DNA of 64,000 nt from Candidatus Desulfarcum epimagneticum (GTDB lineage: Bacteria; Desulfobacterota; Desulfobacteria; Desulfobacterales; CR-1). Location: contig CAACVI010000023.1 in NCBI GenBank assembly GCA_900659855.1, positions 124,001-188,000 on the forward strand, given 5' to 3'. Of the stretch, positions 1-64,000 are shown in pieces (within the stretch, counting starts at the first letter, position 1; the number at the start of each line of letters is the position of its first letter). Both the position numbers and the translations under genes were made by a program. Under the pieces are notes generated by a model. The model saw nothing but the letters and a program-made list of their open reading frames with translations. It searched no databases and was not told the DNA's origin.

Positions 1-501
1 GACCAAAACTGGGAAAGGGCCCTGGGCCTGCTTTCGAATATGCCCGCCCGTCCGCCGGAGATGGAAGACCGGATTCGGCTCATTGAGCAAAGAATCGCGA
101 AGGCAAGGGGAGAGGAGGGAAGGATCACGGCGCTTTTTGAGCCCGGCTCCGCCGCCATCCCGGCCGCCGCCCTTATAAACGGGGCGTGGAACCAGGATTT
201 CATCATCGACACCGGGGCCTCGGTGACCGTCATCCCGCCTGCCGCCGCCAGGGCGCTTGGAATCCGGATCGGGCCGGGGACTCCCCGACGCGAAGTCTCC
301 ACGGCTGGTGGGATCAGGCGCGCTCCGGAGGTTTTTCTTTCGTCCATTGAAATGAGCGGGTGGGTGGAGACGGATGTCGCCGCGCTGGTCATGGATATTC
401 CGGGCATGGAGGGCGCGGGTCTTTTGGGGCTCAATTATCTTAACCGCTTCGACATGGATATTGACGCGCAAAAGGGGGTTTTATCGCTCACGCCCAGGTG
501 A
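1..501 (+). CDS. Retropepsin-like aspartic protease domain protein (5' partial)
   Basis: The frame is open from base 1, so the gene starts upstream; an internal ATG lies at 40. The visible part has the single-copy retroviral-type aspartic protease signature: hydrophobic-hydrophobic-D-T-G-A followed by S-V-T-V-I-P (catalytic Asp about 57 residues after the internal Met), and a later hydrophobic-G-L-L-G-L-N-Y-L-N-R-F segment that fits the flap/C-terminal half. Family knowledge: such clan AA proteases act as homodimers and are often membrane- or periplasm-associated. The upstream part seen (charged, helical) is not enough to identify an N-terminal domain. It converges on dctM across a hairpin. 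Confidence 0.75.
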   Translation, partial: DQNWERALGLLSNMPARPPEMEDRIRLIEQRIAKARGEEGRITALFEPGSAAIPAAALINGAWNQDFIIDTGASVTVIPPAAARALGIRIGPGTPRREVSTAGGIRRAPEVFLSSIEMSGWVETDVAALVMDIPGMEGAGLLGLNYLNRFDMDIDAQKGVLSLTPR

Positions 502-511
502 CGCCGTGGTC

Positions 512-550
512 AGGGCTCATTCAAAAATGGGTTATTTCTGAGTGGGCCCT
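512..550. terminator. Convergent hairpin between retropepsin gene and dctM
   Basis: An imperfect inverted repeat (arms from AGGGCTCATTCAAAAAT and ATTTCTGAGTGGGCCCT, about 13 of 16 positions pairing) lies between two convergent genes. Its right edge touches the corrected dctM stop codon (551-553). Similar GGGCTC-x-x-TCAAAAA hairpins follow the HAD gene (13.87 kb) and the LptM-like gene (38.23 kb). Probably a bidirectional terminator. Confidence 0.55.
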
Positions 551-1853
551 TTAGCCCATCAGGCCCGGCAGAAAAAGCGCGATTTGAGGAAAAATGGTGA
601 TGGCCGCCGCGACCAGCAGGATGGGGATGAGAAAATAAAAGGCGCCTTTGAAGATGGTCTCAATGGGATAATCGGACACCCCGGCGATGACGAAAATATT
701 GAGGCCCAGGGGGGGGGGTGATCAATCCGGCCTCCATCATCAAAACCGAAATCACCCCGAACCACAGCGGATCGAACCCCATTTCAAGAATGGCGGGAAA
801 TATCACCGGAAGGGTCAGGGCCATCATGGAGACCGCGTCCAAAAAACAGCCCAGGACCAGGTAGCCGGCCAGGATGATGGCCAAAACCGCGTATCGGGAC
901 ACCTCCAGCGCCGCCAGGACCGCCGCCAGTTTCTGGGGCAGCAGGGTCAGCGCGATGAAGCGGGCGAAGATGTCCGCGCCCCCCAGTATGATAAAGGTCA
1001 TCACGGAAATTTTCACTGTGGACTGAAACGCCGCCAGAAAATCCTTCGGGCTGGCTTTTTTTCTGAAGATCGCCGTCAAAAAAAGAAAAAACGCCCCGGC
1101 CGCGCCGGCCTCCGTGGGGGTGAAAACCCCGGCGTATATGCCGCCCATGACCAGGAAAAAGGCGGCGATCAGCTCCCACGCGCGCGTGAGGGCCGCTATT
1201 TTTTCCTTAAAAGGGACCTTTTCAAATGAGGCCGGGGCGGCCTGGGGTTTCACGGTCGCCCATATCCAGACGATTCCCGCAAAGGCCGCCGCCAGCATAA
1301 AGCCGGGCAGAAAGCCGGCGATGAGAAGTTTGCCGATGGAAAGCTCGGTCAAAATGCCGTAGATCACAAATCCCACGCTGGGGGGAATGAGAAACCCCAG
1401 CGCCCCTCCCGCCGCCACGGTTCCCGAGCTGAGTTTTTCGTCGTAGCCGTAGCGTTTCATCTCCGGAAGCGCGATTTTTCCCAGGGTGGCGGCCGTGGCC
1501 ACGGAAGAGCCGCATATGGTGGAAAATCCCGCGCACGCCCCGATGGTGGCCAGTCCCAGGCCGCCCGGGAGCCGGCGGGCCCACTTGTCGGCGGCGAAGT
1601 AGATGTCTTTGCTCAGGCCGCATATGGAGGCCAGCTCTCCCATGAGCACGAAAAGCGGGATCACGGTGAGGGAATAGGACGTGAAGGTGGAATAAAAGGA
1701 CCGGGCCAAAGCCGGCATGGCCACCTCCGGGGAAATCAGGACGCTGATTCCCATAAAACCCGTGAGCGCCAGGGCCAGGCCCACTGGCATGCCCAGGATC
1801 AAAAGAACAAAGAGCAGCGCCGATCCCGCGACGCCCGCCGTCATGGGGTCCAT
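551..1853 (-). CDS. dctM: TRAP transporter large permease DctM, frameshifted near the C-terminus
   Basis: Large membrane subunit of a tripartite ATP-independent periplasmic transporter, the ion-coupled channel for an organic acid substrate. The protein is strongly hydrophobic and shows DctM-family stretches such as LVLLILGMPVGLALALTG-like and GFSTICGSSVATAATLGKIA-like segments. As read, the frame ends at 660 with a non-family tail. A run of ten G (709-718) interrupts it: with nine G the frame continues through GLNIFVIAGVSDYPIETIFK and a final hydrophobic helix to TAA at 551-553, giving about 433 residues, the normal family length. This is either a sequencing error, a recent mutation or a phase-variable tract. 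It overlaps dctQ by 13 bp. Confidence 0.85.
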
Positions 1854-2374
1854 GCCGCGCTCCTTTCAGACGTTTTGAAAAACGCCCGGCCTGCGGCCCG
1901 AACATCCGCGGCAAGGGTCGCGAAAAGAAGGAAAAATCCCGCCGACGCCGCGAAGCGGAAGGGGAAAAGGGGCGTTCCCAGCATGTCCGTGGCCGTTTTG
2001 GCGTCAAAATCCTCCAGGCCCGAGAGAAAAAAAGACGCCGAGATAATCCCCGCGATCAAAAGACCCAGAAACCCGGTGGCCATCTGGCAAAAGGCCCGGG
2101 CCTGGGCGGGCAGGCGGTCCAGGAAAAGCGCGATGTGGACATTGGCCTTTTGCTCGTGGGCATGCCCCAGGCCCAGAGACACCAGCATCAAAAGCGCCAG
2201 CTCATTCAGCTCCCGGGACCCGGGGATGGGAGAGGAAAAGGCCCAGCGGCAGGCCACGTCCAGAACCGTGAGCGCCGCCATGCCCGGAAGAAAGGCCAGG
2301 CAAAGCCACAAAGAGGCCCGGTTCAGCGCGCCGGTGAGGGTTTTAAAACGGGCAGACGGCGGAGTCGACGCCAT
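1841..2374 (-). CDS. dctQ: TRAP transporter small permease DctQ
   Basis: A 177-residue membrane protein with four predicted hydrophobic segments and the DctQ-like early motif LDVACRWAF followed by S-R-E-L-N-E. It would pair with DctM in the inner membrane. It sits between dctP and dctM and overlaps both (32 bp with dctP, 13 bp with dctM), as expected for a translationally coupled TRAP operon. The start is the only ATG available before the first membrane segment. Confidence 0.88.
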   Translation of the reverse strand: MASTPPSARFKTLTGALNRASLWLCLAFLPGMAALTVLDVACRWAFSSPIPGSRELNELALLMLVSLGLGHAHEQKANVHIALFLDRLPAQARAFCQMATGFLGLLIAGIISASFFLSGLEDFDAKTATDMLGTPLFPFRFAASAGFFLLFATLAADVRAAGRAFFKTSERSAAWTP

Positions 2375-3404
2375 GACGGTCCAGCTCTTTTTTGTAAAGT
2401 TTCAATGTGTCTTTGGCCTTAATCCCCTTTTTTTCCATATCGGCGGCCCAGTTTGCCAGCATTTTTTTCATGCGGCCGTTCCACCGGGCGGACTCTTTTT
2501 CATCCAGGGCCCGGATTTTTATCTTTTCCCCGATGTCTTCCATGGTCTCGTCGTACCATTTCTCGTCAAAAATGCCCGCGATTTTGTAGGCGTTGCGACC
2601 CACATCCTCGATGATGGCTTTGAGGTCTTCGGGCAGTTTGTCCCAGAATTTTTGGTTGGCGAACAGCCCTTCCGCCACGCAGCCGAAGGTGACCGGGACC
2701 CCGTGTTTGGCCACCTCGTAGAGTTTGAACGCCTTGATCAGCGCCGGGCAGGTGACCACCCCGTCGATGACCCCGGTCTCCATGGAAAGGTACACGTCTC
2801 CTAATGGCATGAACACCGGCGAGGCGCCCAGGGCCTGGATGGCCCGGGTCTGAAGCCCGCCGGGGCTTCTGATTTTCATGCCTTTCATGTCCTCTAAGGA
2901 TTTCACGGGCCGGGTGGTCCAGAGATGGGCCATGACGCAGCTGTTGATGTGCAGAACCTTGATGTCCGGGAACTCATCTTTCAGCGCATGGCCATGCATG
3001 GCCATGCCGATTTCCGCGCCCTTCCACTTGGCCGGGCACACCACCGGGGAGGACAGGACGTCGCTTAAGGGAAAACGCCCCGGCGTCCAGGTCAGGGTGG
3101 CGTAGCCCATGTCGGAAAGGCCGGTTTTGACGATGTCGTAGTGGTCCGGGCCTTTTCCCAGCGCCCCGCCGGAAAACAGGGTGTGGGTGATCCTGCCGCC
3201 GCTTCTTTTTTTCATCTCCTCCAGCATGGGGGTCCACAGCTTCTGAACGTCGGCCCCGGCCGGGACATGCCAGGTGCTGAACCGGATGTGGACCTTGTCC
3301 GGGGCTTCGGCCCGGGCGGGTGATGAGACGGCCGCGGCCGCCAGGACACATGCGGCCAGGCACATAAAAAGCGCTCTTTTTTTGAATATGGAATGAAAGC
3401 GCAT
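2343..3404 (-). CDS. dctP: TRAP transporter periplasmic solute-binding protein DctP
   Basis: The 353-residue protein begins with a Sec signal peptide (basic n-region, long Ala/Val/Leu core, cleavage likely after SSPARA). It then has the DctP fold signatures: IRFSTWH at the mature N-terminus, the KIRSPGG segment carrying the Arg that in the family contacts a substrate carboxylate, and LGDVYLSMETGVIDG. The substrate cannot be told from sequence. It lies only 79 bp downstream of mqnB on the same strand, so it may be cotranscribed with the menaquinone genes. A good ribosome site (AAGGAGGAG) precedes the ATG. Confidence 0.9.
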   Translation of the reverse strand: MRFHSIFKKRALFMCLAACVLAAAAVSSPARAEAPDKVHIRFSTWHVPAGADVQKLWTPMLEEMKKRSGGRITHTLFSGGALGKGPDHYDIVKTGLSDMGYATLTWTPGRFPLSDVLSSPVVCPAKWKGAEIGMAMHGHALKDEFPDIKVLHINSCVMAHLWTTRPVKSLEDMKGMKIRSPGGLQTRAIQALGASPVFMPLGDVYLSMETGVIDGVVTCPALIKAFKLYEVAKHGVPVTFGCVAEGLFANQKFWDKLPEDLKAIIEDVGRNAYKIAGIFDEKWYDETMEDIGEKIKIRALDEKESARWNGRMKKMLANWAADMEKKGIKAKDTLKLYKKELDRHGVDSAVCPF

Positions 3405-3483
3405 GACGCTCCTCCTTCGGGTTTTGATGTTTTGGGAAAGCGATCACATTGGACCCTCAGTGTCTCACATGGGGGCGGTTTGT

Positions 3484-4113
3484 TCAAGTCTTTTGGTGAA
3501 GCCTTTTGAGGACCTTCTCCACGAAAAAATCATAGAGCCGGTCCCGAAAGACCTTGATGTTTTGGGTGATGTCGTCCTCGTGGTCGTGGGCCGGGGTGTC
3601 GGTCACCACTTTGAAAAGCCGGCATTTTTTTCCCGCCAGGCGGCAGGCCTGGGCCACGGCCGCGCCCTCCATGTCCGAAAGGGCGGCCATCCGGGAGATG
3701 TCCCGGCGCGTTTTTGCGTCGATGGCCGGGACGTCCATGGTGGAAAGGGAGGCGGAGTCCAGGTCCGGGAATGTCTCCGGAATGTGGACCACCGGTTTCC
3801 GGGTGTGAAGGTCCATGCGGTCGGACTCGCATATCCGGTTGATCTGGAAAACGGCGCCCAGGGGACTTAAGGCGTCGTTGGCGCCGGCGGAGCCCATGTT
3901 GATGATCTCATCCGCCCCCCATTCCCGGATGGCCCAAAGGGCCGCCATGGCCGCTCGGGCCTTTCCCACGCCGGATATGATCAGGGCGGTTGTTTCGTTT
4001 TCAAACACCCGAAAGGGCCGATCTCCGGTCTGCTCAAGGCCCATTTTCAGCGCAAAGGGCTTGGCCTCGGACATGACGGCCATCTCCAGGGTTATGACAT
4101 GAGGTTTCGCCAT
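3484..4113 (-). CDS. mqnB: Futalosine hydrolase MqnB
   Basis: A nucleosidase of the PNP/UDP-phosphorylase superfamily, 209 residues. Family features visible: ISGVGKARAAMAALWAI, the MGSAGAN turn, and the ALSDMEGAAVAQACRLAG segment with the conserved E that binds the ribose, followed by VVTDTPAHDHEDD. In the futalosine pathway MqnB removes hypoxanthine from futalosine to give dehypoxanthine futalosine. Assignment as MqnB rather than a generic MTA/SAH nucleosidase rests on its place directly after mqnD. It overlaps mqnD by 22 bp and has its own GGAGGAG ribosome site. Confidence 0.85.
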   Translation of the reverse strand: MAKPHVITLEMAVMSEAKPFALKMGLEQTGDRPFRVFENETTALIISGVGKARAAMAALWAIREWGADEIINMGSAGANDALSPLGAVFQINRICESDRMDLHTRKPVVHIPETFPDLDSASLSTMDVPAIDAKTRRDISRMAALSDMEGAAVAQACRLAGKKCRLFKVVTDTPAHDHEDDITQNIKVFRDRLYDFFVEKVLKRLHQKT

Positions 4114-4895
4114 CGGGCCATCTCCTCCAGGGTTTTCACCGCGTTTTTTCCCTCCTCGCCCAAAGAAAGGGTGAAGTCGTTCACATACAGATCAATGTGG
4201 CGGTCGATGACGTCATCCGCCATTTCCTGGGCGCGCCTTTTGATAAATTCCCGGGACGCGGCCCGGTTTTCCAGCGCGTAAGACGCGGACCGGGCGATGG
4301 CGGCCTCGATTTCTTTTTTATGGGACAGGGCCGCGCCCTCTTTTTTGACGGCGAGGCAGCCCAGGGGGATGGGCATGCCGGTTTCTTTTTCCCACCAGTC
4401 GCCCAGGTCCACGATTTTCACAAAACCCCGGTCCTCATACACAAAGCGCCCCTCGTGGATGATGAGCCCCGCGTCGAACGCCCCGGTTTCAAGGCCCGGA
4501 AGGATCTGGTCAAAGGGAACGGCCGCCACGTTTTGAATGTCGGGCCTCCAGAGCTTTAAAAGCAGAAAGGCGGTGGTCAGCTCGCCGGGGATGGCCACTT
4601 TGGCCGAGGCCAGGTCGATGTCTTTGGATTTCGCCGTCACAAGGGGGCCGCATCCCCGGCCCAGGGCCGCGCCCGAGTCCAGAATCTCGTAGGAGTCTTT
4701 GAGTTTGAGCCAGGCGTGAAAGGACAGCTTGGAAATGTGAAAACGGCCCTTAAAGGCCAGGCGGTTGAGTTCCTGAACGTCGAGCAGAAAGGGGTTGAAT
4801 TCAAGGCCCTTTGCGCGAACCCGGCCTTTGATCAGGGCGTGGAACACAAAGGTGTCGTTGGGGCAGGGCGATATGCCCAGATCCAGCGCGGTCAT
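4092..4895 (-). CDS. mqnD: 1,4-dihydroxy-6-naphthoate synthase MqnD
   Basis: The 267-residue protein starts with the family hallmark LGISPCPNDTFVFHALI and has the periplasmic-binding-like two-lobe fold typical of MqnA/MqnD. In the futalosine menaquinone route it converts cyclic dehypoxanthine futalosine to 1,4-dihydroxy-6-naphthoate in the cytoplasm. Its start codon overlaps the menG stop by 4 bp (ATGA), showing translational coupling. Length matches the family. Confidence 0.93.
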   Translation of the reverse strand: MTALDLGISPCPNDTFVFHALIKGRVRAKGLEFNPFLLDVQELNRLAFKGRFHISKLSFHAWLKLKDSYEILDSGAALGRGCGPLVTAKSKDIDLASAKVAIPGELTTAFLLLKLWRPDIQNVAAVPFDQILPGLETGAFDAGLIIHEGRFVYEDRGFVKIVDLGDWWEKETGMPIPLGCLAVKKEGAALSHKKEIEAAIARSASYALENRAASREFIKRRAQEMADDVIDRHIDLYVNDFTLSLGEEGKNAVKTLEEMARWRNLMS

Positions 4896-5623
4896 TCGTC
4901 CTCCTTTGTTTTTTCGCAGACCAGGACAAACGTGGCGCCCAGGGTTTGGGGGAAAACGCGGCAGTTTGCGAATTTTTTTTCCTCAAGCATTTTTTGAAGC
5001 GTTTTCGGGTCGATGAAGGTGGCGATGGTCCCGGCCAGGTAATCGTAGGCCGATTTTTTTCCCGATATCATCCCCCCGATCCGGGGCACGATTTTTTCCA
5101 GATACAGGGAATGAAAAAACGCCGCGATTTTGTTTTGGGGTCGGGAAAGCTCCAGGATGGCCAGCTTTCCGCCGGGTTTGAGAACCCTGAGCGCCTCGTC
5201 CATGAACGGGGCCAGGTCCGGGATGTTCCGGATGCCGAAGGCGATGAAGGCCGCGTCAAAGACCGCGTCCCCAAAGGGCATGGCGCAGGCGTCCGCCGCC
5301 GCGGCGCCGCCGGGGAGACGGCCTTTTTCAAGGCCCTTTTTCAGCATGTTCCGGGAAAAATCCAGGCCTGCGGCCCGGGCCCCCTCCCGATGAAGAAGGG
5401 CCGACACGGCCCCGGATCCGCAGCAGATGTCCAGCGCCTGTCTGTCTTTCAAAGGCCCGGCGGCCCGGACCAGGCTCTTTCGCCACCTGGTGTCGATTCC
5501 CAGGCTCAAGACCCGGTTCACCCGGTCATAGGAGACGGTGATGGAGTCGAACATGCTTCGGATGTAGCGTTTTCGGCTCCCCGGGGTCGCGTTGTCCATT
5601 TCGTAAAGATGGCGTTTATCCAT
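4892..5623 (-). CDS. menG: Demethylmenaquinone methyltransferase (UbiE/MenG)
   Basis: A SAM-dependent methyltransferase of 243 residues that makes the last step of menaquinone synthesis, C-methylation of demethylmenaquinone. Motif I is LDICCGSGAVSALL. The UbiE signature AFGIRNIPD and the PGGKLAILELSRP strand are present, and the N-terminal VNRVLSLGIDTRWRKSLV matches the family. It lies inside the mqn run, overlapping mqnC by 8 bp and mqnD by 4 bp, which supports the menaquinone role over a ubiquinone role. Confidence 0.92.
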   Translation of the reverse strand: MDKRHLYEMDNATPGSRKRYIRSMFDSITVSYDRVNRVLSLGIDTRWRKSLVRAAGPLKDRQALDICCGSGAVSALLHREGARAAGLDFSRNMLKKGLEKGRLPGGAAAADACAMPFGDAVFDAAFIAFGIRNIPDLAPFMDEALRVLKPGGKLAILELSRPQNKIAAFFHSLYLEKIVPRIGGMISGKKSAYDYLAGTIATFIDPKTLQKMLEEKKFANCRVFPQTLGATFVLVCEKTKEDE

Positions 5624-6680
5624 AGCGTTTCACCACCCTGTAGTCCGAGTCCCTGAGAACCGGGATTTTCCCGGCGTTTCGGATCAGCGCGATCATCTGC
5701 CCGGCGCTGGTTTGGGCGTGGACCCCGGTGGCTTTCACCACCGTCTCTTCGGTCAAAACCCCGCCCATGTCGTCGGCCCCCATGGCCAGGGCCATCTGCG
5801 CCGGTTTGAGCCCCTCGGTGAGCCAGCCGGCCTGCATATGCGCGATGTTGTCTAAAAAAATCCGGGAGATGGCCGCCACCTGGAGGTATTCAAAGCCCGT
5901 GGCCGGCCGGATGGAGGCCATGCGGGTTTTTGGGGGGGAAAAGGACCAGGGGATGAAGCAGCGGATGACGCCGGTCTCATCCTGGATGTCCCGGATGACG
6001 GCCAGATGCTCGATTTTTTCAGCCAAAGTCTCCCCCATGCCGTAGGTCATGGTGGCCGAGGATTTCATGCCGTTTTCCGAAAGGGCGCGCATGACCTCCC
6101 GCCATTTCTCCACACTGATTTTTTTGGGGCTGACTTTTTTCCGGACGCGCGCCACCAGAATATCCGAGGCGCCCGGAATCGAGTCGAGCCCCGCCTCCTT
6201 GAGCGTTTTCACCACATCGGGGATGGGCATGGCCGATTTTTTGGCGATATGGGCGATCTCGGCCGGGGAAAAGGAGTGCAGGCGGATGTCCGGGAAACGC
6301 GCCTTGACCGCCCGGACCATCTCCACATAATGCTCAAGCCCAAGGCCGGGATGAAGCCCGCCCTGGAGCATGACCTGGAGGCCGCCCATTTCGGACAGCT
6401 CCCGGACTTTTTCAAGGATGTCGTCCGTGGTCATCTCATAGGGCCTGATGATATCGGCCCGGGCGTGAAAGGCGCAAAAGGCGCAGGCCGCCTCGCAGAT
6501 GTTGGTGAAGTTGATGATCCGGTCGATGATAAACCCCACCTCTTTTCCCGGGACCGCCAGGCTTCTCCTGAAGTCGGCGGCCTTGCCCAGGTCTTTGAGG
6601 TCCCAGGAAAAAAGCGTCAGGGCCTCTTTTTCCGAGATTCGCTCTCCGTCGTGTATTTTTTTCTCAAGCGCGTTTTTCAT
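5616..6680 (-). CDS. mqnC: Cyclic dehypoxanthine futalosine synthase MqnC
   Basis: Radical SAM enzyme, 354 residues. The cluster motif C62-x3-C66-x2-C69 lies in NICEAACAFCAFHA, and later family blocks are SIPGASDILVARVRKKVSPK and TMTYGMGETLAEKIEHL plus FIPWSFSPPKT. MqnC cyclises dehypoxanthine futalosine by radical chemistry. It is told from the paralogue MqnE by the GASDIL and YGMGET blocks; the neighbouring 7490-8629 gene carries the MqnE version. The gap to mqnA is 9 bp. Confidence 0.92.
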   Translation of the reverse strand: MKNALEKKIHDGERISEKEALTLFSWDLKDLGKAADFRRSLAVPGKEVGFIIDRIINFTNICEAACAFCAFHARADIIRPYEMTTDDILEKVRELSEMGGLQVMLQGGLHPGLGLEHYVEMVRAVKARFPDIRLHSFSPAEIAHIAKKSAMPIPDVVKTLKEAGLDSIPGASDILVARVRKKVSPKKISVEKWREVMRALSENGMKSSATMTYGMGETLAEKIEHLAVIRDIQDETGVIRCFIPWSFSPPKTRMASIRPATGFEYLQVAAISRIFLDNIAHMQAGWLTEGLKPAQMALAMGADDMGGVLTEETVVKATGVHAQTSAGQMIALIRNAGKIPVLRDSDYRVVKRYG

Positions 6681-6689
6681 GATTTTGGT

Positions 6690-7493
6690 TTAAAAGAACT
6701 CCACATGGCTCACGGGTTTAAAAAGCCCGCATTCGGCCCCGGACAGGAAATAAAAATGCAGGGCTTTTTTCAGCTCGTCCGTAAATTCGAAGCGCAAAAG
6801 GTCATAGTACATGGAAATGTCAAAGGCGATGTCCGGGTATTTTTTTTTCGCCGACGCCACCACCTCCTGTTTCCGGTCTTTAAAAAAGGAAAGGGAGCGC
6901 TCAAACGAGCGGCGGATCGCGCGGATCTCATCCCCGCGTTTTTCAAGGGCGTCTTTTTTCGCCGCGAACACCGCGAACACCACGGGATAGGTGGTTTTTC
7001 GAAGCCACAGGTCCCCCAGGTCGTAGATGTAGGGGGGCGGGTGGGCGAATTTTTTCAGCGCCTCGTTTCCGATCACAAGCTGGGCCTGGAGACCATCCAG
7101 CTGAAGCCCGGGGGGCGCCGGGACGTATTGAGGCCGAATCCGGTAATATTTTTGAAACAGTATCTTTAAAAGCGCCGCTGAGGTGCGCGAGGCGCGGGAC
7201 AGCCCCACTTTTTTTCCGTCCAGCTCCTCAATGGGGGCTTTCGAGGCCAGGATCACCGAGCGCACGTACCCGACGGAGCTTAGACAGAAATCGCCCGACA
7301 GGCTCGCCCGGTCCATGATTTCCGGGAAAAAGCCCGCGGAGATGGGGCTCATGTCCAAATCGCCGTCTTTCATCATGCGGTTTAAGGTCGAGGGATGGCC
7401 GGCCGTGATCGCCACGTTTTCAAGGGGCTCTTTTTCAAACATGTGGTGATAGAACGGATGGCAGTTCAGGTAATCGATATATCCCAGTCTCAT
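6690..7493 (-). CDS. mqnA: Chorismate dehydratase MqnA
   Basis: A 267-residue protein of the MqnA/MqnD fold. The start MRLGYIDYLNCHPFYHH and the PISAGFFPEIMD, LSRASRTSAALL and PYIYDLGDLWL segments are those of MqnA. It dehydrates chorismate to 3-enolpyruvylbenzoate, the first committed step of the futalosine pathway. Its start overlaps the mqnE stop by 4 bp. Product identity is reinforced by finding both MqnA- and MqnD-type sequences in one operon. Confidence 0.92.
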   Translation of the reverse strand: MRLGYIDYLNCHPFYHHMFEKEPLENVAITAGHPSTLNRMMKDGDLDMSPISAGFFPEIMDRASLSGDFCLSSVGYVRSVILASKAPIEELDGKKVGLSRASRTSAALLKILFQKYYRIRPQYVPAPPGLQLDGLQAQLVIGNEALKKFAHPPPYIYDLGDLWLRKTTYPVVFAVFAAKKDALEKRGDEIRAIRRSFERSLSFFKDRKQEVVASAKKKYPDIAFDISMYYDLLRFEFTDELKKALHFYFLSGAECGLFKPVSHVEFF

Positions 7494-8629
7494 GGGTTTT
7501 TTCGCTCCCGGTAGTCGGCGGCGGTCCGTCTGGGCTCAAAGCCCGCCCGGGAGATGAGCCGTCTCATAAAGGACTCGGTTCCAAAGTCCGATGTGTCGGC
7601 GCCGGCGGCGTGGACCACCTTTTCGTTGTGGTACGTGCCGCCCAGGTCGTCCACGCCGAAGGCCTGCAAAATCTGGGCCGTCTTTTCCCCCAAATACATC
7701 CAAAGGGCCTTGATGTGGGGGAAGTTATGCAAAAAGATCCGGCTTGTGGCGTATATCCGGATGTCGTCAAACCCGGTGGCGTCCTTTCGGGACTTGATCT
7801 CGGTGTTTTCCCGGTGAAACAAAAGGGGCAGAAAGGTTTTGAACACAGGCGTTTTGTCCTGGAAATCCCGAAGCCGGGAGAGGTGGTCGATGATGTCGTC
7901 GTCGTTTTCAATGTGGTTGTAAAGCATGGTGGCGTTGGCTTTCAGGCCGCTTTCGTGGGCCGCGGCCATCACCTCCAGCCACCGGTCCCCGGATATTTTT
8001 TTGGGCGCGATTTTTTCCCGGACCCGCTCCGCGAATATCTCGGCGCCCCCCCCGGGCAGGGCCCCCAGGCCCGAGTCCATGAAACGCGCGAAGATTTCCT
8101 TTAAAGACAGGCCGTTTCGTTTGGCGAAATAATCGTATTCCGCGGCGGTGAAGGCCACAATGTGAATGTCCGGCCGGATTTTTTTAATCAGCCGCAGCAT
8201 GTTTTCATAATAATCCGGCTCAATGTCCGGGTTGAGCCCCCCCACGATGTGGACCTCGTCGATTTCCAAAGGCGCGGCCCGGGTCATTCTATTTTCAATT
8301 TCATCCAGGCTCAGAACAAAGGCGTTTTCGTCGTCCTTATCGCAGGAATAGGCGCACAGCGGGCAGCGCAGCTCGCAGACATTGGTGTAGTTGAGATTCA
8401 TGTTGACGCTGTAAAAGGTGGATTTGCCGTAAAGCCGGGTTCGGATGTGGTCCGCGATGATTCCCAAATCCAGGATGTCATGGGTTTTAAGCATGACGGC
8501 CGCGTCTTTTCGGCTCACGGGAACGCCCGCGTCCACTTTCGCCGCGATGTCTTTGAGGCCCGGGCTGTCTATCCGGTCCGGCAGCTTCCGGCTGGACGGG
8601 GTTTGGGCCGGTGGTGTGTGTTTCGTCAT
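7490..8629 (-). CDS. mqnE: Aminofutalosine synthase MqnE
   Basis: Radical SAM protein of 379 residues and first gene of the menaquinone run. The iron-sulfur motif is C85-x3-C89-x2-C92 (VCELRCPLCAYSC). LPGGGAEIFAERVREKI and ATMLYNHIEND are the MqnE signatures. MqnE adds the 5'-deoxyadenosyl radical to 3-enolpyruvylbenzoate to give aminofutalosine. The aminofutalosine deaminase and the later prenyltransferase and decarboxylase (MqnP, MqnL type) are not in this window. A sigma70-like promoter lies about 195 bp upstream. Confidence 0.93.
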   Translation of the reverse strand: MTKHTPPAQTPSSRKLPDRIDSPGLKDIAAKVDAGVPVSRKDAAVMLKTHDILDLGIIADHIRTRLYGKSTFYSVNMNLNYTNVCELRCPLCAYSCDKDDENAFVLSLDEIENRMTRAAPLEIDEVHIVGGLNPDIEPDYYENMLRLIKKIRPDIHIVAFTAAEYDYFAKRNGLSLKEIFARFMDSGLGALPGGGAEIFAERVREKIAPKKISGDRWLEVMAAAHESGLKANATMLYNHIENDDDIIDHLSRLRDFQDKTPVFKTFLPLLFHRENTEIKSRKDATGFDDIRIYATSRIFLHNFPHIKALWMYLGEKTAQILQAFGVDDLGGTYHNEKVVHAAGADTSDFGTESFMRRLISRAGFEPRRTAADYRERKNP

Positions 8630-8709
8630 TTTTTATCGTTTTTTTCAGGCCATTTTTTTTCAGGTTTTTTGTTCAGGGGCTGGTTTTTTATCCCGGGGCC
8701 GGCCGGCAA

Positions 8710-8729
8710 GGGCGATTCACGAATCGCCC
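8710..8729. repeat. Short REP-like palindrome
   Basis: GGGCGATTC-AC-GAATCGCCC is a perfect 9-bp inverted repeat in the mqnE leader. Palindromes of this type, flanked by GTAGGGGC/GGCAAGGG-like sequence as here, recur in many proteobacterial genomes. No second copy was noticed in this window. The rest of the 8630-8984 gap holds the putative promoter and poly-T tracts, with no gene that can be supported. Confidence 0.5.
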
Positions 8730-8824
8730 CTACGGTTGCCCGGGCTCGAATTCCCGGAAAACGTTTTCCATGGGCGGCGGCATGATGAACCGGTAAAACC
8801 CCTTGCGATGTCGTTTCATGGCCT

Positions 8825-8853
8825 CTTATAAAGGATAATACCCGCCCGGTCAA
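8825..8853 (-). promoter_or_regulatory. Putative sigma70 promoter of the mqn operon
   Basis: On the minus strand TTGACC (8853-8848) and TATAAG (8830-8825) are separated by exactly 17 bp, pointing at mqnE. Transcription would start near 8818 and leave a leader of about 190 nt that contains the 8710-8729 palindrome. Sequence match only. Confidence 0.5.
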
Positions 8854-8984
8854 TATGTTCCATGAGATCGGGGTTGGAAATGGACCGGGCCGGCGATTTT
8901 TTTTAATTTTTTGGCCGGATCGATCAGTTCCTGAAAGTATGTTTCCCTCACGGCCGTTGAAATCTCAGATGTCGCGGGGAAATG

Positions 8985-9557
8985 TCAGGGTTGTCTCTCC
9001 GGGAAAAGGTTTCGCAAAGTCACCTGGGCCTCGGCGTCCCGAGTCATTCCGGCGTTTTGGGCCCGGATTCGGACGCCGATTCGTTTGACCCGGGTCGGGT
9101 CGGCCGGGGGAGGCAAAAGGACGCCGTCCGGGTCGTGGTAGTTAAAGGTCAGGGCATGGATGTTTTCGGCCGCGGGCTGGCCGTTTCGGGTGAGCTGGAA
9201 ATCGGTCCCGTCCAGCGCGTAAACGATGTCCTCGTTGGAGTCGGACACATCCCCGTCGCCGTTGAGATCGGCGGTGAAACGAAGGGAGGTCTCCCGGGCG
9301 GACACAATCCCGGCCCCGGAAAGGCCCGTGGGATCGAAACCGGCCGTCATCAGCTCCGAGGTCGCCATGTAAAGGCCGGCCCGGATGTTTTCCTCAAGGT
9401 CGATGATCCGCGTCTGTTTTTCATACACCCGTTTTTGCAAAATAAAGGTGGAGAGCGCGGCGGCCAGTATCATGGAGGACAGGGCCAGGGACAGGATCAG
9501 CTCCAGCAGGGAAAAGCCGTTGGGCGGTTGGGCGTTTGGGTTTGGGCTCTTGCTCAT
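8985..9557 (-). CDS. PilW-like type IV prepilin (minor pseudopilin)
   Basis: A 190-residue protein with a class III prepilin leader: short hydrophilic leader ending in G, then FSLLELILSLALSSMIL (Glu at +5) and a continuous hydrophobic helix. The length and the C-terminal beta-rich region, including a calcium-loop-like DLNGDGDVSDSNED stretch, fit PilW-type minor pilins. It overlaps the stop of the PilV-like gene by 4 bp. It would be processed by PilD and act in type IV pilus or type II secretion assembly; the rest of that machinery is not in the window. Confidence 0.82.
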   Translation of the reverse strand: MSKSPNPNAQPPNGFSLLELILSLALSSMILAAALSTFILQKRVYEKQTRIIDLEENIRAGLYMATSELMTAGFDPTGLSGAGIVSARETSLRFTADLNGDGDVSDSNEDIVYALDGTDFQLTRNGQPAAENIHALTFNYHDPDGVLLPPPADPTRVKRIGVRIRAQNAGMTRDAEAQVTLRNLFPERQP

Positions 9558-9919
9558 TTTTCGGCGATGATGGTTTTAAGGGCGAACACTTTGGAGGCGC
9601 CCCGCCACTCCCATGTGACGGCGACCTCGACGGTTTTCATTCCCGGCCCCGGGACGTTGGTTTGAACCCGGCGGGTTGTCGTGTAAATGGATTGGGAATC
9701 GGAAAACCCCGCGATGGAGTCATAGGGCCGGCTTTTAAGGGTTTCGACGGCGTTTTGGGCCAGGGAGGCGGCGGCGGCCATGCGCCCGGCGTTTTGGTGG
9801 GCGGAGATGGCGTGAATGAGAAATCCGGCCGTTCCCAGCATGGCGACGGACAGCAGCGCCGCCGCGATCAGGGATTCCGCCAGGGCGAAGCCCTTGGGGT
9901 TTTTAAAAAAGCGCGACAT
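9554..9919 (-). CDS. PilV-like type IV prepilin (minor pseudopilin)
   Basis: A protein of about 121 residues when started at the ATG at 9917-9919. The same frame is open further upstream, but that extension has no pilin-like sequence. The prepilin site is KNPKG|FALAES, with Glu at +5 followed by LIAAALLSVAMLGTAGF. PilV-type proteins are minor pilins that prime the pilus with PilW. It is translationally coupled to the PilW-like gene. Confidence 0.8.
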   Translation of the reverse strand: MSRFFKNPKGFALAESLIAAALLSVAMLGTAGFLIHAISAHQNAGRMAAAASLAQNAVETLKSRPYDSIAGFSDSQSIYTTTRRVQTNVPGPGMKTVEVAVTWEWRGASKVFALKTIIAEK

Positions 9920-9978
9920 CCGGTTTTTATAGCGCCCGGCGACGATTATTTCAAGGCCGATATTTTCCACAAAAGGGA

Positions 9979-11205
9979 TCACAGGCGCTGGATCAGGTAA
10001 AGCAATGTCTCCATTTTTTTCATCCGTTTGATTTTGAAAAACCCATCCAGGATGTTTTGTTTGGCCGGGCAGGGCCCCGGGCCCTTTGACCACAGCGGGG
10101 ACATGTAAAGGGCGCCTTTGGCGTAGAAACGCTCCAGGCGTTTTTCAATGAGTTCCGCGCACGCCGGGAGATGGGAGCCGGGAAGGTCCGGCCCCAGGAC
10201 CAGGTTTGCGCTGATCTCCACGTTTTTTCGGGTCCGGTTGATCTGGATCATTTTTTCAAACGCCTTTTCAACGGACGCGGGGGTCAGGGGTTTTTTCAAA
10301 AATTTGAGCGTGGCGGGGTCCGGGGATTCCAGGCCGATGTTGATGTGGGTGTAAAAAGGCAGGCGGTCCAGGCGCTCAAAGAGATCGTCCCCGGCGTCCA
10401 GCAGGGAATCCACGCTGCCGAACAGAAACAAAAACGCCCCGGTCATGTGTGAATGGCTGAAATCAAAAACCTCGTGGGCGGTTTTCGCCGCGAAATCGAT
10501 GGCGTCGGCGCCCGCCGCCAGGGAGTCGTGCAGGCCCAAAAAAATGGCGTTGGCGTTTTGGATGTCCCGGCCGTAAAACTCTTTCAGCGCCCGGATCTGG
10601 CCGGCGATGTCTTTTTCGGACCGGACCGAGAGCCGCCGCCCGGATTTCACCGAGCAAAACCCGCAGTTGTACAGACATCCGTCGGCGATGACCAGGGGAA
10701 TCACCTCGTAATCCACATGGCGGGCGTCCGGGGGAAGGACCGATATGGGCGCGCCGGTGATCTCGCAAAGCCGGCGGGCCTTTTCCCCCGGGTCTGTCTG
10801 GATGTGTTCAATGACTTTTTTAAAAAAAGCCCCTGTTTCCCCGGCGCCGTTTTGCGAAACCCGGGACGCCAGGTTTTCGGAAAGGCGGCGCGGGGATTCC
10901 ATGGCGCGGACCACCGCGGGGTCGCGGAAGGGATCGGGGCCGATCAGAGCGTTGGTGGGATACGGCAGACAGGGAAGGTAATGCTCCCCGGTGAAGTCCT
11001 CCAACCCGGAATATCCCCCGGCCGAATAGTAGATCCAGTCTCCGCCGAAGGTTCTTTTGAGCCATTCCGACGGGTGGGGCCAGTCCGGGCCGTTTCCCCG
11101 GACCCACTTGATTTCGGCGTTCAAATTAAAGTGGAAGATGTGATCCGGGGTCTGGATCTCGGAGAATTTTCCGTAGCGGATGGGAAAACTGACCTTTGAA
11201 AACAT
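9979..11205 (-). CDS. Radical SAM protein of unknown function
   Basis: About 408 residues from the ATG at 11203-11205, chosen because GGGAGG sits just upstream; the frame is open further but that part is low-quality sequence. The SAM cluster motif is C177-x3-C181-x2-C184 (GCLYNCGFCSVKSGRR), followed by HINIGLESPDPATLKFLKKP, typical of the B12-independent TIGR-style radical SAM barrel. A conserved-looking N-terminal domain of about 170 residues precedes the barrel. The substrate is unknown. The pilin genes follow 59 bp downstream on the same strand, so it may share their transcript. Confidence 0.8.
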   Translation of the reverse strand: MFSKVSFPIRYGKFSEIQTPDHIFHFNLNAEIKWVRGNGPDWPHPSEWLKRTFGGDWIYYSAGGYSGLEDFTGEHYLPCLPYPTNALIGPDPFRDPAVVRAMESPRRLSENLASRVSQNGAGETGAFFKKVIEHIQTDPGEKARRLCEITGAPISVLPPDARHVDYEVIPLVIADGCLYNCGFCSVKSGRRLSVRSEKDIAGQIRALKEFYGRDIQNANAIFLGLHDSLAAGADAIDFAAKTAHEVFDFSHSHMTGAFLFLFGSVDSLLDAGDDLFERLDRLPFYTHINIGLESPDPATLKFLKKPLTPASVEKAFEKMIQINRTRKNVEISANLVLGPDLPGSHLPACAELIEKRLERFYAKGALYMSPLWSKGPGPCPAKQNILDGFFKIKRMKKMETLLYLIQRL

Positions 11206-11253
11206 CCGGCCTCCCTGTTTGTCCAGGGAGACACGAATGTTTGTTCGGGATCG

Positions 11254-11287
11254 CCCGTTCCCCCGGCTTTTGAGCCGGGGGAACGGG
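11254..11287. repeat. Perfect 15-bp GC-rich hairpin upstream of radical SAM gene
   Basis: CCCGTTCCCCCGGCT, loop TTTG, AGCCGGGGGAACGGG: fifteen perfect pairs with a 4-nt loop in the leader of the radical SAM gene. No T-tract follows on either strand, so it is not a canonical terminator. A related hairpin (GTTTCCCCGGCC arms) sits at 20756-20796. Confidence 0.7.
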
Positions 11288-11318
11288 GGGTGGGTTTCTT
11301 TTAACATCAAACGTTTTT

Positions 11319-11443
11319 GACGGCATCGTAGAAAATCCGATCTACTGCGTTGCGGCGGTTTTTTGTTCATTCGGCATACTATAGTATGGCCTCTCTCTCA
11401 AAAAACCGCCACGCCTTGTATATCGAATTTTTACGATGCCGTC
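11319..11443. repeat. Dispersed hairpin element, family A, copy 1
   Basis: About 125 bp bounded by GACGGCATCGTA and its inverse TACGATGCCGTC. Inside are the two conserved asymmetrical blocks, ATCCGATCTACTGCGTTGC on the left and CGCCTTGTATATCGAA on the right (reverse orientation), around an inner stem GCGGTTTTTT/AAAAAACCGC. It lies 18 bp downstream of the OmpA/TSP3 gene stop. Confidence 0.85.
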
Positions 11444-11461
11444 CGATTCATTTTTGTTGGT

Positions 11462-13240
11462 TTATCGCGAGGTTCTGATTTCGACCCTGCGGTTCATGGC
11501 CCGTCCCTTTTCAGTCAGGTTTGAGGACCGGGGATTTTTAAGCCCCATGGAGGCAATGGACACGCGGCTTTCTTCAATGCCCATGCCCAGCAGGTAATCC
11601 TTCACCGCCAGGCCCCGTTTTTTGGCCAGCCGGGCGTTGTAGGCCGATGAGCCCACGCCGTCCGTGTAAGCGAACACGGTCACTTTCACCGAGGGGTTGG
11701 TGACGAGGATTTTTCCCACTTCGTTCAGGACCCCCAAACCCTCGGTTTTGATGTCGGCTTTTTTATAGTCGAAAAAAATGGGCGAAATACTCCAGCATCC
11801 CTTTTCATTGATCCTTCCCGCGTTGGGAGGGGTTCCGGGGCACTGGTCCAGGTAGTCGTACACCCCGTCTTTGTCCGCGTCAAAGGGGCATCCCTCGGCG
11901 TCCACCTTCCGGGCCTGCGCCGGCGTTCCCGGGCAGGCGTCCATATAGTCATACACCCCGTCGCCGTCATGGTCGAGAGGGCAGCCTTTTTCGTCCGTCT
12001 TCACGTTGGCCGGGGTGTCGGCGCATTGATCCAGGTAGTCATAGATTCCGTCTTTGTCCGTGTCAAAGGGGCATCCTGCGGCGTCGACTTTTTCGATCTC
12101 AGCCGGCGTTCCCGGGCAGGCGTCCAGATAGTCATACACCCCGTCTTTGTCGTGATCGTAGGGGCAGCCTTTTTCGCATACTTTCACGTTGGCCGGGGTG
12201 TCCGGGCACTGGTCCAGGTGGTCATAGACCCCGTCTTCGTCCTGGTCCATGAGGCATCCTTTTTCATCCACAGGCGCGTCGGAAGGGGTGTCCGGGCATC
12301 GGTCCAGATGGTCATAGACCCCGTCTTTGTCCTGGTCCATGGGGCATCCCTTTTCATCGACCGGGGCTCCCCCGGGAGTTCCGGGGCAGGCGTCGCGGTA
12401 GTCATAGACCCCGTCTTTGTCCGAATCCAGGGCGCACCCTTCCGTGTCGATGTCGGCGCCGGACGGGGTGTCGGGACACTGATCCATCTGATCCGGGACG
12501 CCGTCTTCGTCGGTGTCCACGCGCTGAATCATAAAGGTTCTTTTGACGAAATCGGCCATCTGATGGGGCTCAAGCAGACCCTGGGCGGGCGCGAGGAATC
12601 CCCGGGCGCATTGGCCGGCGATTTTTTCCATGGAATCCGAAAGCGCCGGGTCGTTTGACGTCGTCATGGCGTACAGGCTTAAGGATTTGCCGAATTTTTC
12701 CTTGATTCGTCTGGCCGCGCCCTCCATGGCCGCGCCGTCAAGCCTTCCCCGGCTCACCACAAACAGGGCCTTTTTCCCCGGGATTTCGGACAGGGCGTCG
12801 GAGGCCAGGTCCATGGCGTCGGATATGCGGATATCCCCGCCAAAGGTCAGGCCGATTTTGTCCGTCGCGGCCCTGAAATCGGCTGGCGAATGGTCCGCCG
12901 GTCCGGACAGAAAACGGGGGACATTTTTGCCCCCGGGTCCGGGTCCGAAGGAAATCAGGCCGCTTTTTATTTTCAGATCCGCCGGCAGGGTCCGGATCAG
13001 GCGGTCCGTGAAGGTTTTGGCCAGGTTGAGCTGGGTGCGCTCGCCGCTGGACTGCATCATCTTGAAGGATGAGTCCACAATCACCGCGAACACATCCACA
13101 TTTTGCTGGTAAAAATCCATGGGCACGGACCGGGGGACGAAACCGGCGGGTTTTTGGGGGGCTTTGGTGTGGGAGCACCCCAACAGCGCCGGAATCCCGA
13201 TGAGTCCGATTGCAAGAATCATCAACGCGCGTTTTTTCAT
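11462..13240 (-). CDS. OmpA-family lipoprotein with VWA-like region and eight TSP3 repeats
   Basis: A 592-residue protein. Residues 1-22 are a lipoprotein signal (LIGIPALLGC). Residues about 45-235 resemble a von Willebrand A fold (DVFAVIVDSSFKM, then LIRTLP and LIDS-like strands), but the metal site reads DSS-F-K rather than D-x-S-x-S. Eight tandem thrombospondin type 3 repeats follow (D-x-D-x-DGVYD-x-x-D-x-CP-x-TP), each with a Cys pair, predicted to bind calcium. The last about 110 residues are an OmpA domain (IFFDYKKADIK ... YNARLAKKRG) that binds peptidoglycan. It is likely a periplasmic link between outer membrane and cell wall. Confidence 0.85.
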   Translation of the reverse strand: MKKRALMILAIGLIGIPALLGCSHTKAPQKPAGFVPRSVPMDFYQQNVDVFAVIVDSSFKMMQSSGERTQLNLAKTFTDRLIRTLPADLKIKSGLISFGPGPGGKNVPRFLSGPADHSPADFRAATDKIGLTFGGDIRISDAMDLASDALSEIPGKKALFVVSRGRLDGAAMEGAARRIKEKFGKSLSLYAMTTSNDPALSDSMEKIAGQCARGFLAPAQGLLEPHQMADFVKRTFMIQRVDTDEDGVPDQMDQCPDTPSGADIDTEGCALDSDKDGVYDYRDACPGTPGGAPVDEKGCPMDQDKDGVYDHLDRCPDTPSDAPVDEKGCLMDQDEDGVYDHLDQCPDTPANVKVCEKGCPYDHDKDGVYDYLDACPGTPAEIEKVDAAGCPFDTDKDGIYDYLDQCADTPANVKTDEKGCPLDHDGDGVYDYMDACPGTPAQARKVDAEGCPFDADKDGVYDYLDQCPGTPPNAGRINEKGCWSISPIFFDYKKADIKTEGLGVLNEVGKILVTNPSVKVTVFAYTDGVGSSAYNARLAKKRGLAVKDYLLGMGIEESRVSIASMGLKNPRSSNLTEKGRAMNRRVEIRTSR

Positions 13241-13364
13241 TGGCCAACCTCCTTTTGAGTGGAATCATTGAAAACTGCGAAAAAAATAAAAAAAGCGCCG
13301 GGGCGCGTTTTTCTCAAATCCAACAAATTTTAACGGCGAACTCACTCTCCTGTCAACACTTATC

Positions 13365-13394
13365 TTGACAAAAACCCGGCCTTTCATGTATTTG
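13365..13394 (+). promoter_or_regulatory. Putative promoter of the fluoride channel gene
   Basis: TTGACA (13365-13370), an 18-bp spacer and TATTTG (13389-13394) place the predicted start of transcription at about 13401, within two or three bases of the crcB ATG at 13403. No Shine-Dalgarno is visible, so the mRNA may be leaderless. No fluoride riboswitch is seen. Confidence 0.45.
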
Positions 13395-13402
13395 TCGGTT
13401 CC

Positions 13403-13780
13403 ATGTCCAAACTGCTTCTCATCGGAATAGGGGGTTTCGCCGGGTCCATCCTGCGTCACCTGGTCAGCGGCCTGTTTGCCCGCATGTTTGAAAATCCCTG
13501 GTTCCCCCATGGAACCCTGGCGGTGAACGCCATCGGCTGTTTTTTAATCGGCCTCCTGGGAGGGCTGTTTGAAACCGGCCGGTTCCTCACCCCCGAGGCG
13601 CGCCTTGTGCTTCTCGTGGGTTTCCTGGGGGGTTTCACCACATTTTCCGCCTTCGGATACGAGCTGTTCGCCGCGGGCAGGGATGGCCGGATCATGGGGG
13701 CGTTTATGAATTTCGCCCTCCACATGACCCTGGGTTTCTCGGGAGTGGCGCTGGGTTTCAAGCTTTCCAGGGCGCTGTGA
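13403..13780 (+). CDS. crcB: Fluoride ion exporter CrcB/Fluc
   Basis: A 125-residue four-helix membrane protein. It has the Fluc signatures GGFAGSILRHLV (helix 1), NAIGCFLIGLLGG (helix 2, with the pore Asn) and GFLGGFTTFSAFGYE (helix 3, the Phe box and Na+ site). The family forms dual-topology dimers that let fluoride leave the cytoplasm. It is a single plus-strand gene between minus-strand neighbours, so it has its own promoter. Confidence 0.93.
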   Translation: MSKLLLIGIGGFAGSILRHLVSGLFARMFENPWFPHGTLAVNAIGCFLIGLLGGLFETGRFLTPEARLVLLVGFLGGFTTFSAFGYELFAAGRDGRIMGAFMNFALHMTLGFSGVALGFKLSRAL

Positions 13781-13800
13781 CGGCTTTTTGAGACTAAGGG

Positions 13801-13873
13801 TTGATAAACTCGTAAAAAAGATTGGGATGGCTAAGTTAAAAATTCCATATGCTAAAATTTAAGCCACAAGGCG
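13801..13873. repeat. Half copy of family A element (left half) fused to GGGCTC hairpin
   Basis: It starts with TTGATAAACTCGTAAAAAAG and GGATGGCTAAGTTAAAAATT, the same left end as the copies at 25238 and 27573. It then degenerates and ends in AGCCACAAGGCGTGGCTCTTATTTTTGAGCGAGCCC. The last part overlaps the 3' end of the HAD gene. The right half of the element is missing. Confidence 0.65.
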
Positions 13874-13879
13874 TGGCTC

Positions 13880-14533
13880 TTATTTTTGAGCGAGCCCTAA
13901 GACAATCCCCTCCATCTCTTTAAGGCTTTCGATATGGCGCGCGGCGTCCAGGGAGGGGTTCGCGTAGGCGACGAGTGGAATATGGGAGGCCCCGGCCGCC
14001 TCTTCGTCCACCTTTGAATCCCCGATATAAACCGCCTGATCCGGCCGCGCTTTGAAATGCCCGAGCATTTTTAAAAGCGGATCGGGATGGGGCTTGGGCC
14101 GGGGGGCGTCCAGGGCGGTGACCACCATATCGAAGAGGTCCTCAAGCCCGTGCAGCTCCAGGATATGGGCCATGGTGTCCGTCCGGTTGGTGACCACCGC
14201 GGTCTTGAATTTCGGCCGCAGTTTTTTCAAAAGCGTTTTCAAATAAGGCTCGATCCGGATGTATTTCAAAAACGGAAGGTAGCCCAGCTCCTTTCGGAAA
14301 TCGTTCGCCGCCTCGCGCTCTTCCGGGTCGGGGAAAAGATGGGACAGGGCCTCGCCCACCGTGTGCATGTGGGCGTGGGCGGACTGTTCCGGCGTCATGT
14401 CCGGCCGGCCCAGATTCGACAGAATCCGGTTGTAGTAGGCGATGTTGGCCTCCCGGGTTTCGAACATCACCCCGTCGCAGTCAAAGGCCACGATTTTGAT
14501 TTTTTTCCGGTCAATGGTTTTTGGATCCGTCAC
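13880..14533 (-). CDS. HAD-family phosphatase (phosphoglycolate phosphatase-like)
   Basis: A 217-residue HAD hydrolase. Motif I is VAFDCDGVMFE (nucleophile and acid Asp), motif II is VVTNRTD, the motif III Lys lies in APRPKPHPDP, and motif IV is YIGDSKVDEEAA. A helical cap between motifs I and II fits subfamily IA, as in phosphoglycolate phosphatase or beta-phosphoglucomutase; the substrate cannot be read from sequence. The start overlaps the DUF1573 stop by 4 bp. The last codons (LGLAQK) are written by a GGGCTCGCTCAAAAATAA motif that recurs elsewhere as a hairpin arm. Confidence 0.82.
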   Translation of the reverse strand: MTDPKTIDRKKIKIVAFDCDGVMFETREANIAYYNRILSNLGRPDMTPEQSAHAHMHTVGEALSHLFPDPEEREAANDFRKELGYLPFLKYIRIEPYLKTLLKKLRPKFKTAVVTNRTDTMAHILELHGLEDLFDMVVTALDAPRPKPHPDPLLKMLGHFKARPDQAVYIGDSKVDEEAAGASHIPLVAYANPSLDAARHIESLKEMEGIVLGLAQK

Positions 14534-15306
14534 TCTTTTTTTTCAACCCCCTGATTTTTAGTGGCTCCTTTTCGCTCCAGACGCCCGTGAACGTGAATGT
14601 CCACGCGCGGCTTCAAGGCGCTGGAAGTGAGAAGGGTGATTTTGTCGGAATAGCGGCCGGGCTCCTTTTTTTGGTTGGTCACGGTCAGCCGCCACCCCCC
14701 GTCTTTTTTTTCTCCCAGTTTGACTTTGATGTGTCGCCCGCCTTTTGGGGCCTCGATCCCGGTGATTTTCAGGGGCCCGCCCTGGTCCAAAGGAATCGGG
14801 GCCGGGACGATGTCGGCCGAGGCCGTGATTTCCCTGTCCGGGTCTCCTTTGAGAAACAGGACGCCCGGGGTGATCTCAAAGAGTTTTTTCACCCGCCCGG
14901 AGATGTAAAGCCGCAGCGTCGGGTGAAGGGGGTCGCTGGTCGTCACAGTGACGGTTTTTCGAAGGGCGATTCCCCCCCGGCCCTGGGTGTCCACTTCCAC
15001 GATGATTTTTCCCTCGCCGCCGGCGGGGATCTGTCGGGTGTAAAAAACAGTGGAGCAGCCTCAGCCGGTCCGGACCTTCTGGATATCAAGGGGGACGCGG
15101 CCCCGGTTTTGGATTTCAAACTCGTGTTTGACCCGGACACCCTCATACACCGCGGGAAAGCGATGGCGGTTTTCCGGGACAAAGACCGCCGGGGTTTTGG
15201 GTTCCGGCGGGCTTTGGGCGTTTTGCGCGGCCGGGCCCTGGGGCGCGGCCCATGACGCGGCCGAGATCGCGAGAGCCGCGAGCAGGATTTTTCCGAATTT
15301 CAGCAT
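14530..15306 (-). CDS. DUF1573 periplasmic protein with in-frame UGA, probable selenoprotein
   Basis: Reading through the TGA at 15063-15061 gives one 258-residue protein. Residues 1-20 are a signal peptide (LLAALAISAASWA). Next comes a DUF1573 Ig-like domain: HEFEIQNRGRVPLDIQKVRTG-U82-G-C84-S, where the family normally has R-T-G/S-C-G-C-T, then IPAGGEGKIIVEVDTQGRGG in perfect frame. The UGA thus replaces exactly the first Cys of the conserved C-G-C motif. A C-terminal second beta domain follows. It is translationally coupled to the HAD gene. DUF1573 function is not established; a U-x-C motif suggests redox or metal chemistry. Alternative: nonsense mutation. Confidence 0.75.
15010..15063 (-). 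promoter_or_regulatory. Candidate SECIS hairpin of the DUF1573 selenoprotein
   Basis: After the UGA (15063-15061, minus strand) the sequence TCCCCGCC-GGC-GGCG(A)GGGA forms an 8-bp stem with one bulged A and a 3-nt loop holding GG, 39 nt after the UGA. That is slightly farther than typical bacterial SECIS elements, so this is a weak candidate. Confidence 0.35.
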
Positions 15307-15385
15307 GGAGTCTCCCGTGTGTCTTTGTCGATGTTAAAAGCGTCATATGTATCACAGGTCGGCGGATATTGACAATATCAAAACT

Positions 15386-15534
15386 GACGACATCGTAAAA
15401 AATCCGTTCTACTGCGTTGCGGCGTTTTTTTGTTCGTTCGGCATACTGGGTATCGCCTCGCTCATTTAAAAATCACCACGCCTTGTATATCGAATTTTTA
15501 CGATGCCGTCTGATTCATTTTTTACGATGCTGTC
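15386..15534. repeat. Dispersed hairpin element, family A, copy 2
   Basis: It begins GACGACATCGTAAAAAATCC and contains TTCTACTGCGTTGCGGCG, then CGCCTTGTATATCGAA and TTTTTACGATGCCGTC (ending 15510), in reverse orientation like copy 1. A second terminal fragment (TTTTTTACGATGCTGTC) follows to 15534. It ends 6 bp from the priA stop codon. Confidence 0.85.
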
Positions 15535-15539
15535 AAAAG

Positions 15540-17819
15540 TCACATCATGAAAACAGGGTCCACATCAAAAGACACCCGGACATGGCGGTTTTTCATGGCC
15601 GGGGCCGAGACCGCCTGTCTGCCGAAGGCCCTGAGCGCCCGGCCGTCGGGGCTTTTGACCAGGACCTGCCACCTGAGCCGGTGGGCGATTCTAAACACAG
15701 GGGCTTTCGCCGGGCCGAGGAGCATGACCGAGCGCCTGAAAGCCGGGTCGCCCCGGCGCAGCTGATGAAGAAAAAGGCCCGCTTCCCGGGCCGCCGCCGC
15801 TGTTTTTTCAGGGTCCCGCCCGGATATCTCAATGAGGATCATTTTGGAAAACGGCGGGTAATCCAGCGCTTTCCTGAATTCCGTCTCCTTTTGGTAAAAG
15901 GCCGGGTAATCGCCCTTTTTCGCCGCGCGTATGGTGAAATGGCCGGGGGTGTAGGTCTGGAGAATGACTCGGCCGGGGGACTCCCCCCGCCCGGCCCGGC
16001 CCGCCACCTGGGAGATGAGCTGGAAGGTGGCCTCGCCGGCCCTGAAGTCGGGAAAATTGAGGGACAAATCCGCGCATATGATTCCCACCAGGGTGATGCC
16101 CGGGAAATCGTGGCCCTTGGCCACCATCTGGGTGCCGATCAGAATATCCGTCTCATGGTTTCTCAACGATTTCAATATGGCCGGAAGGGCGCCTTTTTTC
16201 CGGGCCGCGTCCCGGTCCATCCGGGACACCCGGGCCGTTGGGAAAAGGCTCTGGACGGCGGCCTCCAGTTTTTCCGTTCCGATCCCTAAGTTTTTGATTT
16301 CCGGAGAGCCGCACAGGCGGCAGGGGGAAGAGGCGGGAATGGAAAAACCGCAGTAGTGGCACCGGTAGACGGCCTCAGCCCGGTGCAGGGTCAGGGTGAT
16401 GTCGCAGCGGCGGCATTTCACCGGCTCGTCGCAGGCCCCGCACACCGGGAACCCGGCGAATCCCCGGCGGTTTAAAAAAAGCAGGGCCTGATTCTTTTTT
16501 TCAAGGGTTTCAGAAAGGGCTTTTTTCAGATCCGGGGAGATGAAGCGCCGGATCCCCCTCTCGTCCTTTATTTTGCGCAGATCCACGATGGAGATATCCG
16601 GAAGGGGACGGTCGAAGATCCGTCTGGGGAGTCGGACATCGGCGTATTTTTTTTCGATCATGTGATGGTGGGACTGGACCGAGGGCGTGGCCGAGCCCAG
16701 AACCGCCGGGGCGTTTTCGAGTTTGGCCCTTACCAGGGCCATGTCCCGGCCGTGGTATTTCAGCCCGGAGTCCTGTTTGTAGGACGGGTCGTGCTCCTCG
16801 TCCACAATGATGATTCCGACGCGCTCAAACGGGGCGAACACGGCGGAACGTGCCCCGATGGCCACGGACGCCTCCCCTTTGGCGATCCGCGTCCACTCTT
16901 CGCGTCGCCGGGCCGGGGAAAGGCCGCTGTGCAAAACGGCGATTTTCTCCCTGAAACGGGCCTTGAACACCCGCTCGGTCTGGGACAGCAGGGCGATCTC
17001 GGGGACCAGGACCAGGGCGTTTTTTCCCATCCCGACGATCTTTTCGGCCAGGCGCATGTACACCTCGGTCTTGCCGCTTCCGGTGACGCCGGTGAGAAGA
17101 TGGGGGGCGAATCCCGAGCCGGCCCGGGACATGATCCGGGCCACCGCCTCTTCCTGCTCGCGGGTCATATCCGGCCGGAAGTCCGCCGGGACGTCATCCC
17201 CCAAAGGGTCCCGGAATATTCTTTTCTGGAAGATTCGGACATGCCCGTCCTTCTCCAGAGAGCGGATCAGGGCCGGGGCTGTTTTCACGATTTCTTTGAG
17301 CTGTTTCACGGACATCTCGCCCCGCCGGGACAGCGCGTCTAAAATGTGTTGTTTGGACTCCCGGAATTTTTCCCCGGCCGGCCGGTTTTCGGCCAGGGCG
17401 GCCCACCGTTCCATCCCGGGGCCGGGCCGTCCTTTTTTCGCCCGCCCCCGGCTGTCGATCCATCCCCCGGGAAGGGCGTTTTTGATGACCTCTCCCAGGG
17501 GCCGCATGTAGTAATCGGAGACCCATTCAAAAAAAGGCAGCATGGACGCCGGGAACAGGGGGAAATCGTCGGGGATGTCCAGTATGGGCTTTATTTTTTT
17601 TATGTTTTCAAGGCCTTCTTTCCGGGCCGGGCCCAGGATGTAGCCGTCGGCGGTCCGGGCGCCGAAGGGGACCCGGACCCGCTTTCCCGCCTGGGAAAGG
17701 GGGGCGAGGGGACCGGGCGCCTCATAGGTGAAAACGCCGCGCGCCGGAAGGGCCACCGCCACATCAATATAAAAGGGGGAGGGGCTCATTTTTATGATGT
17801 CATCCAGTCGGTTTTTCAT
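15540..17819 (-). CDS. priA: Primosomal replication restart helicase PriA
   Basis: A 759-residue protein of normal PriA length. The N-terminal DNA-binding domain starts YIDVAVALPARGVFTYEAPG. The helicase core has Walker A LLTGVTGSGKTEVYM, Walker B IIVDEEHDPSYKQDS and VLGSATPSVQS. A zinc-binding insertion (CGACDEPVKCRRCD, then CHYCGF and CRLCG) is complete, followed by GIGTEKLEAAVQSLFP. PriA reloads the replisome at stalled forks. It is a single-gene transcription unit ending at a family A repeat. Confidence 0.95.
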   Translation of the reverse strand: MKNRLDDIIKMSPSPFYIDVAVALPARGVFTYEAPGPLAPLSQAGKRVRVPFGARTADGYILGPARKEGLENIKKIKPILDIPDDFPLFPASMLPFFEWVSDYYMRPLGEVIKNALPGGWIDSRGRAKKGRPGPGMERWAALAENRPAGEKFRESKQHILDALSRRGEMSVKQLKEIVKTAPALIRSLEKDGHVRIFQKRIFRDPLGDDVPADFRPDMTREQEEAVARIMSRAGSGFAPHLLTGVTGSGKTEVYMRLAEKIVGMGKNALVLVPEIALLSQTERVFKARFREKIAVLHSGLSPARRREEWTRIAKGEASVAIGARSAVFAPFERVGIIIVDEEHDPSYKQDSGLKYHGRDMALVRAKLENAPAVLGSATPSVQSHHHMIEKKYADVRLPRRIFDRPLPDISIVDLRKIKDERGIRRFISPDLKKALSETLEKKNQALLFLNRRGFAGFPVCGACDEPVKCRRCDITLTLHRAEAVYRCHYCGFSIPASSPCRLCGSPEIKNLGIGTEKLEAAVQSLFPTARVSRMDRDAARKKGALPAILKSLRNHETDILIGTQMVAKGHDFPGITLVGIICADLSLNFPDFRAGEATFQLISQVAGRAGRGESPGRVILQTYTPGHFTIRAAKKGDYPAFYQKETEFRKALDYPPFSKMILIEISGRDPEKTAAAAREAGLFLHQLRRGDPAFRRSVMLLGPAKAPVFRIAHRLRWQVLVKSPDGRALRAFGRQAVSAPAMKNRHVRVSFDVDPVFMM

Positions 17820-17920
17820 GGGTTTTGCATGGTTTTGATTTTTTTAAAACGCCTTTCGGGAAAATGGGCGAATAAAAATTCTACACGTCCCGGCAAATGA
17901 GATCAAGGGGAAAATATCTG

Positions 17921-17949
17921 TTGACATATCCGGCGTGGCGCCATAAAAG
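17921..17949 (+). promoter_or_regulatory. Putative promoter of the hydrogenase operon
   Basis: TTGACA (17921-17926), 17-bp spacer, TAAAAG (17944-17949), about 120 bp before the small-subunit ATG. The spacer holds GGCGTGGCGCC, a small inverted repeat that could be an operator. Sequence match only. Nothing else is seen in the 17820-18071 gap. Confidence 0.5.
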
Positions 17950-18071
17950 TTATCAAATAAATACAACTCATTTTGTTTTTGTGTTTTGAAGGCGGCGTCA
18001 GTTTGAGCGGCGTCATTTAAGAGGCGTGAATATACAAAGCGTCAATTCAAGCAACATTTGAGGAGGTGTCT

Positions 18072-19013
18072 ATGGAGAAGGAAAAAGAGTTTTATGAAAG
18101 GATTGAGAAGAAGGGAGTCTCGCGTCGGGACTTCATGAAGTTCTGCACTTTCCTTACCGCCACCATGGGTCTGTCGTCGTCTTTTGTTCCAAAAGTCGCG
18201 GAGGTCTTTGCGGCGCCCAAAACCCGTCCGCCTGTGGTATGGCTCCATTTCGCGGAATGCACGGGATGCTCCGAATCTCTCCTGCGGTCCATGTATCCCT
18301 GGATCGACGAGCTGGTTCTGGAAATTTTATCCGTGGAGTACCATGAGACCATCATGGCCGCCGCCGGCCACCAGGCTGAAGAGAATCTTCACAACGCCGT
18401 GAAGAAATACAAAGGCAAATTCATCTGCGTGGTGGAAGGGGCCATCGGCACCAAATACAACGGCGAATACGGAAAAGTCGGCGGCAAGACTTTCCTTGAG
18501 ATCGCCAAAGACGTGCTGCCCAAAGCCGGGGCCGTGGTCTGCTACGGCGCCTGCTCGTCTTTCGGCGGCGTTCAGGCGGCCAAGCCCAACCCGGGCGGAT
18601 TCAAAGGCGTGGGCGACGCCATGGGCATCAAAACCCTGAACATTCCGGGCTGCCCCCCCAACCCCATCAACCTGGTGGGCACCATCGTCAACTACCTCCT
18701 CCTGGGCAAGCTGCCGGCGCTGGACGACCTCGGAAGACCGCTTTTCGCCTTCGGCAAGACCATTCACGATCAATGCCCGAGACGGTCTCATTTTGAAAAC
18801 GACGAGTTCGTGGAGGAATTCGGATCGCCTGAGGCCGAGATGGGCTACTGCCTCTACAAGGTGGGATGCAGAGGACCGGAGACATACAACAACTGCCCCA
18901 TCGCCAAGTTCAACGATGGAACCAGCTGGCCTGTGGAAGCGGGTCATCCCTGCATCGGCTGCAGCGAGCCCGATTTCTGGGACAAGATGAGCCCGTTTTA
19001 CGAGGAAATGTAA
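18072..19013 (+). CDS. hysB: Periplasmic hydrogenase small subunit, Tat-exported
   Basis: 313 residues from the ATG at 18072, which AGGAGG precedes by 5 bp; a GTG at 18066 lies inside that ribosome site. A Tat signal is present ([11 protein letters not shown]18-R19). Cluster ligands are visible: proximal E-C63-TG-C66, C161, C194-PPNP; distal H232, C235, C260, C266; medial C275, C294, C297. The residue seven before the second medial Cys is Pro ([13 protein letters not shown]), as in [NiFe] enzymes with a medial [3Fe-4S] cluster; characterised [NiFeSe] small subunits have Cys there. The symbol hysB is by analogy with hysB-hysA order. Confidence 0.92.
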
Positions 19014-19093
19014 CGCCTGGGGCCGAAGAGTGTCCGGCTCACATCCTTAATTTATGAGAAAATGCTTTATGAAGTCAGGCAAGGAGGCAATAT

Positions 19094-20737
19094 ATGAGTA
19101 AGAGAATCACCATTGATCCTATCACCAGGATAGAGGGCCACCTTCGCGTCGAAGTGGAGGTGTCCAAAGGGAAAGTTGTAAACGCCTGGAGCTCGGGCCA
19201 GATGTTTCGAGGAATTGAGCTGATTCTGCAGGGCCGCGATCCCCGCGACGCCCAGCATTTTGTGGCCAGATCCTGCGGCGTCTGAACGTACATCCATGCT
19301 CTGTCCTCGGTGAGGGCAGTCGAAGACGCGGTTGGAGTCAAAATTCCGGACAACGCCCGTTTGCTCAGAAATATCCTGCACGGCGCTCAATACCAGCATG
19401 ACCACATCGTTCACTTCTATCACCTCCACGCGCTGGACTGGGTGGACATCGTCAGCGCCCTTTCCGCCGATCCCAAAAAGACCGCCACGCTGTCGGAAAA
19501 TGTCAGCGCCGCGCCCTGGGGCGGCTCGGCCTATTTCAAAAGCGTTCAGGACAGGCTCAAAGCCTTTGTGGACAGCGGCCAGCTCGGTCCCTTCGCCAAC
19601 GCGTACTGGGGCCATTCGGCGTACAAGCTTCCGCCCGAGGCCAACCTGATGGCGGCCTCCCACTACATTGAGGCGTTGCGCCTCCAGGCCAAGGCGGCCC
19701 GGATGCACGCCATATTCGGCGGCAAAAACCCCCATCCCCAGTCCCTGGTGGTGGGCGGCATCACATCCGTCAAAGACCTGACCCCGGACCGGATCGCCGA
19801 ATTCCTGTACATCACCAAAGAAACCCAGGACTTCATCGAAAAAGTTTACATTCCGGACCTGCTGGCCGTGGCCTCGTTCTACAAGGACTGGGGCGCCATC
19901 GGCGGCACCACCAATTTCATGGCCTGGGGCGACTTCCCCCTGACCGACAAAGAGCCCGAGAGCCTGTACATGCCCCGGGGCATGATCAAAGGCCGGGATC
20001 TGGCCGGAACCGGCATGGCCAGCCAGGACAAGGTGACCGAGGATGTCACCCGCGGCTGGTATGAGCCCGGCTCCCCCAAACATCCCTACAACGGGGAAAC
20101 CAAACCCAAACACGGGGAATACAAGCCCGGCGGAGGCAAATACTCCTGGCTCAAGGCCCCGAGGTACGACGGAGAGGCCTGCGAGGTGGGGCCGCTGGCG
20201 AGAGTTCTGGTGGCTTACGCGAAGGGCCACGCGGACATCAAACCCATTGTGGACAGCGTCCTGAAACAGCTTGACGTTCCGGCCGCCGCGCTTTTCTCCA
20301 CCCTTGGGCGGACCGCCGCCAGGGGCATTGAGACCGTGGCCATCGGAAAGGCCATCCCCGGATGGATCAATGAGCTGGTGGCCAACATCAAGGCCGGGGA
20401 CACCAAGACCTACCAGCCCTGGACCATGCCCGACAGCGGAAAGGGCGTGGGCCTGAACGACGTTCCCAGGGGATCGCTGGGACACTGGATCGAGATCGAA
20501 AACAAAAAGATCAAGAATTACCAGTATGTGGTTCCCTCCACATGGAACCTGGGTCCCCGCTGCGAAAAGAACAAACTCGGACCGATGGAAGAGGCCCTCA
20601 TCGGGACTCCCATCGCCGATCCGAAAAAACCCCTGGAAGTTCTGCGGACCGTCCACTCCTTTGACCCGTGCATCGCCTGCGCGGTTCATGTGATCGATCC
20701 CGACTCCAACGAGGTTTACAAGGTCAACGTTCTGTAA
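19094..20737 (+). CDS. hysA: Hydrogenase large subunit with in-frame UGA (probable Sec) in the L1 motif
   Basis: 547 residues if UGA 19283-19285 is read as Sec. The N-terminal block [18 protein letters not shown] is the family hallmark. The L1 motif reads R-S-C61-G-V-U64-T-Y-I-H68, where the second active-site Cys is replaced by UGA. The C-terminal L2 motif is D524-P-C526-I-A-C529-AVH, with ordinary cysteines, followed by a 15-residue tail to be removed after H532 during maturation. Translation is intact on both sides of the UGA with no frame change. In characterised [NiFeSe] enzymes Sec is the first L2 position instead. AGGAGG precedes the ATG; the small subunit ends 80 bp upstream. Confidence 0.9.
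19283..19319 (+). promoter_or_regulatory. Candidate bacterial SECIS element in the hydrogenase gene
   Basis: After the UGA, CTGTCC (19301-19306), loop TCGGTGA (19307-19313) and GGGCAG (19314-19319) form a 6-bp stem, one pair being G-U, with a GG-U in the 7-nt loop. The loop starts 22 nt after the UGA, within the spacing known for bacterial SECIS (E. coli fdhF loop is about 18 nt away and also shows GGU). Confidence 0.6.
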
Positions 20738-20755
20738 GACGCCTTTCGGCAAATC

Positions 20756-20796
20756 GTTTCCCCGGCCTTTTTCTCTTTGGAAAAGGCCGGGGAAAC
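20756..20796. repeat. Perfect 16-bp hairpin between large subunit and protease genes
   Basis: GTTTCCCCGGCCTTTT (20756-20771), 9-nt loop, AAAAGGCCGGGGAAAC (20781-20796). It lies 18 bp after the large-subunit stop and about 100 bp before hysD. No T-tract follows, so it may stabilise the upstream mRNA or attenuate rather than fully terminate. Confidence 0.7.
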
Positions 20797-20900
20797 TTCG
20801 TCCCTTCCCGGTTTCCCGCCCCCCTTTGTTTTCTTTGTTTCATTCTTTTTATGGATTGATTTTGGGCGTTTTAAGGTTTATTAAAGTTTAAAGGAAAAAA

Positions 20901-21407
20901 ATGAGTTCAAACCCACAACATGTCATGATTTTGGGAATCGGCTGCATTCTTTACACCGACGAGGGTTTCGGCGTGAGGGTGGTGGAGCGGCTCCAGGAGA
21001 GATACGAATTTCCGGACCACGTCTCCGTGGTGGACGGCGGGGTTCTGGGGATTCATCTTTTGGGGGTCATCTCCCAGGCCGACCACCTGGTGGTGGTGGA
21101 CGCCGTGAAAAACAAACAGCCGCCCGGAACCCTGTGCCGCATTGAAGGCCATGATGTCCCGGCGAGAATCCGGGCCAAAAATTCCCTGCACCAGATCGAC
21201 TTCCTGGAGGCCCTCACCCTTTGCCAGGCCCTGGACAAGGTCCCGGAGACGGTGATCCTGGGAATGGAGCCCACCGACATCGAGACCCTGTGCGTGGAGC
21301 TGTCGGACATGGCCAAGGACAGGATGGATGAGATGATCGGCATGATCTTAAAAGAAATGGACCGGCTGGGGGTGTCCTACAAAGAGAAAACGGCGCCGGA
21401 CCGTTGA
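20901..21407 (+). CDS. hysD: Hydrogenase maturation endopeptidase (HyaD/HysD family)
   Basis: A 168-residue protein of the HybD/HyaD peptidase family. The start ILGIGCILYTDEGFGVRVVE and DGGVLGIHLL contain the acidic nickel-sensing residues, and HQIDFLEALTL supplies the conserved His region. It removes the C-terminal tail of the large subunit after Ni insertion, here predicted after the L2 His. It is downstream of the large subunit on the same strand, with a hairpin in the 163-bp gap. Confidence 0.88.
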   Translation: MSSNPQHVMILGIGCILYTDEGFGVRVVERLQERYEFPDHVSVVDGGVLGIHLLGVISQADHLVVVDAVKNKQPPGTLCRIEGHDVPARIRAKNSLHQIDFLEALTLCQALDKVPETVILGMEPTDIETLCVELSDMAKDRMDEMIGMILKEMDRLGVSYKEKTAPDR

Positions 21408-21430
21408 AAAAGCCCCGGACGGCGCGGTTT
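21408..21430. terminator. Bidirectional terminator between hysD and ferredoxin genes
   Basis: Only 25 bp separate the two convergent stops. AAAAAGCC and GGTTTTTTT can pair around a GC-rich core (CCGG-ACGG-CGC), giving a hairpin with T-tracts on both strands. Predicted by eye. Confidence 0.5.
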
Positions 21431-21432
21431 TT

Positions 21433-21870
21433 TTATTCCGCGCCCGCCATTTCAATGGCGTCCACCGGGCATTCCAAAACGCAGAACCCGCAGGCCACGC
21501 ATGACCGGGCGCGCTTGAGAAAGGGGTATCGAATGGCCGGGCCCTCCTCTTCTTCGCCCTTCCTTTCCCCGGACAGGTCCAGACAGCCCGTGGGACAGCA
21601 TTCCACGCACGCCGAGCATCCCGAGCAGGCGCCTAAGTCAAACCGGGGTTTGGGCCAGCGTTTGCGGAACCGGATTCGTTCGCAAAACTTCCCGTCAGGG
21701 TCTTTCACGGCGGACTGGGGGCATATCCGGCCGCAGGCGCCGCAGTCCACGCATATCTTTGGATGGATCTGATGGGGTTTGTTCACTTCTCCTTCGATGG
21801 CGGTCACCGGGCAGACTTTTGTGCACATCCGGCACCCGATGCATTTTTCTTTGTCAATGGCGTATGGCAT
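21433..21870 (-). CDS. Polyferredoxin with four 4Fe-4S motifs, AOR partner
   Basis: 145 residues from the ATG at 21868-21870, 7 bp after the AOR stop; a longer frame would overlap AOR. Four C-x2-C-x2-C-x3-CP type motifs are visible: KCIGCRMCTKVCP, ICVDCGACGRICP, ACSGCSACVECCP and SCVACGFCVLECP. It probably carries electrons for the aldehyde oxidoreductase encoded just upstream. Similar AOR/ferredoxin pairs occur in anaerobes, for example BamB/BamC-like modules, but nothing here points to benzoyl-CoA metabolism. Confidence 0.88.
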   Translation of the reverse strand: MPYAIDKEKCIGCRMCTKVCPVTAIEGEVNKPHQIHPKICVDCGACGRICPQSAVKDPDGKFCERIRFRKRWPKPRFDLGACSGCSACVECCPTGCLDLSGERKGEEEEGPAIRYPFLKRARSCVACGFCVLECPVDAIEMAGAE

Positions 21871-21877
21871 TTTTTTA

Positions 21878-23845
21878 TCAGACCTCTTTGCCCGGCTCAA
21901 GCGTCTGAATTTTTTCCAGGCCCGGGACGCCGGTTTCGGGGTCCCAACCCATCTCTTTCCAGTAATCCCGCGTCATTTTTTCAATCTCCACTGATCTGTC
22001 CTGGTTGGCCCCTTTCTTCTGGGGGGGGCGTCCCAGGGACCGGTCGTTGACCTGGACGGAGGCCGGCTCCACGCCGTGTTTGACATTGAACGCCTGCTTC
22101 AGGGTCTGGATTCGGCCGCCGGCCTCCATGTATTCTTCCGGGGAAAGGCGCCGTCCCGTCGCGGCGTTGAGCCATTCAAACACCGGGAAACGCGCCACTC
22201 CCATCAGCGCGCCGAACAGACAGCATCCGGCGCCGTTGATGACGTTCATGAAACGGCTGCACGCGGCGCCCATGACCGCCTTTTGCCGTCCGGCATCAAA
22301 TTTCCGGTCTTTGGAGTAAAACAGGTCCGGCTCGGGAAGGCCCGGGATTTTTTCCCACAGCTGAAACATTTCGTAATACATCTGGGAGCCCACAGTGTGG
22401 CGTCCGGGGGCGGCCTCCACGCGGTTGTGAAGGGCGAACCCCGGATCGAAGCGGGAGTCATGCATGCCCAGCTCCTGGCCGCCGGCCTGGATGGCGAAGG
22501 ACGCGGCGCCGTTCCCGATTCTTTCGGCGGCCCGTTTGGAGCCGTCGGCCAGAAGATCGCCGATCCCCTCCCGGCGGATCATTTTCTCCACCAGCGCCTC
22601 CATGGCCGGGGCGTTTCCCCATGAAAGGTCCATGCCGCCCAGGTCTTTTGGGGTCAAAATCCCTTTTTCAAAGCATTCCATGGCAAAGGCGATGGTTCCC
22701 CCGGCGGAGATGGTGTCCATGCCGGCCCGGTTGAGCCGGTCGTTCATTCTGTAAACGCTGTCCATGTCCCCGTTCATGCAAAGGGCGCCCAGCGCGGTGA
22801 TGGTCTCATACTCGGGCTTGTGGAGACTTTCGCCGTCTTTTCCCGGGCCCCGGAGCAGCCCGCCGCAGCCTAAGGGGCAGGAGTGGCAGAAATATTTCGT
22901 CGAAACGTTTTCCCGGATCAGATCCGGGTTCATGAGCCGGGAGCGGTCCTGTCCGAAATCCTCGCTGGAGCCCCGCCAGTTTTTCACCGGGGCGTCCCCC
23001 ATCTCGATGGACATCTGGTTCATGCCCGCGGTGCCCCATTTTTTGAGCATGATTTTGTACAAAGCCCCGTCGGCCTTCATCTGAAAAGGAAAGAATCTCA
23101 TGAGCGCGCCCATGCCGGCGGCCATGTCCCCGGACAGGAAAGGGGGATCAAAACGGACCGACTCATGGCATTTTTTGCTCAGGGCCTTCACGGCCTTCCG
23201 GTCATGGGCCTTGACCGGCCGGGCGCCGCAAAGCGCCAGCGCCTTGAGCCTTTTGGAGCCCATCACGGCCCCCAGGCCCGAGCGGGCCGCGATGCGTCCC
23301 CGGTCGTGGACGATCCCCGATATCAGGGAAAGTCTTTCCCCGGCCGGGCCGACGCAGGCCACGCTGGGTTTTTTTTTCGACTTGATCCGCTTTTGAAGGG
23401 TCTTTTCGGTCTCAAGGGCGTCCATGCCCCACAGGTCCCGGGCGTCCCGAAGCTCGGCCACGCGGGTGTCCGCGTACAGGTACACCGGCTTTTCGCTGAT
23501 CCCGGAAAAAAAGACGCCGTCATACCCGCAGCGTTTGATGGCCGGCGCGAAGTTTCCGCCGCAGTTGGCGTCTCCCCATGTTCCGGTGAGCGGGGATTTT
23601 CCCACCGCCATCCATCTTCCGGAAAAAAGGGCCCCCGATCCGGCGAGAATGCCCGCCACAAAGCCCAGGATGTTGTCCGGACCCAGGGGGTCGGCGCCCG
23701 GCGGAATCCGGTTGTGAAGGATATAAGCGCCCAGGCCGGAGCCGGAAAGGAACGCCTCATACACCTCATCGCCGATTTCCTCCGCCCATGTCTCGCCCCG
23801 GGCGAGGTCCACCATGAGAATTTTTCCCATGAAGCCGTGTCTCAT
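21878..23845 (-). CDS. aor: Tungsten-containing aldehyde:ferredoxin oxidoreductase
   Basis: 655 residues. The N-terminal domain starts GKILMVDLARGETW, and the SPLTGTWGDANCGGNFAPAIK stretch binds the pterin cofactor. The [4Fe-4S] motif C320-x2-C323-x3-C327 is present (YFCHSCPLGCGG), with a later Cys in VINGAGCC as the fourth ligand. AOR-family enzymes oxidise aldehydes to acids or reduce acids using ferredoxin; the substrate is not predictable. It is flanked by a ferredoxin (7-bp gap) and, upstream, a small helical protein (9-bp gap), so the three form one transcript. Confidence 0.92.
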   Translation of the reverse strand: MRHGFMGKILMVDLARGETWAEEIGDEVYEAFLSGSGLGAYILHNRIPPGADPLGPDNILGFVAGILAGSGALFSGRWMAVGKSPLTGTWGDANCGGNFAPAIKRCGYDGVFFSGISEKPVYLYADTRVAELRDARDLWGMDALETEKTLQKRIKSKKKPSVACVGPAGERLSLISGIVHDRGRIAARSGLGAVMGSKRLKALALCGARPVKAHDRKAVKALSKKCHESVRFDPPFLSGDMAAGMGALMRFFPFQMKADGALYKIMLKKWGTAGMNQMSIEMGDAPVKNWRGSSEDFGQDRSRLMNPDLIRENVSTKYFCHSCPLGCGGLLRGPGKDGESLHKPEYETITALGALCMNGDMDSVYRMNDRLNRAGMDTISAGGTIAFAMECFEKGILTPKDLGGMDLSWGNAPAMEALVEKMIRREGIGDLLADGSKRAAERIGNGAASFAIQAGGQELGMHDSRFDPGFALHNRVEAAPGRHTVGSQMYYEMFQLWEKIPGLPEPDLFYSKDRKFDAGRQKAVMGAACSRFMNVINGAGCCLFGALMGVARFPVFEWLNAATGRRLSPEEYMEAGGRIQTLKQAFNVKHGVEPASVQVNDRSLGRPPQKKGANQDRSVEIEKMTRDYWKEMGWDPETGVPGLEKIQTLEPGKEV

Positions 23846-23854
23846 GCTTTTTTC

Positions 23855-24175
23855 CTATACGTATTTCCCGATCAGTTTGGCGGCGATGTTGATGGCCTTG
23901 GCCGTGAGGGAGATGGCCTTGACCACCTTTTCGATGTCGGCCTCGGCCTCTTTGATGAGATCCATGGCCTCCTGGATCCGGGCGGAAAATTCCGAATAAT
24001 CGGCGTCCGATTCGTCAATGGCCGCCTCAACGGCCCGCTCGGCCATATCCGACGCCTGGCGGTATTGCTCCTGGAGGGCTTCGTACTCGGGATGGTCGGC
24101 GGGCGTGGCGCTTCTCAAATTTCCCAGCCCCCGGTAAAGGGCGATGAGCCGGATGTCTATTTTGGTTTCAGGCAT
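23855..24175 (-). CDS. Small acidic helical protein of unknown function
   Basis: 106 residues, almost entirely predicted helix with heptad character (AERAVEAAIDESDADYSEF ... AEADIEKVVKAI) and a hydrophobic C-terminal amphipathic segment (LTAKAINIAAKLIGKYV). No signal peptide. It lies between a lipoprotein gene (53 bp upstream) and AOR (9 bp downstream). I do not recognise the family. The C-terminal segment could contact membrane or its neighbour lipoprotein, which is also helical. Confidence 0.7.
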   Translation of the reverse strand: MPETKIDIRLIALYRGLGNLRSATPADHPEYEALQEQYRQASDMAERAVEAAIDESDADYSEFSARIQEAMDLIKEAEADIEKVVKAISLTAKAINIAAKLIGKYV

Positions 24176-24228
24176 GTTGTTTTCTCCTTGTCTGTGGCGA
24201 TGTCATATGTGGAAGGCGCCGCTACTTT

Positions 24229-25122
24229 TTATTTCCCGAACGCCCTGAGCGCGGACACCATATCCCTCGTCTGATCGGCGAAAAACCGGATGTCGTCCAG
24301 CGACACTTTTTTCCCGGTCGCCATCTCCACCATCTCCCGGTCGGCCTTTCTCAGGGCGGCGGCGGCGTCCAGGATTTTTCGGGACACCTGCTCCAGACGT
24401 TTTTTCGAGTCCCCGGCCATCACAAAGCCCCGAACCTGGATGAGCCGGTCGGCCGCGGTTTGGGAATCCCGCTTCAGGCCGTCCAGGGCCTCGCTGTACA
24501 GGCGGTCCTGGACGATGTCCACATTCAGGGCCATGCCCGGGCGGTTGATGTCGAAATTTTTCTCAAGCTCGTCGCACAGCCTCTGGATCAGGGGAGAGAC
24601 CATGGGCACGATTTTTTGAATGGTTTTTTTCTTCTTCCAGTCGATGAACAGTTTTCCCCCGGCGTGGGCCACCCGGCCCAGACCCTTGATTTCGTTCAAT
24701 GAATGGATGTTTTTCCGCAATTCCTCGTCGGCGGCGTCCCGGGCGAAGGCGGAAAGGAAGTTCCCGTAGGATGTCAAAAGATTCATGGCCCCGATATGCC
24801 GGGAGATGTTTTCGGGGTCCAGGCCGGAGTCGATGTTGATCTTTTTCTCGTAGGCGGCCCGGGTTTTCAGGTTGGGGATTTTCCGGTTCTCGATGGCGAG
24901 CCGCAGCTTTTTCATCTCAATGACGTTTTCGCGCATGGCCGGAAGCTCCCGGGACACGGCGGAGCCCAGGGTCGAGGCGGCCTGCCCGAATGCATAGACG
25001 CTGTTTTTCCGGGTGGCGTTCAGGCCGCACCCGGCCAGGGCCAGGCACAGGGCCGCGATGAGGCAGAGTTGAAAAAGGGCGTCGAAGGGGCGGCGGACGG
25101 ACGAAGCGGATTTGAGTCTCAT
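24229..25122 (-). CDS. Helical lipoprotein of unknown function
   Basis: 297 residues with a clear lipoprotein signal: basic start, LCLIAALCLALAGC lipobox. The mature part is nearly all alpha-helical with many charged heptads and no recognised domain. It is first in the run lipoprotein, helical protein, AOR, ferredoxin. Its role is unknown. The promoter region (25123-25189) holds no clear motif. Confidence 0.75.
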   Translation of the reverse strand: MRLKSASSVRRPFDALFQLCLIAALCLALAGCGLNATRKNSVYAFGQAASTLGSAVSRELPAMRENVIEMKKLRLAIENRKIPNLKTRAAYEKKINIDSGLDPENISRHIGAMNLLTSYGNFLSAFARDAADEELRKNIHSLNEIKGLGRVAHAGGKLFIDWKKKKTIQKIVPMVSPLIQRLCDELEKNFDINRPGMALNVDIVQDRLYSEALDGLKRDSQTAADRLIQVRGFVMAGDSKKRLEQVSRKILDAAAALRKADREMVEMATGKKVSLDDIRFFADQTRDMVSALRAFGK

Positions 25123-25189
25123 GGCTTACCTCCTTTGGGTTTCATGTTGTTGTGTACACCCAACGGCCCCGGGTGTCAAGACGGCGTCG

Positions 25190-25233
25190 TAAAAAATCGA
25201 TCCGCCGCGTCGCGGTGTTTTTACGACGCCGTC
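25190..25233. repeat. Mini copy of family A element
   Basis: GACGGCGTCGTAAAAA and TTTTTACGACGCCGTC, perfectly inverted 16-bp arms, enclose only 12 bp related to the right block (CGCCGCGTCGCGG). A full copy begins 5 bp later. Confidence 0.75.
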
Positions 25234-25237
25234 ATCT

Positions 25238-25389
25238 TGATAAACTCGTAAAAACGCTTGGGATGGCTAAGTTAAAAATTCGATATACAAGGCGTGGCGT
25301 TTATTTTTAATTGAGGCAATACATGTAGTATGCCTCAATTAAAAATAAACGCCGCAACGCAGTAGATCGGATTTTTTACGACGCCATCA
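25238..25389. repeat. Dispersed hairpin element, family A, copy 3 (long form)
   Basis: A 152-bp long form: TTGATAAACTCGTAAAAACG, GGATGGCTAAGTTAAAAATT, CGATATACAAGGCGTGGCG, then an inner perfect stem (TTATTTTTAATTGAGGCA and its inverse) around TACATGTAGTA, and finally CGCAACGCAGTAGATCGG and TTTTTTACGACGCCATCA. The right end overlaps the last codons and stop of the 25376-26203 gene. Confidence 0.88.
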
Positions 25390-26203
25390 TTTTGTCATCG
25401 CGCATAAAAGGCTGGGCGATGAGAGAAAGGGCGTGGAGATGCCTGGGGTCCCGGAATTGCCCGATGCCGATGTCCATGCGCTCATGGCCGTCCCTGGGCT
25501 GGGCGAAGTACGTGCCGAACAGGTAGTCCCACCAGGGCACATTGAAGCCGAAATTGTTCCGGCTTTCCTCCGGGTAAATGGAATGGTGCACGCGATGCAT
25601 GTCCGGGGTCACCACAAACCATCTCAGAACCCGGTCCAGCGCCACCGGTATGCGGATGTTTCCATGGTTGAACATGGCGGCTCCGTTTAAGATGACCTCA
25701 AACAGAACCGTCGCCTCCGGGGGCGGGCCGATGAGGGCCACGGCCCCGAATTTAATGCCCATGGAAATCAATATTTCAATGGGATGAAACCGGATGCCGG
25801 TGGTGAGGTCGTAATCCGTGTCCGTGTGGTGCATCCGGTGCAGGCGCCACAAAAGGGGAAGGGAATGAAACATGACGTGCTGGAGATAGATGATGAAATC
25901 CAGGAGAAGAAGCGCCGCGATGATCTCCACAGGACCCGGAAGGGAGACGTTGTTTAAAAGCCCCCAGCCCCGCTCCCGGGCCAGGGCCGCGAAGACGACG
26001 ACGAGGATGGGGAAAAAAAGACGAACCGCCCCGATGTTGAGCGCGGCGATGGAGATGTTGCTGTACCAGCGAACCGGTTTGGAAAAATTCAGGGCCCGGC
26101 GCGGCGCCCATCGCTCCCAAAGGGCCACCAGGCCGAACACCCCGGCGAAGCAGGCCAGCCTGACGGCGGCCTCGTTATTAATGATCCATGGTAGTGGTGT
26201 CAT
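25376..26203 (-). CDS. Sterol desaturase/fatty acid hydroxylase superfamily membrane protein
   Basis: 275 residues with three or four membrane segments and the di-iron histidine boxes HVMFH, HRMHH and HRVHH, the last in DMHRVHHSIYP. Family members hydroxylate or desaturate lipids using oxygen, unusual for a strict anaerobe, so the substrate and reaction here are open. The C-terminus MMAS and the TAA stop are written by the right end of repeat copy 3. Its ribosome site AAGGAGGG lies directly against repeat copy 4. Confidence 0.85.
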   Translation of the reverse strand: MTPLPWIINNEAAVRLACFAGVFGLVALWERWAPRRALNFSKPVRWYSNISIAALNIGAVRLFFPILVVVFAALARERGWGLLNNVSLPGPVEIIAALLLLDFIIYLQHVMFHSLPLLWRLHRMHHTDTDYDLTTGIRFHPIEILISMGIKFGAVALIGPPPEATVLFEVILNGAAMFNHGNIRIPVALDRVLRWFVVTPDMHRVHHSIYPEESRNNFGFNVPWWDYLFGTYFAQPRDGHERMDIGIGQFRDPRHLHALSLIAQPFMRDDKMMAS

Positions 26204-26217
26204 GCGCCCTCCTTTCA

Positions 26218-26335
26218 GGCGGCGCCGTAAGAAAATGCGTCGCGGCGTTTTTTGTGTTCGTTCGGCATACTAGGTATCGCCTCGCTTATTTAAAAAAACA
26301 CCGCGCCTTGTATATCGAATTTTTACGACGCCGCC
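26218..26335. repeat. Dispersed hairpin element, family A, copy 4
   Basis: Reverse orientation: GGCGGCGCCGTAAGAAAATG, CGTCGCGGCG, TTCGTTCGGCATACTAGGTA centre, CGCGCCTTGTATATCGAA, TTTTTACGACGCCGCC. It fills nearly the whole space between dapL (stop 27 bp away) and the hydroxylase gene (start 15 bp away). Confidence 0.85.
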
Positions 26336-26361
26336 GGCATTTATTACGACTCCTCTGGTAT

Positions 26362-27531
26362 TTAAATGCTCATGGACTTCATTCTTTCCACCGCCTCCTT
26401 CAGCCTCTCCTTCCCCACGGTCAGGGCCATCCGGATGTAGCCTTCGCCCGGCGCGCCGAATCCGTTGCCCGGGGTGGACACGATTCCGGCCCCGGTCAAA
26501 AGCGCCTGGGCGAATTCCGCTGATGTCCGGCCTTCCGGAACCGGGATCCACACATAAAAAGTGGCCCTGGGCGCGTCGGGTCTGAGGCCCAGAGATCTCA
26601 GGCCCTTGATGAGAACGTCCCGTCTTTCCGCGTATATCCGGCTCATCTCGGCCACGCAGGACTGGTCCTCTTCCAGCGCCGCGACGCCCGCCATCTGAAC
26701 GGCCTGAAAGGCGCCGGAGTCGATGTTGCTTTTCACCTGTCCCAGCGCCTGGACGACCTCGGCCCTGCCCGCCGCAAAGCCGATTCGCCAGCCCGTCATG
26801 TTGTACGTTTTGGAAAGGGAGTGGAACTCCATGCCCACATCTTTGGCCCCCGGGGTTTCCAGAAAGCTTGGGGGGCGATAGCCGTCAAAGGCCATCTCGC
26901 TGTAAGCGGCGTCGTGGCACACGATGATCTGGTGTTTTTCGGCGAATGCCACGACCTTTTCGTAAAATCCGGCGTCGGCCACCGCCGATGTGGGATTGTT
27001 GGGGTAGTTCAAAAACATGAGTTTGGCTTTTTGGGCGATGTCTTCGGGGATGTCATCCAGCGCCGGGAGAAAACCGTTTTCCTTCACGAGGTCCATGAAA
27101 TGGACCTGACCGCCCGCGAATTTGACGCCGATCTCATACACCGGGTAGGCGGGGCTGGGAACCAGCGCCCAGTCCCCGGGGTTGATGAAGGCCAGGGGAA
27201 TATGGGCGACGCCCTCCTTGGAGCCGATGAGGGTGATGACCTCTTTTTTATGATCCAGCTCCACGTTGAAGCGGCGCTTGAGCCAGCGGGCCGCGGCCGC
27301 GTTGAAGGCGTCGCTGCCGGCGTAGGACGGGTACTGGTGGTTGGCCGGGTTTTCGGCCTCTTTTTTCAAAACTTCGATAATATGCGGCGGAGTGGGCATG
27401 TCCGGGTCCCCCACCCCCAGGTCAATGATGTCCACCCCTTTGCTTTTCGCGATTTCCTTTTGCCGGTCTATCTCCTTGAAAAGATAGGGGGGCAGCGCGT
27501 TGAGGCGGTCTGATTTTTCAATGGCGATCAT
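26362..27531 (-). CDS. dapL: LL-diaminopimelate aminotransferase DapL
   Basis: A 389-residue PLP-dependent class I/II aminotransferase. Family markers: [15 protein letters not shown], the [17 protein letters not shown] stretch, and the Schiff-base Lys in [19 protein letters not shown]. It converts tetrahydrodipicolinate directly to LL-diaminopimelate, bypassing the succinylase route. dapF and lysA, the next steps, lie 8.4 kb away on the same strand beyond an accessory island; dapA and dapB are not in the window. Confidence 0.94.
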
Positions 27532-27572
27532 GCGGCTCGTTCTCCTTATTTTGTTTTGATCTATTCGTAAAT

Positions 27573-27725
27573 TTGATAAACTCGTAAAAAAGCTTGGGAT
27601 GGCTAAGTTAAAAATTCGATATACAAGGCGTAGTGGTTATTTTTAATTGAGGCAATACATGTAGTATGCCTCAATTAAAAATAAGCGCTGCAACGCCGTA
27701 GATCGGATTTTTTACGACGCCATCA
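27573..27725. repeat. Dispersed hairpin element, family A, copy 5 (long form)
   Basis: About 153 bp, nearly identical to copy 3: TTGATAAACTCGTAAAAAAG, CGATATACAAGGCGTAGTGG, the TTATTTTTAATTGAGGCA inner stem, GCAACGCCGTAGATCGG, TTTTTTACGACGCCATCA. It lies 41 bp upstream of dapL, at the edge of the accessory island. Confidence 0.88.
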
Positions 27726-27812
27726 AATTTGGCTGTAAATCTGTCGTTAAAATAGATAAATTGTAACCATTCACGGGGTTAAAATGGTGAATATGTAATC
27801 ACCCACCGAACT

Positions 27813-27920
27813 GTAAGCGTTTACAGGGTGTCGGATATGCAAGGCTTCGGGCCTGAAGACGCGCTCTTGCACTTCAAAGGCCCGGTAACGCAGCAGATAC
27901 GGCACCCTGTGAACGCTTAC
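27813..27920. repeat. Related hairpin element with different outer arms (family C)
   Basis: A 108-bp inverted repeat: outer arms GTAAGCGTTTACAGGGTGTC and GGCACCCTGTGAACGCTTAC (about 24 of 28 pairing). Inside are GGATATGCAAGGC and TAACGCAGCAGATACGG, clearly like the family A blocks GATATACAAGGC and AACGCAGTAGATCGG. It is not family A in its ends, but shares the core plan. Confidence 0.75.
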
Positions 27921-27984
27921 GATAAATTATATGATATGGGCCTTATAGTCAAATCATTTTGAGCTGTGGGGCGTTTGAGGATAT

Positions 27985-28155
27985 GATGATTTTATGATCT
28001 GAAATCATTTGATGATTTGAATATGGAATCATTTTGTGGTATTTAAAATGGCATAAGCGGGGGGCGGGGAAAACGGCGCTTTATTCGGATCCTTTGAGGT
28101 CGCCTCAAAACCAAATGCCTCAAACCGTGAAACGGTTTTAAATCATAAAATCATC
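27985..28155. repeat. AT-rich inverted repeats upstream of the MNT/HEPN pair
   Basis: GATGATTTTATGAT (27985-27998) is perfectly inverted at 28142-28155 (ATCATAAAATCATC). Further ATCATAAAAT and ATCATGAAAT units sit immediately before the MNT gene. They could bind a regulator of the toxin-antitoxin-like module. No gene is supported in 27921-28190. Confidence 0.5.
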
Positions 28156-28190
28156 AGATCATGAAATCATAAAATAATGGAGTTAATCGG

Positions 28191-28499
28191 ATGAGCGCCT
28201 GGGAGAAGGAAAAAAGCGAGATCAAAAAAGAGCTGGCCTCAAGCTTGAAATCGGAAAAAGAAATCAATAAAATCGTTGTCTTTGGATCATTTTTGCATTC
28301 CGAAAATCCCGGCGACATTGATGTGGCCGTTTTCCAGGACAGCGATGAATCCTACCTGGATCTGGCCATGAAATATCGCCGGTTGACCCGAGGCGTGTCC
28401 AGGCGGATCGCGGTGGATATCATTCCCATAAAACCCGCCGCCCGCGCCCATTCGTTTCTTTCAGAGATTGAATCCGGAGAATTGATTTATGAAAGATGA
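28191..28499 (+). CDS. MNT-domain nucleotidyltransferase (antitoxin-like)
   Basis: 102 residues of the minimal nucleotidyltransferase fold. The active-site strand is KIVVFGSFLHSENPGDIDVAVF, with the G-S and D-x-D pattern. In MNT/HEPN modules such proteins are antitoxins, some AMPylating the HEPN partner. Its stop overlaps the HEPN start by 11 bp. It is the first gene of the accessory island. Confidence 0.82.
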   Translation: MSAWEKEKSEIKKELASSLKSEKEINKIVVFGSFLHSENPGDIDVAVFQDSDESYLDLAMKYRRLTRGVSRRIAVDIIPIKPAARAHSFLSEIESGELIYER

Positions 28500-28881
28500 G
28501 ACAAAGACGTGGGCCGAATATTCCGGGGAAAACTTGGAATCCGCGAGAATTTTGCTGGAAAGCCGCCTCTTCAATCCTTGTCTTCAAAATGTTCAGCAAT
28601 GTGTGGAAAAGGCCCTTAAGGCGCTGTTGATTGAGAATTCCGTCGGGGTGAAAAAGACACACAGCATTTCAAAGCTTAAAACGGCTTTGATCAGAAATGG
28701 ATTAGACGTTCCAATCTCTGACGATGACTGTGACTTTCTGGATTCCATTTACATTCCCTCGAAATACCCTGTCAGCTCTATTTTGCCCTATTTTGAGCCT
28801 GATCTTGAAATTTGCGAATATGCGATTTCCATCGCAGAAAGCGTTTTTAACTGGATGAACGATATTCTTTCCCTAAGGTGA
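28489..28881 (+). CDS. HEPN-domain protein, partner of MNT
   Basis: 130 residues, helical. The conserved HEPN first helices are ENLESARILLESRLFNPC and QQCVEKALKALLIENS. The toxin RNase motif R-x4-6-H is not evident (the His after KKT has no preceding Arg), so RNase activity is doubtful. It overlaps the MNT gene and follows it in order. Confidence 0.8.
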   Translation: MKDETKTWAEYSGENLESARILLESRLFNPCLQNVQQCVEKALKALLIENSVGVKKTHSISKLKTALIRNGLDVPISDDDCDFLDSIYIPSKYPVSSILPYFEPDLEICEYAISIAESVFNWMNDILSLR

Positions 28882-28971
28882 ACATGTGTCCATTGAAACA
28901 AATCGGAATGGCTTACAGTTCTTTCAAGAATGATTTTTGATCCTGAAAGCTTGCAAGTCTCCGCCGTAGTC

Positions 28972-29046
28972 GTGGGTTGGGTTAAGCGAAGCGATCCAAA
29001 TTCCTTTTCCACTGATTGTCGCCTTTCTTTCCTCAACCCAACCCAC
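28972..29046. repeat. Island repeat, family B, copy 1
   Basis: 75 bp bounded by GTGGGTTGGGTT and its perfect inverse AACCCAACCCAC, with TTAAGCGAAGCGATCCAA inside the left end. Family B copies occur only between 28.9 and 35.9 kb. Confidence 0.75.
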
Positions 29047-29128
29047 CGTCGCCGTTGACTGGCCGCCTGACAGCTTGATCATTTAAGTGGCGATATGAAT
29101 TCCCTTCAACACCGACAGGAGTAAAACA

Positions 29129-29971
29129 ATGAAATCGCTGAAGGACGCGCCCCGCGAGGCCGCGCCGCCGAGGGCGCGCTGGCGGACGGTTTTGCACGAG
29201 GTGATCTTCGAGGCCGACACCCCGGCGGGGAAAGGATTCGATGTGTTGCTCATCGCCGGCATCCTGGCGAGCGTTGTGGCGGTAATGCTTGACAGTATCG
29301 GCGCCGTTCAGTCGCATTACGGCGGCCTGCTCTATGGGATCGAGTGGTTCTTCACGGTCATCTTCACGGCCGAATACCTTTTGCGGCTGATGTCTGTCGG
29401 CCGGCCGCTCAAATACGCCGTCAGTTTTTATGGGGTGGTGGATCTGGTGGCGATCATCCCGACCTACATCAGCTTATTCCTGCCGGGAACCCAGTACCTG
29501 CTGGTCATTCGTATTCTGCGGATCCTGCGCATCTTCCGTATCCTGAAGCTGGTCCACTATATCGGGGAGGCGCGGCTCATCGTCAAGGCGCTGCGGGCGA
29601 GTGTCCGCAAGATCGCCGTCTTTATCTACACGGTTCTGACCCTGGTGGTCATATTCGGCTCGCTGATGTATATCATCGAAGACGGGGCCAATGGCTTTAC
29701 CAGCATTCCGCGCAGCATCTACTGGGCGATCGTGACCCTGACCACGGTCGGATATGGCGATATTTCTCCCCAGACCGTCCCTGGCCAGGCGCTGGCGTCG
29801 ATGGTGATGATTCTCGGCTACGCCATCATCGCCGTGCCGACCGGCATTGTGACGGTGGAAATGTCGCAGGCTTTCGGCCGCGAAGTGTCCACCCAGGCCT
29901 GCCCGGAGTGCGCCGCTGAAGGTCACGATGTCGATGCCCGCCACTGCAAATTTTGCGGCGCGGCGCTGTGA
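29129..29971 (+). CDS. Voltage-gated potassium channel (Kv-type) with C-terminal zinc ribbon
   Basis: 280 residues with six membrane segments. S4 is RILRILRIFRILK, with basic residues at 128, 131, 134, 137 and 140. The selectivity filter is TTVGYGD (206-211). The C-terminus has a rubredoxin-like zinc ribbon, CPEC ... CKFC. It is a K+ channel of the inner membrane. Its GC content and codon use are clearly richer than those of the flanking island genes, and family B repeats lie on both sides, so it was probably brought in separately. Confidence 0.9.
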   Translation: MKSLKDAPREAAPPRARWRTVLHEVIFEADTPAGKGFDVLLIAGILASVVAVMLDSIGAVQSHYGGLLYGIEWFFTVIFTAEYLLRLMSVGRPLKYAVSFYGVVDLVAIIPTYISLFLPGTQYLLVIRILRILRIFRILKLVHYIGEARLIVKALRASVRKIAVFIYTVLTLVVIFGSLMYIIEDGANGFTSIPRSIYWAIVTLTTVGYGDISPQTVPGQALASMVMILGYAIIAVPTGIVTVEMSQAFGREVSTQACPECAAEGHDVDARHCKFCGAAL

Positions 29972-30024
29972 TGACGAATTCGCCGTCGGCGATGCCGAAG
30001 CAACGTCAAAGTATGGAGGTCGCG

Positions 30025-30291
30025 ATGCGCGTGAAAAATCAAAAATCGGGGGATAGACAGGGGCTGGGTCCCGTCAGGAACGTGCTGAAACACGTTTGTC
30101 CTGGAGTGGGGCACGAGGTGGATGGGGTCGCGCGGGATGGCGTTATTGTGGCGGCGCCGACAAAGAGAATCCGTGGACGATATCGCATTGAGGATCTCGT
30201 GGAGAAAATTCCCGAAGACTATCGGGCCGGCGAAACCGATTGGGGAGAGCCGGTCGGCAAGGAAGCGTGGGAACGCCGCAGGTTGGGTTAA
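30025..30291 (+). CDS. Orphan MazE-type antitoxin
   Basis: 88 residues from ATG 30025, preceded by GGAGGT at 5 bp. The N-terminus MRVKNQKSGDRQG and the following GHEVDGVARDGVIVAAP fit an AbrB/MazE DNA-binding swapped hairpin. The C-terminus RGRYRIEDLVEKI ... GETDWGEPVGKEAW is the MazE toxin-binding tail. The hairpin core is diverged, and no MazF follows: the stop codon itself lies in a family B repeat. It is probably a remnant antitoxin. Confidence 0.7.
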   Translation: MRVKNQKSGDRQGLGPVRNVLKHVCPGVGHEVDGVARDGVIVAAPTKRIRGRYRIEDLVEKIPEDYRAGETDWGEPVGKEAWERRRLG

Positions 30292-30307
30292 GCGGAGCAA
30301 CCCAACG
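30281..30307. repeat. Island repeat, family B, copy 2 (short)
   Basis: GTTGGGTT-AAGCGGAGC-AACCCAAC, a short perfect 8-bp inverted form. It supplies the last codons and TAA of the MazE gene and ends 5 bp from the stop of the DUF4435 gene, forming the junction of two convergent cargo genes. Confidence 0.75.
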
Positions 30308-30311
30308 TATT

Positions 30312-31220
30312 TTATCCCTTTTGAACTGCTGGTTTTAATCCCGTCTGCTCAAGGCTTTCTTCAAACAGCGGGACCTGGTTTTGATCTGAAAATTCTTTTA
30401 ATTGGCGGCGCAAATCCGTTTTTTTGAAATCTTCAAGCCTGTAGGCCACGCGGAATACCCGGCCGATCTCTTTGTCTTTGACGCCTTTTTTAGATTCGGA
30501 AACAGAACCGGCGCAAAGGGCGAACGCTTTCTGGAAGTCGTGGCCGTTGCAAAGATTTAAGTAATCCGAAACATCCTGTATCTTTGACTCGACCTCTTTT
30601 TCTGAAATTTCTTTTTTTTTCTTCGGAGATCGTTTTAAAATTTCATCCAGGCATTTGCCTTTGTCGCATTCGGGTTTTTCGGGGCTGTAAAAACTGCCCA
30701 AACCAAGCCCTCTGAAATTTAATCCCAGGTCTTCGGAGTCATTGAGCCACCTGACCCCTCCCAGGAAGGCGATTGATGTGAAAAGCTCTTCCCGTGAAGG
30801 ATACGAAGTTTTTTCATGCCTCAAATATTCCGCCTCAACCGAAGCGTATGCCCGGTCGCAGGACACCATCATCATTTCGGCGTCATGGCAATCCGTCAGA
30901 AAAATATGCGCCGGGTTTTCTTCCTCTTCTTCTCCCAGGCGCAGAAAGTCGGCGTCCCGGATGCCCAGAATCCGCCCGGTTCCTTTCAACTTGGTTTCTT
31001 TCAGCAGTTCGGATACGCACTTGAGAACGCCGTTTAAGCCGCTAAATGACTGCTCCACTTCCACATGGCGGCCATTGATCAGCTTTGAAAACAGTTTTTG
31101 GTCCGTTTCGCCTTCCACAATCACCCATGCCTTGTCTTCCTCGGAAGGGTGGTCCCTCAAGTGGAGGCGTATGGAATTGATCGTATAGTCTTTGTCCAGG
31201 TTCTCCGCAATGCTGTTCAT
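30312..31220 (-). CDS. DUF4435 (Toprim-like) effector of a PARIS-like pair
   Basis: 302 residues. The N-terminal block AWVIVEGETDQKLF carries the acidic residues of a Toprim-like site (E36, E38), followed by LGIRDADFLRL and the FLTDCHDAEMM stretch typical of DUF4435. In PARIS defence the DUF4435 protein AriB is the nuclease toxin held by the ATPase AriA. The start overlaps the ATPase stop by 4 bp (ATGA). A decayed copy of its 3' end lies at 33381-33511. Confidence 0.75.
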   Translation of the reverse strand: MNSIAENLDKDYTINSIRLHLRDHPSEEDKAWVIVEGETDQKLFSKLINGRHVEVEQSFSGLNGVLKCVSELLKETKLKGTGRILGIRDADFLRLGEEEEENPAHIFLTDCHDAEMMMVSCDRAYASVEAEYLRHEKTSYPSREELFTSIAFLGGVRWLNDSEDLGLNFRGLGLGSFYSPEKPECDKGKCLDEILKRSPKKKKEISEKEVESKIQDVSDYLNLCNGHDFQKAFALCAGSVSESKKGVKDKEIGRVFRVAYRLEDFKKTDLRRQLKEFSDQNQVPLFEESLEQTGLKPAVQKG

Positions 31221-32443
31221 TCTGAGATTTCCTTGAGATCCACAACCAAATCCCAGTATTTCCCAATAATCTGGGGTGAATGCGTGGCGGTGATCACCGT
31301 GATTTTTTGCATGTCGATTATTTTCATGAAATCATCCACGACCTCTTTCTGCCATGCCACATGAAGGGATATTTCAGGCTCGTCGATTAAAACCAGGGTA
31401 TTCGGGCCGACTTTGAAAAGTAGCTCATACAAAAGCACGACCTCCTGCTGTTCGCCTGAAGACAGATCGGTTAGAGAAAGCTCTTTTTCGTCCCGTGTTT
31501 TAAACCTGAAACCGAAATTCGGGGAAATTTCAAATTTTTTAGAAACAAACCCCCTTTTGTTTAAAATGCTGGAAAAGAGTTCAAGCTTTTTCAGGATATC
31601 GTCAAAAACCGCCAGTTTCTTTTCAGTGTCATTTAAGTAAACCCGAAGCGCCTTTGCGTTTTCCTGCTTGAAAGAAGTGTGCGTGTCTTCATCCACAGGG
31701 GAGAGGCCATACGCGCTCAAGGATTTTTGTTTTGCCCTGATGAGGCCATAGCGTTCATTGAATTCTTCTTCTTCAACGGGCTGCGTCTCATCAAACAGTC
31801 GCCTTGGGAAACTGCTGTCCAGTTCCTGGCCTGCTTTTGAGGCTTTTGAAAGAATGTGATTAAGATTTTCGGACAGTTCTTTTGCGTACTCTTCAATGGT
31901 GATGATGAATTGTTTCTTTGATCCACGGGCAACCCGAAAGTCTTTGGTTGTAGGTTTTTTGATGAGACGGTTTTCACTAATTAGATACGCATCCACAAAG
32001 TCAGGCATCGCTTTTTCGGGGGGGCCGCCTTTCATTTCAGGGGAGAGTCCAAGGATTTGAATAGGCATCTCTGATTCTTCATACTCAGCGCCTGTTTTTG
32101 TGTCGATCCAGAGACTTCCACCTATTGATTTATATCGGGGATATTCTTCAGGTGTAGCTTTTTTCAGGGTGGATGGTTTTTTATTTCCCAGTTGAATTTC
32201 AAGGGTGTCGCGTTCTTTCTTTGAGAGTTTGATTTTAGCTTTTCCTTGGGTTAGAACAATCCGCGTAAATGGCAGTTGAAAGAAGAAGGCCAAATTTTTA
32301 ATGGAAAAGGCATAGAGGATTCTAAGTATGGTGGTTTTGCCGTATCCATTGGGGCCGGTTAAAATGGTGACGCCTTGTTCTTTAAGCTCAATCTCGTATT
32401 CGAACTTATCAAACAGACCTTCAATTTTAATTTTGGTTAACAT
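31217..32443 (-). CDS. AAA/ABC-type ATPase of a PARIS-like pair (AriA-like)
   Basis: 408 residues from the ATG at 32441-32443, preceded by GGAGG at 6 bp; the longer frame is rejected for lack of a ribosome site. Walker A is GPNGYGKTT (30-38), the ABC signature is LSSGEQQEVVLLYELL, Walker B is TLVLIDEPEISLH, and the switch His is in ITATHSP. This is the OLD/AAA_15 layout used by AriA. It is coupled to DUF4435. The alternative is another two-gene abortive system with the same parts. Confidence 0.75.
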   Translation of the reverse strand: MLTKIKIEGLFDKFEYEIELKEQGVTILTGPNGYGKTTILRILYAFSIKNLAFFFQLPFTRIVLTQGKAKIKLSKKERDTLEIQLGNKKPSTLKKATPEEYPRYKSIGGSLWIDTKTGAEYEESEMPIQILGLSPEMKGGPPEKAMPDFVDAYLISENRLIKKPTTKDFRVARGSKKQFIITIEEYAKELSENLNHILSKASKAGQELDSSFPRRLFDETQPVEEEEFNERYGLIRAKQKSLSAYGLSPVDEDTHTSFKQENAKALRVYLNDTEKKLAVFDDILKKLELFSSILNKRGFVSKKFEISPNFGFRFKTRDEKELSLTDLSSGEQQEVVLLYELLFKVGPNTLVLIDEPEISLHVAWQKEVVDDFMKIIDMQKITVITATHSPQIIGKYWDLVVDLKEISE

Positions 32444-32567
32444 GAAAACCCTCCGTGTTTTTTGCCGGTTTGGGTTGTATTGGTTCAGCATGAATTAGAA
32501 TTTTTCGGATTTAATAATAATAAACGATTCTTTGCGTGTAGAATATTGATTCCGGAACACTTTTAAT

Positions 32568-33116
32568 TCATGCTGTCTTTTTTCTTGCAGTAGAATTTGG
32601 AGATTTCCAAGTTGCCACAACGTTTAAAAATGTTTCCCAAGGTTGGAAACCCAGTCCTTTTTCAGCAGCTTTGATGAAGTTTGTCAATATGTCGTGCCAC
32701 TGCGTCAGTGGTTTTTCAAAGGAATGTATGATTATAGAGGAATCGGCTACATTCTGTGAATAGGCCGTAGCAATAAAGTCAAAATAATTAAGGAGTTCCA
32801 TTATGGCCGTTTTTACTTCCCACTGAACGGAATCCTCTGGATCACATTTCCAAAGATTTTTTGCGGTATCATGTGTGAGTTCAGAATATTTACCTTCACC
32901 TTCATCGAACTGGCGGATGTGTGGATAGAAGTTTTCTATCACACGGAAGTGTGGATAGACGTTCTCGTTCCATTGCTTGACCATGCTGATAGCATATCGC
33001 CGACGTGCCCAATCGTGGTTCGCTCTCAACGTCCGATGAACAAGCAAAGCTCCAATAAGAGTCCCAATTGCACCAAGGGAGAGACATGAGCGGTAAAGAA
33101 TGTCAAGATCAAACAT
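32568..33116 (-). CDS. Small membrane protein of unknown function (DUF4760-like)
   Basis: 182 residues with one N-terminal membrane segment (LSLGAIGTLIGALLV) and a soluble helical domain starting HDWARRRYAISMVKQWNE. This layout resembles the small DUF4760-type proteins often seen near defence genes, but I cannot assign it. It is 124 bp upstream of the PARIS-like ATPase on the same strand, so it may be a third member of that unit or unrelated. Confidence 0.6.
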   Translation of the reverse strand: MFDLDILYRSCLSLGAIGTLIGALLVHRTLRANHDWARRRYAISMVKQWNENVYPHFRVIENFYPHIRQFDEGEGKYSELTHDTAKNLWKCDPEDSVQWEVKTAIMELLNYFDFIATAYSQNVADSSIIIHSFEKPLTQWHDILTNFIKAAEKGLGFQPWETFLNVVATWKSPNSTARKKTA

Positions 33117-33182
33117 CGCATTCTCCTTTCTCGGAATATGTCGAGTTTTCTTTGAAGAAGTCGCAAACTGAAAATAGCCTTA

Positions 33183-33252
33183 GGTTGGGTTAAGTGAAGC
33201 GATTCCCCCCCCTTTTTTATTCCTTTCAATCGTTGTGTTTCGTTCCTCAACA
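33183..33252. repeat. Island repeat, family B, copy 3 (degenerate)
   Basis: GGTTGGGTTAAGTGAAGCGA ... TTTCGTTCCTCAACATA: left end as in copies 1 and 2, right end partly decayed. From 33117 to 33380 there is no gene I can support. Confidence 0.6.
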
Positions 33253-33380
33253 TAGAGGGAGTCCATGCATCCGTCTCCTTGAAGAGATAGCATCTCATTG
33301 AGTGGTCTGATTTTTTAATAGTGATAATACGACAAGTTTTTTTATCACTTTCGATTCATCTGGTTATAGCGGTGTTTTTT

Positions 33381-33511
33381 TTAAACAGCAGATCTTAGTT
33401 TTGATCCAAAAATTCTTTTAATTGACGGTATGAATCCGTTTTTTAAAAATCTTCAAATCCGTAGACCACGCGAAAGGCCAAGCCTATCTCTTTGTCTTTG
33501 ATGCTTTTTAA
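33381..33511 (-). pseudogene. Decayed duplicate of the DUF4435 gene 3' end
   Basis: 131 bp align without large gaps to 30361-30492, the 3' end of the DUF4435 gene: shared stretches include AAAATTCTTTTAATTG, AATCCGTTTTTT and ATCTCTTTGTCTTTGA, with roughly 80% identity by eye. The original reading frame is broken. It ends where the Dam gene's stop codon begins (33508). It shows that a second DUF4435 gene, or a rearrangement of this one, once lay here. Confidence 0.8.
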
Positions 33512-34359
33512 GGTATTGTAATATTATCTGATTTGATTAGTATTTCTTGAGATTTTTTGGCCGTGTTGACGTGATAGTGAAGATTGAATGTAGCCTTCTC
33601 TCTGTTAGGGTACAAATTGATAATTTCAGGCACATTGTCATAAGTAAGCAACCAATCAAAATTGGGATTACTGTTCAGGAAATTTGACAGTTCGACATGA
33701 TTGTCTCGATCGTAGTAGTTAAAGTAGAGAGTGTTACCTTTTTTGAAATATGGAGGATCGATATAAACAAGAATATTGGGCATCTTGTGGATTTTTTTCA
33801 TCAACTCAATTCCGTCTATTTTAGAAAAATTTATTCGGCTTTCATATAGGGCAATCCTTTCTATCCTCTTGATTAAATTTTTTTTATTGAATCGAGCATC
33901 AATTTTCCATTTACCAGTCTGATTCATTCCACCTATTGGTCGAGCTTCAATGATGCCTGACCTATTAGTACGATTTAAAAAAAAGGTGGCGAACCCTCTG
34001 CTAAAAATTGATGAATGTTTGTTTTTGTAGATTTCCCTCTGTCTTTTCCACTCTTCAACGGTCACTTCCGTTTTATTTGTTTTATCGATAAATCTTTTCG
34101 TATTTCGCAAAATGGACTTCCAAAACGCATAAATGGATATGTCTATGTCATTGATGATTATTTTTGCAACTTTTTCTAAAAATAACAACGTGAGGGCTGC
34201 CCCCGCACCGCCTGCGTACGGTTCTATGTATGTGCAATCAGAAATATGATTCTCTTCAATCACTTTGAAAAAGAAGCTAGAAAGTCCAGCTTTACCACCG
34301 GGATATCGTAGTGGACTAAAAAATTCCTGCTTTTTTATCACTATTGAATCTGAATCCAT
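33508..34359 (-). CDS. D12-class DNA adenine methyltransferase
   Basis: 283 residues. The N-terminal SPLRYPGGKAGL, SAM-binding YIEPYAGGAGAALTLL and catalytic LVYIDPPYFKKG motifs define a D12/Dam-type N6-adenine methylase. The recognition site is not predictable. The gene is strongly AT-rich compared with the chromosome, indicating transfer. One base separates it from the ParB-like gene upstream; no cognate restriction nuclease is evident, so it may act in a ParB-linked module or as an orphan. Confidence 0.88.
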   Translation of the reverse strand: MDSDSIVIKKQEFFSPLRYPGGKAGLSSFFFKVIEENHISDCTYIEPYAGGAGAALTLLFLEKVAKIIINDIDISIYAFWKSILRNTKRFIDKTNKTEVTVEEWKRQREIYKNKHSSIFSRGFATFFLNRTNRSGIIEARPIGGMNQTGKWKIDARFNKKNLIKRIERIALYESRINFSKIDGIELMKKIHKMPNILVYIDPPYFKKGNTLYFNYYDRDNHVELSNFLNSNPNFDWLLTYDNVPEIINLYPNREKATFNLHYHVNTAKKSQEILIKSDNITIP

Positions 34360-34360
34360 C

Positions 34361-35731
34361 TTATCTTTTTTCCGGATTTAGGATAATCCTGAATAATCCT
34401 TCTAATTTTCCCCAAGTACTTCTTACGTCCTTCTCTGTCGAGGTCCAGTTTTCATTATGGTTGATCATATTCATCCTCGCCAGTGAATAAGGTTCCTTCC
34501 AATTTGATTTAATTTGTTTGATACTCTGCTTTAAATTTCTATCTCCGATCAAAGTGAATTTTTCATTAGAAATAAAAGTCAGCATTTCGCTTAATTTTGG
34601 GTTGTGCTTGCCGTTAGTTCTAATTTTCTTATATTCACCGGTGTCTTTTAGATAAAAAGCTAATGCGCATTCGAGAAAACTTCTCAGCAGATCATGCGTA
34701 GCGTTGGGAAAGCGATCAACATCAAGTTGGTGCAACTCATTGTACATTAATTTTAAAGGTGTGCTTGAAACTCTAAATGGCGTTTCTGATTTATGAAATA
34801 GGCCTTTGGGGAATTTTTTGGTATTTGAGTTTTTTTTAGGCCGTTTCATCTTGGGCTTGATTTCTTTAAAATTTCGACTTCTGAATGACCCTTTTTTCCT
34901 TAAACTAGGTTTATGTTTTTTAAGAGCATTCTGTACATAACTGGCACGTTCCTTAGCTGTATTGTAAGAACGTGAATTGATTTCCCCTGTCCCAATATCT
35001 TCGATTATTTTTTTATAGCCTTTTTCAAACTCATCTTTCGCGACCCTTCCTCTTACGTTTCCATACTCATCGAATTCGATACCAAGAAAATGGGACACAG
35101 TTTTGTCATTATAAAATCGTTCCAAATTTGTGATTGGAAAATTTCTATCATCGTGGACCTTTGCTTCTAAGGATTCATTCAATTTGATAGATTTTGCCAA
35201 ATGATGCATCTCTATCATTTTCCAAAATCGTGGAACATTGTGGTCGGGAAACTCATTAATAATTTCTTCAATCGTTTTTCCATTATCAATTTGGCTTTTG
35301 TAAAAATATGCTTGCCTCAATGGTTTCCAAGGTCGCCTGTAGTCAATTGTGTGTTTGTTGGCTATATGTTTTATTGCTGCGGTTCTGTCTGGCGCCACAA
35401 CAACCTTTATTTGTGTAATTTCAGGATTGCGAAGTTTTTTTATCTTATTTTCCCAAGTGCGAACTATTTTTGGCATATTCAATGCCTTAAGGGCCGCTAA
35501 TCTTCGATTGCCTTCAATGGTTATCAAATTACCGTTTTCTTTTATTACGATAGGAAACTCATCTGGGAAGATACCATTTTCAACGTAACTTTTTACAATA
35601 TCAAAAGCGTTCTCGTTGGTAAACATATCCCTGATTAAAGCATTTTGATCCTTTTGAGAAATAGGAGTTCGGATATTGTTTTGATCCAGCATCAGATTCA
35701 CAATAGAATAGCTTTCTATCGGCCAATCCAT
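34361..35731 (-). CDS. ParB/Srx-like domain protein paired with Dam
   Basis: 456 residues. The N-terminal about 110 residues fit a ParB/sulfiredoxin fold: FPIVIKENGNLITIEGNRRL matches the GERR-type motif, with AALKALNMPKI. A long helical middle with a basic, low-complexity stretch (SLRKKGSFRSRNFKEIKPKM) follows, then an uncharacterised C-terminal domain. It is AT-rich like Dam and encoded directly upstream on one transcript. Some ParB-fold proteins bind or cut DNA and use CTP or ATP; activity here is unknown. Confidence 0.65.
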   Translation of the reverse strand: MDWPIESYSIVNLMLDQNNIRTPISQKDQNALIRDMFTNENAFDIVKSYVENGIFPDEFPIVIKENGNLITIEGNRRLAALKALNMPKIVRTWENKIKKLRNPEITQIKVVVAPDRTAAIKHIANKHTIDYRRPWKPLRQAYFYKSQIDNGKTIEEIINEFPDHNVPRFWKMIEMHHLAKSIKLNESLEAKVHDDRNFPITNLERFYNDKTVSHFLGIEFDEYGNVRGRVAKDEFEKGYKKIIEDIGTGEINSRSYNTAKERASYVQNALKKHKPSLRKKGSFRSRNFKEIKPKMKRPKKNSNTKKFPKGLFHKSETPFRVSSTPLKLMYNELHQLDVDRFPNATHDLLRSFLECALAFYLKDTGEYKKIRTNGKHNPKLSEMLTFISNEKFTLIGDRNLKQSIKQIKSNWKEPYSLARMNMINHNENWTSTEKDVRSTWGKLEGLFRIILNPEKR

Positions 35732-35783
35732 CTTTGGGCCTCCTATGGTTGACTGTTGAACAGTGAGTGGTTCATTCTATTAG

Positions 35784-35863
35784 TGTTGCGGTGGGGTGAA
35801 GCGAGGCGGTCCAACCCATTTTATTTTTTTTGAATTGTCGGGTTTCGTTCCTCAACCCAACCA
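35784..35863. repeat. Island repeat, family B, copy 4
   Basis: TGTTGCGGTGGGGTGAAGCG ... GGGTTTCGTTCCTCAACCCAACC. It marks the right boundary of the accessory island; a family A copy and dapF follow within 20 to 80 bp. Confidence 0.7.
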
Positions 35864-35879
35864 TTTTAGCTTCTTAGGC

Positions 35880-35944
35880 GACAGCGTAAAATTCGATATA
35901 CAAAGAGTTGCAACGCAGCAGATCGGATTTTTACGATGTCGTCA
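35880..35944. repeat. Family A element, copy 6 (short form without central stem)
   Basis: GACAGCGTAAAATTCGATATACAAAGAGTTGCAACGCAGCAGATCGG and TTTTTACGATGTCGTC, about 65 bp. The left and right blocks are joined directly. Its end touches the dapF stop codon (35945-35947). Confidence 0.8.
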
Positions 35945-36772
35945 TCAATACCTCCAAGCCTCTTCCCAAAGAACCCCCGCATATACAATCCTGGCGTCGC
36001 CCTCCATGACGATGTCGTAAAACCGGTTTTCTTCCCGTTTGAAGTGAATGGTCAAAACGCTTCCGCTTCTGGCGATGACGCGGATGGGGGAGTTTTGCCC
36101 GGTTTTATGGGATTTCACCAGCGCCGAGGCGATGGCCCCGGTGCCGCAGGCCAGGGTTTCGTCCTCCACGCCCCGCTCATAGGTGCGCATGGACACGTCC
36201 CCGTCTCCTTCGTAGGAGATGAAATTCACGTTGGTTCCTTTGGGCGCGAACGCCTCGTGGAAGCGGATTTTTCGGCCGATCCCGGTCACGTCCACAGACT
36301 CGATGTCCTCCACGCGGATGATGGCGTGGGGCACGCCGGTGTCGATGAAATCATACATCATGGCCCAGTCGTCTGTCTGGAGGGGCGCGTCGAAAAGGGG
36401 AGGGCCGGGGTCGGGCATTTTCAGCTTGACGAGGGTTTTTGAAATTTCCGCCTCCACAAGTCCGGCCGCCGTCTCAAATGAAAGGGTTTTTCCGGCGATT
36501 TTGTTTTCATAAGCGAACCGGGCCGCGCACCGGGCCCCGTTTCCGCACATGTCCGCCGGTTTGCCGTCGGAGTTGAAAAAACGCCATTTAAAATCGGCGG
36601 TTTCGGAGTTTTCCACCAGGATGAGGCCGTCGGCCCCGGCGGACATTTTCCGGGCGCAGACCTTGATGATGAAGTTTTCCATGGCGGGCTCTTCCAGGAT
36701 GTGGTTTCGATTGTCGATGACGATGAAATCGTTTCCGGCGCCGCTCATTTTGTAAAACGGGAGTTTATCCAT
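35945..36772 (-). CDS. dapF: Diaminopimelate epimerase DapF
   Basis: 275 residues from the ATG at 36770-36772; the longer open frame upstream is repeat sequence. Both catalytic cysteines are present, in DMCGNGARCAA and LACGTGAIASA, and the N-terminal YKMSGAGNDFIVIDN matches the family. It interconverts LL- and meso-diaminopimelate. It follows lysA across a family A element and is the last core gene before the accessory island. Confidence 0.94.
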   Translation of the reverse strand: MDKLPFYKMSGAGNDFIVIDNRNHILEEPAMENFIIKVCARKMSAGADGLILVENSETADFKWRFFNSDGKPADMCGNGARCAARFAYENKIAGKTLSFETAAGLVEAEISKTLVKLKMPDPGPPLFDAPLQTDDWAMMYDFIDTGVPHAIIRVEDIESVDVTGIGRKIRFHEAFAPKGTNVNFISYEGDGDVSMRTYERGVEDETLACGTGAIASALVKSHKTGQNSPIRVIARSGSVLTIHFKREENRFYDIVMEGDARIVYAGVLWEEAWRY

Positions 36773-36827
36773 GCTTTTTTCTCTCGGTTTTTCAAACAAA
36801 AATAAAATCGTAAAAATTAACCGTTCA

Positions 36828-36954
36828 GACGGCGTCGCAAAAATTCGATATGCAAGGCGCGGGGTTTTTTTGCGCCCGTGGCCATACATGGCAGTATGCC
36901 TAAGGGGGCGAAAAAGCCCCGGAACGCGGCAGATCGGATTTTTCCGGCGCCGTC
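36828..36954. repeat. Dispersed hairpin element, family A, copy 7
   Basis: GACGGCGTCGCAAAAATTCG, GATATGCAAGGCGCGGGG, CCATACATGGCAGTATGCC centre, CCCCGGAACGCGGCAGATCGG, TTTTTCCGGCGCCGTC. It lies between lysA (stop 4 bp away) and dapF, inside the operon. Confidence 0.85.
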
Positions 36955-36958
36955 TAAG

Positions 36959-38209
36959 TCAAAATTCGGGAACCGCCTCCCCCTCCACCAAATCCTGATA
37001 GGTCTGGCGTTTTCGAATCACGAAAAACCGGTCCCCGTCGGCCATGACCTCGGCGGGCCTGAGCCGGGAGCAGTAATTGGAGGCCATGACGAACCCATAG
37101 GCCCCGGCGCTCATGACCGCCAGGAGATCGCCCTGTTCCGGGCGCCGCATTTCGCGGTCCTTGGCCAGAAAATCCCCGCTTTCGCAGATGGGCCCCACCA
37201 CGTCGGCGGTGATCATCTCGCCCTGGTTTTTTTTCACCGGCCGGATATCGTGAAAGGCGCCGTACAGGGAGGGGCGGATCAGATCGTTCATGCCGGCGTC
37301 GATGATCACGAAATTTTTCTCCGGGCCTTTTTTCCGGTAAAGGACCCGGGTCACCAGCGCCCCGGCGTTTCCCACGATCACCCGACCGGGCTCCAGAACC
37401 AGTGTGGCCTTCAAATCCCCCAGGGCGTCTTTGATTTTGGAGGCGTACTCGGCCGGGGTGGGCGGGGATTCCTCGTCATAGGAGATTCCCAGACCCCCGC
37501 CCATGTCGATGTGGGTGATCTCGATTCCCATTTCCTTTATTTTTTTCGAAAGCGCCAGAAGGTTTGTCATCGCTTCGCGAAAAGGCTCGGCGTCGGTGAG
37601 CTGGGAGCCGATGTGGCAGTCGATCCCCATGGGCCGGATTTGGGCCATGTCCCGCGCCATCCGGTATCCCTCCAGGGCGGTTTCGGCGTCTATGCCGAAC
37701 TTGTTTTTTTTCATCCCGGTGGAGATGTAGGGATGGGTTTTGGGGTCCACATCGGGGTTCACCCGTATGGCGACGGGGGCCTGTTTTCCCAGGTGGCCGG
37801 CCCTCTGGTCGATGGCTTGAAGCTCCTCGATGGACTCCACGTTGAACATGAGAATTCCGGTTTCAAGGGCGAAATCGATCTCGTCCGCGCGTTTGCCCAC
37901 CCCTGAATACACGATTTTTTCCGGGGGAAAGCCGGCCTTGAGCCCCCGGTAAAGCTCGCCGCCGGACACAATGTCCAGGCCGCTTCCCATTTGGTTGAAC
38001 AGGGTTAAAATGGCCAGGCTGGAATTGGCCTTGGCCGAATAGCACACCAGGCGGTCCATGCCCTCAAAGGAGGCGTCAAAGACCTGGAAGTGGCGTTTTA
38101 AGGTGGCGCGGCTGTAAAGATAGAAAGGGGCGCCCACTTCCCGGGCGATGTCGGACACCGGAACGTTTTCGCAGAACAGCTCCTCTCCTTTATATTGGAA
38201 ATGATTCAT
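36959..38209 (-). CDS. lysA: Diaminopimelate decarboxylase LysA
   Basis: 416 residues, fold III PLP enzyme. The Schiff-base Lys is in CYSAKANSSLAIL; HIDMGGGLGISY binds the phosphate; PGRVIVGNAGALV and the C-terminal GPICESGDFLAKDR and GAYGFVMASNY segments complete the site. It makes lysine from meso-diaminopimelate. Same strand as dapF and the arg genes. Confidence 0.95.
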   Translation of the reverse strand: MNHFQYKGEELFCENVPVSDIAREVGAPFYLYSRATLKRHFQVFDASFEGMDRLVCYSAKANSSLAILTLFNQMGSGLDIVSGGELYRGLKAGFPPEKIVYSGVGKRADEIDFALETGILMFNVESIEELQAIDQRAGHLGKQAPVAIRVNPDVDPKTHPYISTGMKKNKFGIDAETALEGYRMARDMAQIRPMGIDCHIGSQLTDAEPFREAMTNLLALSKKIKEMGIEITHIDMGGGLGISYDEESPPTPAEYASKIKDALGDLKATLVLEPGRVIVGNAGALVTRVLYRKKGPEKNFVIIDAGMNDLIRPSLYGAFHDIRPVKKNQGEMITADVVGPICESGDFLAKDREMRRPEQGDLLAVMSAGAYGFVMASNYCSRLRPAEVMADGDRFFVIRKRQTYQDLVEGEAVPEF

Positions 38210-38226
38210 TTCTTTTCACTCCCTTG

Positions 38227-38263
38227 GGGCTCGCTCAAAAATCAGCTGTTTTTGATCGAGCCC
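38227..38263. terminator. Hairpin directly after the LptM-like gene
   Basis: GGGCTCGCTCAAAAA and TTTTTGATCGAGCCC pair over 15 positions with one mismatch around TCAGCTG. The edge touches the LptM-like stop codon. Same motif as the hairpins at 512-550 and the HAD 3' end. It may terminate or partly attenuate transcription into lysA. Confidence 0.6.
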
Positions 38264-38386
38264 TTATGCTTGAAAAATTTCAGCCTGATAGACGGCGGCC
38301 GTTTTCGGAGCCGCAGGCGGGCCTTTTTTGCCGCATGAAACGAGGCACAGCGCCAGAAGCGCCAGGATCGTGATGAAAAACTTCAT
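38264..38386 (-). CDS. LptM/YifL-like small lipoprotein
   Basis: Forty residues from the ATG at 38384-38386, a gene short enough to be missed. Signal MKFFITILALLALCLVSC with lipobox Cys, then GKKGPPAAP as in YifL/LptM (CGxKGPLxxP). In enterobacteria this gene also sits beside dapF/lysA, and LptM assists assembly of the LPS translocon. Flanked by argH (1 bp) and lysA. Confidence 0.8.
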   Translation of the reverse strand: MKFFITILALLALCLVSCGKKGPPAAPKTAAVYQAEIFQA

Positions 38387-38387
38387 T

Positions 38388-39806
38388 TTACACTCCATTT
38401 CCATGACCGGGGTCATGTGGTTCCAAAAGGCCCTCGATCCGGGCCAGCGCCCGGTCCACGGCGGCCGACACATTTTCCGGGGCCGTTCCCCCGTAAGAGG
38501 AGCGGCGTTTAATCATGGTCTTAAGGGACAGGGCCTCAAAGATGTCCGGGGAGATCAGGGGGGAAAAGGCGCGCATTTCCTCCAGATTCATCTCATGCAG
38601 CTCTTTTTTCTGCGAGATCGCTTTGGCCACCATCCGGCCGGCGCAGTCGTGGGCCTTTCGGAAGGGCATGCCCTTTTGCGCGAGATAATCGGCCAGGTCC
38701 GTGGCGTTGAGAAAGCCCTTTTGGGCCGCGGCGCGCATGTGGTCTTTTTTGATCTCCATATGGGGCAGCATGCGGATGTAGATATTAAGGCACGCTTTGA
38801 GGGTGTCGGCGGCGTCGAAAAGCGGCTCCTTGTCCTCCTGCATGTCCCGGTTGTAGGCCAGGGGAAGGGATTTCATGAGGGTCAGAAGGGCCGTGAGGGA
38901 GCCGAAGACCCGGCCGGTTTTTCCCCGGACCAGCTCGGCGGCGTCGGGGTTTTTTTTCTGGGGCATGATGCTGCTGCCCGTGGAAAAGGCGTCTGGAAGG
39001 CCGATGAAATCAAACTCCGCCGAGGACCACAGGATGATCTCCTCGGACATGCGGCTCAAATGGGTCATGCAGATGGCGGCCGCCGATAAGAACTCCATGG
39101 TGAAATCCCGGTCGGACACGGAATCCATGCTGTTTTCAGATACTTTTGAAAAACCCAGCATATCGGCCACGGCCGCCCGGTCGATGGGATAGGTGGTTCC
39201 GGCCAGCGCGGCGGCGCCCAGGGGCATGACGTCCGTTCGTTTATAAACGTCCATCATCCGGTCGAAATCCCGGGAGAACATCTCCACGTAGGCCATGAGA
39301 TGGTGGGAAAACAAAACCGGCTGGGCCCTCTGGAGATGGGTGTAGCCGGGCAGGATCGCGTCCATGTGGTCCCGGGCCATCCGGGCGATGGTTTTTTGAA
39401 GCCTCAAAAGGCGCCGGGCCGCGCCCATGATCTCGTCTTTGAGCCACATGCGGATATCCAGCGCCACCTGGTCGTTCCGGCTTCGGGCCGTGTGGAGCTT
39501 GAGGGCCGGTTTCCCGGCCACTTCAAAAAGCCGGGACTCGATGTGCATGTGGATGTCTTCCAGCCGGTTTTCAAACTTGAACGAGCCGGACCGAAGCTCC
39601 TTTTCGATTTTTTTGAGCCCTTTGGAAATGGCCTCAAACTCCTCTTTGGAGATCACGCCCGCATCGGCCAGCATTCGGCAGTGGGCCAGGCTGCCTTTGA
39701 TGTCGTGGGGCCACAGGCGCTGGTCAAAATGGATGGAGGCGGAAAAATCCTCCATGATTTCGCCTGTTTTTTCCGAAAATCTTCCGTCCCACAGTTTCCC
39801 GGACAT
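38388..39806 (-). CDS. argH: Argininosuccinate lyase ArgH
   Basis: 472 residues. The signature GSSIMPQKKNPD holds the flexible catalytic loop, and the N-terminal LWDGRFSEKTGEIMEDFSAS and TARSRNDQVA match the family. It splits argininosuccinate to arginine and fumarate. The start codon abuts the argG stop with no gap. Confidence 0.96.
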   Translation of the reverse strand: MSGKLWDGRFSEKTGEIMEDFSASIHFDQRLWPHDIKGSLAHCRMLADAGVISKEEFEAISKGLKKIEKELRSGSFKFENRLEDIHMHIESRLFEVAGKPALKLHTARSRNDQVALDIRMWLKDEIMGAARRLLRLQKTIARMARDHMDAILPGYTHLQRAQPVLFSHHLMAYVEMFSRDFDRMMDVYKRTDVMPLGAAALAGTTYPIDRAAVADMLGFSKVSENSMDSVSDRDFTMEFLSAAAICMTHLSRMSEEIILWSSAEFDFIGLPDAFSTGSSIMPQKKNPDAAELVRGKTGRVFGSLTALLTLMKSLPLAYNRDMQEDKEPLFDAADTLKACLNIYIRMLPHMEIKKDHMRAAAQKGFLNATDLADYLAQKGMPFRKAHDCAGRMVAKAISQKKELHEMNLEEMRAFSPLISPDIFEALSLKTMIKRRSSYGGTAPENVSAAVDRALARIEGLLEPHDPGHGNGV

Positions 39807-41018
39807 TTAAGGGCCTTCCTTGAGCAGCGCCGCTATCCGGAGTCTTAAGGCGTTTAAGCGGATAAAACCCTCGGCGTCTTTCTGGGTGTACACGTCGTCG
39901 TCCTCAAAGGTGGCGAAATCCTCCCGGTAAAGGGAATGGGGGGATTTTCGGCCCAGAACCCGGCAGGCGCCCTTGTAAAGCTCCATCCTCACCGTGCCGG
40001 ACACGTTTTGCTGGGACTGGTCGATCATGCCTTGCAGCATTTCCCGTTCCGGGGCAAACCAGAACCCGTTGTAGATGAGCCCGGCGTACTTGGGAATGAG
40101 GGAGTCTCTTAAACGCAGGACCTCCCGGTCCATGGTGATGGATTCCATGGCCATGTGGGCGCTTCGCAAAAGGGTCCCGCCCGGGGTTTCATAGACCCCC
40201 CGGGATTTCATGCCCACGAAGCGGTTTTCCACCAGATCCACCCGGCCGATCCCGTGGCGGCCCCCCAGGCGGTTCAGCTCTCCCAGGAGTTTGGCCGGGG
40301 TCATGGTTTCGCCGCTGATGGCGACGGGGTCTCCCTTTTCAAAGTCGATTTCGATGATTTCCGGCTCATCCGGCGCGTTTCGCGGGGAGACGGTGAGGGT
40401 GAAAATGTCCTCCGGGGGCGCCTGCCAGGGGTCTTCCAGGATTCCGCCCTCGTAGCTGATGTGGAGCAGGTTTCCGTCCATGCTGTAGGGGTTGGCGCGG
40501 GTGGTCGGGACCTTGATTCCGTGTTTTTTGGCAAAATCCATGAGCGCCGTCCGGGAGTTTAAGTCCCAGTCCCGCCAGGGCGCCACGATTGTGATGCCGG
40601 GCGCGAGCGCCAGGGCGGTCAGCTCGAACCTCACCTGGTCGTTGCCCTTGCCCGTGGCGCCGTGGCTCACGGCGTCGGCGCCCTCCATACGGGCGATTTC
40701 GACCTGCCGTTTGGCGATGAGCGGGCGGGCCAGGGAGGTCCCCAGCAGATACTGTCCCTCGTAAATGGCGTTGGCCCTGAATGCCGGGAACACGTAGTCC
40801 CGGACGAAATCCTCGGACAAATCCTCAATATACACTTTTGTCGCCCCGGTGGACAGGGCGTTTTTCTCCACTTCGGACATGTCGTCCTTCTGGCCGATGT
40901 CGGCGGAAAAGGCGATGACCTCGCAGCCGTATGTCTCAATGAGCCATTTCAGTATCACCGATGTGTCCAGGCCGCCGGAATAGGCCAGGACGATTTTTTT
41001 GATTTTTTTGAGGGGCAT
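39807..41018 (-). CDS. argG: Argininosuccinate synthase ArgG
   Basis: 403 residues. The ATP-binding PP-loop [11 protein letters not shown] is at the N-terminus, and the [17 protein letters not shown] segment follows. It joins citrulline and aspartate. It lies 33 bp after argF and directly before argH. Confidence 0.96.
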
Positions 41019-41051
41019 GGGCCGCCTCCTTTTTTAAGGTTTTTGATAAAT

Positions 41052-41966
41052 TCAGATAAGGGTCTCCAGCACGGCCATATGCATATGCATCTTATTTTCG
41101 GACTGGGTCCATATCACGGAGCCGGGGCCTTCCATCACATCGTCCGTGATCTCCTCTTCCCGGTGGGCCGGAAGGCAGTGCATGATCAGGACCTCACGGC
41201 CGTCGGCGCCCGCCGCCTCCATGAGGCGCCGGTTGGCCTGAAAGGGTTTGAGGGTCTGTATTTTGGCCTCGTCCCGGTCCTGTCCCATGCTGGTCCACAC
41301 ATCGGTGTAGATGACGTCCGCGCCCTGGACCGCCTCCAGGGGATCGGAGACGACCTCGATCCGGCGGCCGTTTTTGTTCCGGGCGTTTTCAAGCGTTTTT
41401 TCGTCCGGGAGAAATTCCCGGGGGCAGGCCAGGGTCAGACGAAGGTCCAGGGCCGAGGCGGCGTTGATCCAGGAATGGGCCACGTTGTTGGCGTCCCCCA
41501 GCCACACGATTTTCACGTCCTCATACCCCCCGCGATATTCCGCCACGGTCATGAGATCGCTTAAGACCTGGCAGGGATGGCACAGGTCCGTGAGCGCGTT
41601 GATGACCGGCGCGTGGGCCCATCGGGCGAAGTCCTCCGCCGTTCTATGTTCATAGACGCGAACGGCCAGAACGTCCAGGAATCCCGACAGCGCTCTGGCG
41701 GTGTCTTTCACCGATTCATCCCGGGACATCTGGGAGTCTTTGGCGGCGATGAAGATGGACGAGCCCCCCATCCGGGCCATGGCGGCCTCAAAGGACACCC
41801 GGGTGCGGGTGGAGGGTTTTTCAAACACAAGGCCCAGGACTTTCCCGGAAAGGCTTTTTTCCACGATTCCTTTTTTTTGCCGGTCTTTAAGCTCAAAGGC
41901 GCGTTTCAAAAGCGCGTCAAAATCGTCTTTTTCAAGATCAAGAAGGGTTAAAATGTCTTTTTTCAA
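41052..41966 (-). CDS. argF: Ornithine carbamoyltransferase ArgF
   Basis: 304 residues. Carbamoyl phosphate site STRTRVSFEAA, and the conserved MHCLPAHREEEI near the C-terminus. It makes citrulline. Same operon, 25 bp after argD. Confidence 0.95.
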   Translation of the reverse strand: MKKDILTLLDLEKDDFDALLKRAFELKDRQKKGIVEKSLSGKVLGLVFEKPSTRTRVSFEAAMARMGGSSIFIAAKDSQMSRDESVKDTARALSGFLDVLAVRVYEHRTAEDFARWAHAPVINALTDLCHPCQVLSDLMTVAEYRGGYEDVKIVWLGDANNVAHSWINAASALDLRLTLACPREFLPDEKTLENARNKNGRRIEVVSDPLEAVQGADVIYTDVWTSMGQDRDEAKIQTLKPFQANRRLMEAAGADGREVLIMHCLPAHREEEITDDVMEGPGSVIWTQSENKMHMHMAVLETLI

Positions 41967-41991
41967 AATCGCCTCGCGTTTTTTTGTCGTG

Positions 41992-43179
41992 TCACAGGTC
42001 GTTCAAACGCCCGAAAATGCCGTCCAGACATTGGATCAGCGCGTCGATGTGTTTTTTTTCGATGATCAAAGGCGGAATGAAACGCAGGACGTTTCCCTGG
42101 ACGCTGTTGATCAGAAACCCCTTTTCCAGGCAGGCCGCCACCACGCCGCCGGCCTCCATGTCCAGCTCGGCCCCCAGAAGCAGGCCCATGCCCCGGACCT
42201 GGCGGATATGTTCATGCCGGTCTTTGAGATCCAGGAGTTTTTTCATGAAATACGCCCCGGTTTCCCGGCAGTTTTCAAGCGCGCCTCGGTCCATTTCCTT
42301 TAAGACCTCCAGCGCGGCGGCCGCCGCCACAGGGTTTCCCCCGAAGGTGGAGCCGTGATCGCCCGGGCTGAATCCGGCGGCCGCCTTTTCCGTGGCCAGC
42401 ATGGCCCCCATGGGCAGCCCGTTGGCCAGGGCCTTGGCCAGGGTCATGATGTCGGGCTCGGCCCCGAAGGCCTCGTGGGCGAAAAGCGTTCCGGTTCGCC
42501 CCATGCCGGTTTGAATCTCGTCGAAAATCAGAAACGCGCCGTTTTCGTCGCAAACCCGCCGGGCCTCTTTTAAATACCCGGGGTCCGGGACCCGGACGCC
42601 CCCCTCTCCCTGGACGGGCTCCATGATCATCGCGCAGACCGATTCGTCCATTTTTTTCGCCAGCGCCCCGGGATCGTTGAAGGGGACAAAGTCAAAGCCC
42701 TCCAAAAGGGGGCCGAAACCGGCGCGTATCTTTTCCTGGCCCGTGGCCGACATGGCCCCGAAGGTCCTGCCGTGAAAGGAGCCTTCCAGGGAGATGATTT
42801 TGAAACGGCCGGTCTCGCCTTTCCGGCTGAAATATTTCCGGGCCAGCTTGATGGCCGCCTCGTTGGCCTCGGCGCCGCTGTTGCAGAAAAAAACCCGGTC
42901 GGCGAAGCTTTTTTCCGTCAGCCGCGCGGCCAGCCCGGTCTGGACCGGCGTGTAATACAGATTGGAGATGTGAAGCAGTCTGGCGGCCTGGTCCGAGACC
43001 GCCGCCGTGACGCCGGGATGGGCGTGGCCCAGGGCGCACACCGCCACCCCGGCCGTGAAATCCAGGTAGGATTTTCCTTCGGAATCCCAGACCCCGGCGC
43101 CGCTTCCCCGGACGATTTCAACAGGCGATCTCGCGTAGGTTCGGGCCAGGGACTCATCGGCGGTTTTGATCCGGGTCAT
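41992..43179 (-). CDS. argD: Acetylornithine aminotransferase ArgD
   Basis: 395 residues, class III PLP aminotransferase. FDEIQTGMGRTG and the Lys in MTLAKALANGLPMGAML are present, plus CNSGAEANEAAIKLAR for phosphate binding. It transaminates acetylornithine and may also serve lysine synthesis. A family A element separates it from argB. Confidence 0.94.
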   Translation of the reverse strand: MTRIKTADESLARTYARSPVEIVRGSGAGVWDSEGKSYLDFTAGVAVCALGHAHPGVTAAVSDQAARLLHISNLYYTPVQTGLAARLTEKSFADRVFFCNSGAEANEAAIKLARKYFSRKGETGRFKIISLEGSFHGRTFGAMSATGQEKIRAGFGPLLEGFDFVPFNDPGALAKKMDESVCAMIMEPVQGEGGVRVPDPGYLKEARRVCDENGAFLIFDEIQTGMGRTGTLFAHEAFGAEPDIMTLAKALANGLPMGAMLATEKAAAGFSPGDHGSTFGGNPVAAAAALEVLKEMDRGALENCRETGAYFMKKLLDLKDRHEHIRQVRGMGLLLGAELDMEAGGVVAACLEKGFLINSVQGNVLRFIPPLIIEKKHIDALIQCLDGIFGRLNDL

Positions 43180-43229
43180 GGTCGCGTCTCCATTGTGTGT
43201 TCGGGTTTTGGGCGCTCAACTTGATTCAA

Positions 43230-43356
43230 ACGGCGTCGTAAAAAGCTCGATATACAAGGCATGGCGCTTTTTTGAGAGAGAGGCCATACATGTAAGTATG
43301 CCGAACGAACAAAAAAGCGCCATAACGCCGTAGATCGGGCTTTTTACGATGCCGTC
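43230..43356. repeat. Dispersed hairpin element, family A, copy 8
   Basis: CGGCGTCGTAAAAAGC/GCTTTTTACGATGCCG arms, the CGATATACAAGGC and AACGCCGTAGATCGG blocks, and a perfect inner stem ATGGCGCTTTTTT/AAAAAAGCGCCAT. The right end overlaps the argB TGA stop (TGACGGCATCG). It is nearly fully foldable into one long hairpin. Confidence 0.9.
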
Positions 43357-44227
43357 AGCAAATGATTTCGGTTCCCGTGCCCTTATCCGTAAAAAGCTCC
43401 AGAAGCAGGGCGTGGGGTTTGGCGCCGTTGATGATGGGGGCCTTTTCAACGCCGCTTTCAACGGCTTCGAGGGCGCATTCGATTTTGGGGATCATGCCGC
43501 CGGATATGGCGCCGTTTCGGATCATTTCCTTGACCCCCGCCGGGTCGATGGAGGACACCAGGGCGCCGTCGGCGTCGAACAGGCCGTCCACATCGGTCAA
43601 AAAAATCAGGCGCCCGGCCGAAAGGGCCATGGCCACCTTCGCGGCCACCAGGTCGGCGTTGATGTTGTAGGTCTCCCCCAAAGGCCCGGTTCCCACCGGC
43701 GCGATCACCGGGATGAAATGGCCGTCCGACAGCGCGTTGATGATCTCCGGGTTGATTTTGGAGACCTTTCCCACAAGGCCCGGGTCGATGATTTCCGGCG
43801 GGGCGTCTTCTTTTTCGTCCACCACGCGAAGCTTTTCGGCCAGAATCAGGCCGCTGTCCTTGCCGGACAGGCCCACCGCCTTTCCCCCGTAATGGTTGAT
43901 CCGGGCCACGATCTCCTGGTTGACCTTGCCCCCCAGCACCATCTCCACCACGTCCATGGTGGCCTCGTCCGTAAAGCGCATGCCCCGCACAAAACGGGGG
44001 CTCAGCCCCATCTGGTCCATCACGCGGCTGATTTGGGGCCCCCCGCCGTGCACCACCACCGGGTGGGCCCCGATGTACTTGAGCAGGGTGATGTCCTTGG
44101 CAAAGGCGTTTTTAAGTCCCTCGTCCACCATGGCGTGGCCCCCGTATTTCACCACGATGGTCATGCCGTAAAACTGTTTGATGTAGGGCAGCGCCTCCAC
44201 CAGTATGTCCGCCACGCCGGGAGTCAT
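43355..44227 (-). CDS. argB: Acetylglutamate kinase ArgB
   Basis: 290 residues. Substrate and ATP sites are visible in [33 protein letters not shown] and [16 protein letters not shown]. It phosphorylates N-acetylglutamate and is first gene of the arginine run. The long C-terminal AINEIIS-type arginine-sensing N-terminal helix is not obvious. The stop codon is part of repeat copy 8. Confidence 0.95.
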
Positions 44228-44364
44228 GGGCGATCCTTTTTTCTTTGTTTTTTCATGGGGTTAAAATTTTAAAAATAAGTTTCAACCCATATCAGATTTT
44301 TTCTTTTTTGACAACGTATATGTGGAGGGCGGCGCGAGAAAAATCCGATCCTTGCCCAAAAAAA

Positions 44365-46092
44365 TCAGGCCGTCAAAAAAAGGCGGACCCGCCTGGGATC
44401 AATATCCCCCTTTTTAAAATCCCAACGCTCGCTTTCCAGCTCGGCGAAAAGGCCCTCGAACGCCGCTCCCAGGGAACGGGAAAGATCGGCGGGGCTTTGG
44501 CCCGAGGCGTCGGCGATCCATTTCAAAAAGGATTCTTTCACCCCGTCCCCCAGGGGGGGAGATTTTTCCCCGTCCGGCCAGAGGGCCTCAAAAAGCCGGG
44601 CCATCTCACGGGTCTCAAGGGGGGCGTTTTTTTCAGGCGCGTTTAAAAAGTCTTTGGCCCACATGGTGAGAAGCAGGCTTTTAAATGTCAAAAAGCCTTT
44701 GGGAGAAAAGGCCCTTTCAATGGGCATCATGGAAAGGGTCCGGTCCATCTCTATGATGGCTTCAAGATCGTTTTCGGCGCTTGCCAGGTCTTTCCCGGAA
44801 AAAAATTCCCGGTACATCACGTTTTCTTCCCGCCGGTTTTCAAAAAACAGGGGGCGTTTCAAAAACAGGCCCCCCAAAACGCCCATCCACTCCTCATCCC
44901 AGAAATCCAGGGCCAGCCCCCGGCTTTTCCACCAGCTTTTCTCAGCCCATTGTCCGGCGCGGCGTTTCAGCGCCAGCGCCAGGCCGTATCCGGCCCGGAA
45001 CAGGTTTTCAAGGGAATGGCGCCTCAGGATGTCCCCGGGCGGGGTCCGGCGGTCTTTTTGGGTTTCCATCTCCTGGAGACGCTCCAGGGCGCAGTTGAGA
45101 TACCCGCACGCCTTTTTCACGGCGTCGCGAAGCTGGCCCGGGTCCCGAATGGTTTTGAGATCGGCGATGATGACGCGGTCGCACAGCATGGCGAACTGGG
45201 TTTTGACGCGGTCTTTCAGATCGTCGTCAGGGTCCAGGGAGGCCAGGGCGCGCTCAAACGGGCCGCCTTTGATGATCATTTCCGGAAGAAAACCCGGCGC
45301 CGGCCCGGACGTATGGGCAAAGGTTTCCTCTTTTACGGGAGCGCCGGCCCCGGTTTTCGGGAACGGGGCGGGCTGGTAAATGCCGATGGCCTCGTGAAAG
45401 GGAGGCAGCCCCTCTTCCTCCAGCCGCGCCAGGCGGGTTTTGAACATATCCTCCTCGGATTCGGCGGGGATGACCGAGGATGACTCCAGAAGCGCCCACT
45501 GGAACGCCTTATGGTCCTGGTCCGCCAGGAGCTTGAGAAATTCCGTCAGCGCGGTGAAAACCCTTTCCCGCTCGGCGTCGGGGGCGTCGTCTTCAAAGAA
45601 GTCGCCTTTGACCCTTAAGTAAAAGACATCGTCAAATGTGAAAAAATCGTCTTCAAAAACAGACGGGTCCTGGTCATGCTCCCGGATTTTCACCTCCACG
45701 GTTCTGGAGAGAAGCAGACTGAAGAAAGGGGCCTTGTCTTCCAGGGACCACCGGGTCAGACGCCGGGGATCGGCGCGCAGAAGCAGACCCAGCCACCGGA
45801 CGGCGGCCGGGACCTGAAACCGGTCCTTTTCCCACGTCTCCATGTCCAGGATGTGCTCCCACTGGCGGCTGGAGGCCAGTGAAAGAAGCTCAAAAGAGTC
45901 CTCGATCCCGATTTTGTGGATCAAAAGGTAAAAATCCTGCTTGGAAAAAGAATGGACCAGAGCCGGAGGGCTGGGCGCGTTTAAAATCGTGTCCAGCGCC
46001 TTTTCGGACCGCATGGAAAAAACGCTTTTTCGGACTTCGGCCAGCTCGGCCAGGCGTCGGGCCGGGGACATTTTTTTTTGGGGGGGGGTCAT
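44365..46092 (-). CDS. DUF6178-family protein
   Basis: 575 residues from the ATG at 46090-46092, which has GGAAGG upstream and overlaps the MFS stop by 4 bp. It is soluble and mostly helical, with no signal peptide; conserved-looking blocks include LVHSFSKQDFYLLIHKIG and DFFTFDDVFYLRVKGDFFE. This family is common in sulfate reducers and related deltaproteobacteria; its function is unknown to me. Confidence 0.7.
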   Translation of the reverse strand: MTPPQKKMSPARRLAELAEVRKSVFSMRSEKALDTILNAPSPPALVHSFSKQDFYLLIHKIGIEDSFELLSLASSRQWEHILDMETWEKDRFQVPAAVRWLGLLLRADPRRLTRWSLEDKAPFFSLLLSRTVEVKIREHDQDPSVFEDDFFTFDDVFYLRVKGDFFEDDAPDAERERVFTALTEFLKLLADQDHKAFQWALLESSSVIPAESEEDMFKTRLARLEEEGLPPFHEAIGIYQPAPFPKTGAGAPVKEETFAHTSGPAPGFLPEMIIKGGPFERALASLDPDDDLKDRVKTQFAMLCDRVIIADLKTIRDPGQLRDAVKKACGYLNCALERLQEMETQKDRRTPPGDILRRHSLENLFRAGYGLALALKRRAGQWAEKSWWKSRGLALDFWDEEWMGVLGGLFLKRPLFFENRREENVMYREFFSGKDLASAENDLEAIIEMDRTLSMMPIERAFSPKGFLTFKSLLLTMWAKDFLNAPEKNAPLETREMARLFEALWPDGEKSPPLGDGVKESFLKWIADASGQSPADLSRSLGAAFEGLFAELESERWDFKKGDIDPRRVRLFLTA

Positions 46093-47330
46093 GTCTTTTT
46101 TTCCTTCCAGGGGGCGCATTTAAAGAGCAGAAGCATGCCCGGGATCGCCGCCAGGGCGCAGATGACAAAAAAAAGCTCCCATCCGGCCCACTTGGCCATA
46201 AAGCCTGTGGGGGCCGAGGCGATGGTCCGGGGAATTCCCATGAAGCTGGTCAAAAGGGCGTACTGGGTGGCGGTGAATTTTTTGTTCGTGAGGCTGGCCA
46301 TGAACGCGGCGTAGGCCGATGTTCCCATTCCGGAGCTGAAATTTTCAAAGGCGATGACAAAGGAAAGCCCCCACAGGCTCGGGCCGGCCTGGGCCAGCAG
46401 GGCGAAACAGGCCGTGGACAGGGCCTGGAGAACCCCGGCGATCCACAGGCTTTTGTTGATTCCTATCCGAAGCATTCCCACGCCCCCGGCCAGGGCCCCG
46501 GAGATGGTGGCCCAGAAGCCGAAAATCTTCACCACGGCGGCGATTTCCGATTTTGAAAAACCGGTGTCCAAAAAAAACACGGTGGCCATCTCGCTGGCCA
46601 TGGTGTCCCCGATTTTGTAAAGGAGGATAAAGGCCAGGATCAGAATGGCGGACTCGCGGCTGAAGTATTCCCTCAAAGGGTCCATCACGGCCTCTTTGAG
46701 GGTCCGGGGGGTTCCGGGGATGTTTTTCGGCTCGGGCGACAGACACGTGGTCAAAATGCCCGGCAGCATGCACGCGGCCATGAGGGCGTACACCGCCCAA
46801 AAGGGGAGATGGTCGGACAGGGCCAGGCCCCCGGCCGAGGCGATGAGCATCCCCACGCGGTATCCGTTGATGGCCATAGACGAGCCCAGCCCCAACTCTT
46901 CGTCCGGCAGGTCCTCCCGCCGGTAGGCGTCGATGACGATGTCCTGGGACGCGCTGAAAAACGTGACGCAAAACGCCGCGACGATGGTCAGCCACAAAAA
47001 GCGGCCGGGATCGGCGAATCCCAGGAGCGCGATGGACAGGCAAAGGGAGAGCTGGATGGGCAAAAGCCATCCCCGCCGCCGGCCCAGGGAAGACAGGATG
47101 AACCGGTCCACAACCGGCGCCCACAGGAATTTGACGCTGTAGGGAACGCCCACCAGCGCCGTGAGGCCGATGACGGAGATGTCAATGCCCGACTCCCTCA
47201 TCCACGCCTGGAGCAGGGATTTGGTGAGCAGAAGGGGCAGGCCGCTGGCAAATCCCATGAGCGTGGCGGTGAGCATTCGTCGGGTGAATATTTTTTGAAG
47301 CAGGGACGGCGCTTCCGGATGAAGACTCAT
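46089..47330 (-). CDS. AmpG-like MFS permease
   Basis: 413 residues with twelve hydrophobic segments. The start MLTATLMGFASGLPLLLTKSLLQAWM, VPYSVKFLWAPVVDRF and SASQDIVIDAYRREDLP are typical of AmpG/SLC33-like carriers. AmpG imports muropeptides from cell-wall turnover; other family members carry acetyl-CoA, so the substrate is not certain. Coupled to the DUF6178 gene. Confidence 0.82.
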   Translation of the reverse strand: MSLHPEAPSLLQKIFTRRMLTATLMGFASGLPLLLTKSLLQAWMRESGIDISVIGLTALVGVPYSVKFLWAPVVDRFILSSLGRRRGWLLPIQLSLCLSIALLGFADPGRFLWLTIVAAFCVTFFSASQDIVIDAYRREDLPDEELGLGSSMAINGYRVGMLIASAGGLALSDHLPFWAVYALMAACMLPGILTTCLSPEPKNIPGTPRTLKEAVMDPLREYFSRESAILILAFILLYKIGDTMASEMATVFFLDTGFSKSEIAAVVKIFGFWATISGALAGGVGMLRIGINKSLWIAGVLQALSTACFALLAQAGPSLWGLSFVIAFENFSSGMGTSAYAAFMASLTNKKFTATQYALLTSFMGIPRTIASAPTGFMAKWAGWELFFVICALAAIPGMLLLFKCAPWKEKKT

Positions 47331-47631
47331 TTTTTTAAAATCAACGCTTTCTTTTCAGAGTGACAATGGGTTGTTCTCTGGAGATTCAATTCAAAACCGT
47401 ATCACAACGGGACCCATAATTCAAAGCCAAATGAGGTTTGTTTGATTCGGCGCAAGAAGGCTTTGGCCGCCGGCCGACATTTTTTTATTTGAAACTTGAT
47501 TTTAAGAAGAAAATGGGCGAATAAAAGGAAGCATTGGGCTGTTTGGGTAAAACTTTCTCAGCCGCCCGATCTTATGGACGACACATGCGGCGAAAGCCTT
47601 GTTCACAACCCGTTATGCCGAGAGGAGAGAG
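47331..47631. other. Divergent intergenic region
   Basis: About 300 bp between divergent genes. It contains a small GGCC-GCC-GGCC hairpin followed by a T-run (about 47465-47490) and an AAAATGGGCGAATAAAA string also seen near 17866. No gene is supported. Confidence 0.5.
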
Positions 47632-48369
47632 ATGAAGAAATTTTTTTTCGGAATATTGGCGCTTATCGTTTCCGGCTGCGCAATGGGCCCCAAACTGCAA
47701 CCCCTCCCTGTTTTCAACATAGAAAAAAATTCCCGGATCGGAATCATCAATTTTATCCCCCCCAACCCGAAACACATTCATATCGGGACCACCGTTTTTA
47801 ATAATTTTAAAAAGGAATACCAAGTTGATTGGAATATTCCGGGGTTTATTAATGGCGAGACCCGGCGTCAAGCCGCCAGGCTGGGATATAAAACTGTGAT
47901 TATCAAACCTGATGAAACGTTGAAGGCCCAACTGACCGATCGGACTCTGGTGAAGGAGAACAGGACTGTTCTGAACCCGAGCGTGTCGCCGCTTCTCAGT
48001 CAGCTCACGGAACAATATGGAATCAATCTGCTGTTTATATTCGAGCCTGCCGAGGGGGGCGTGGTTTTGCACAATGTGGTAAGGGTTGAGGGCCATGGCC
48101 TTGGAACGCGTTCGGTTCTTGGCATGGGATATGGCAAGGCGTTTGCCATGTTCGACGCAGACGCCGTATGCCTGAAACCGCTGTCGCCGACCAGAGGGGC
48201 GCTTTGCCTGAAAGACAGTCCAATCCCCGGTTTCAAGGTTTTCGGAAACATGGGCAAAATTTCCAAAGAAGACAAGGACAAAGCGGGAGCTGTTATCAAA
48301 AATTTTATAATGGAATGGATTTCTGATCTTATGAAACAGTCCAACTTAGACGCCAGATCAAAAAGATAG
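47632..48369 (+). CDS. Lipoprotein of unknown function
   Basis: 245 residues from ATG 47632, which follows GAGGAGAGAG. Lipobox FGILALIVSGC. The mature domain starts KLQPLPVFNIEKNSRIGIIN and has alternating strands and helices, without a family I recognise. GC content is lower than the neighbours. An operon with the next gene is uncertain (75 bp gap). Confidence 0.7.
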   Translation: MKKFFFGILALIVSGCAMGPKLQPLPVFNIEKNSRIGIINFIPPNPKHIHIGTTVFNNFKKEYQVDWNIPGFINGETRRQAARLGYKTVIIKPDETLKAQLTDRTLVKENRTVLNPSVSPLLSQLTEQYGINLLFIFEPAEGGVVLHNVVRVEGHGLGTRSVLGMGYGKAFAMFDADAVCLKPLSPTRGALCLKDSPIPGFKVFGNMGKISKEDKDKAGAVIKNFIMEWISDLMKQSNLDARSKR

Positions 48370-48444
48370 AGCCAAGGGTTTGGTTTTTTGCTTGAATGGT
48401 TGTTTTCGGGGAAAAAATGACGGACGGGCCAAAAGGAGGGAAGA

Positions 48445-49449
48445 ATGGCGAAAGACATGACATTCAAAGCGTTTGTGGTTAAGGAAAAAGACGGGGCCTT
48501 TGTCGGAAGCGTTCAGACCCGGTCCATCGGGGACCTTCCGGAGCATGATCTTTTGGTGAAAGTCCGGTATTCGTCCCTGAACTACAAAGACGCTCTTTCC
48601 GCGAGCGGAAACAGGGGCGTGACCCGGGCGTATCCCCACACCCCCGGCATCGACGCCGTGGGGACGGTGGTCCGATGTGACTCCGGGACATTCAGCGAGG
48701 GCGAGGCGGCGCTCGTCACAAGCTACGATCTCGGCATGAACACGCCGGGCGGTTTTGGCCAGTATATCCGGGTTCCGTCGGAATGGGCCTTGAGGCTGCC
48801 CGAAGGCATGACCATGAAAGAATCCATGGCCATCGGGACCGCGGGGCTGGCCGCCGGCATGTCGGTTCTGCGGGTGATTGAGCATGTCCGGCCCGAACAC
48901 GGGGACATCGCGGTTTCCGGCGCCACCGGCGGCGTGGGGAGCCTGGGCGTGTCCATTCTGGCAAAGCTGGGGTATTCGGTGGCGGCCATTTCGGGAAAAG
49001 ACCGGGAAGACGGCCGGGATTATCTTTTGGGGCTCGGGGCGAAAGAGACGCTTTCGCCGGAGGAGTTCGGGAAGGAAGACAAACGGCCCATCCTCAAAGG
49101 GCGCTTCGCCGGGGGGATCGACACGGTGGGGGGACCCATTCTTGAGAATATGATCAAATCCGCCCTGCCCATGGGCGTCATCGCCTGCTGCGGCAACGCC
49201 GCCTCCCCCCAGCTCAACCTCACGGTGTTTCCTTTTATCTTAAGAGGGCTCACGCTCATTGGAATCGATTCCCAGAACTATCCCATGACCTATCGAAAGA
49301 CCGTGTGGGAGAAACTGGCCGGCGAATGGAAACCCGGTCATCTGATGGAGGTCTGCCACACGATCTCCCTGGATGAGTTAAACGGCCGAATCGATCTGAT
49401 GCTTAAAGGGCGATCCCGGGGGAGGATTCTGGTGGATCTGGAGGCGTGA
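48445..49449 (+). CDS. AcuI/YhdH-type quinone oxidoreductase (acryloyl-CoA reductase-like)
   Basis: 334 residues of the medium-chain dehydrogenase family without zinc ligands. The nucleotide fold is AVSGATGGVGSLGVSIL; YSSLNYKDALSASG and HTPGIDAVGTVV at the start are YhdH/AcuI-specific. AcuI reduces acryloyl-CoA with NADPH. Role here may be detoxifying acryloyl-CoA or general quinone or enal reduction. Confidence 0.85.
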   Translation: MAKDMTFKAFVVKEKDGAFVGSVQTRSIGDLPEHDLLVKVRYSSLNYKDALSASGNRGVTRAYPHTPGIDAVGTVVRCDSGTFSEGEAALVTSYDLGMNTPGGFGQYIRVPSEWALRLPEGMTMKESMAIGTAGLAAGMSVLRVIEHVRPEHGDIAVSGATGGVGSLGVSILAKLGYSVAAISGKDREDGRDYLLGLGAKETLSPEEFGKEDKRPILKGRFAGGIDTVGGPILENMIKSALPMGVIACCGNAASPQLNLTVFPFILRGLTLIGIDSQNYPMTYRKTVWEKLAGEWKPGHLMEVCHTISLDELNGRIDLMLKGRSRGRILVDLEA

Positions 49450-49556
49450 AAACTGCGGCTCCGCAAAAAAACGTTTTTTTACTTTAAACATTTTAAGCCC
49501 TGTTTTGATTTCAACAGGTCGCGCCGTTCATAGCGATATTGCCAAAGGAGTGAACT

Positions 49557-50408
49557 GTGAAAATCACCACATTGATTGAAAATGAGGCTCCGGCCTCTTG
49601 TCCGGACCTGGTTTCCGAGTGGGGCCTGTCTTTGCATATCGAGTTCGGCGGGCGCTCTATTTTGTTCGACACGGGCAAATCCGGCGCGTTCGCGGACAAC
49701 GCGAAACGCCTGGACATTGACATCGGCTCGGTCGAGGCGGCGGCGCTGTCTCACCATCATTTTGATCATGGGGGCGGCCTTAAGCGTTTTCTGGAAATAA
49801 ATTCCCGGGCAAACGTGTATCTCGGAAAATCGCCCCAGGGGGACTGTCAGATCAAAATTTTAAAATTTTTCAGGAAATATATCGGCCTGGACAAATCTCT
49901 CATGAGGGAATATCCGGACCGGTTCGTCGTGGTCGGCGAGCCCGCCGAAATCCTTCCCCATGTGTTTGTCTTTCCTGAAATACGGCGCCGCTATCCCGAA
50001 CCGGCCGGAAACAGACGCCTGTATGTGTCAAAAAGCGACGGCGAAATGGTCCACGATGATTTTTCCCACGAGATGGTCATGGCCATTGAAGACCATGACG
50101 GGCTGGTGATTTTCACCGGGTGCTCCCACAATGGCCTTTTGAATATGGTGGACACGGTTTCAAGGGAGTTTGAAGGGGTTCCGGTCAAAGCGGTGATCGG
50201 GGGGTTCCATCTTATCTCCTCGCCGCTGTTTAATTCCATGGCGGGCGACAGACGCGAGGTCGAGGAGCTGGGCGGATCGGTTTTGAGCTATCCTGTGGAA
50301 ATGACATACACCGGGCATTGCACAGGCGCCAAAGCGTTTGATGTTTTAAAGTCCGTGATGGGGGATCGGCTGACGGATATCAGGACGGGGACCTGTTTTG
50401 AAGTTTGA
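49557..50408 (+). CDS. Metallo-beta-lactamase fold hydrolase
   Basis: 283 residues starting at GTG 49557, set by AAAGGAG six bases upstream. The metal motif SHHHFDHGGGLKRF gives H-x-H-x-D-H. VIFTGCSHNGLLNMVDTV and IGGFHLI provide the later ligands. This layout fits the MBL group that includes the methanopterin-pathway phosphate synthases and related uncharacterised enzymes. Substrate unknown. Confidence 0.82.
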   Translation: MKITTLIENEAPASCPDLVSEWGLSLHIEFGGRSILFDTGKSGAFADNAKRLDIDIGSVEAAALSHHHFDHGGGLKRFLEINSRANVYLGKSPQGDCQIKILKFFRKYIGLDKSLMREYPDRFVVVGEPAEILPHVFVFPEIRRRYPEPAGNRRLYVSKSDGEMVHDDFSHEMVMAIEDHDGLVIFTGCSHNGLLNMVDTVSREFEGVPVKAVIGGFHLISSPLFNSMAGDRREVEELGGSVLSYPVEMTYTGHCTGAKAFDVLKSVMGDRLTDIRTGTCFEV

Positions 50409-50446
50409 AGGAAACCACCGCCCCGAATTGACGGCGAGATAAAACC

Positions 50447-50836
50447 TCACCATACAATATCAGCCGGATACTTTTTGAAAGCGCTGTCGCAGGCAATCAC
50501 TGGAAGATTTTCGGAAATCGATTGCGCGATTATCAGTCGGTCAAAGGGATCGCGATGATGAAAAGGGAGTTTCATCATTTGGGAGAGATGGGGAAAACTG
50601 ATCTGAAGAATATGAATTTCGTTCTCTTCCAGTTTTTCGGGGATGAACAGATCAAATGGTCTGAGCGTCTCGAGCTTTCCAACGCTGACTTTGATCGCCA
50701 TCTCCCATAAGCTTGCCACACTCAGAACCAGCTCGTTGTCAAAGTCCTCCATCAGCGCTCTGGCTTTTTCGCTCAGTTTACCGCTTCCGGCGACAAACCA
50801 GAGGAAACTGCTTGTGTCAAGCAACAGACGCATCAC
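50447..50836 (-). CDS. vapC: PIN-domain toxin VapC
   Basis: 129 residues. Acidic PIN site residues: D7 in LLLDTSSFLWF, E in SVASLWEMAIK, and the DPFDRLIIAQS block with IACDSAFKKY. It is an Mg2+-dependent RNase, probably cutting tRNA or rRNA. It overlaps the antitoxin stop by 4 bp. Confidence 0.88.
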   Translation of the reverse strand: MMRLLLDTSSFLWFVAGSGKLSEKARALMEDFDNELVLSVASLWEMAIKVSVGKLETLRPFDLFIPEKLEENEIHILQISFPHLSQMMKLPFHHRDPFDRLIIAQSISENLPVIACDSAFKKYPADIVW

Positions 50837-51048
50837 ATATAATCCCTGAAATCCTCAAGGGGTTCGTCAAAATCATCGGACATCTTTATCAGCCCCCTGG
50901 CGCTGCCGAAGCGACGTTTCCGCCTGTCCAGGGGAAGAAGTTTCACCACCGGCTGTCCGTTTCTGGTGATCACCACTTCTTTCCCGCCGACACTCTGGGA
51001 GATGAGTTCCTGAAGACGATTCCCCGCTTTGGTTATATCCACACGCAC
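50833..51048 (-). CDS. Phd/YefM-type antitoxin
   Basis: 71 residues: start VDITKAGNRLQELISQSVGG, then EVVITRNGQPVVKLLPL, the Phd/YefM DNA-binding fold, and a short acidic C-terminus that would wrap the toxin. Encoded before vapC, as usual. A family A element begins 23 bp upstream of its start. Confidence 0.87.
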   Translation of the reverse strand: MRVDITKAGNRLQELISQSVGGKEVVITRNGQPVVKLLPLDRRKRRFGSARGLIKMSDDFDEPLEDFRDYM

Positions 51049-51071
51049 TGTTTGTTTGCTCCTGATAATAA

Positions 51072-51214
51072 TGATGGCGTCGTAAAAAAATGCGTCGCGG
51101 CGCTTATTTTTAATTGAGGCATACTACATGTATTGCCTCAATTAAAAATAACCACCACGCCTTGTATATCGAATTTTTAACTTAGCCATCCCAAGCTTTT
51201 TTACGATGTCGTCA
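51072..51214. repeat. Dispersed hairpin element, family A, copy 9 (long form)
   Basis: Reverse orientation: TGATGGCGTCGTAAAAAAATG, CGTCGCGGCG, ATTTTTAATTGAGGCATACT inner stem, ACGCCTTGTATATCGAA, TTTTTAACTTAGCCATCC and TTTTTTACGATGTCGTCAA. Same orientation as copy 10, 200 bp away. Confidence 0.88.
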
Positions 51215-51415
51215 ATAACGTGCCCGGCTGTTTTGGGTCAAGCTCAATGTGTCTTCTAAAGTACTGTATCCGGTTCGGGAAATCAAGGAAAAGTTCATTC
51301 CGACCCGCGGGCCGCATGGATCGAATGAGATTTTTTATTTCCTGTCTTAAGCATAGTGGAGCAGGCAAACAGTCGCGCCCGCCCCTTGCATTCATTTTTT
51401 TTCTGGGGTATGGTT
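51215..51415. other. 200-bp segment between two family A elements
   Basis: Lies between two same-orientation elements. A 64-codon open frame exists on the minus strand (51201-51395) and another on the plus strand, but neither has a ribosome site or a recognisable domain. It may be cargo or the remnant of a gene split by repeats. Confidence 0.4.
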
Positions 51416-51542
51416 GACAGCATCGTAAAAAATCCGATCTACTGTGTTGCAGCGCTTATTTTTAATTGAGGCATACTACATGTATTGCCTCAATTAAAAA
51501 TAACCACTACGCCTTGTATATCGAATTTTTTACGACGCTGTC
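51416..51542. repeat. Dispersed hairpin element, family A, copy 10
   Basis: GACAGCATCGTAAAAAATCC, GATCTACTGTGTTGCAGCG, inner stem as in copy 9, CGCCTTGTATATCGAA, TTTTTTACGACGCTGTC. It is followed by further terminal-like fragments (GGACGCTGTCC and TTTTTTACGACTTTATCA) to about 51590, just before the ACT gene. Confidence 0.88.
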
Positions 51543-51634
51543 CCGTAACTTTTCAGGACGCTGTCCCATGATTTTTTACGACTTTATCATGGTTGATTTC
51601 AGCTTTTTAAAACCACCGAAAAAAAGGACAACCT

Positions 51635-51922
51635 ATGGAAGACAAAAAAAAACGCATCGCTGTGACCGTCATCGGGAAGGATGAGGTCGGAATTGTGGCC
51701 AAAGTGGCCGCGGCGCTGGCTGAAAGCAATATCAATATTGTGGATATCAATCAGAAAATACTGGGCGATGAATTTTTCGCGATGACGCTTTTCGCAGACA
51801 GAATGAACGCCGACCTTTCCCTGAATGAGATCACGGTCAGGCTCAAAGACTCTGTCAAAGGCATGTCTTTGGAAGTGACGGTTCAGGATCTGGAAGTGTT
51901 TCAATACATGCATCGAGTGTAG
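51635..51922 (+). CDS. ACT-domain protein (UPF0237 type)
   Basis: 95 residues, one ACT fold: RIAVTVIGKDEVGIVAKVAAALAE at the N-terminus with the ligand-binding G, and ILGDEFFAMTLFAD. Members pair with a DUF711/PFL-like protein, as here (9 bp gap), and probably sense an amino acid or nucleotide. Ribosome site AGGACA is weak. Confidence 0.85.
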   Translation: MEDKKKRIAVTVIGKDEVGIVAKVAAALAESNINIVDINQKILGDEFFAMTLFADRMNADLSLNEITVRLKDSVKGMSLEVTVQDLEVFQYMHRV

Positions 51923-51931
51923 GGGAGTAAA

Positions 51932-53296
51932 ATGGAATTCACCCACGAAGAGATTCTTGAAACGCTGGGAATGATCGCCGAAGACAAGCTGGATATTCGA
52001 ACCGTGACATTGGGGATTTCTCTTTTTGACTGTTCCGATCCTGATCCCGGCGTCTGCGCCCGTAAAATCCGTGAAAAAATTCTGGCGAATGCGGCCGAGC
52101 TGAGCCCCAAAATCGATTTTGTCGCCAATGAATACGGTCTGCCCATTGTGAACAAAAGAATCAGCGTCACCCCCATTTCTTTTGTGGTTCCCGTGGCTGA
52201 TCCCGCCGCTTTTGTGGAGGTCGCCGCCGCTGTGGATCAGGCGGCGGAGGAGGTCGGGGTGGATTTTGTCGGCGGCTACACCGCCATGATTCAAAAAGGG
52301 CGGACCGCCATAGACAAAGCCATGATCGAGGCCATGCCGGAAGTTTTGTCCACGACCCGGCGTTTTTGCGCCTCCGTGGCCCTGGCCTCCACCCGGGCGG
52401 GCATCCACATGGACGGGTGCCGCGCGATGAGCCGGGTCATGAAAGACACGGCCCGCCGCACGGCCGGAGATGACGGAATCGGCTGCGCGAAGCTGGTTCT
52501 GTTCGCCAATCCTGTGGAGGACAATCCGTTCATGGCCGGCGCGTATTACGGCCCGGGTGAGACTGAGACCTCAATCCTTGTCGGGGTGAGCGGCCCCGGG
52601 CCTGTCCGCCGCGCGCTTGAAAGACTCGGACCCGACGCCGACCTGGGAGAGGTGGCGGAGACGATTAAAAAGACGGCGTTTAAAATCACCCGGGCCGGCG
52701 AGCTGGTGGGGAAAAAAATCGCCGAACGCCTCGGGGTTTCCTTTGGCAGCCTCGATCTTTCCCTGGCCCCCACGCCGGATGAGGGCGACTCGGTGGGACA
52801 GATACTGGAGACCATGGGCCTTGTCATGCCGGGCGCGCCGGGCTCCACCGCCGCGCTGATGATGCTCAACGACGCGGTGAAAAAAGGCGGTCTTTTCGCC
52901 TCGTCATCGGTGGGGGGGCTTTCCGGCGCTTTTGTGCCGGTGAGCGAAGACGCCTCCATGATCCGGGCGGCGAAGGCCGGGGCCATCACCCTTGAAAAAC
53001 TGGAGGCCATGACCAGCGTGTGCTCGGTGGGGCTGGACATGATCGCGATTCCCGGCGACACCAGCGCCGAGACCCTGGCCGCGATTATCGCGGATGAAAT
53101 GGCCATCGGATGCGCCAACGGCAAAACCACGGCGGTGAGAATCATACCGGCCCCGGGCAAGGATGTGGGCGATTTTGTCCATTTCGGGGGTCTTCTGGGC
53201 GAGGCCCCTGTCATGGCGGTGAGCCGGGTGTCGGCGGACGTGTTTGTCAAAAGAGGGGGCCGCATCCCGGCCACGCTTCAGTCTTTGAAGAATTAG
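51932..53296 (+). CDS. DUF711 family protein (UPF0210)
   Basis: 454 residues of the UPF0210/DUF711 family, first blocks [15 protein letters not shown] and [11 protein letters not shown], later [12 protein letters not shown] and [21 protein letters not shown]. The function is not established; the fold is said to be related to pyruvate formate-lyase-like barrels, with no glycyl radical loop evident. Always beside the ACT protein. Confidence 0.85.
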
Positions 53297-53649
53297 CGGG
53301 TTTTGGCGCCGCCGGTGAAGACGTCCAGAAGACGGGACACCCGGTCGAGTTCCTTTTTGGCGTCTTTGCCCGGCCCGGGAGTTAAAAGAACGGTTTTGTT
53401 CCGGGAGGCGGCGCCTGAAACGATACGGACCGATGATTTGGGAAGTCTCAGGCTTTTGGCCAGAAATTTTACGCACATTTTGTTGGCGGCCCCGTCTGAC
53501 GGGGGCGCGGTGATTTTGATTTTCACGGCGCCGTTGTGAATCCCGGCAAAGGCGTTTCGGGAGGCCTTGGGCTGGACCCGGAGTTTAAGCGAAATTTTGT
53601 CGGGTGTTTTTTGGGATGTCGGGGGGATTTTTTTGTGATCAGGCGCCAT
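53293..53649 (-). CDS. DUF167/YggU family protein
   Basis: 118 residues, including the family core [39 protein letters not shown] and [14 protein letters not shown]. YggU-like proteins have no settled function. Its last codons overlap the DUF711 stop by 4 bp on opposite strands. The start abuts the heptose kinase stop. Confidence 0.88.
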
Positions 53650-54617
53650 CAGGCCAGACGCTCAAGGGCTTTTTCAAGCTCTTCAAGGGAAACCGCCGCT
53701 GTTCCGGGTTTGCCCACCACGATACCGGCGGCGGCGTTGGCCGTCCGGGCCGCTTCGAAGAATCCCGCGCCTGCGGCCAAGGCCAGGGCCAGGGTGGCGA
53801 TGGCCGTGTCGCCGGCCCCGGAGACATCAAACACCTGCCGGGGCCGGGCCGTGATCCGCCGTGGCTTCAGGCCCTTTTCAAACAGCGCCATGCCGTCTTT
53901 GCCGCAGGTGATCAGCGCTTTTTCAACGCCGGCGATGTCCAGAAGCCTTCTTCCGGCCTCAAACAGGGAGGGCTCGTCCGTGATGTCCATTCGCGCGGCC
54001 AGGACGGCCTCTTTTCGGTTGGGGGTGATGACACGCGCCCCGGCGTATTTTGAAAAGTCCGGCCCCTTGGGGTCCACGAGCGTCGGCGTTTGATTTTTTC
54101 GGGCCAGGGCCGTGATATCCTTCATGAGATCCCGGGTGACAAACCCCTTGTCATAGTCGGAGACGATGACGAGATCCGCTTCCGGGACCCAGTCTTCCAG
54201 TCGTTTTTTCGCGGACGCGAAAATGTCTCCGGATATCTTTTTTTTGACTTCCCGGTCAATGCGCAGCACATGCTGGCCGGCGGCCATGATCCGGGTTTTC
54301 CGGGTGGTGGGCCGCCCGGGGTCCCGGATGATTCCGGACGGATCCACGCCGAGCGCTTTGATTTCTTCGAAAATCCGGTCCGCGTCCTGGTCGTCCCCGG
54401 CAAGGGCCACGGCCCGGACTTGTCCCCCCAGGGTGGATAGATTGCGGATGACATTTCCGGCCCCGCCCAGGACGTGATCGGTTTTTTCCACAGACACCAC
54501 CGGCACCGGGGCCTCCGGGGAGATGCGGCGCGCCTCCCCCCACACATATTCGTCGAGCATGAGATCGCCGGTCACCAGGATTTTTGACCGGCTGAATTTT
54601 TCCAGAAGCGGTTCCAT
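53649..54617 (-). CDS. rfaE1: Heptose 7-phosphate kinase RfaE1 (HldE kinase domain)
   Basis: 322 residues from the ATG at 54615-54617; the frame is open further but the extension lacks family sequence. PfkB fold: GDLMLDEYVWGEARRISPEAP, GAGNVIRNLSTLGG, VDPKGPDFSKYAGA and the anion hole DVSGAGDTAIATLALALAAG. It phosphorylates D-glycero-D-manno-heptose 7-phosphate for LPS core. The cytidylyltransferase half is absent, so it is the split form. Confidence 0.92.
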   Translation of the reverse strand: MEPLLEKFSRSKILVTGDLMLDEYVWGEARRISPEAPVPVVSVEKTDHVLGGAGNVIRNLSTLGGQVRAVALAGDDQDADRIFEEIKALGVDPSGIIRDPGRPTTRKTRIMAAGQHVLRIDREVKKKISGDIFASAKKRLEDWVPEADLVIVSDYDKGFVTRDLMKDITALARKNQTPTLVDPKGPDFSKYAGARVITPNRKEAVLAARMDITDEPSLFEAGRRLLDIAGVEKALITCGKDGMALFEKGLKPRRITARPRQVFDVSGAGDTAIATLALALAAGAGFFEAARTANAAAGIVVGKPGTAAVSLEELEKALERLA

Positions 54618-54624
54618 CGTGTTT

Positions 54625-55038
54625 TTAAATCTCTTTTGAGGCGGTCTGAATGATTTTTCGGATAAACGCCGGCGGCCGGACCACTTTTCCATGGGCGTTT
54701 ACGCAGGCGTGACGGGTGAATCCCGTGGCCGACACCCGGTTTTCGCCGTCCACCGTGACGCGGTAGTCGAATCTCACCCCGGCTTTGAAGGTCGGGTCCA
54801 GACGGGTTTCAATGGACAAAAGATCGTCATACCGGGCCGGGGATATAAAGTCGCAGCAGGCCCGGGCCACGGGGAGAAAGAGTCCCTTTCGCTCGACCTC
54901 TTTATAGGTCAGGCTTAAAGAGCGGAACATTTCCGTCCGGCCGATCTCAAACCACCTGAGATAATTGGCGTGGCAGGCGATTCCCCTGTGGTCGGTGTCG
55001 CCGTAGATCACCCGGCATTTGGTGGTGTGGCAAAGCAT
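54625..55038 (-). CDS. Acyl-CoA thioesterase (YbgC/FadM, 4HBT fold)
   Basis: 137 residues, hotdog fold with the motif YGDTDHRGIACHANYLRWFEIGR, the catalytic Asp in the D-T-D turn. It hydrolyses acyl-CoA; YbgC-type members associate with the Tol system, which is not nearby. Short gap to rfaE1 and ddl suggests one transcript. Confidence 0.87.
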   Translation of the reverse strand: MLCHTTKCRVIYGDTDHRGIACHANYLRWFEIGRTEMFRSLSLTYKEVERKGLFLPVARACCDFISPARYDDLLSIETRLDPTFKAGVRFDYRVTVDGENRVSATGFTRHACVNAHGKVVRPPAFIRKIIQTASKEI

Positions 55039-55042
55039 GGGT

Positions 55043-55999
55043 TTAGACTGTCTTTCCTGTCTGGGGGGGCCGGGACCGGACCCCTAAGTCAATGAGCCGG
55101 TCCAGAAGGCGGCCAAAAGAAATTCCGGCCTTTGCCGCGGCCTGGGGCAGCAGGCTGGTGGGGGTCATGCCGGGTATGGTGTTGGTTTCAAGGACATACA
55201 GCTCCCCGTCTTTCAGAATCATGTCGGTTCGGCTGTATCCTTTGCACAACAGCGCCCGGTGGGCGGTTTTGGCGTATTCCCGGGCTTTTTCGGCGTGTTT
55301 TTCCTCAATCCGGGCCGGGCATATCTCACGGGCGCCGCCCGGGGTGTATTTGGCCTCGTAGTCAAAAAAGGGGCTGTCGCTTCCCGGGATAATTTCGATG
55401 AGCGGCAGCGTCTCCAGGTGGTCGTTTCCGATGACCGCGGCGGTGATTTCCACGCCGTCGATATGCGCTTCCGCTAAAATCGACTCGTCGTGGGAAAAAG
55501 CCAGATCGATTCCGGCCCCGACCTCGTCCGGGGTCCGGGCCACGGATATGCCCACGCTGGAGCCGGTCTCGGCGGGTTTGATCACCAGAGGCAGCCCGAG
55601 TTCCTCCACGATTTCCCCCACATTCGCCGGCTCGCCCCGTTTCAGCGCCCGAAACGGCGGAACGGGAACGCCATGCGCCTGACACATATGTTTGGAGACG
55701 ATTTTGTTCATGGCCATGGCGCTTCCCAGGACCCCGGAGCCCTGGTAGGGGATGTCCAGGAGATCCAGCATGCCCTGGACGGTTCCGTCTTCCCCATAAC
55801 GGCCGTGGAGGGCGATGAAGGCCGCGTCTATTTTTTCCGCGTCCGCCGCCAGCCGGGGCAGGTCCGTCATGGGATCATACCGAAGAACCGTGTATTTTTC
55901 CTTGTCCAGGGCTTTGAAAACCTGGTCGCCGCTTTCGATGGACACCTGACGCTCTGGGGAAATTCCCCCGGAGATCAGGGCGATGACGCGTTTTTTCAT
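55043..55999 (-). CDS. ddl: D-alanine--D-alanine ligase Ddl
   Basis: 318 residues from the ATG at 55997-55999, with AAGGAGG upstream. ATP-grasp fold; N-terminal ALISGGISPERQVSIESG, HGRYGEDGTVQGMLDLLDIP, YQGSGVLGSAMAMNK and the C-terminal VLETNTIPGMTPTSLLPQ. It makes the D-Ala-D-Ala dipeptide of peptidoglycan. Confidence 0.94.
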   Translation of the reverse strand: MKKRVIALISGGISPERQVSIESGDQVFKALDKEKYTVLRYDPMTDLPRLAADAEKIDAAFIALHGRYGEDGTVQGMLDLLDIPYQGSGVLGSAMAMNKIVSKHMCQAHGVPVPPFRALKRGEPANVGEIVEELGLPLVIKPAETGSSVGISVARTPDEVGAGIDLAFSHDESILAEAHIDGVEITAAVIGNDHLETLPLIEIIPGSDSPFFDYEAKYTPGGAREICPARIEEKHAEKAREYAKTAHRALLCKGYSRTDMILKDGELYVLETNTIPGMTPTSLLPQAAAKAGISFGRLLDRLIDLGVRSRPPQTGKTV

Positions 56000-56028
56000 G
56001 GCCGCGCGCCTCCTTGAATGGGTGAGGG

Positions 56029-56391
56029 TCAAAGTTTTTCGGATATTTTTTCCATGTATGCCTGGGGCATTTCAAAGTCCGGCGACGAGCGTCGCATGGA
56101 ATTGAGTTTCATGATCAAAAAGTTGAGTTTTTTGAGCATGCGGTATCTTTCGCCGGTTTCCTCCATGTTTTCCATCAGGTCCCGGGTCTCGGCGATCTTT
56201 TTTTTCAGCTCGATTTCAGGGGGCAGACATCCGGCGTTTTTTAAGATTTTGTATGCCATCCTGAGATCTTCAGGAATGGAGGCGTCTTCGTCCGAAAGGG
56301 GTTTTCCGGACCCGGGCAGATTGTCAAACTCGCCTTTTTCCAAAGACTGCCTGATTCGCTCTTCCACTATTTTTTCAAAGCCTGAAAACAT
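56029..56391 (-). CDS. DUF1992 family protein
   Basis: 120 residues. FEKIVEERIRQSLEKGEFDNLPGSGKPL is the DUF1992 signature, also in DnaJ homologue subfamily C member 28. No known function. It is separated from ddl by 29 bp and from a tRNA by about 100 bp. Confidence 0.85.
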   Translation of the reverse strand: MFSGFEKIVEERIRQSLEKGEFDNLPGSGKPLSDEDASIPEDLRMAYKILKNAGCLPPEIELKKKIAETRDLMENMEETGERYRMLKKLNFLIMKLNSMRRSSPDFEMPQAYMEKISEKL

Positions 56392-56488
56392 GATTCACTC
56401 GCAAAAATGTCCGGTTTTTGATCCGGAGTTTTTTCAGGAAGGGGGGGATGGACCCCGGGAGCAGGGGGCCCCGGCGCGAGGCGTTTTT

Positions 56489-56565
56489 TGGTGGCGATGC
56501 AGGGAATCGAACCCCGGACACTGCGGATATGAGCCGCATGCTCTAACCATCTGAGCTACATCGCC
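56489..56565 (-). tRNA. tRNA-Met (CAT anticodon), elongator type
   Basis: 77 nt with encoded CCA. Cloverleaf: acceptor GGCGATG/CATCGCC, D arm GCTC-AGATGGTTA-GAGC, anticodon stem TGCGG and loop CTCATAT (anticodon CAT), T arm with GGTTCGATTC. Base 1 pairs with 72, so it is not the usual initiator. A tRNA-Ile2 with lysidine at C34 remains possible. Confidence 0.93.
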
Positions 56566-56655
56566 ATGCCTGTTTTTTTAAACAACCACCCATAACAGTT
56601 TAAAAAAAATTAGTCAAGGACGATTTTTCCCACGCCATAAAAAAACCCATTCGCC

Positions 56656-57594
56656 CTATTTCTTTTCTCCGGACACGGCCCGGGCCTCCACCCGGAACAT
56701 CTCCACGTTTCCGGGAATATCCCGGCTCACGATCATAAACGGGAGGGTGTCCCCGGGCGGGGACGCGTCATCGGGCTTTTCCATGTCCGGCTTTTTTAAA
56801 AGCCGTTTGTCGATTTCCGGCATGTCCAGGCCGGCCAGCTCCATGTCCGACAGCAGGTTTCCGCACACGCTGGTTTTTTGGGCCAGAATCTTTTTTTCAG
56901 ACGTGTAGAACCGGGCCGTGGCCTCGACCCATCCCCCGGGCCCGGGCGCGGCGCCCCGGACCATTCCGGTGATGACCAGAAGTTTCCCGGCCATGGGGTT
57001 TAAGACCGTTTTGCTGTGGACCTCAAGGGTTTCCATCTCAAATTCGGCCTGGTCCCGGGGGGTGGTTTCAAACCATGCGCCTAAGTATGGAATGCGGAGG
57101 TCCGGAATGGAGACGCCCATGCGGTTCAGCATGAAAAAACCGCCGTAAAACGCCCCGGCAAAGATCGCCAGAAGGGAAAGGACCATCAGGAAAAGGGCCG
57201 CCGGGCTCCTTTTTTTGGGAGGCGGGTCTGAAAAATCGTTTTCCGGGTCCGAAAAATCCCCCTGGATATCGAATTCCGGTCGGGGCCCGCTGTCTTCTCC
57301 GGGCGGCTCCCGGGTTTCGCCGCCGTCTTTTTCAAGCCCGAACAGACGCCGGGCGTCGCCGTCCCGCTCCTGGGTCCCGGCCGGGTCCGGGGCGTCGTCG
57401 TAGAGGGTGGAAGGGTCCGGAAAATCCGTGAGGTCCGGCGTTTCTTCAAATAAAGATTCGGCGTCGGGGGCCCCGGGGGGATAGGCGGTGAACACGTCGC
57501 CGCAGCTGGAGCACCGGACCCTGGAGCCATTTTTTTCAAGCCGGCTTTCATCCAGCCGGTATTTTGTGTCGCATTTGCCGCAGTGAATAATCAT
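56656..57594 (-). CDS. MJ0042 zinc-ribbon and DUF3426 membrane protein
   Basis: 312 residues. The N-terminal zinc ribbon CGKCDTKYRLDESRL ... RCSSCGDVF is of the MJ0042 type; an acidic linker, one membrane segment (LFLMVLSLLAIFAGAFYGGFF) and a DUF3426-like beta domain (KLLVITGMVRGAAPGPGG) follow. Function not known; such proteins are often near export or cell-envelope genes. Confidence 0.78.
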   Translation of the reverse strand: MIIHCGKCDTKYRLDESRLEKNGSRVRCSSCGDVFTAYPPGAPDAESLFEETPDLTDFPDPSTLYDDAPDPAGTQERDGDARRLFGLEKDGGETREPPGEDSGPRPEFDIQGDFSDPENDFSDPPPKKRSPAALFLMVLSLLAIFAGAFYGGFFMLNRMGVSIPDLRIPYLGAWFETTPRDQAEFEMETLEVHSKTVLNPMAGKLLVITGMVRGAAPGPGGWVEATARFYTSEKKILAQKTSVCGNLLSDMELAGLDMPEIDKRLLKKPDMEKPDDASPPGDTLPFMIVSRDIPGNVEMFRVEARAVSGEKK

Positions 57595-58133
57595 AAGGCA
57601 TCCTGACCCGCCCCGGGCTGTTCAATGAGGCGGCATATGTCGGGCAAATTTCGGAAACGCTCCCCGTAATCGAGGCCGTATCCCACCAGAAAACCCTTTT
57701 CAATGACGTGGCATGTGTAATCCGGCTTAAGGCCGGTTTTCCTTCTTTCCCGTTTGTCCACCAGAACGCAGGTTTTCACCGACGCCGCTCCCCGGGATTT
57801 CATTCGCTCGACCAGAAACGACAAGGTGGCGCCGGTGTCGATGATATCCTCCACCAGAAGCGCGTGGCGTCCCTGGATATCCATGCCGATATCCTGTTTG
57901 ACCGTGATGTTTCCGGATGACTCAAGGGCGTCGCCGTAGCTTGAGACCTGGATGAAATCGATGGAAAGCGGAAGGGTCAGCTGGCGGGCCAGGTCGGCTA
58001 AGAAAATAAAGGCCCCTTTCAAGACCCCCACCATGACCAGGTCCCGGCCGGCGTAATCCGAAGAGATGTCCTCGGCCACCTGGGATATTCTTTTTTGGAT
58101 CTCGTTTTTTTCAATCGTCGGGATTAGTTTCAT
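57591..58133 (-). CDS. hpt: Hypoxanthine phosphoribosyltransferase
   Basis: 180 residues. PRPP site ALLVEDIIDTGATLSFLVERM and the N-terminal LVMVGVLKGAFIFLADLARQL are diagnostic. It salvages hypoxanthine, which in this organism is also released by MqnB during menaquinone synthesis. Overlaps the zinc-ribbon gene by 4 bp. Confidence 0.92.
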   Translation of the reverse strand: MKLIPTIEKNEIQKRISQVAEDISSDYAGRDLVMVGVLKGAFIFLADLARQLTLPLSIDFIQVSSYGDALESSGNITVKQDIGMDIQGRHALLVEDIIDTGATLSFLVERMKSRGAASVKTCVLVDKRERRKTGLKPDYTCHVIEKGFLVGYGLDYGERFRNLPDICRLIEQPGAGQDAL

Positions 58134-58217
58134 CGCTGTCTTTTTTTGAAAAAATGTGATAGATAAAAGGCCGGTTTCAGGTCAAAGCGGCACAATAGAT
58201 TGAAAACGACGGGTTTG

Positions 58218-59057
58218 TCAATATTTTTGGCGCGGATCGCGCGTCTTCCATGGTCCGCGCCCCGGGCCCGGCGCGCGGCCCTCCAGGTCCAAAGAGACAT
58301 GGGCGTACCCGATTTTTTTAAAGGCGGCGGTGATTTTTTCAGACATTTCAGGCTCAAGCATCCTTTGAAAACAGGTCCGGCCGATCTCGATTCTGACCGT
58401 TTCCCCGTGATGACGGGCCCGGCAGTCCTCAAAGCCCGCCGCCCGAAGGGCCGCCTCTCCCCGATCGATCATGGACAGCGCCTTTTGGGTGATGGGGGTC
58501 CCGTAAGGGATTCGCGTGGCCAGGCAGCCGGTGGCGGGTTTGTTCCAGGTCTCAAGGCCCATTTTTTTCGAAAGCGCCCGGATCTCGCTTTTTTTCAGGC
58601 CGGCGTCCGCCAGGGGGGAGAGGACGCCCCATTCCCCGGCGGCCCGCGCGCCGGGACGGAAATCGCTCAAATCATCCACATTGGCGCCGTGGGCCACGTG
58701 GGCCATGCCGAGATCTTCGGCCAGGCGGCGCGTTTGCTTAAAGAGGTTTTTTTTGCAAAGGTAACACCGGTCTTCGGGGTTGGCCAAAAACCCGTCAAGG
58801 CGCGTTTCGGCCGGATGGATGATTTCGTGCCGGACCCCGATTTTTTTCGCCACCCGGACCGCCCGCTCTTTTTCCCCGGACGGATGAATCTCGGAGTCGG
58901 CGGTGACCGCCGCTGTTTGGTCCTTTAAAACCCGGGCCGCCGCCGCCAGGAGAAAGGAGCTGTCCGCCCCGCCGGAAAAGGCCACCAGCAAAGAGCCGGC
59001 GCGCTCAAGTATCTCAAAAAGCCGTTTTTCTTTTTTGCGCAAATCCGATGAGATCAA
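58218..59057 (-). CDS. larE: ATP-dependent sacrificial sulfur transferase LarE-like
   Basis: 279 residues. PP-loop VAFSGGADSSFL (about 26-36), a Cys pair EDRC98YLC101KK, and the catalytic Cys178 in KPATGCLATRIPYGTPIT. LarE donates sulfur to the nickel-pincer cofactor of lactate racemase; larA, larB and larC are not in the window, so another thiolation role is possible. Confidence 0.87.
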   Translation of the reverse strand: MISSDLRKKEKRLFEILERAGSLLVAFSGGADSSFLLAAAARVLKDQTAAVTADSEIHPSGEKERAVRVAKKIGVRHEIIHPAETRLDGFLANPEDRCYLCKKNLFKQTRRLAEDLGMAHVAHGANVDDLSDFRPGARAAGEWGVLSPLADAGLKKSEIRALSKKMGLETWNKPATGCLATRIPYGTPITQKALSMIDRGEAALRAAGFEDCRARHHGETVRIEIGRTCFQRMLEPEMSEKITAAFKKIGYAHVSLDLEGRAPGPGRGPWKTRDPRQKY

Positions 59058-59068
59058 TGGACACCTCC

Positions 59069-59117
59069 AAAAATAAGCGCCGCGACGCCGTAGATCGGAT
59101 TTTTTACGACGCCATCA
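59069..59117. repeat. Right half of a family A element
   Basis: AAAAATAAGCGCCGCGACGCC, GTAGATCGGATTTTTTACG and ACGCCATCA: only the right block and end are present, and the end abuts the queE stop (TGATGATGGCGTCG). Confidence 0.75.
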
Positions 59118-59783
59118 TCATCTTTGGTTAATGAATTTATGCGTTTGAAGAGACAGCCGCCACCCCCGCTCCATGACGGTTTTCACGCACAACTCCGTGG
59201 CTTTTCGGCCAAGACTTTCGGGCTGAAGGCTGATCACGACGCCCTCCCGAAGGCCAAGGCCGTCCAGCGCCCGGTCCAGCCGGTCAATGTCGGCCGGTTT
59301 CCCCGCCACATGTTTGATTTCATGGGCGCTTTCGAGGCATTCCGGAAGCGGCTCTCCGCCCCCGGGCATGTCAAATTTGGGGCTGACGCATATCCAGTCG
59401 AAACCGGCGCCCAGATGCCCGCGGGCGGTTCCGCTGGTTTCGATGGCCGTCCGATATCCGTCTTCTTTTAGGCCTTTAGCCAAAGGCGCCAGGTCCTGTC
59501 CGGCGGGCTCGCCGCCGGTGATGAGCGCCCAGCGAATTTTCGGAGGCCGGCTCCGGACGAACGCCAGCGTCTCCCCGACGCCGGCCCCGGCCCACCTGGG
59601 GTTTGTCCCCAGCGCGTCGGCAAGCCCGACCCTGTTTTTTTCAGAAAACCCCCATGTCTCTTTGGAGTCGCACCAGGGACAGCCCACCCCGCATCCCTGG
59701 AGCCGGATGAGGACCATGGGGACCCCGGCGTGGACGCCTTCGCCCTGGACGCAGGGGTGGATGTCGTTTATTTGGTAGCGCAT
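59118..59783 (-). CDS. queE: 7-carboxy-7-deazaguanine synthase QueE
   Basis: 221 residues, radical SAM. Cluster motif C31-x3-C35-x2-C38 (LQGCGVGCPWCDSKETW), then ALITGGEPAGQDLAPLA. N-terminal SVQGEG-type start reads CVQGEGVHAGVPMVLIRL. It makes 7-carboxy-7-deazaguanine for queuosine. The other queuosine genes are not in the window. Confidence 0.93.
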   Translation of the reverse strand: MRYQINDIHPCVQGEGVHAGVPMVLIRLQGCGVGCPWCDSKETWGFSEKNRVGLADALGTNPRWAGAGVGETLAFVRSRPPKIRWALITGGEPAGQDLAPLAKGLKEDGYRTAIETSGTARGHLGAGFDWICVSPKFDMPGGGEPLPECLESAHEIKHVAGKPADIDRLDRALDGLGLREGVVISLQPESLGRKATELCVKTVMERGWRLSLQTHKFINQR

Positions 59784-59820
59784 GGCATCGTTTTTATGTT
59801 TTTATGGCCGTTTGGATTTG

Positions 59821-60231
59821 TCATCGTTTTTTTTCGGCGTCATGGCCGACGATATTTGAAATGGTTGAAATAAAATCTTTGACTTTCGGGAACCATGGCT
59901 CCACCGTTTCAGCGTCGAAATAAACAAAATCCATGTAATCGCCTTCATGCCTTGAATCAAACAGGCTGTTGTAAAGTTTTCCATGCTCTTTGCTTATTTT
60001 GCCGGTTTTGACGAAATGCCGATTGAAAAACGATTTTACCCCGCTATGCTTGCTTGACGAGAGTTTGTGTTTTTCCAGCAGCGCCAGCGCCGCGTAAAAA
60101 CATGCGTAATACAGCCGGTTGGCGCATGTGTTCCAATGGCTCTCATTTTTCATTAAAACCGCTTCGTCATATGATTCATGAGATCTTTGCATTCTGTATT
60201 TGATCAAATCATCAAGATGCTTGTCTTTCAC
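59821..60231 (-). CDS. HEPN-domain protein
   Basis: 136 residues. RLYYACFYAALALLEKHKLSS and DYMDFVYFDAETVEPW are the HEPN landmarks. Encoded after and overlapping the MNT gene by 4 bp. Whether it is a toxin is unclear; RNase motif R-x-x-x-x-H is not evident. Confidence 0.82.
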   Translation of the reverse strand: MKDKHLDDLIKYRMQRSHESYDEAVLMKNESHWNTCANRLYYACFYAALALLEKHKLSSSKHSGVKSFFNRHFVKTGKISKEHGKLYNSLFDSRHEGDYMDFVYFDAETVEPWFPKVKDFISTISNIVGHDAEKKR

Positions 60232-60575
60232 AGAATAACCCCTTCATTTTCCACCGCCCGTTTGAATGGCAAAACAGAATATTTCGGCGAATGCCAGTCC
60301 CGGCGGGAGCGGACAATGACGCTTAAAATTTCATCGCTTTCCAGTTCGATTTCGTATACGGCGTTTCTTATTTTTTCGGTGAGATCGGCGCTGACCGGCT
60401 GATCGATCAGGGTCAAAAAATCCCAATCCGAGAACTCTCCGGCTTCGTCCCGCGCCCTGGAGCCATAAAGAATAATATCGGCGTTCGGAACAATCAAACG
60501 GATATGACTGCGGATTTTTTCCAGCAGATCGGACGCGGTCCCTGGTTTTTTTTCCCAATTCTTATATGGTTTCAT
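60228..60575 (-). CDS. MNT-domain nucleotidyltransferase
   Basis: 115 residues with active site IILYGSRARDEAGEFSDWDFLTLID (G-S ... D-W-D). Partner of the HEPN gene. Second MNT/HEPN pair in the window, unrelated in sequence to the one at 28.2 kb. Confidence 0.83.
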   Translation of the reverse strand: MKPYKNWEKKPGTASDLLEKIRSHIRLIVPNADIILYGSRARDEAGEFSDWDFLTLIDQPVSADLTEKIRNAVYEIELESDEILSVIVRSRRDWHSPKYSVLPFKRAVENEGVIL

Positions 60576-60659
60576 GGCCTTTCCCTGTTTTGCGGCAAGG
60601 AATTCAACGGGCGGAATAGCTGATCCGCTGAAATGACAGGTTTTTGGTAGTTTTATTTT

Positions 60660-61205
60660 CTAAAAAACACCTATTGATTCGGATAGAAAAATGATTGAAC
60701 GAATTATCCAATAGAGCGCAAATCCAAGTCCCAAAAACAATATAAATCCTGCTGAAGCATGAACCCATTTTGGAAATGTACGCTGCAAATGAACTTGAAT
60801 TAGTTGTGCAGGCAAATCATCAGATCGGACGTTTAAAAGGATTGGTTGTTTTATATGACTTAGAAATTGAATGTTCACAAATTCTTTTGCGCCCAGACTA
60901 GGAATTTTTATAATATGTTCATCATTGGGATTGGTTTTTTCAGAAAATGCTATCGCTGTAGAGAATTGAAAATGATCAGGTCTATATTTATGCACTATTT
61001 CTACATTTTTTGCTGGTTTTCGACCAATATTTTGAATTGTAAGGGAATCGGTCCGAATAGTAATTTTTGGATCTTTTAACTCAAATATGAAAGAACCAGG
61101 AAGCCAGTAAAATAATTTTGGCTTTGACTGGAATCTCTGAAGCAACAACCCGACGATGAGGCTCACAATTCCGGTAGTAATGTATCCAATTATTGATGGT
61201 TCCAT
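60660..61205 (-). CDS. Membrane protein of unknown function
   Basis: 181 residues with an N-terminal membrane helix (TTGIVSLIVGLLLQ), a beta-rich extracytoplasmic or cytoplasmic domain, and a second helix (ASAGFILFLGLGFALYWII). AT-rich against the surroundings, which suggests recent acquisition together with the MNT/HEPN pair. No domain recognised. Gap 61206-61373 contains no supported gene. Confidence 0.6.
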   Translation of the reverse strand: MEPSIIGYITTGIVSLIVGLLLQRFQSKPKLFYWLPGSFIFELKDPKITIRTDSLTIQNIGRKPAKNVEIVHKYRPDHFQFSTAIAFSEKTNPNDEHIIKIPSLGAKEFVNIQFLSHIKQPILLNVRSDDLPAQLIQVHLQRTFPKWVHASAGFILFLGLGFALYWIIRSIIFLSESIGVF

Positions 61206-61373
61206 TCTTGATCCTTCCGTGTATGAAACTTAACAAGCTTTGACCGGTCAATAACTTTCGGCATGTCTGTCGATCCATTTTAAAAAAAACCATATCCGCC
61301 AGCGGCGATTCTGTTTATCTTTAACAATAAATCCCTTTTTAATCAAGAGGTTTGTAAAGGATAGGGGCTTTCT

Positions 61374-62384
61374 TTACCCATACAAATGGCACCACACCGA
61401 GCGCTCTCTCCGCTCCCATGGGGCCGGGGGCTCTTTTCGGCAGATATTTATGGCCTCGGGGCAGCGGGTGTGAAAGACGCAGCCCGGGGGCGGCGAAACC
61501 GGGGAGGGGGTTTCGCCTTTTAAGACGATTCGTTTTTTTTTGCCCCCGCCGGGATCGGGAACGGCGGATATGAGCGCCCGGGTGTAGGGGTGCATGGGGG
61601 CGCCGATGATGTCGGCGGCGGGTCCGGACTCCACGATTTTCCCGAGATACATGACGGCGACGCGCCGGGCGATGGCGCTCACCACGCTTAAGTCGTGGGA
61701 TATAAAAAGGTAGGCGATGCCGTGGGACTCTGACAGGTCCATCATCAGATTGATGACCCGGGCCTGGACCGACACATCCAGGGCGCTGGCGATCTCGTCG
61801 CACACGATGAAGTCGGGTTTGACCGATATGGCGCGGGCCACGCTGATCCGCTGGCGCTGGCCCCCGGAAAACTCGTGGGGATACCGGTATAAATCCTTTG
61901 GGTCCAGCCCTGTCTCCAGAAGCAGCGCCCGGGCCCGCTCTTCTTTCAGCGCCTTGTCCATGCCGAATTCCACCAGGGCCTCGGTGACGATGTCCAAAAC
62001 GTTCATCCGGGGGTTCAAAGACAGCATGGGGTCCTGGAAGATCATCTGCATTTTTCGTTTCAGACGCCTGATTTCAGGTCGGGGTCTGGGGACGCTGATT
62101 TCCGTGTTTAAAAAACGGACGCGGCCGGACCGGGGTTTTTCAAGGCCCAGGACGGCCCTTCCCAGGGTGGTTTTGCCGCAGCCCGATTCCCCCACCAGCC
62201 CGAGCGTCTCCCCCCGGCGGATGTCGAATGAGACCCCGTCCACGGCCCGGACATACCCGGCGGTTTTGGAAAACAGCCCTTTTTTGACCGGGAACCAGAC
62301 GCGAAGGTCCCGGACCTCCAAGATGGGGTCGGAAAGGGCGGGGTCGGGAAGGGCGGGATCGTTTTTTTTCCGGGACGGTTTCAT
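61374..62384 (-). CDS. oppF: Oligopeptide/dipeptide ABC transporter ATP-binding protein OppF
   Basis: 336 residues from the ATG at 62382-62384, overlapping the oppD stop by 4 bp. Walker [19 protein letters not shown], signature [15 protein letters not shown], Walker [14 protein letters not shown]. The C-terminal oligopeptide-type Cys motif [14 protein letters not shown] is present. Energises uptake together with OppD. Confidence 0.92.
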
Positions 62385-63337
62385 TTTTCCACCCGAAAAC
62401 ACGCCGCCCGTCTTCCGTTTCCCAGGTCGAAAAGGGGGGGCGCTGTCTGCTCGCATTTTTGAAAGGCATGGGGGCACCGGTCGTGAAAACGGCATCCCGG
62501 GACATCATCCAGGGGGGAGGGAACCCTGCCGGGGATGGCGCGCAGACGCCCCGTCCCCGGGGAAAGGGGCGGGATGGAGCGGATGAGCCCCCGGGTGTAG
62601 GGATGGGCCGGCCGGGAAAAGATGTCTTCGGCGCTTCTGATCTCCACGATTCGGGACGCGTACATCACCGCCGCGCGGCGGCACATCTCCCGGATCACCC
62701 CCATGTCGTGGCTGATGAGCAGCATGGAGGCGTCGCGCTTGAGCATTCGCTCCATGAGATCGAATATCTGCGCCTGGGTGGTCACATCCAGGGCCGTGGT
62801 GGGCTCGTCGGCGATGATGAGACTCGGGTCCATCATCAGGGCCATGGCGATCATGACCCTCTGGCGCATGCCCCCGGACAGCTCATGGGGGTAGGCGAAC
62901 ATCCTTTCTTTGGGGCCCGGGACCCCCACCTTTTCCAGCCACTCTTCGGCCATGGCCCGGGCCCGGCGTCTGGAGATGTCTTTGTGGATACGAAGGGCCT
63001 CCACCAGCTGGCGGCCGATCCGGTGAAGGGGGGACAGCGCGGTCCCGGGGTCCTGGAATATCATGGCGATTTCGTTTCCCCGGATTTTTTGAAGCGCCGA
63101 AAGGTCCATGGACAAAAGATCGGCGCCCCGGAAACGGATGGCGCCGCCCCGGATTTCCCCCGGGGGGGAGGGGATCAGGCGAAGGACGCTTAAGGCCGTG
63201 GCGGACTTCCCGCAGCCCGACTCCCCGGCGAGCCCCATGATCTCTCCCTTTCCGATGGACAGACAGACGTCGTCCACCGCTTTGAAAGACTTGCGGCCGG
63301 TTTTAAATGAGACGGTCAAATTTTCGATTTCAAGCAT
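62381..63337 (-). CDS. oppD: Oligopeptide/dipeptide ABC transporter ATP-binding protein OppD
   Basis: 318 residues. Walker [20 protein letters not shown], signature [15 protein letters not shown], Walker [14 protein letters not shown] and C-terminal [15 protein letters not shown]. It forms the heterodimeric ATPase with OppF. 18 bp after oppC. Confidence 0.92.
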
Positions 63338-63355
63338 GGAGCAAAGGTCTCCCCG

Positions 63356-64000
63356 CTATTTAAGCAGCGCGTATGGCTTGGGATCATAGGCGTTTCGGAC
63401 GCCCTCTCCCACGAAAACCGCGCACAGCATGACCACAAAAAGGGCCGCCGACGGATACAGGATCAGCCACCAGGCCCACCGGAACTGGCGGGCCTGGGCC
63501 AGAAGCTCCCCCCAGCTGGGGGTGGGGGGCGGCAGGCCGAAGCCCAGGTAATCCAGGGCCGTGAGCGCCCCGATGGCCCCCACCAGGGAAAAGGGGAAAA
63601 AGGTGATCACCGGCGTCAGGGCGTTGGGCAGGATATGCCTGAAAATGATTTTCCGGGCCGGGATGCCCATGGACCGGGCCGCCTCCACAAAGGGGCGGCG
63701 GCGCAGGCGCAGAAATTCCGCCCGGACGTAGTAGGATATCCCGATCCAGTTGAAAACGCCGTAGCACAAAAGCAAAAGAAAAAAACCCCGGCCGAAAACC
63801 GAGCCTGCCAGTATCATCACATATAAAAAAGGAAGGGCGCTCCAGATTTCGATGAGCCGCTGGGCCGTCATGTCCGTCATCCCTCCGTAATAGCCCTGGA
63901 AGGCGCCGGCCGCCACGCCGATGGACATGGAGAATAAAACCAGCAGAAGGCCGAATGTGACGGAGGTTCTGAGTCCGTAAAGCATCCTTGCGAACACATC
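63356..64000 (-). CDS. oppC: ABC transporter permease OppC/DppC (5' partial)
   Basis: The last about 214 residues of an inner-membrane permease; the frame continues past the window end. The EAA loop VEAARSMGIPARKIIFRHILPNALTPV and the GFGLPPPTPSWGELL segment are those of OppC/YejE. Further oppB and oppA genes would lie upstream, outside the window. Confidence 0.9.
   Translation of the reverse strand, partial: DVFARMLYGLRTSVTFGLLLVLFSMSIGVAAGAFQGYYGGMTDMTAQRLIEIWSALPFLYVMILAGSVFGRGFFLLLLCYGVFNWIGISYYVRAEFLRLRRRPFVEAARSMGIPARKIIFRHILPNALTPVITFFPFSLVGAIGALTALDYLGFGLPPPTPSWGELLAQARQFRWAWWLILYPSAALFVVMLCAVFVGEGVRNAYDPKPYALLK

Follow-up and report, generated by a model that had tools for sequence, protein, structure and literature searches.

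An OS_HP2 selenoprotein gene of Candidatus Desulfarcum epimagneticum with two candidate tandem hairpins downstream of its UGA codon

The gene at positions 14530–15306 (minus strand) of the window, by which we mean the whole stretch of 64,000 nucleotides analysed here, is a further member of the known OS_HP2 selenoprotein family of DUF1573 proteins. Its in-frame UGA (15061–15063, minus strand) is almost certainly decoded as selenocysteine by SelA, SelB, SelD and tRNA-Sec, aided by RNA structure just downstream, as judged indirectly from codon conservation and covariation. OS_HP2 is widespread in the order Desulfobacterales and nearly always carries selenocysteine. The best explanation as a whole, in which an exported OS_HP2 selenoprotein with hairpins in a SECIS role works in periplasmic redox chemistry and is coupled to a HAD-family phosphatase gene, seems to us somewhat probable.

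The reading frame runs on the minus strand from the ATG at 15306–15304 to the stop TGA at 14532–14530 and encodes 258 residues, with the TGA at 15063–15061, codon 82, as its sole internal stop. A preliminary description had joined two same-frame segments across this single TGA and placed U82-G-C84 where the family has C-G-C. Both points stand: the DUF1573 domain of the read-through protein is uninterrupted and spans the UGA (PF07610, E 2e-17, residues 45–139), and residue 82 falls on the first Cys of the C-G-C motif in homologues. Read with table 11, the frame is cut into two ORFs of 81 and 156 amino acids, and a standard gene finder with this table would split or drop the OS_HP2 gene. The N-terminus (MLKFGKILLAALAISAASWAA, 15244–15306, minus strand) resembles a signal peptide by eye, and the protein is probably exported. 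It is encoded by the sole DUF1573 gene found in its own genome.

We searched 194 genomes of the order for homologues, and 174 of them contained at least one. Codon 82 is TGA in 101 of the 114 matched stretches and TGC or TGT (Cys) in the remaining 13. The 114 stretches represent 112 different genes, as L010/L039 and L022/L046 each stand for one gene sampled twice, so that about 99 of the 112 genes have TGA; this share is probably an upper estimate because the sample was ranked by similarity to the window protein. The motif is U-G-C in 100 of the TGA stretches and U-Q-C in one, and every one of the 114 stretches retains the Cys at +2. In a tree of 131 proteins, selenocysteine and cysteine have changed places ten times, at least five of the changes being forced by the starred branches, and the Sec copy L112 and the Cys copy L121 are close sisters. 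The exchange between Cys and Sec among homologues, for which the preliminary description had proposed to look, is thus plainly present. Among more distant families of the phylum, TGA is likewise found at this site. A search of plasmid DNA for relatives gave no match, and a single-protein scan of the genome contigs found no relative; an alignment scan of the same contigs used a pattern with Cys codons and could return Cys relatives only, so that the conservation of C-G-C there is by construction.

The machinery expected of a bacterium that makes selenoproteins is encoded in the same genome: a tRNA-Sec scoring 76 bits against a cut-off of 47, and SelB (373 bits), SelA (573 bits) and SelD (368 bits), all over their cut-offs. 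Across the order, tRNA-Sec exceeds the family cut-off in 161 of 194 genomes. The SelD gene of this genome (L282, C12:51993–52922) has an in-frame TGA of its own, and SelD is probably itself a selenoprotein, as occurs in other organisms. Together with codon conservation, the exchange between Sec and Cys and the RNA structure in Sec copies described below, this machinery lends strong support to the decoding of the UGA as selenocysteine that had been proposed from the DNA letters.

That proposal had also drawn on a second UGA aligned to a functional Cys in the same window, and this codon is real. It lies at 19283–19285 in the gene for the large subunit of a NiFe hydrogenase (19094–20737, plus strand) and turns the N-terminal CGVC motif into CGVU by taking the place of its second Cys, the C-terminal motif being DPCIAC. 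Among 30 hydrogenase homologues in the order, 17 have TGA at this codon and the rest have Cys, and the C-terminal motif has Cys in all 30. The HysA model gives the window hydrogenase 427 bits against a cut-off of 780; in the known NiFeSe hydrogenases, selenocysteine takes the place of a different nickel ligand from the one at the CGVU position.

The RNA just downstream of the UGA is more stable in Sec copies than the encoded protein alone would explain. Compared with synonymous codon shuffles, the 96 Sec copies gave z-scores of −1.52 for codons 1–10 and −2.14 for codons 10–19, whereas the 12 Cys copies showed no excess stability (−0.07 and 0.15), and a control stretch 25–44 codons on gave a z-score of about 0. 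We ascribe the excess to two tandem hairpins. The first of them, H1 (15031–15050, minus strand; CUGUU/GACAG in the window), contributes only −1.8 kcal/mol in the window itself, and its pairs covary in 92 Sec copies: pair 17–30 changes in a compensatory manner (UA 48, CG 28, UG 16) and pair 18–29 is CG in 69, UA in 11 and UG in 9 copies. Synonymous codon choice follows the same pairing. When codon 6 is Val, the Arg codon 10 is AGA in 42 copies and AGG in 9, and when codon 6 is Ala, it is AGG in 14 of 14 (Fisher p 1e-8, in a test that ignores relatedness). The second hairpin, H2 (15010–15029, minus strand), is the one to which the preliminary description had pointed; it is present with −12.0 kcal/mol when folded alone and is kept among the Sec copies, with a median of −10.2 kcal/mol. 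Its apex is C-GGC-G in the window and C-GG-N-G in most copies, the typical apex of bacterial SECIS elements, making H2 the candidate SelB-binding element. Most of the distant copies that we inspected have both hairpins, though the residues encoded under H1 differ. In the window alone, the 57 nt that follow the UGA are no more stable than shuffles (z −0.68), and the evidence from RNA is for this reason evidence at the level of the family. The Cys copy L121, near the Sec copy L112, has a strong H1 (−11.3 kcal/mol) and a weak H2 (−4.1 kcal/mol), as if selenocysteine had been lost recently.

Bacterial SECIS elements have been delimited by a stem of 4–16 bp, a loop of 3–9 nt with G in its first two positions, a loop 16–37 nt from the UGA and an energy of −7.5 kcal/mol or lower (PMC13188914). 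H2 agrees with these limits in stem, loop and energy, and its loop lies 38–39 nt from the UGA, just beyond the range; H1 lies within the distance, but mostly lacks the G in the loop and is weak in the window. It is possible, although we put it at somewhat less than an even chance, that H2 binds SelB and that H1 fills the gap, probably bringing H2 to a working distance of SelB. The consensus computed by RNAalifold favoured an alternative stem that includes the UGA itself (columns 2–20, 3–19, 4–18 and 5–17). We preferred H1 to this stem, whose pairs are without change on both sides whereas H1 has compensatory changes; the two may alternate because columns 17–20 are common to both. The two-hairpin RNA offers a testable proposal for the insertion of selenocysteine with a SECIS loop far from the UGA.

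OS_HP2, a family credited to the deltaproteobacterial symbiont of Olavius algarvensis, has a curated model, NF041425 of NCBIfam (OS_HP2_seleno), and the window protein scores 124.9 bits with the full profile (residues 43–140) against a curated cut-off of 100. It also has a PF07610 domain in which U-x-C replaces C-G-C, and its homologues exchange Sec and Cys. A survey of the ocean from 2008 already includes OS_HP2 with pfam07610 and UxC (PMC2398784), DUF1573 with UGC appears in reviews of 2022 (PMC9312934) and 2026 (PMC13188914), and the family is credited to Zhang and Gladyshev 2007 (PMC9312934). The suggestion of a probable new selenoprotein in the preliminary description therefore does not hold at the level of the family. 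For the tandem hairpin, the priA-OS_HP2-HAD operon, the rhodanese-MauE-OS_HP2 clusters and the Cys copies in Fdh/Hdr operons we found no description in a comparison from which Zhang and Gladyshev 2007 itself was absent, and we claim no priority.

An AlphaFold2 model of the window protein, computed with 20 relatives (pLDDT 86), predicts an all-beta protein that comprises two ASH/PapD-like Ig domains, the first of which carries U82-G-C84 in a loop, U82 lying between strands 73–80 and 84–89. The nearest solved folds are the ASH/PapD-like domains of HYDIN, CEP192 and pilus chaperones, together with the DUF1573 relative 2qsv, which was also the only, and a weak, match in a sequence search of the PDB; such similarity of fold carries no proof of function. 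By the model and these matches the protein does not have the thioredoxin fold of thiol oxidoreductases, and, to our knowledge, an Ig-like fold is not usual for thiol oxidoreductases. The invariant His and Cys positions of the family alignment are U82, C84 and H61.

Directly downstream of the selenoprotein gene lies a conserved HAD-family phosphatase gene (13880–14533, minus strand; PF13419, E 4e-29), which overlaps the selenoprotein stop by 4 bp (GTGA) in the window and adjoins the selenoprotein gene in 86 of the 101 Sec rows; this overlap of four is also the commonest spacing (20 of 80 loci). The HAD gene would probably be coupled in translation, and its expression should therefore depend on readthrough of the UGA. 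Upstream lies priA, for the replication restart helicase (15540–17819, minus strand; next to 54 of the 101 Sec rows), and this main locus has no redox neighbour. Between priA and the selenoprotein gene, at 15389–15530, an inverted repeat is visible by eye, GCATCGTAAAAAATG ... TTTTTTACGATGTC, perhaps a small repeat of mobile or regulatory nature. Elsewhere in the window, a large protein is encoded at 11462–13240 (minus strand), in which a VWA-like region and TSP3-type repeats accompany an OmpA domain. Other copies of the family, both Sec and Cys, lie in clusters of rhodanese, MauE and DUF1573 genes, and in Desulfonema magnum (L153) a single open frame contains a Cys copy together with a MauE-like sequence. 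MauE is a membrane protein on which methylamine dehydrogenase, an enzyme with a disulfide-rich small subunit, depends. Outside these clusters, most Cys copies adjoin formate dehydrogenase-like molybdopterin enzymes, HdrA or MvhD; Cys copies with a HAD neighbour also occur (L065, L105 and L131). Cys-type paralogues in clusters of Fdh-like, HdrA, HdrC-like and MvhD genes are L052, L057, L076, L101, L135, L138, L142–L146, L149–L152, L154 and L155.

Could the UGA be a nonsense mutation or a sequencing error in a decaying gene? The splitting of the frame under table 11 is what one would see in such a gene, but the same TGA recurs in most of the genes and in many families, selection on RNA structure is confined to the TGA copies, and the frame downstream of the UGA is intact, which leaves this reading with practically no weight. 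Conservation of the TGA rules out a pseudogene or sequencing error, and the chance origin of an in-frame TGA is excluded by that conservation together with the Cys at +2 in every stretch. The UGA might also serve mainly as a selenium-dependent switch, where termination at low selenium would make translation of HAD, through its coupling, less frequent, with the chemistry of the selenoprotein itself taking second place. The overlap with the HAD gene and its retention beside most Sec copies would suit a switch, but selenocysteine is kept in MauE/rhodanese clusters that lack the HAD gene, Cys copies with a HAD neighbour exist, and the protein sequence conserves both U and C; we regard a switch as highly improbable.

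A further possibility is a selenoprotein in which U-G-C serves as a binding site for a metal (Cu, Hg, Zn or Ni), or for selenium or sulfane sulfur, rather than cycling through a selenenylsulfide; with rhodanese it could be a carrier of persulfide or perselenide. The short U-x-C in an Ig-like loop, the rhodanese genes next to several copies and an Fe-S cluster motif in a third neighbour of L066 speak for it. The invariant His and Cys are limited to the three positions given above, replacement by Cys has been tolerated repeatedly, and electron transfer would account for the MauE neighbours at least equally well, and we consider this reading rather unlikely. We favour a thiol/selenol redox role, leaning on the motif and on gene context (MauE and rhodanese, and Fdh/Hdr beside the Cys copies). 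In this redox role, which we judge an even chance in its details, a periplasmic protein would form a selenenylsulfide from its Sec and Cys and undergo exchange with a membrane or periplasmic partner, with MauE and rhodanese serving in some genomes. A literature search on mechanisms of MauE and of CXC motifs gave nothing usable. More tentatively still, and unlikely when taken in its entirety, the SECIS might be bipartite, with H1 as spacer and a SelB-binding H2 past the range of 16–37 nt, and the protein might be a selenol redox carrier that MauE and rhodanese serve, its redox site sitting on an ASH/PapD-like Ig domain, a fold for which no such site is known. The HAD and MauE/rhodanese contexts and the Cys paralogues in Fdh/Hdr operons make testable proposals for the role of OS_HP2.

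Among known systems, the window protein shares with the OS_HP2 proteins of NF041425 the same domain and the U-x-C motif at a score above the curated cut-off, and nothing speaks against its membership. With Cys-type DUF1573 proteins, such as those of Bacteroidota, it has the Ig-like fold in common, whereas they have C-G-C in place of its U-G-C. The distant relative from Porphyromonas gingivalis (2qsv) also has the Ig-like fold, but lacks C-G-C in the aligned stretch. A pair of Sec and Cys, presumed to be redox-active, is common to OS_HP2 and the UxxC thiol oxidoreductases (selenium thioredoxin, DsbA-like), although OS_HP2 has U-x-C on an ASH/PapD-like Ig fold and no thioredoxin fold.
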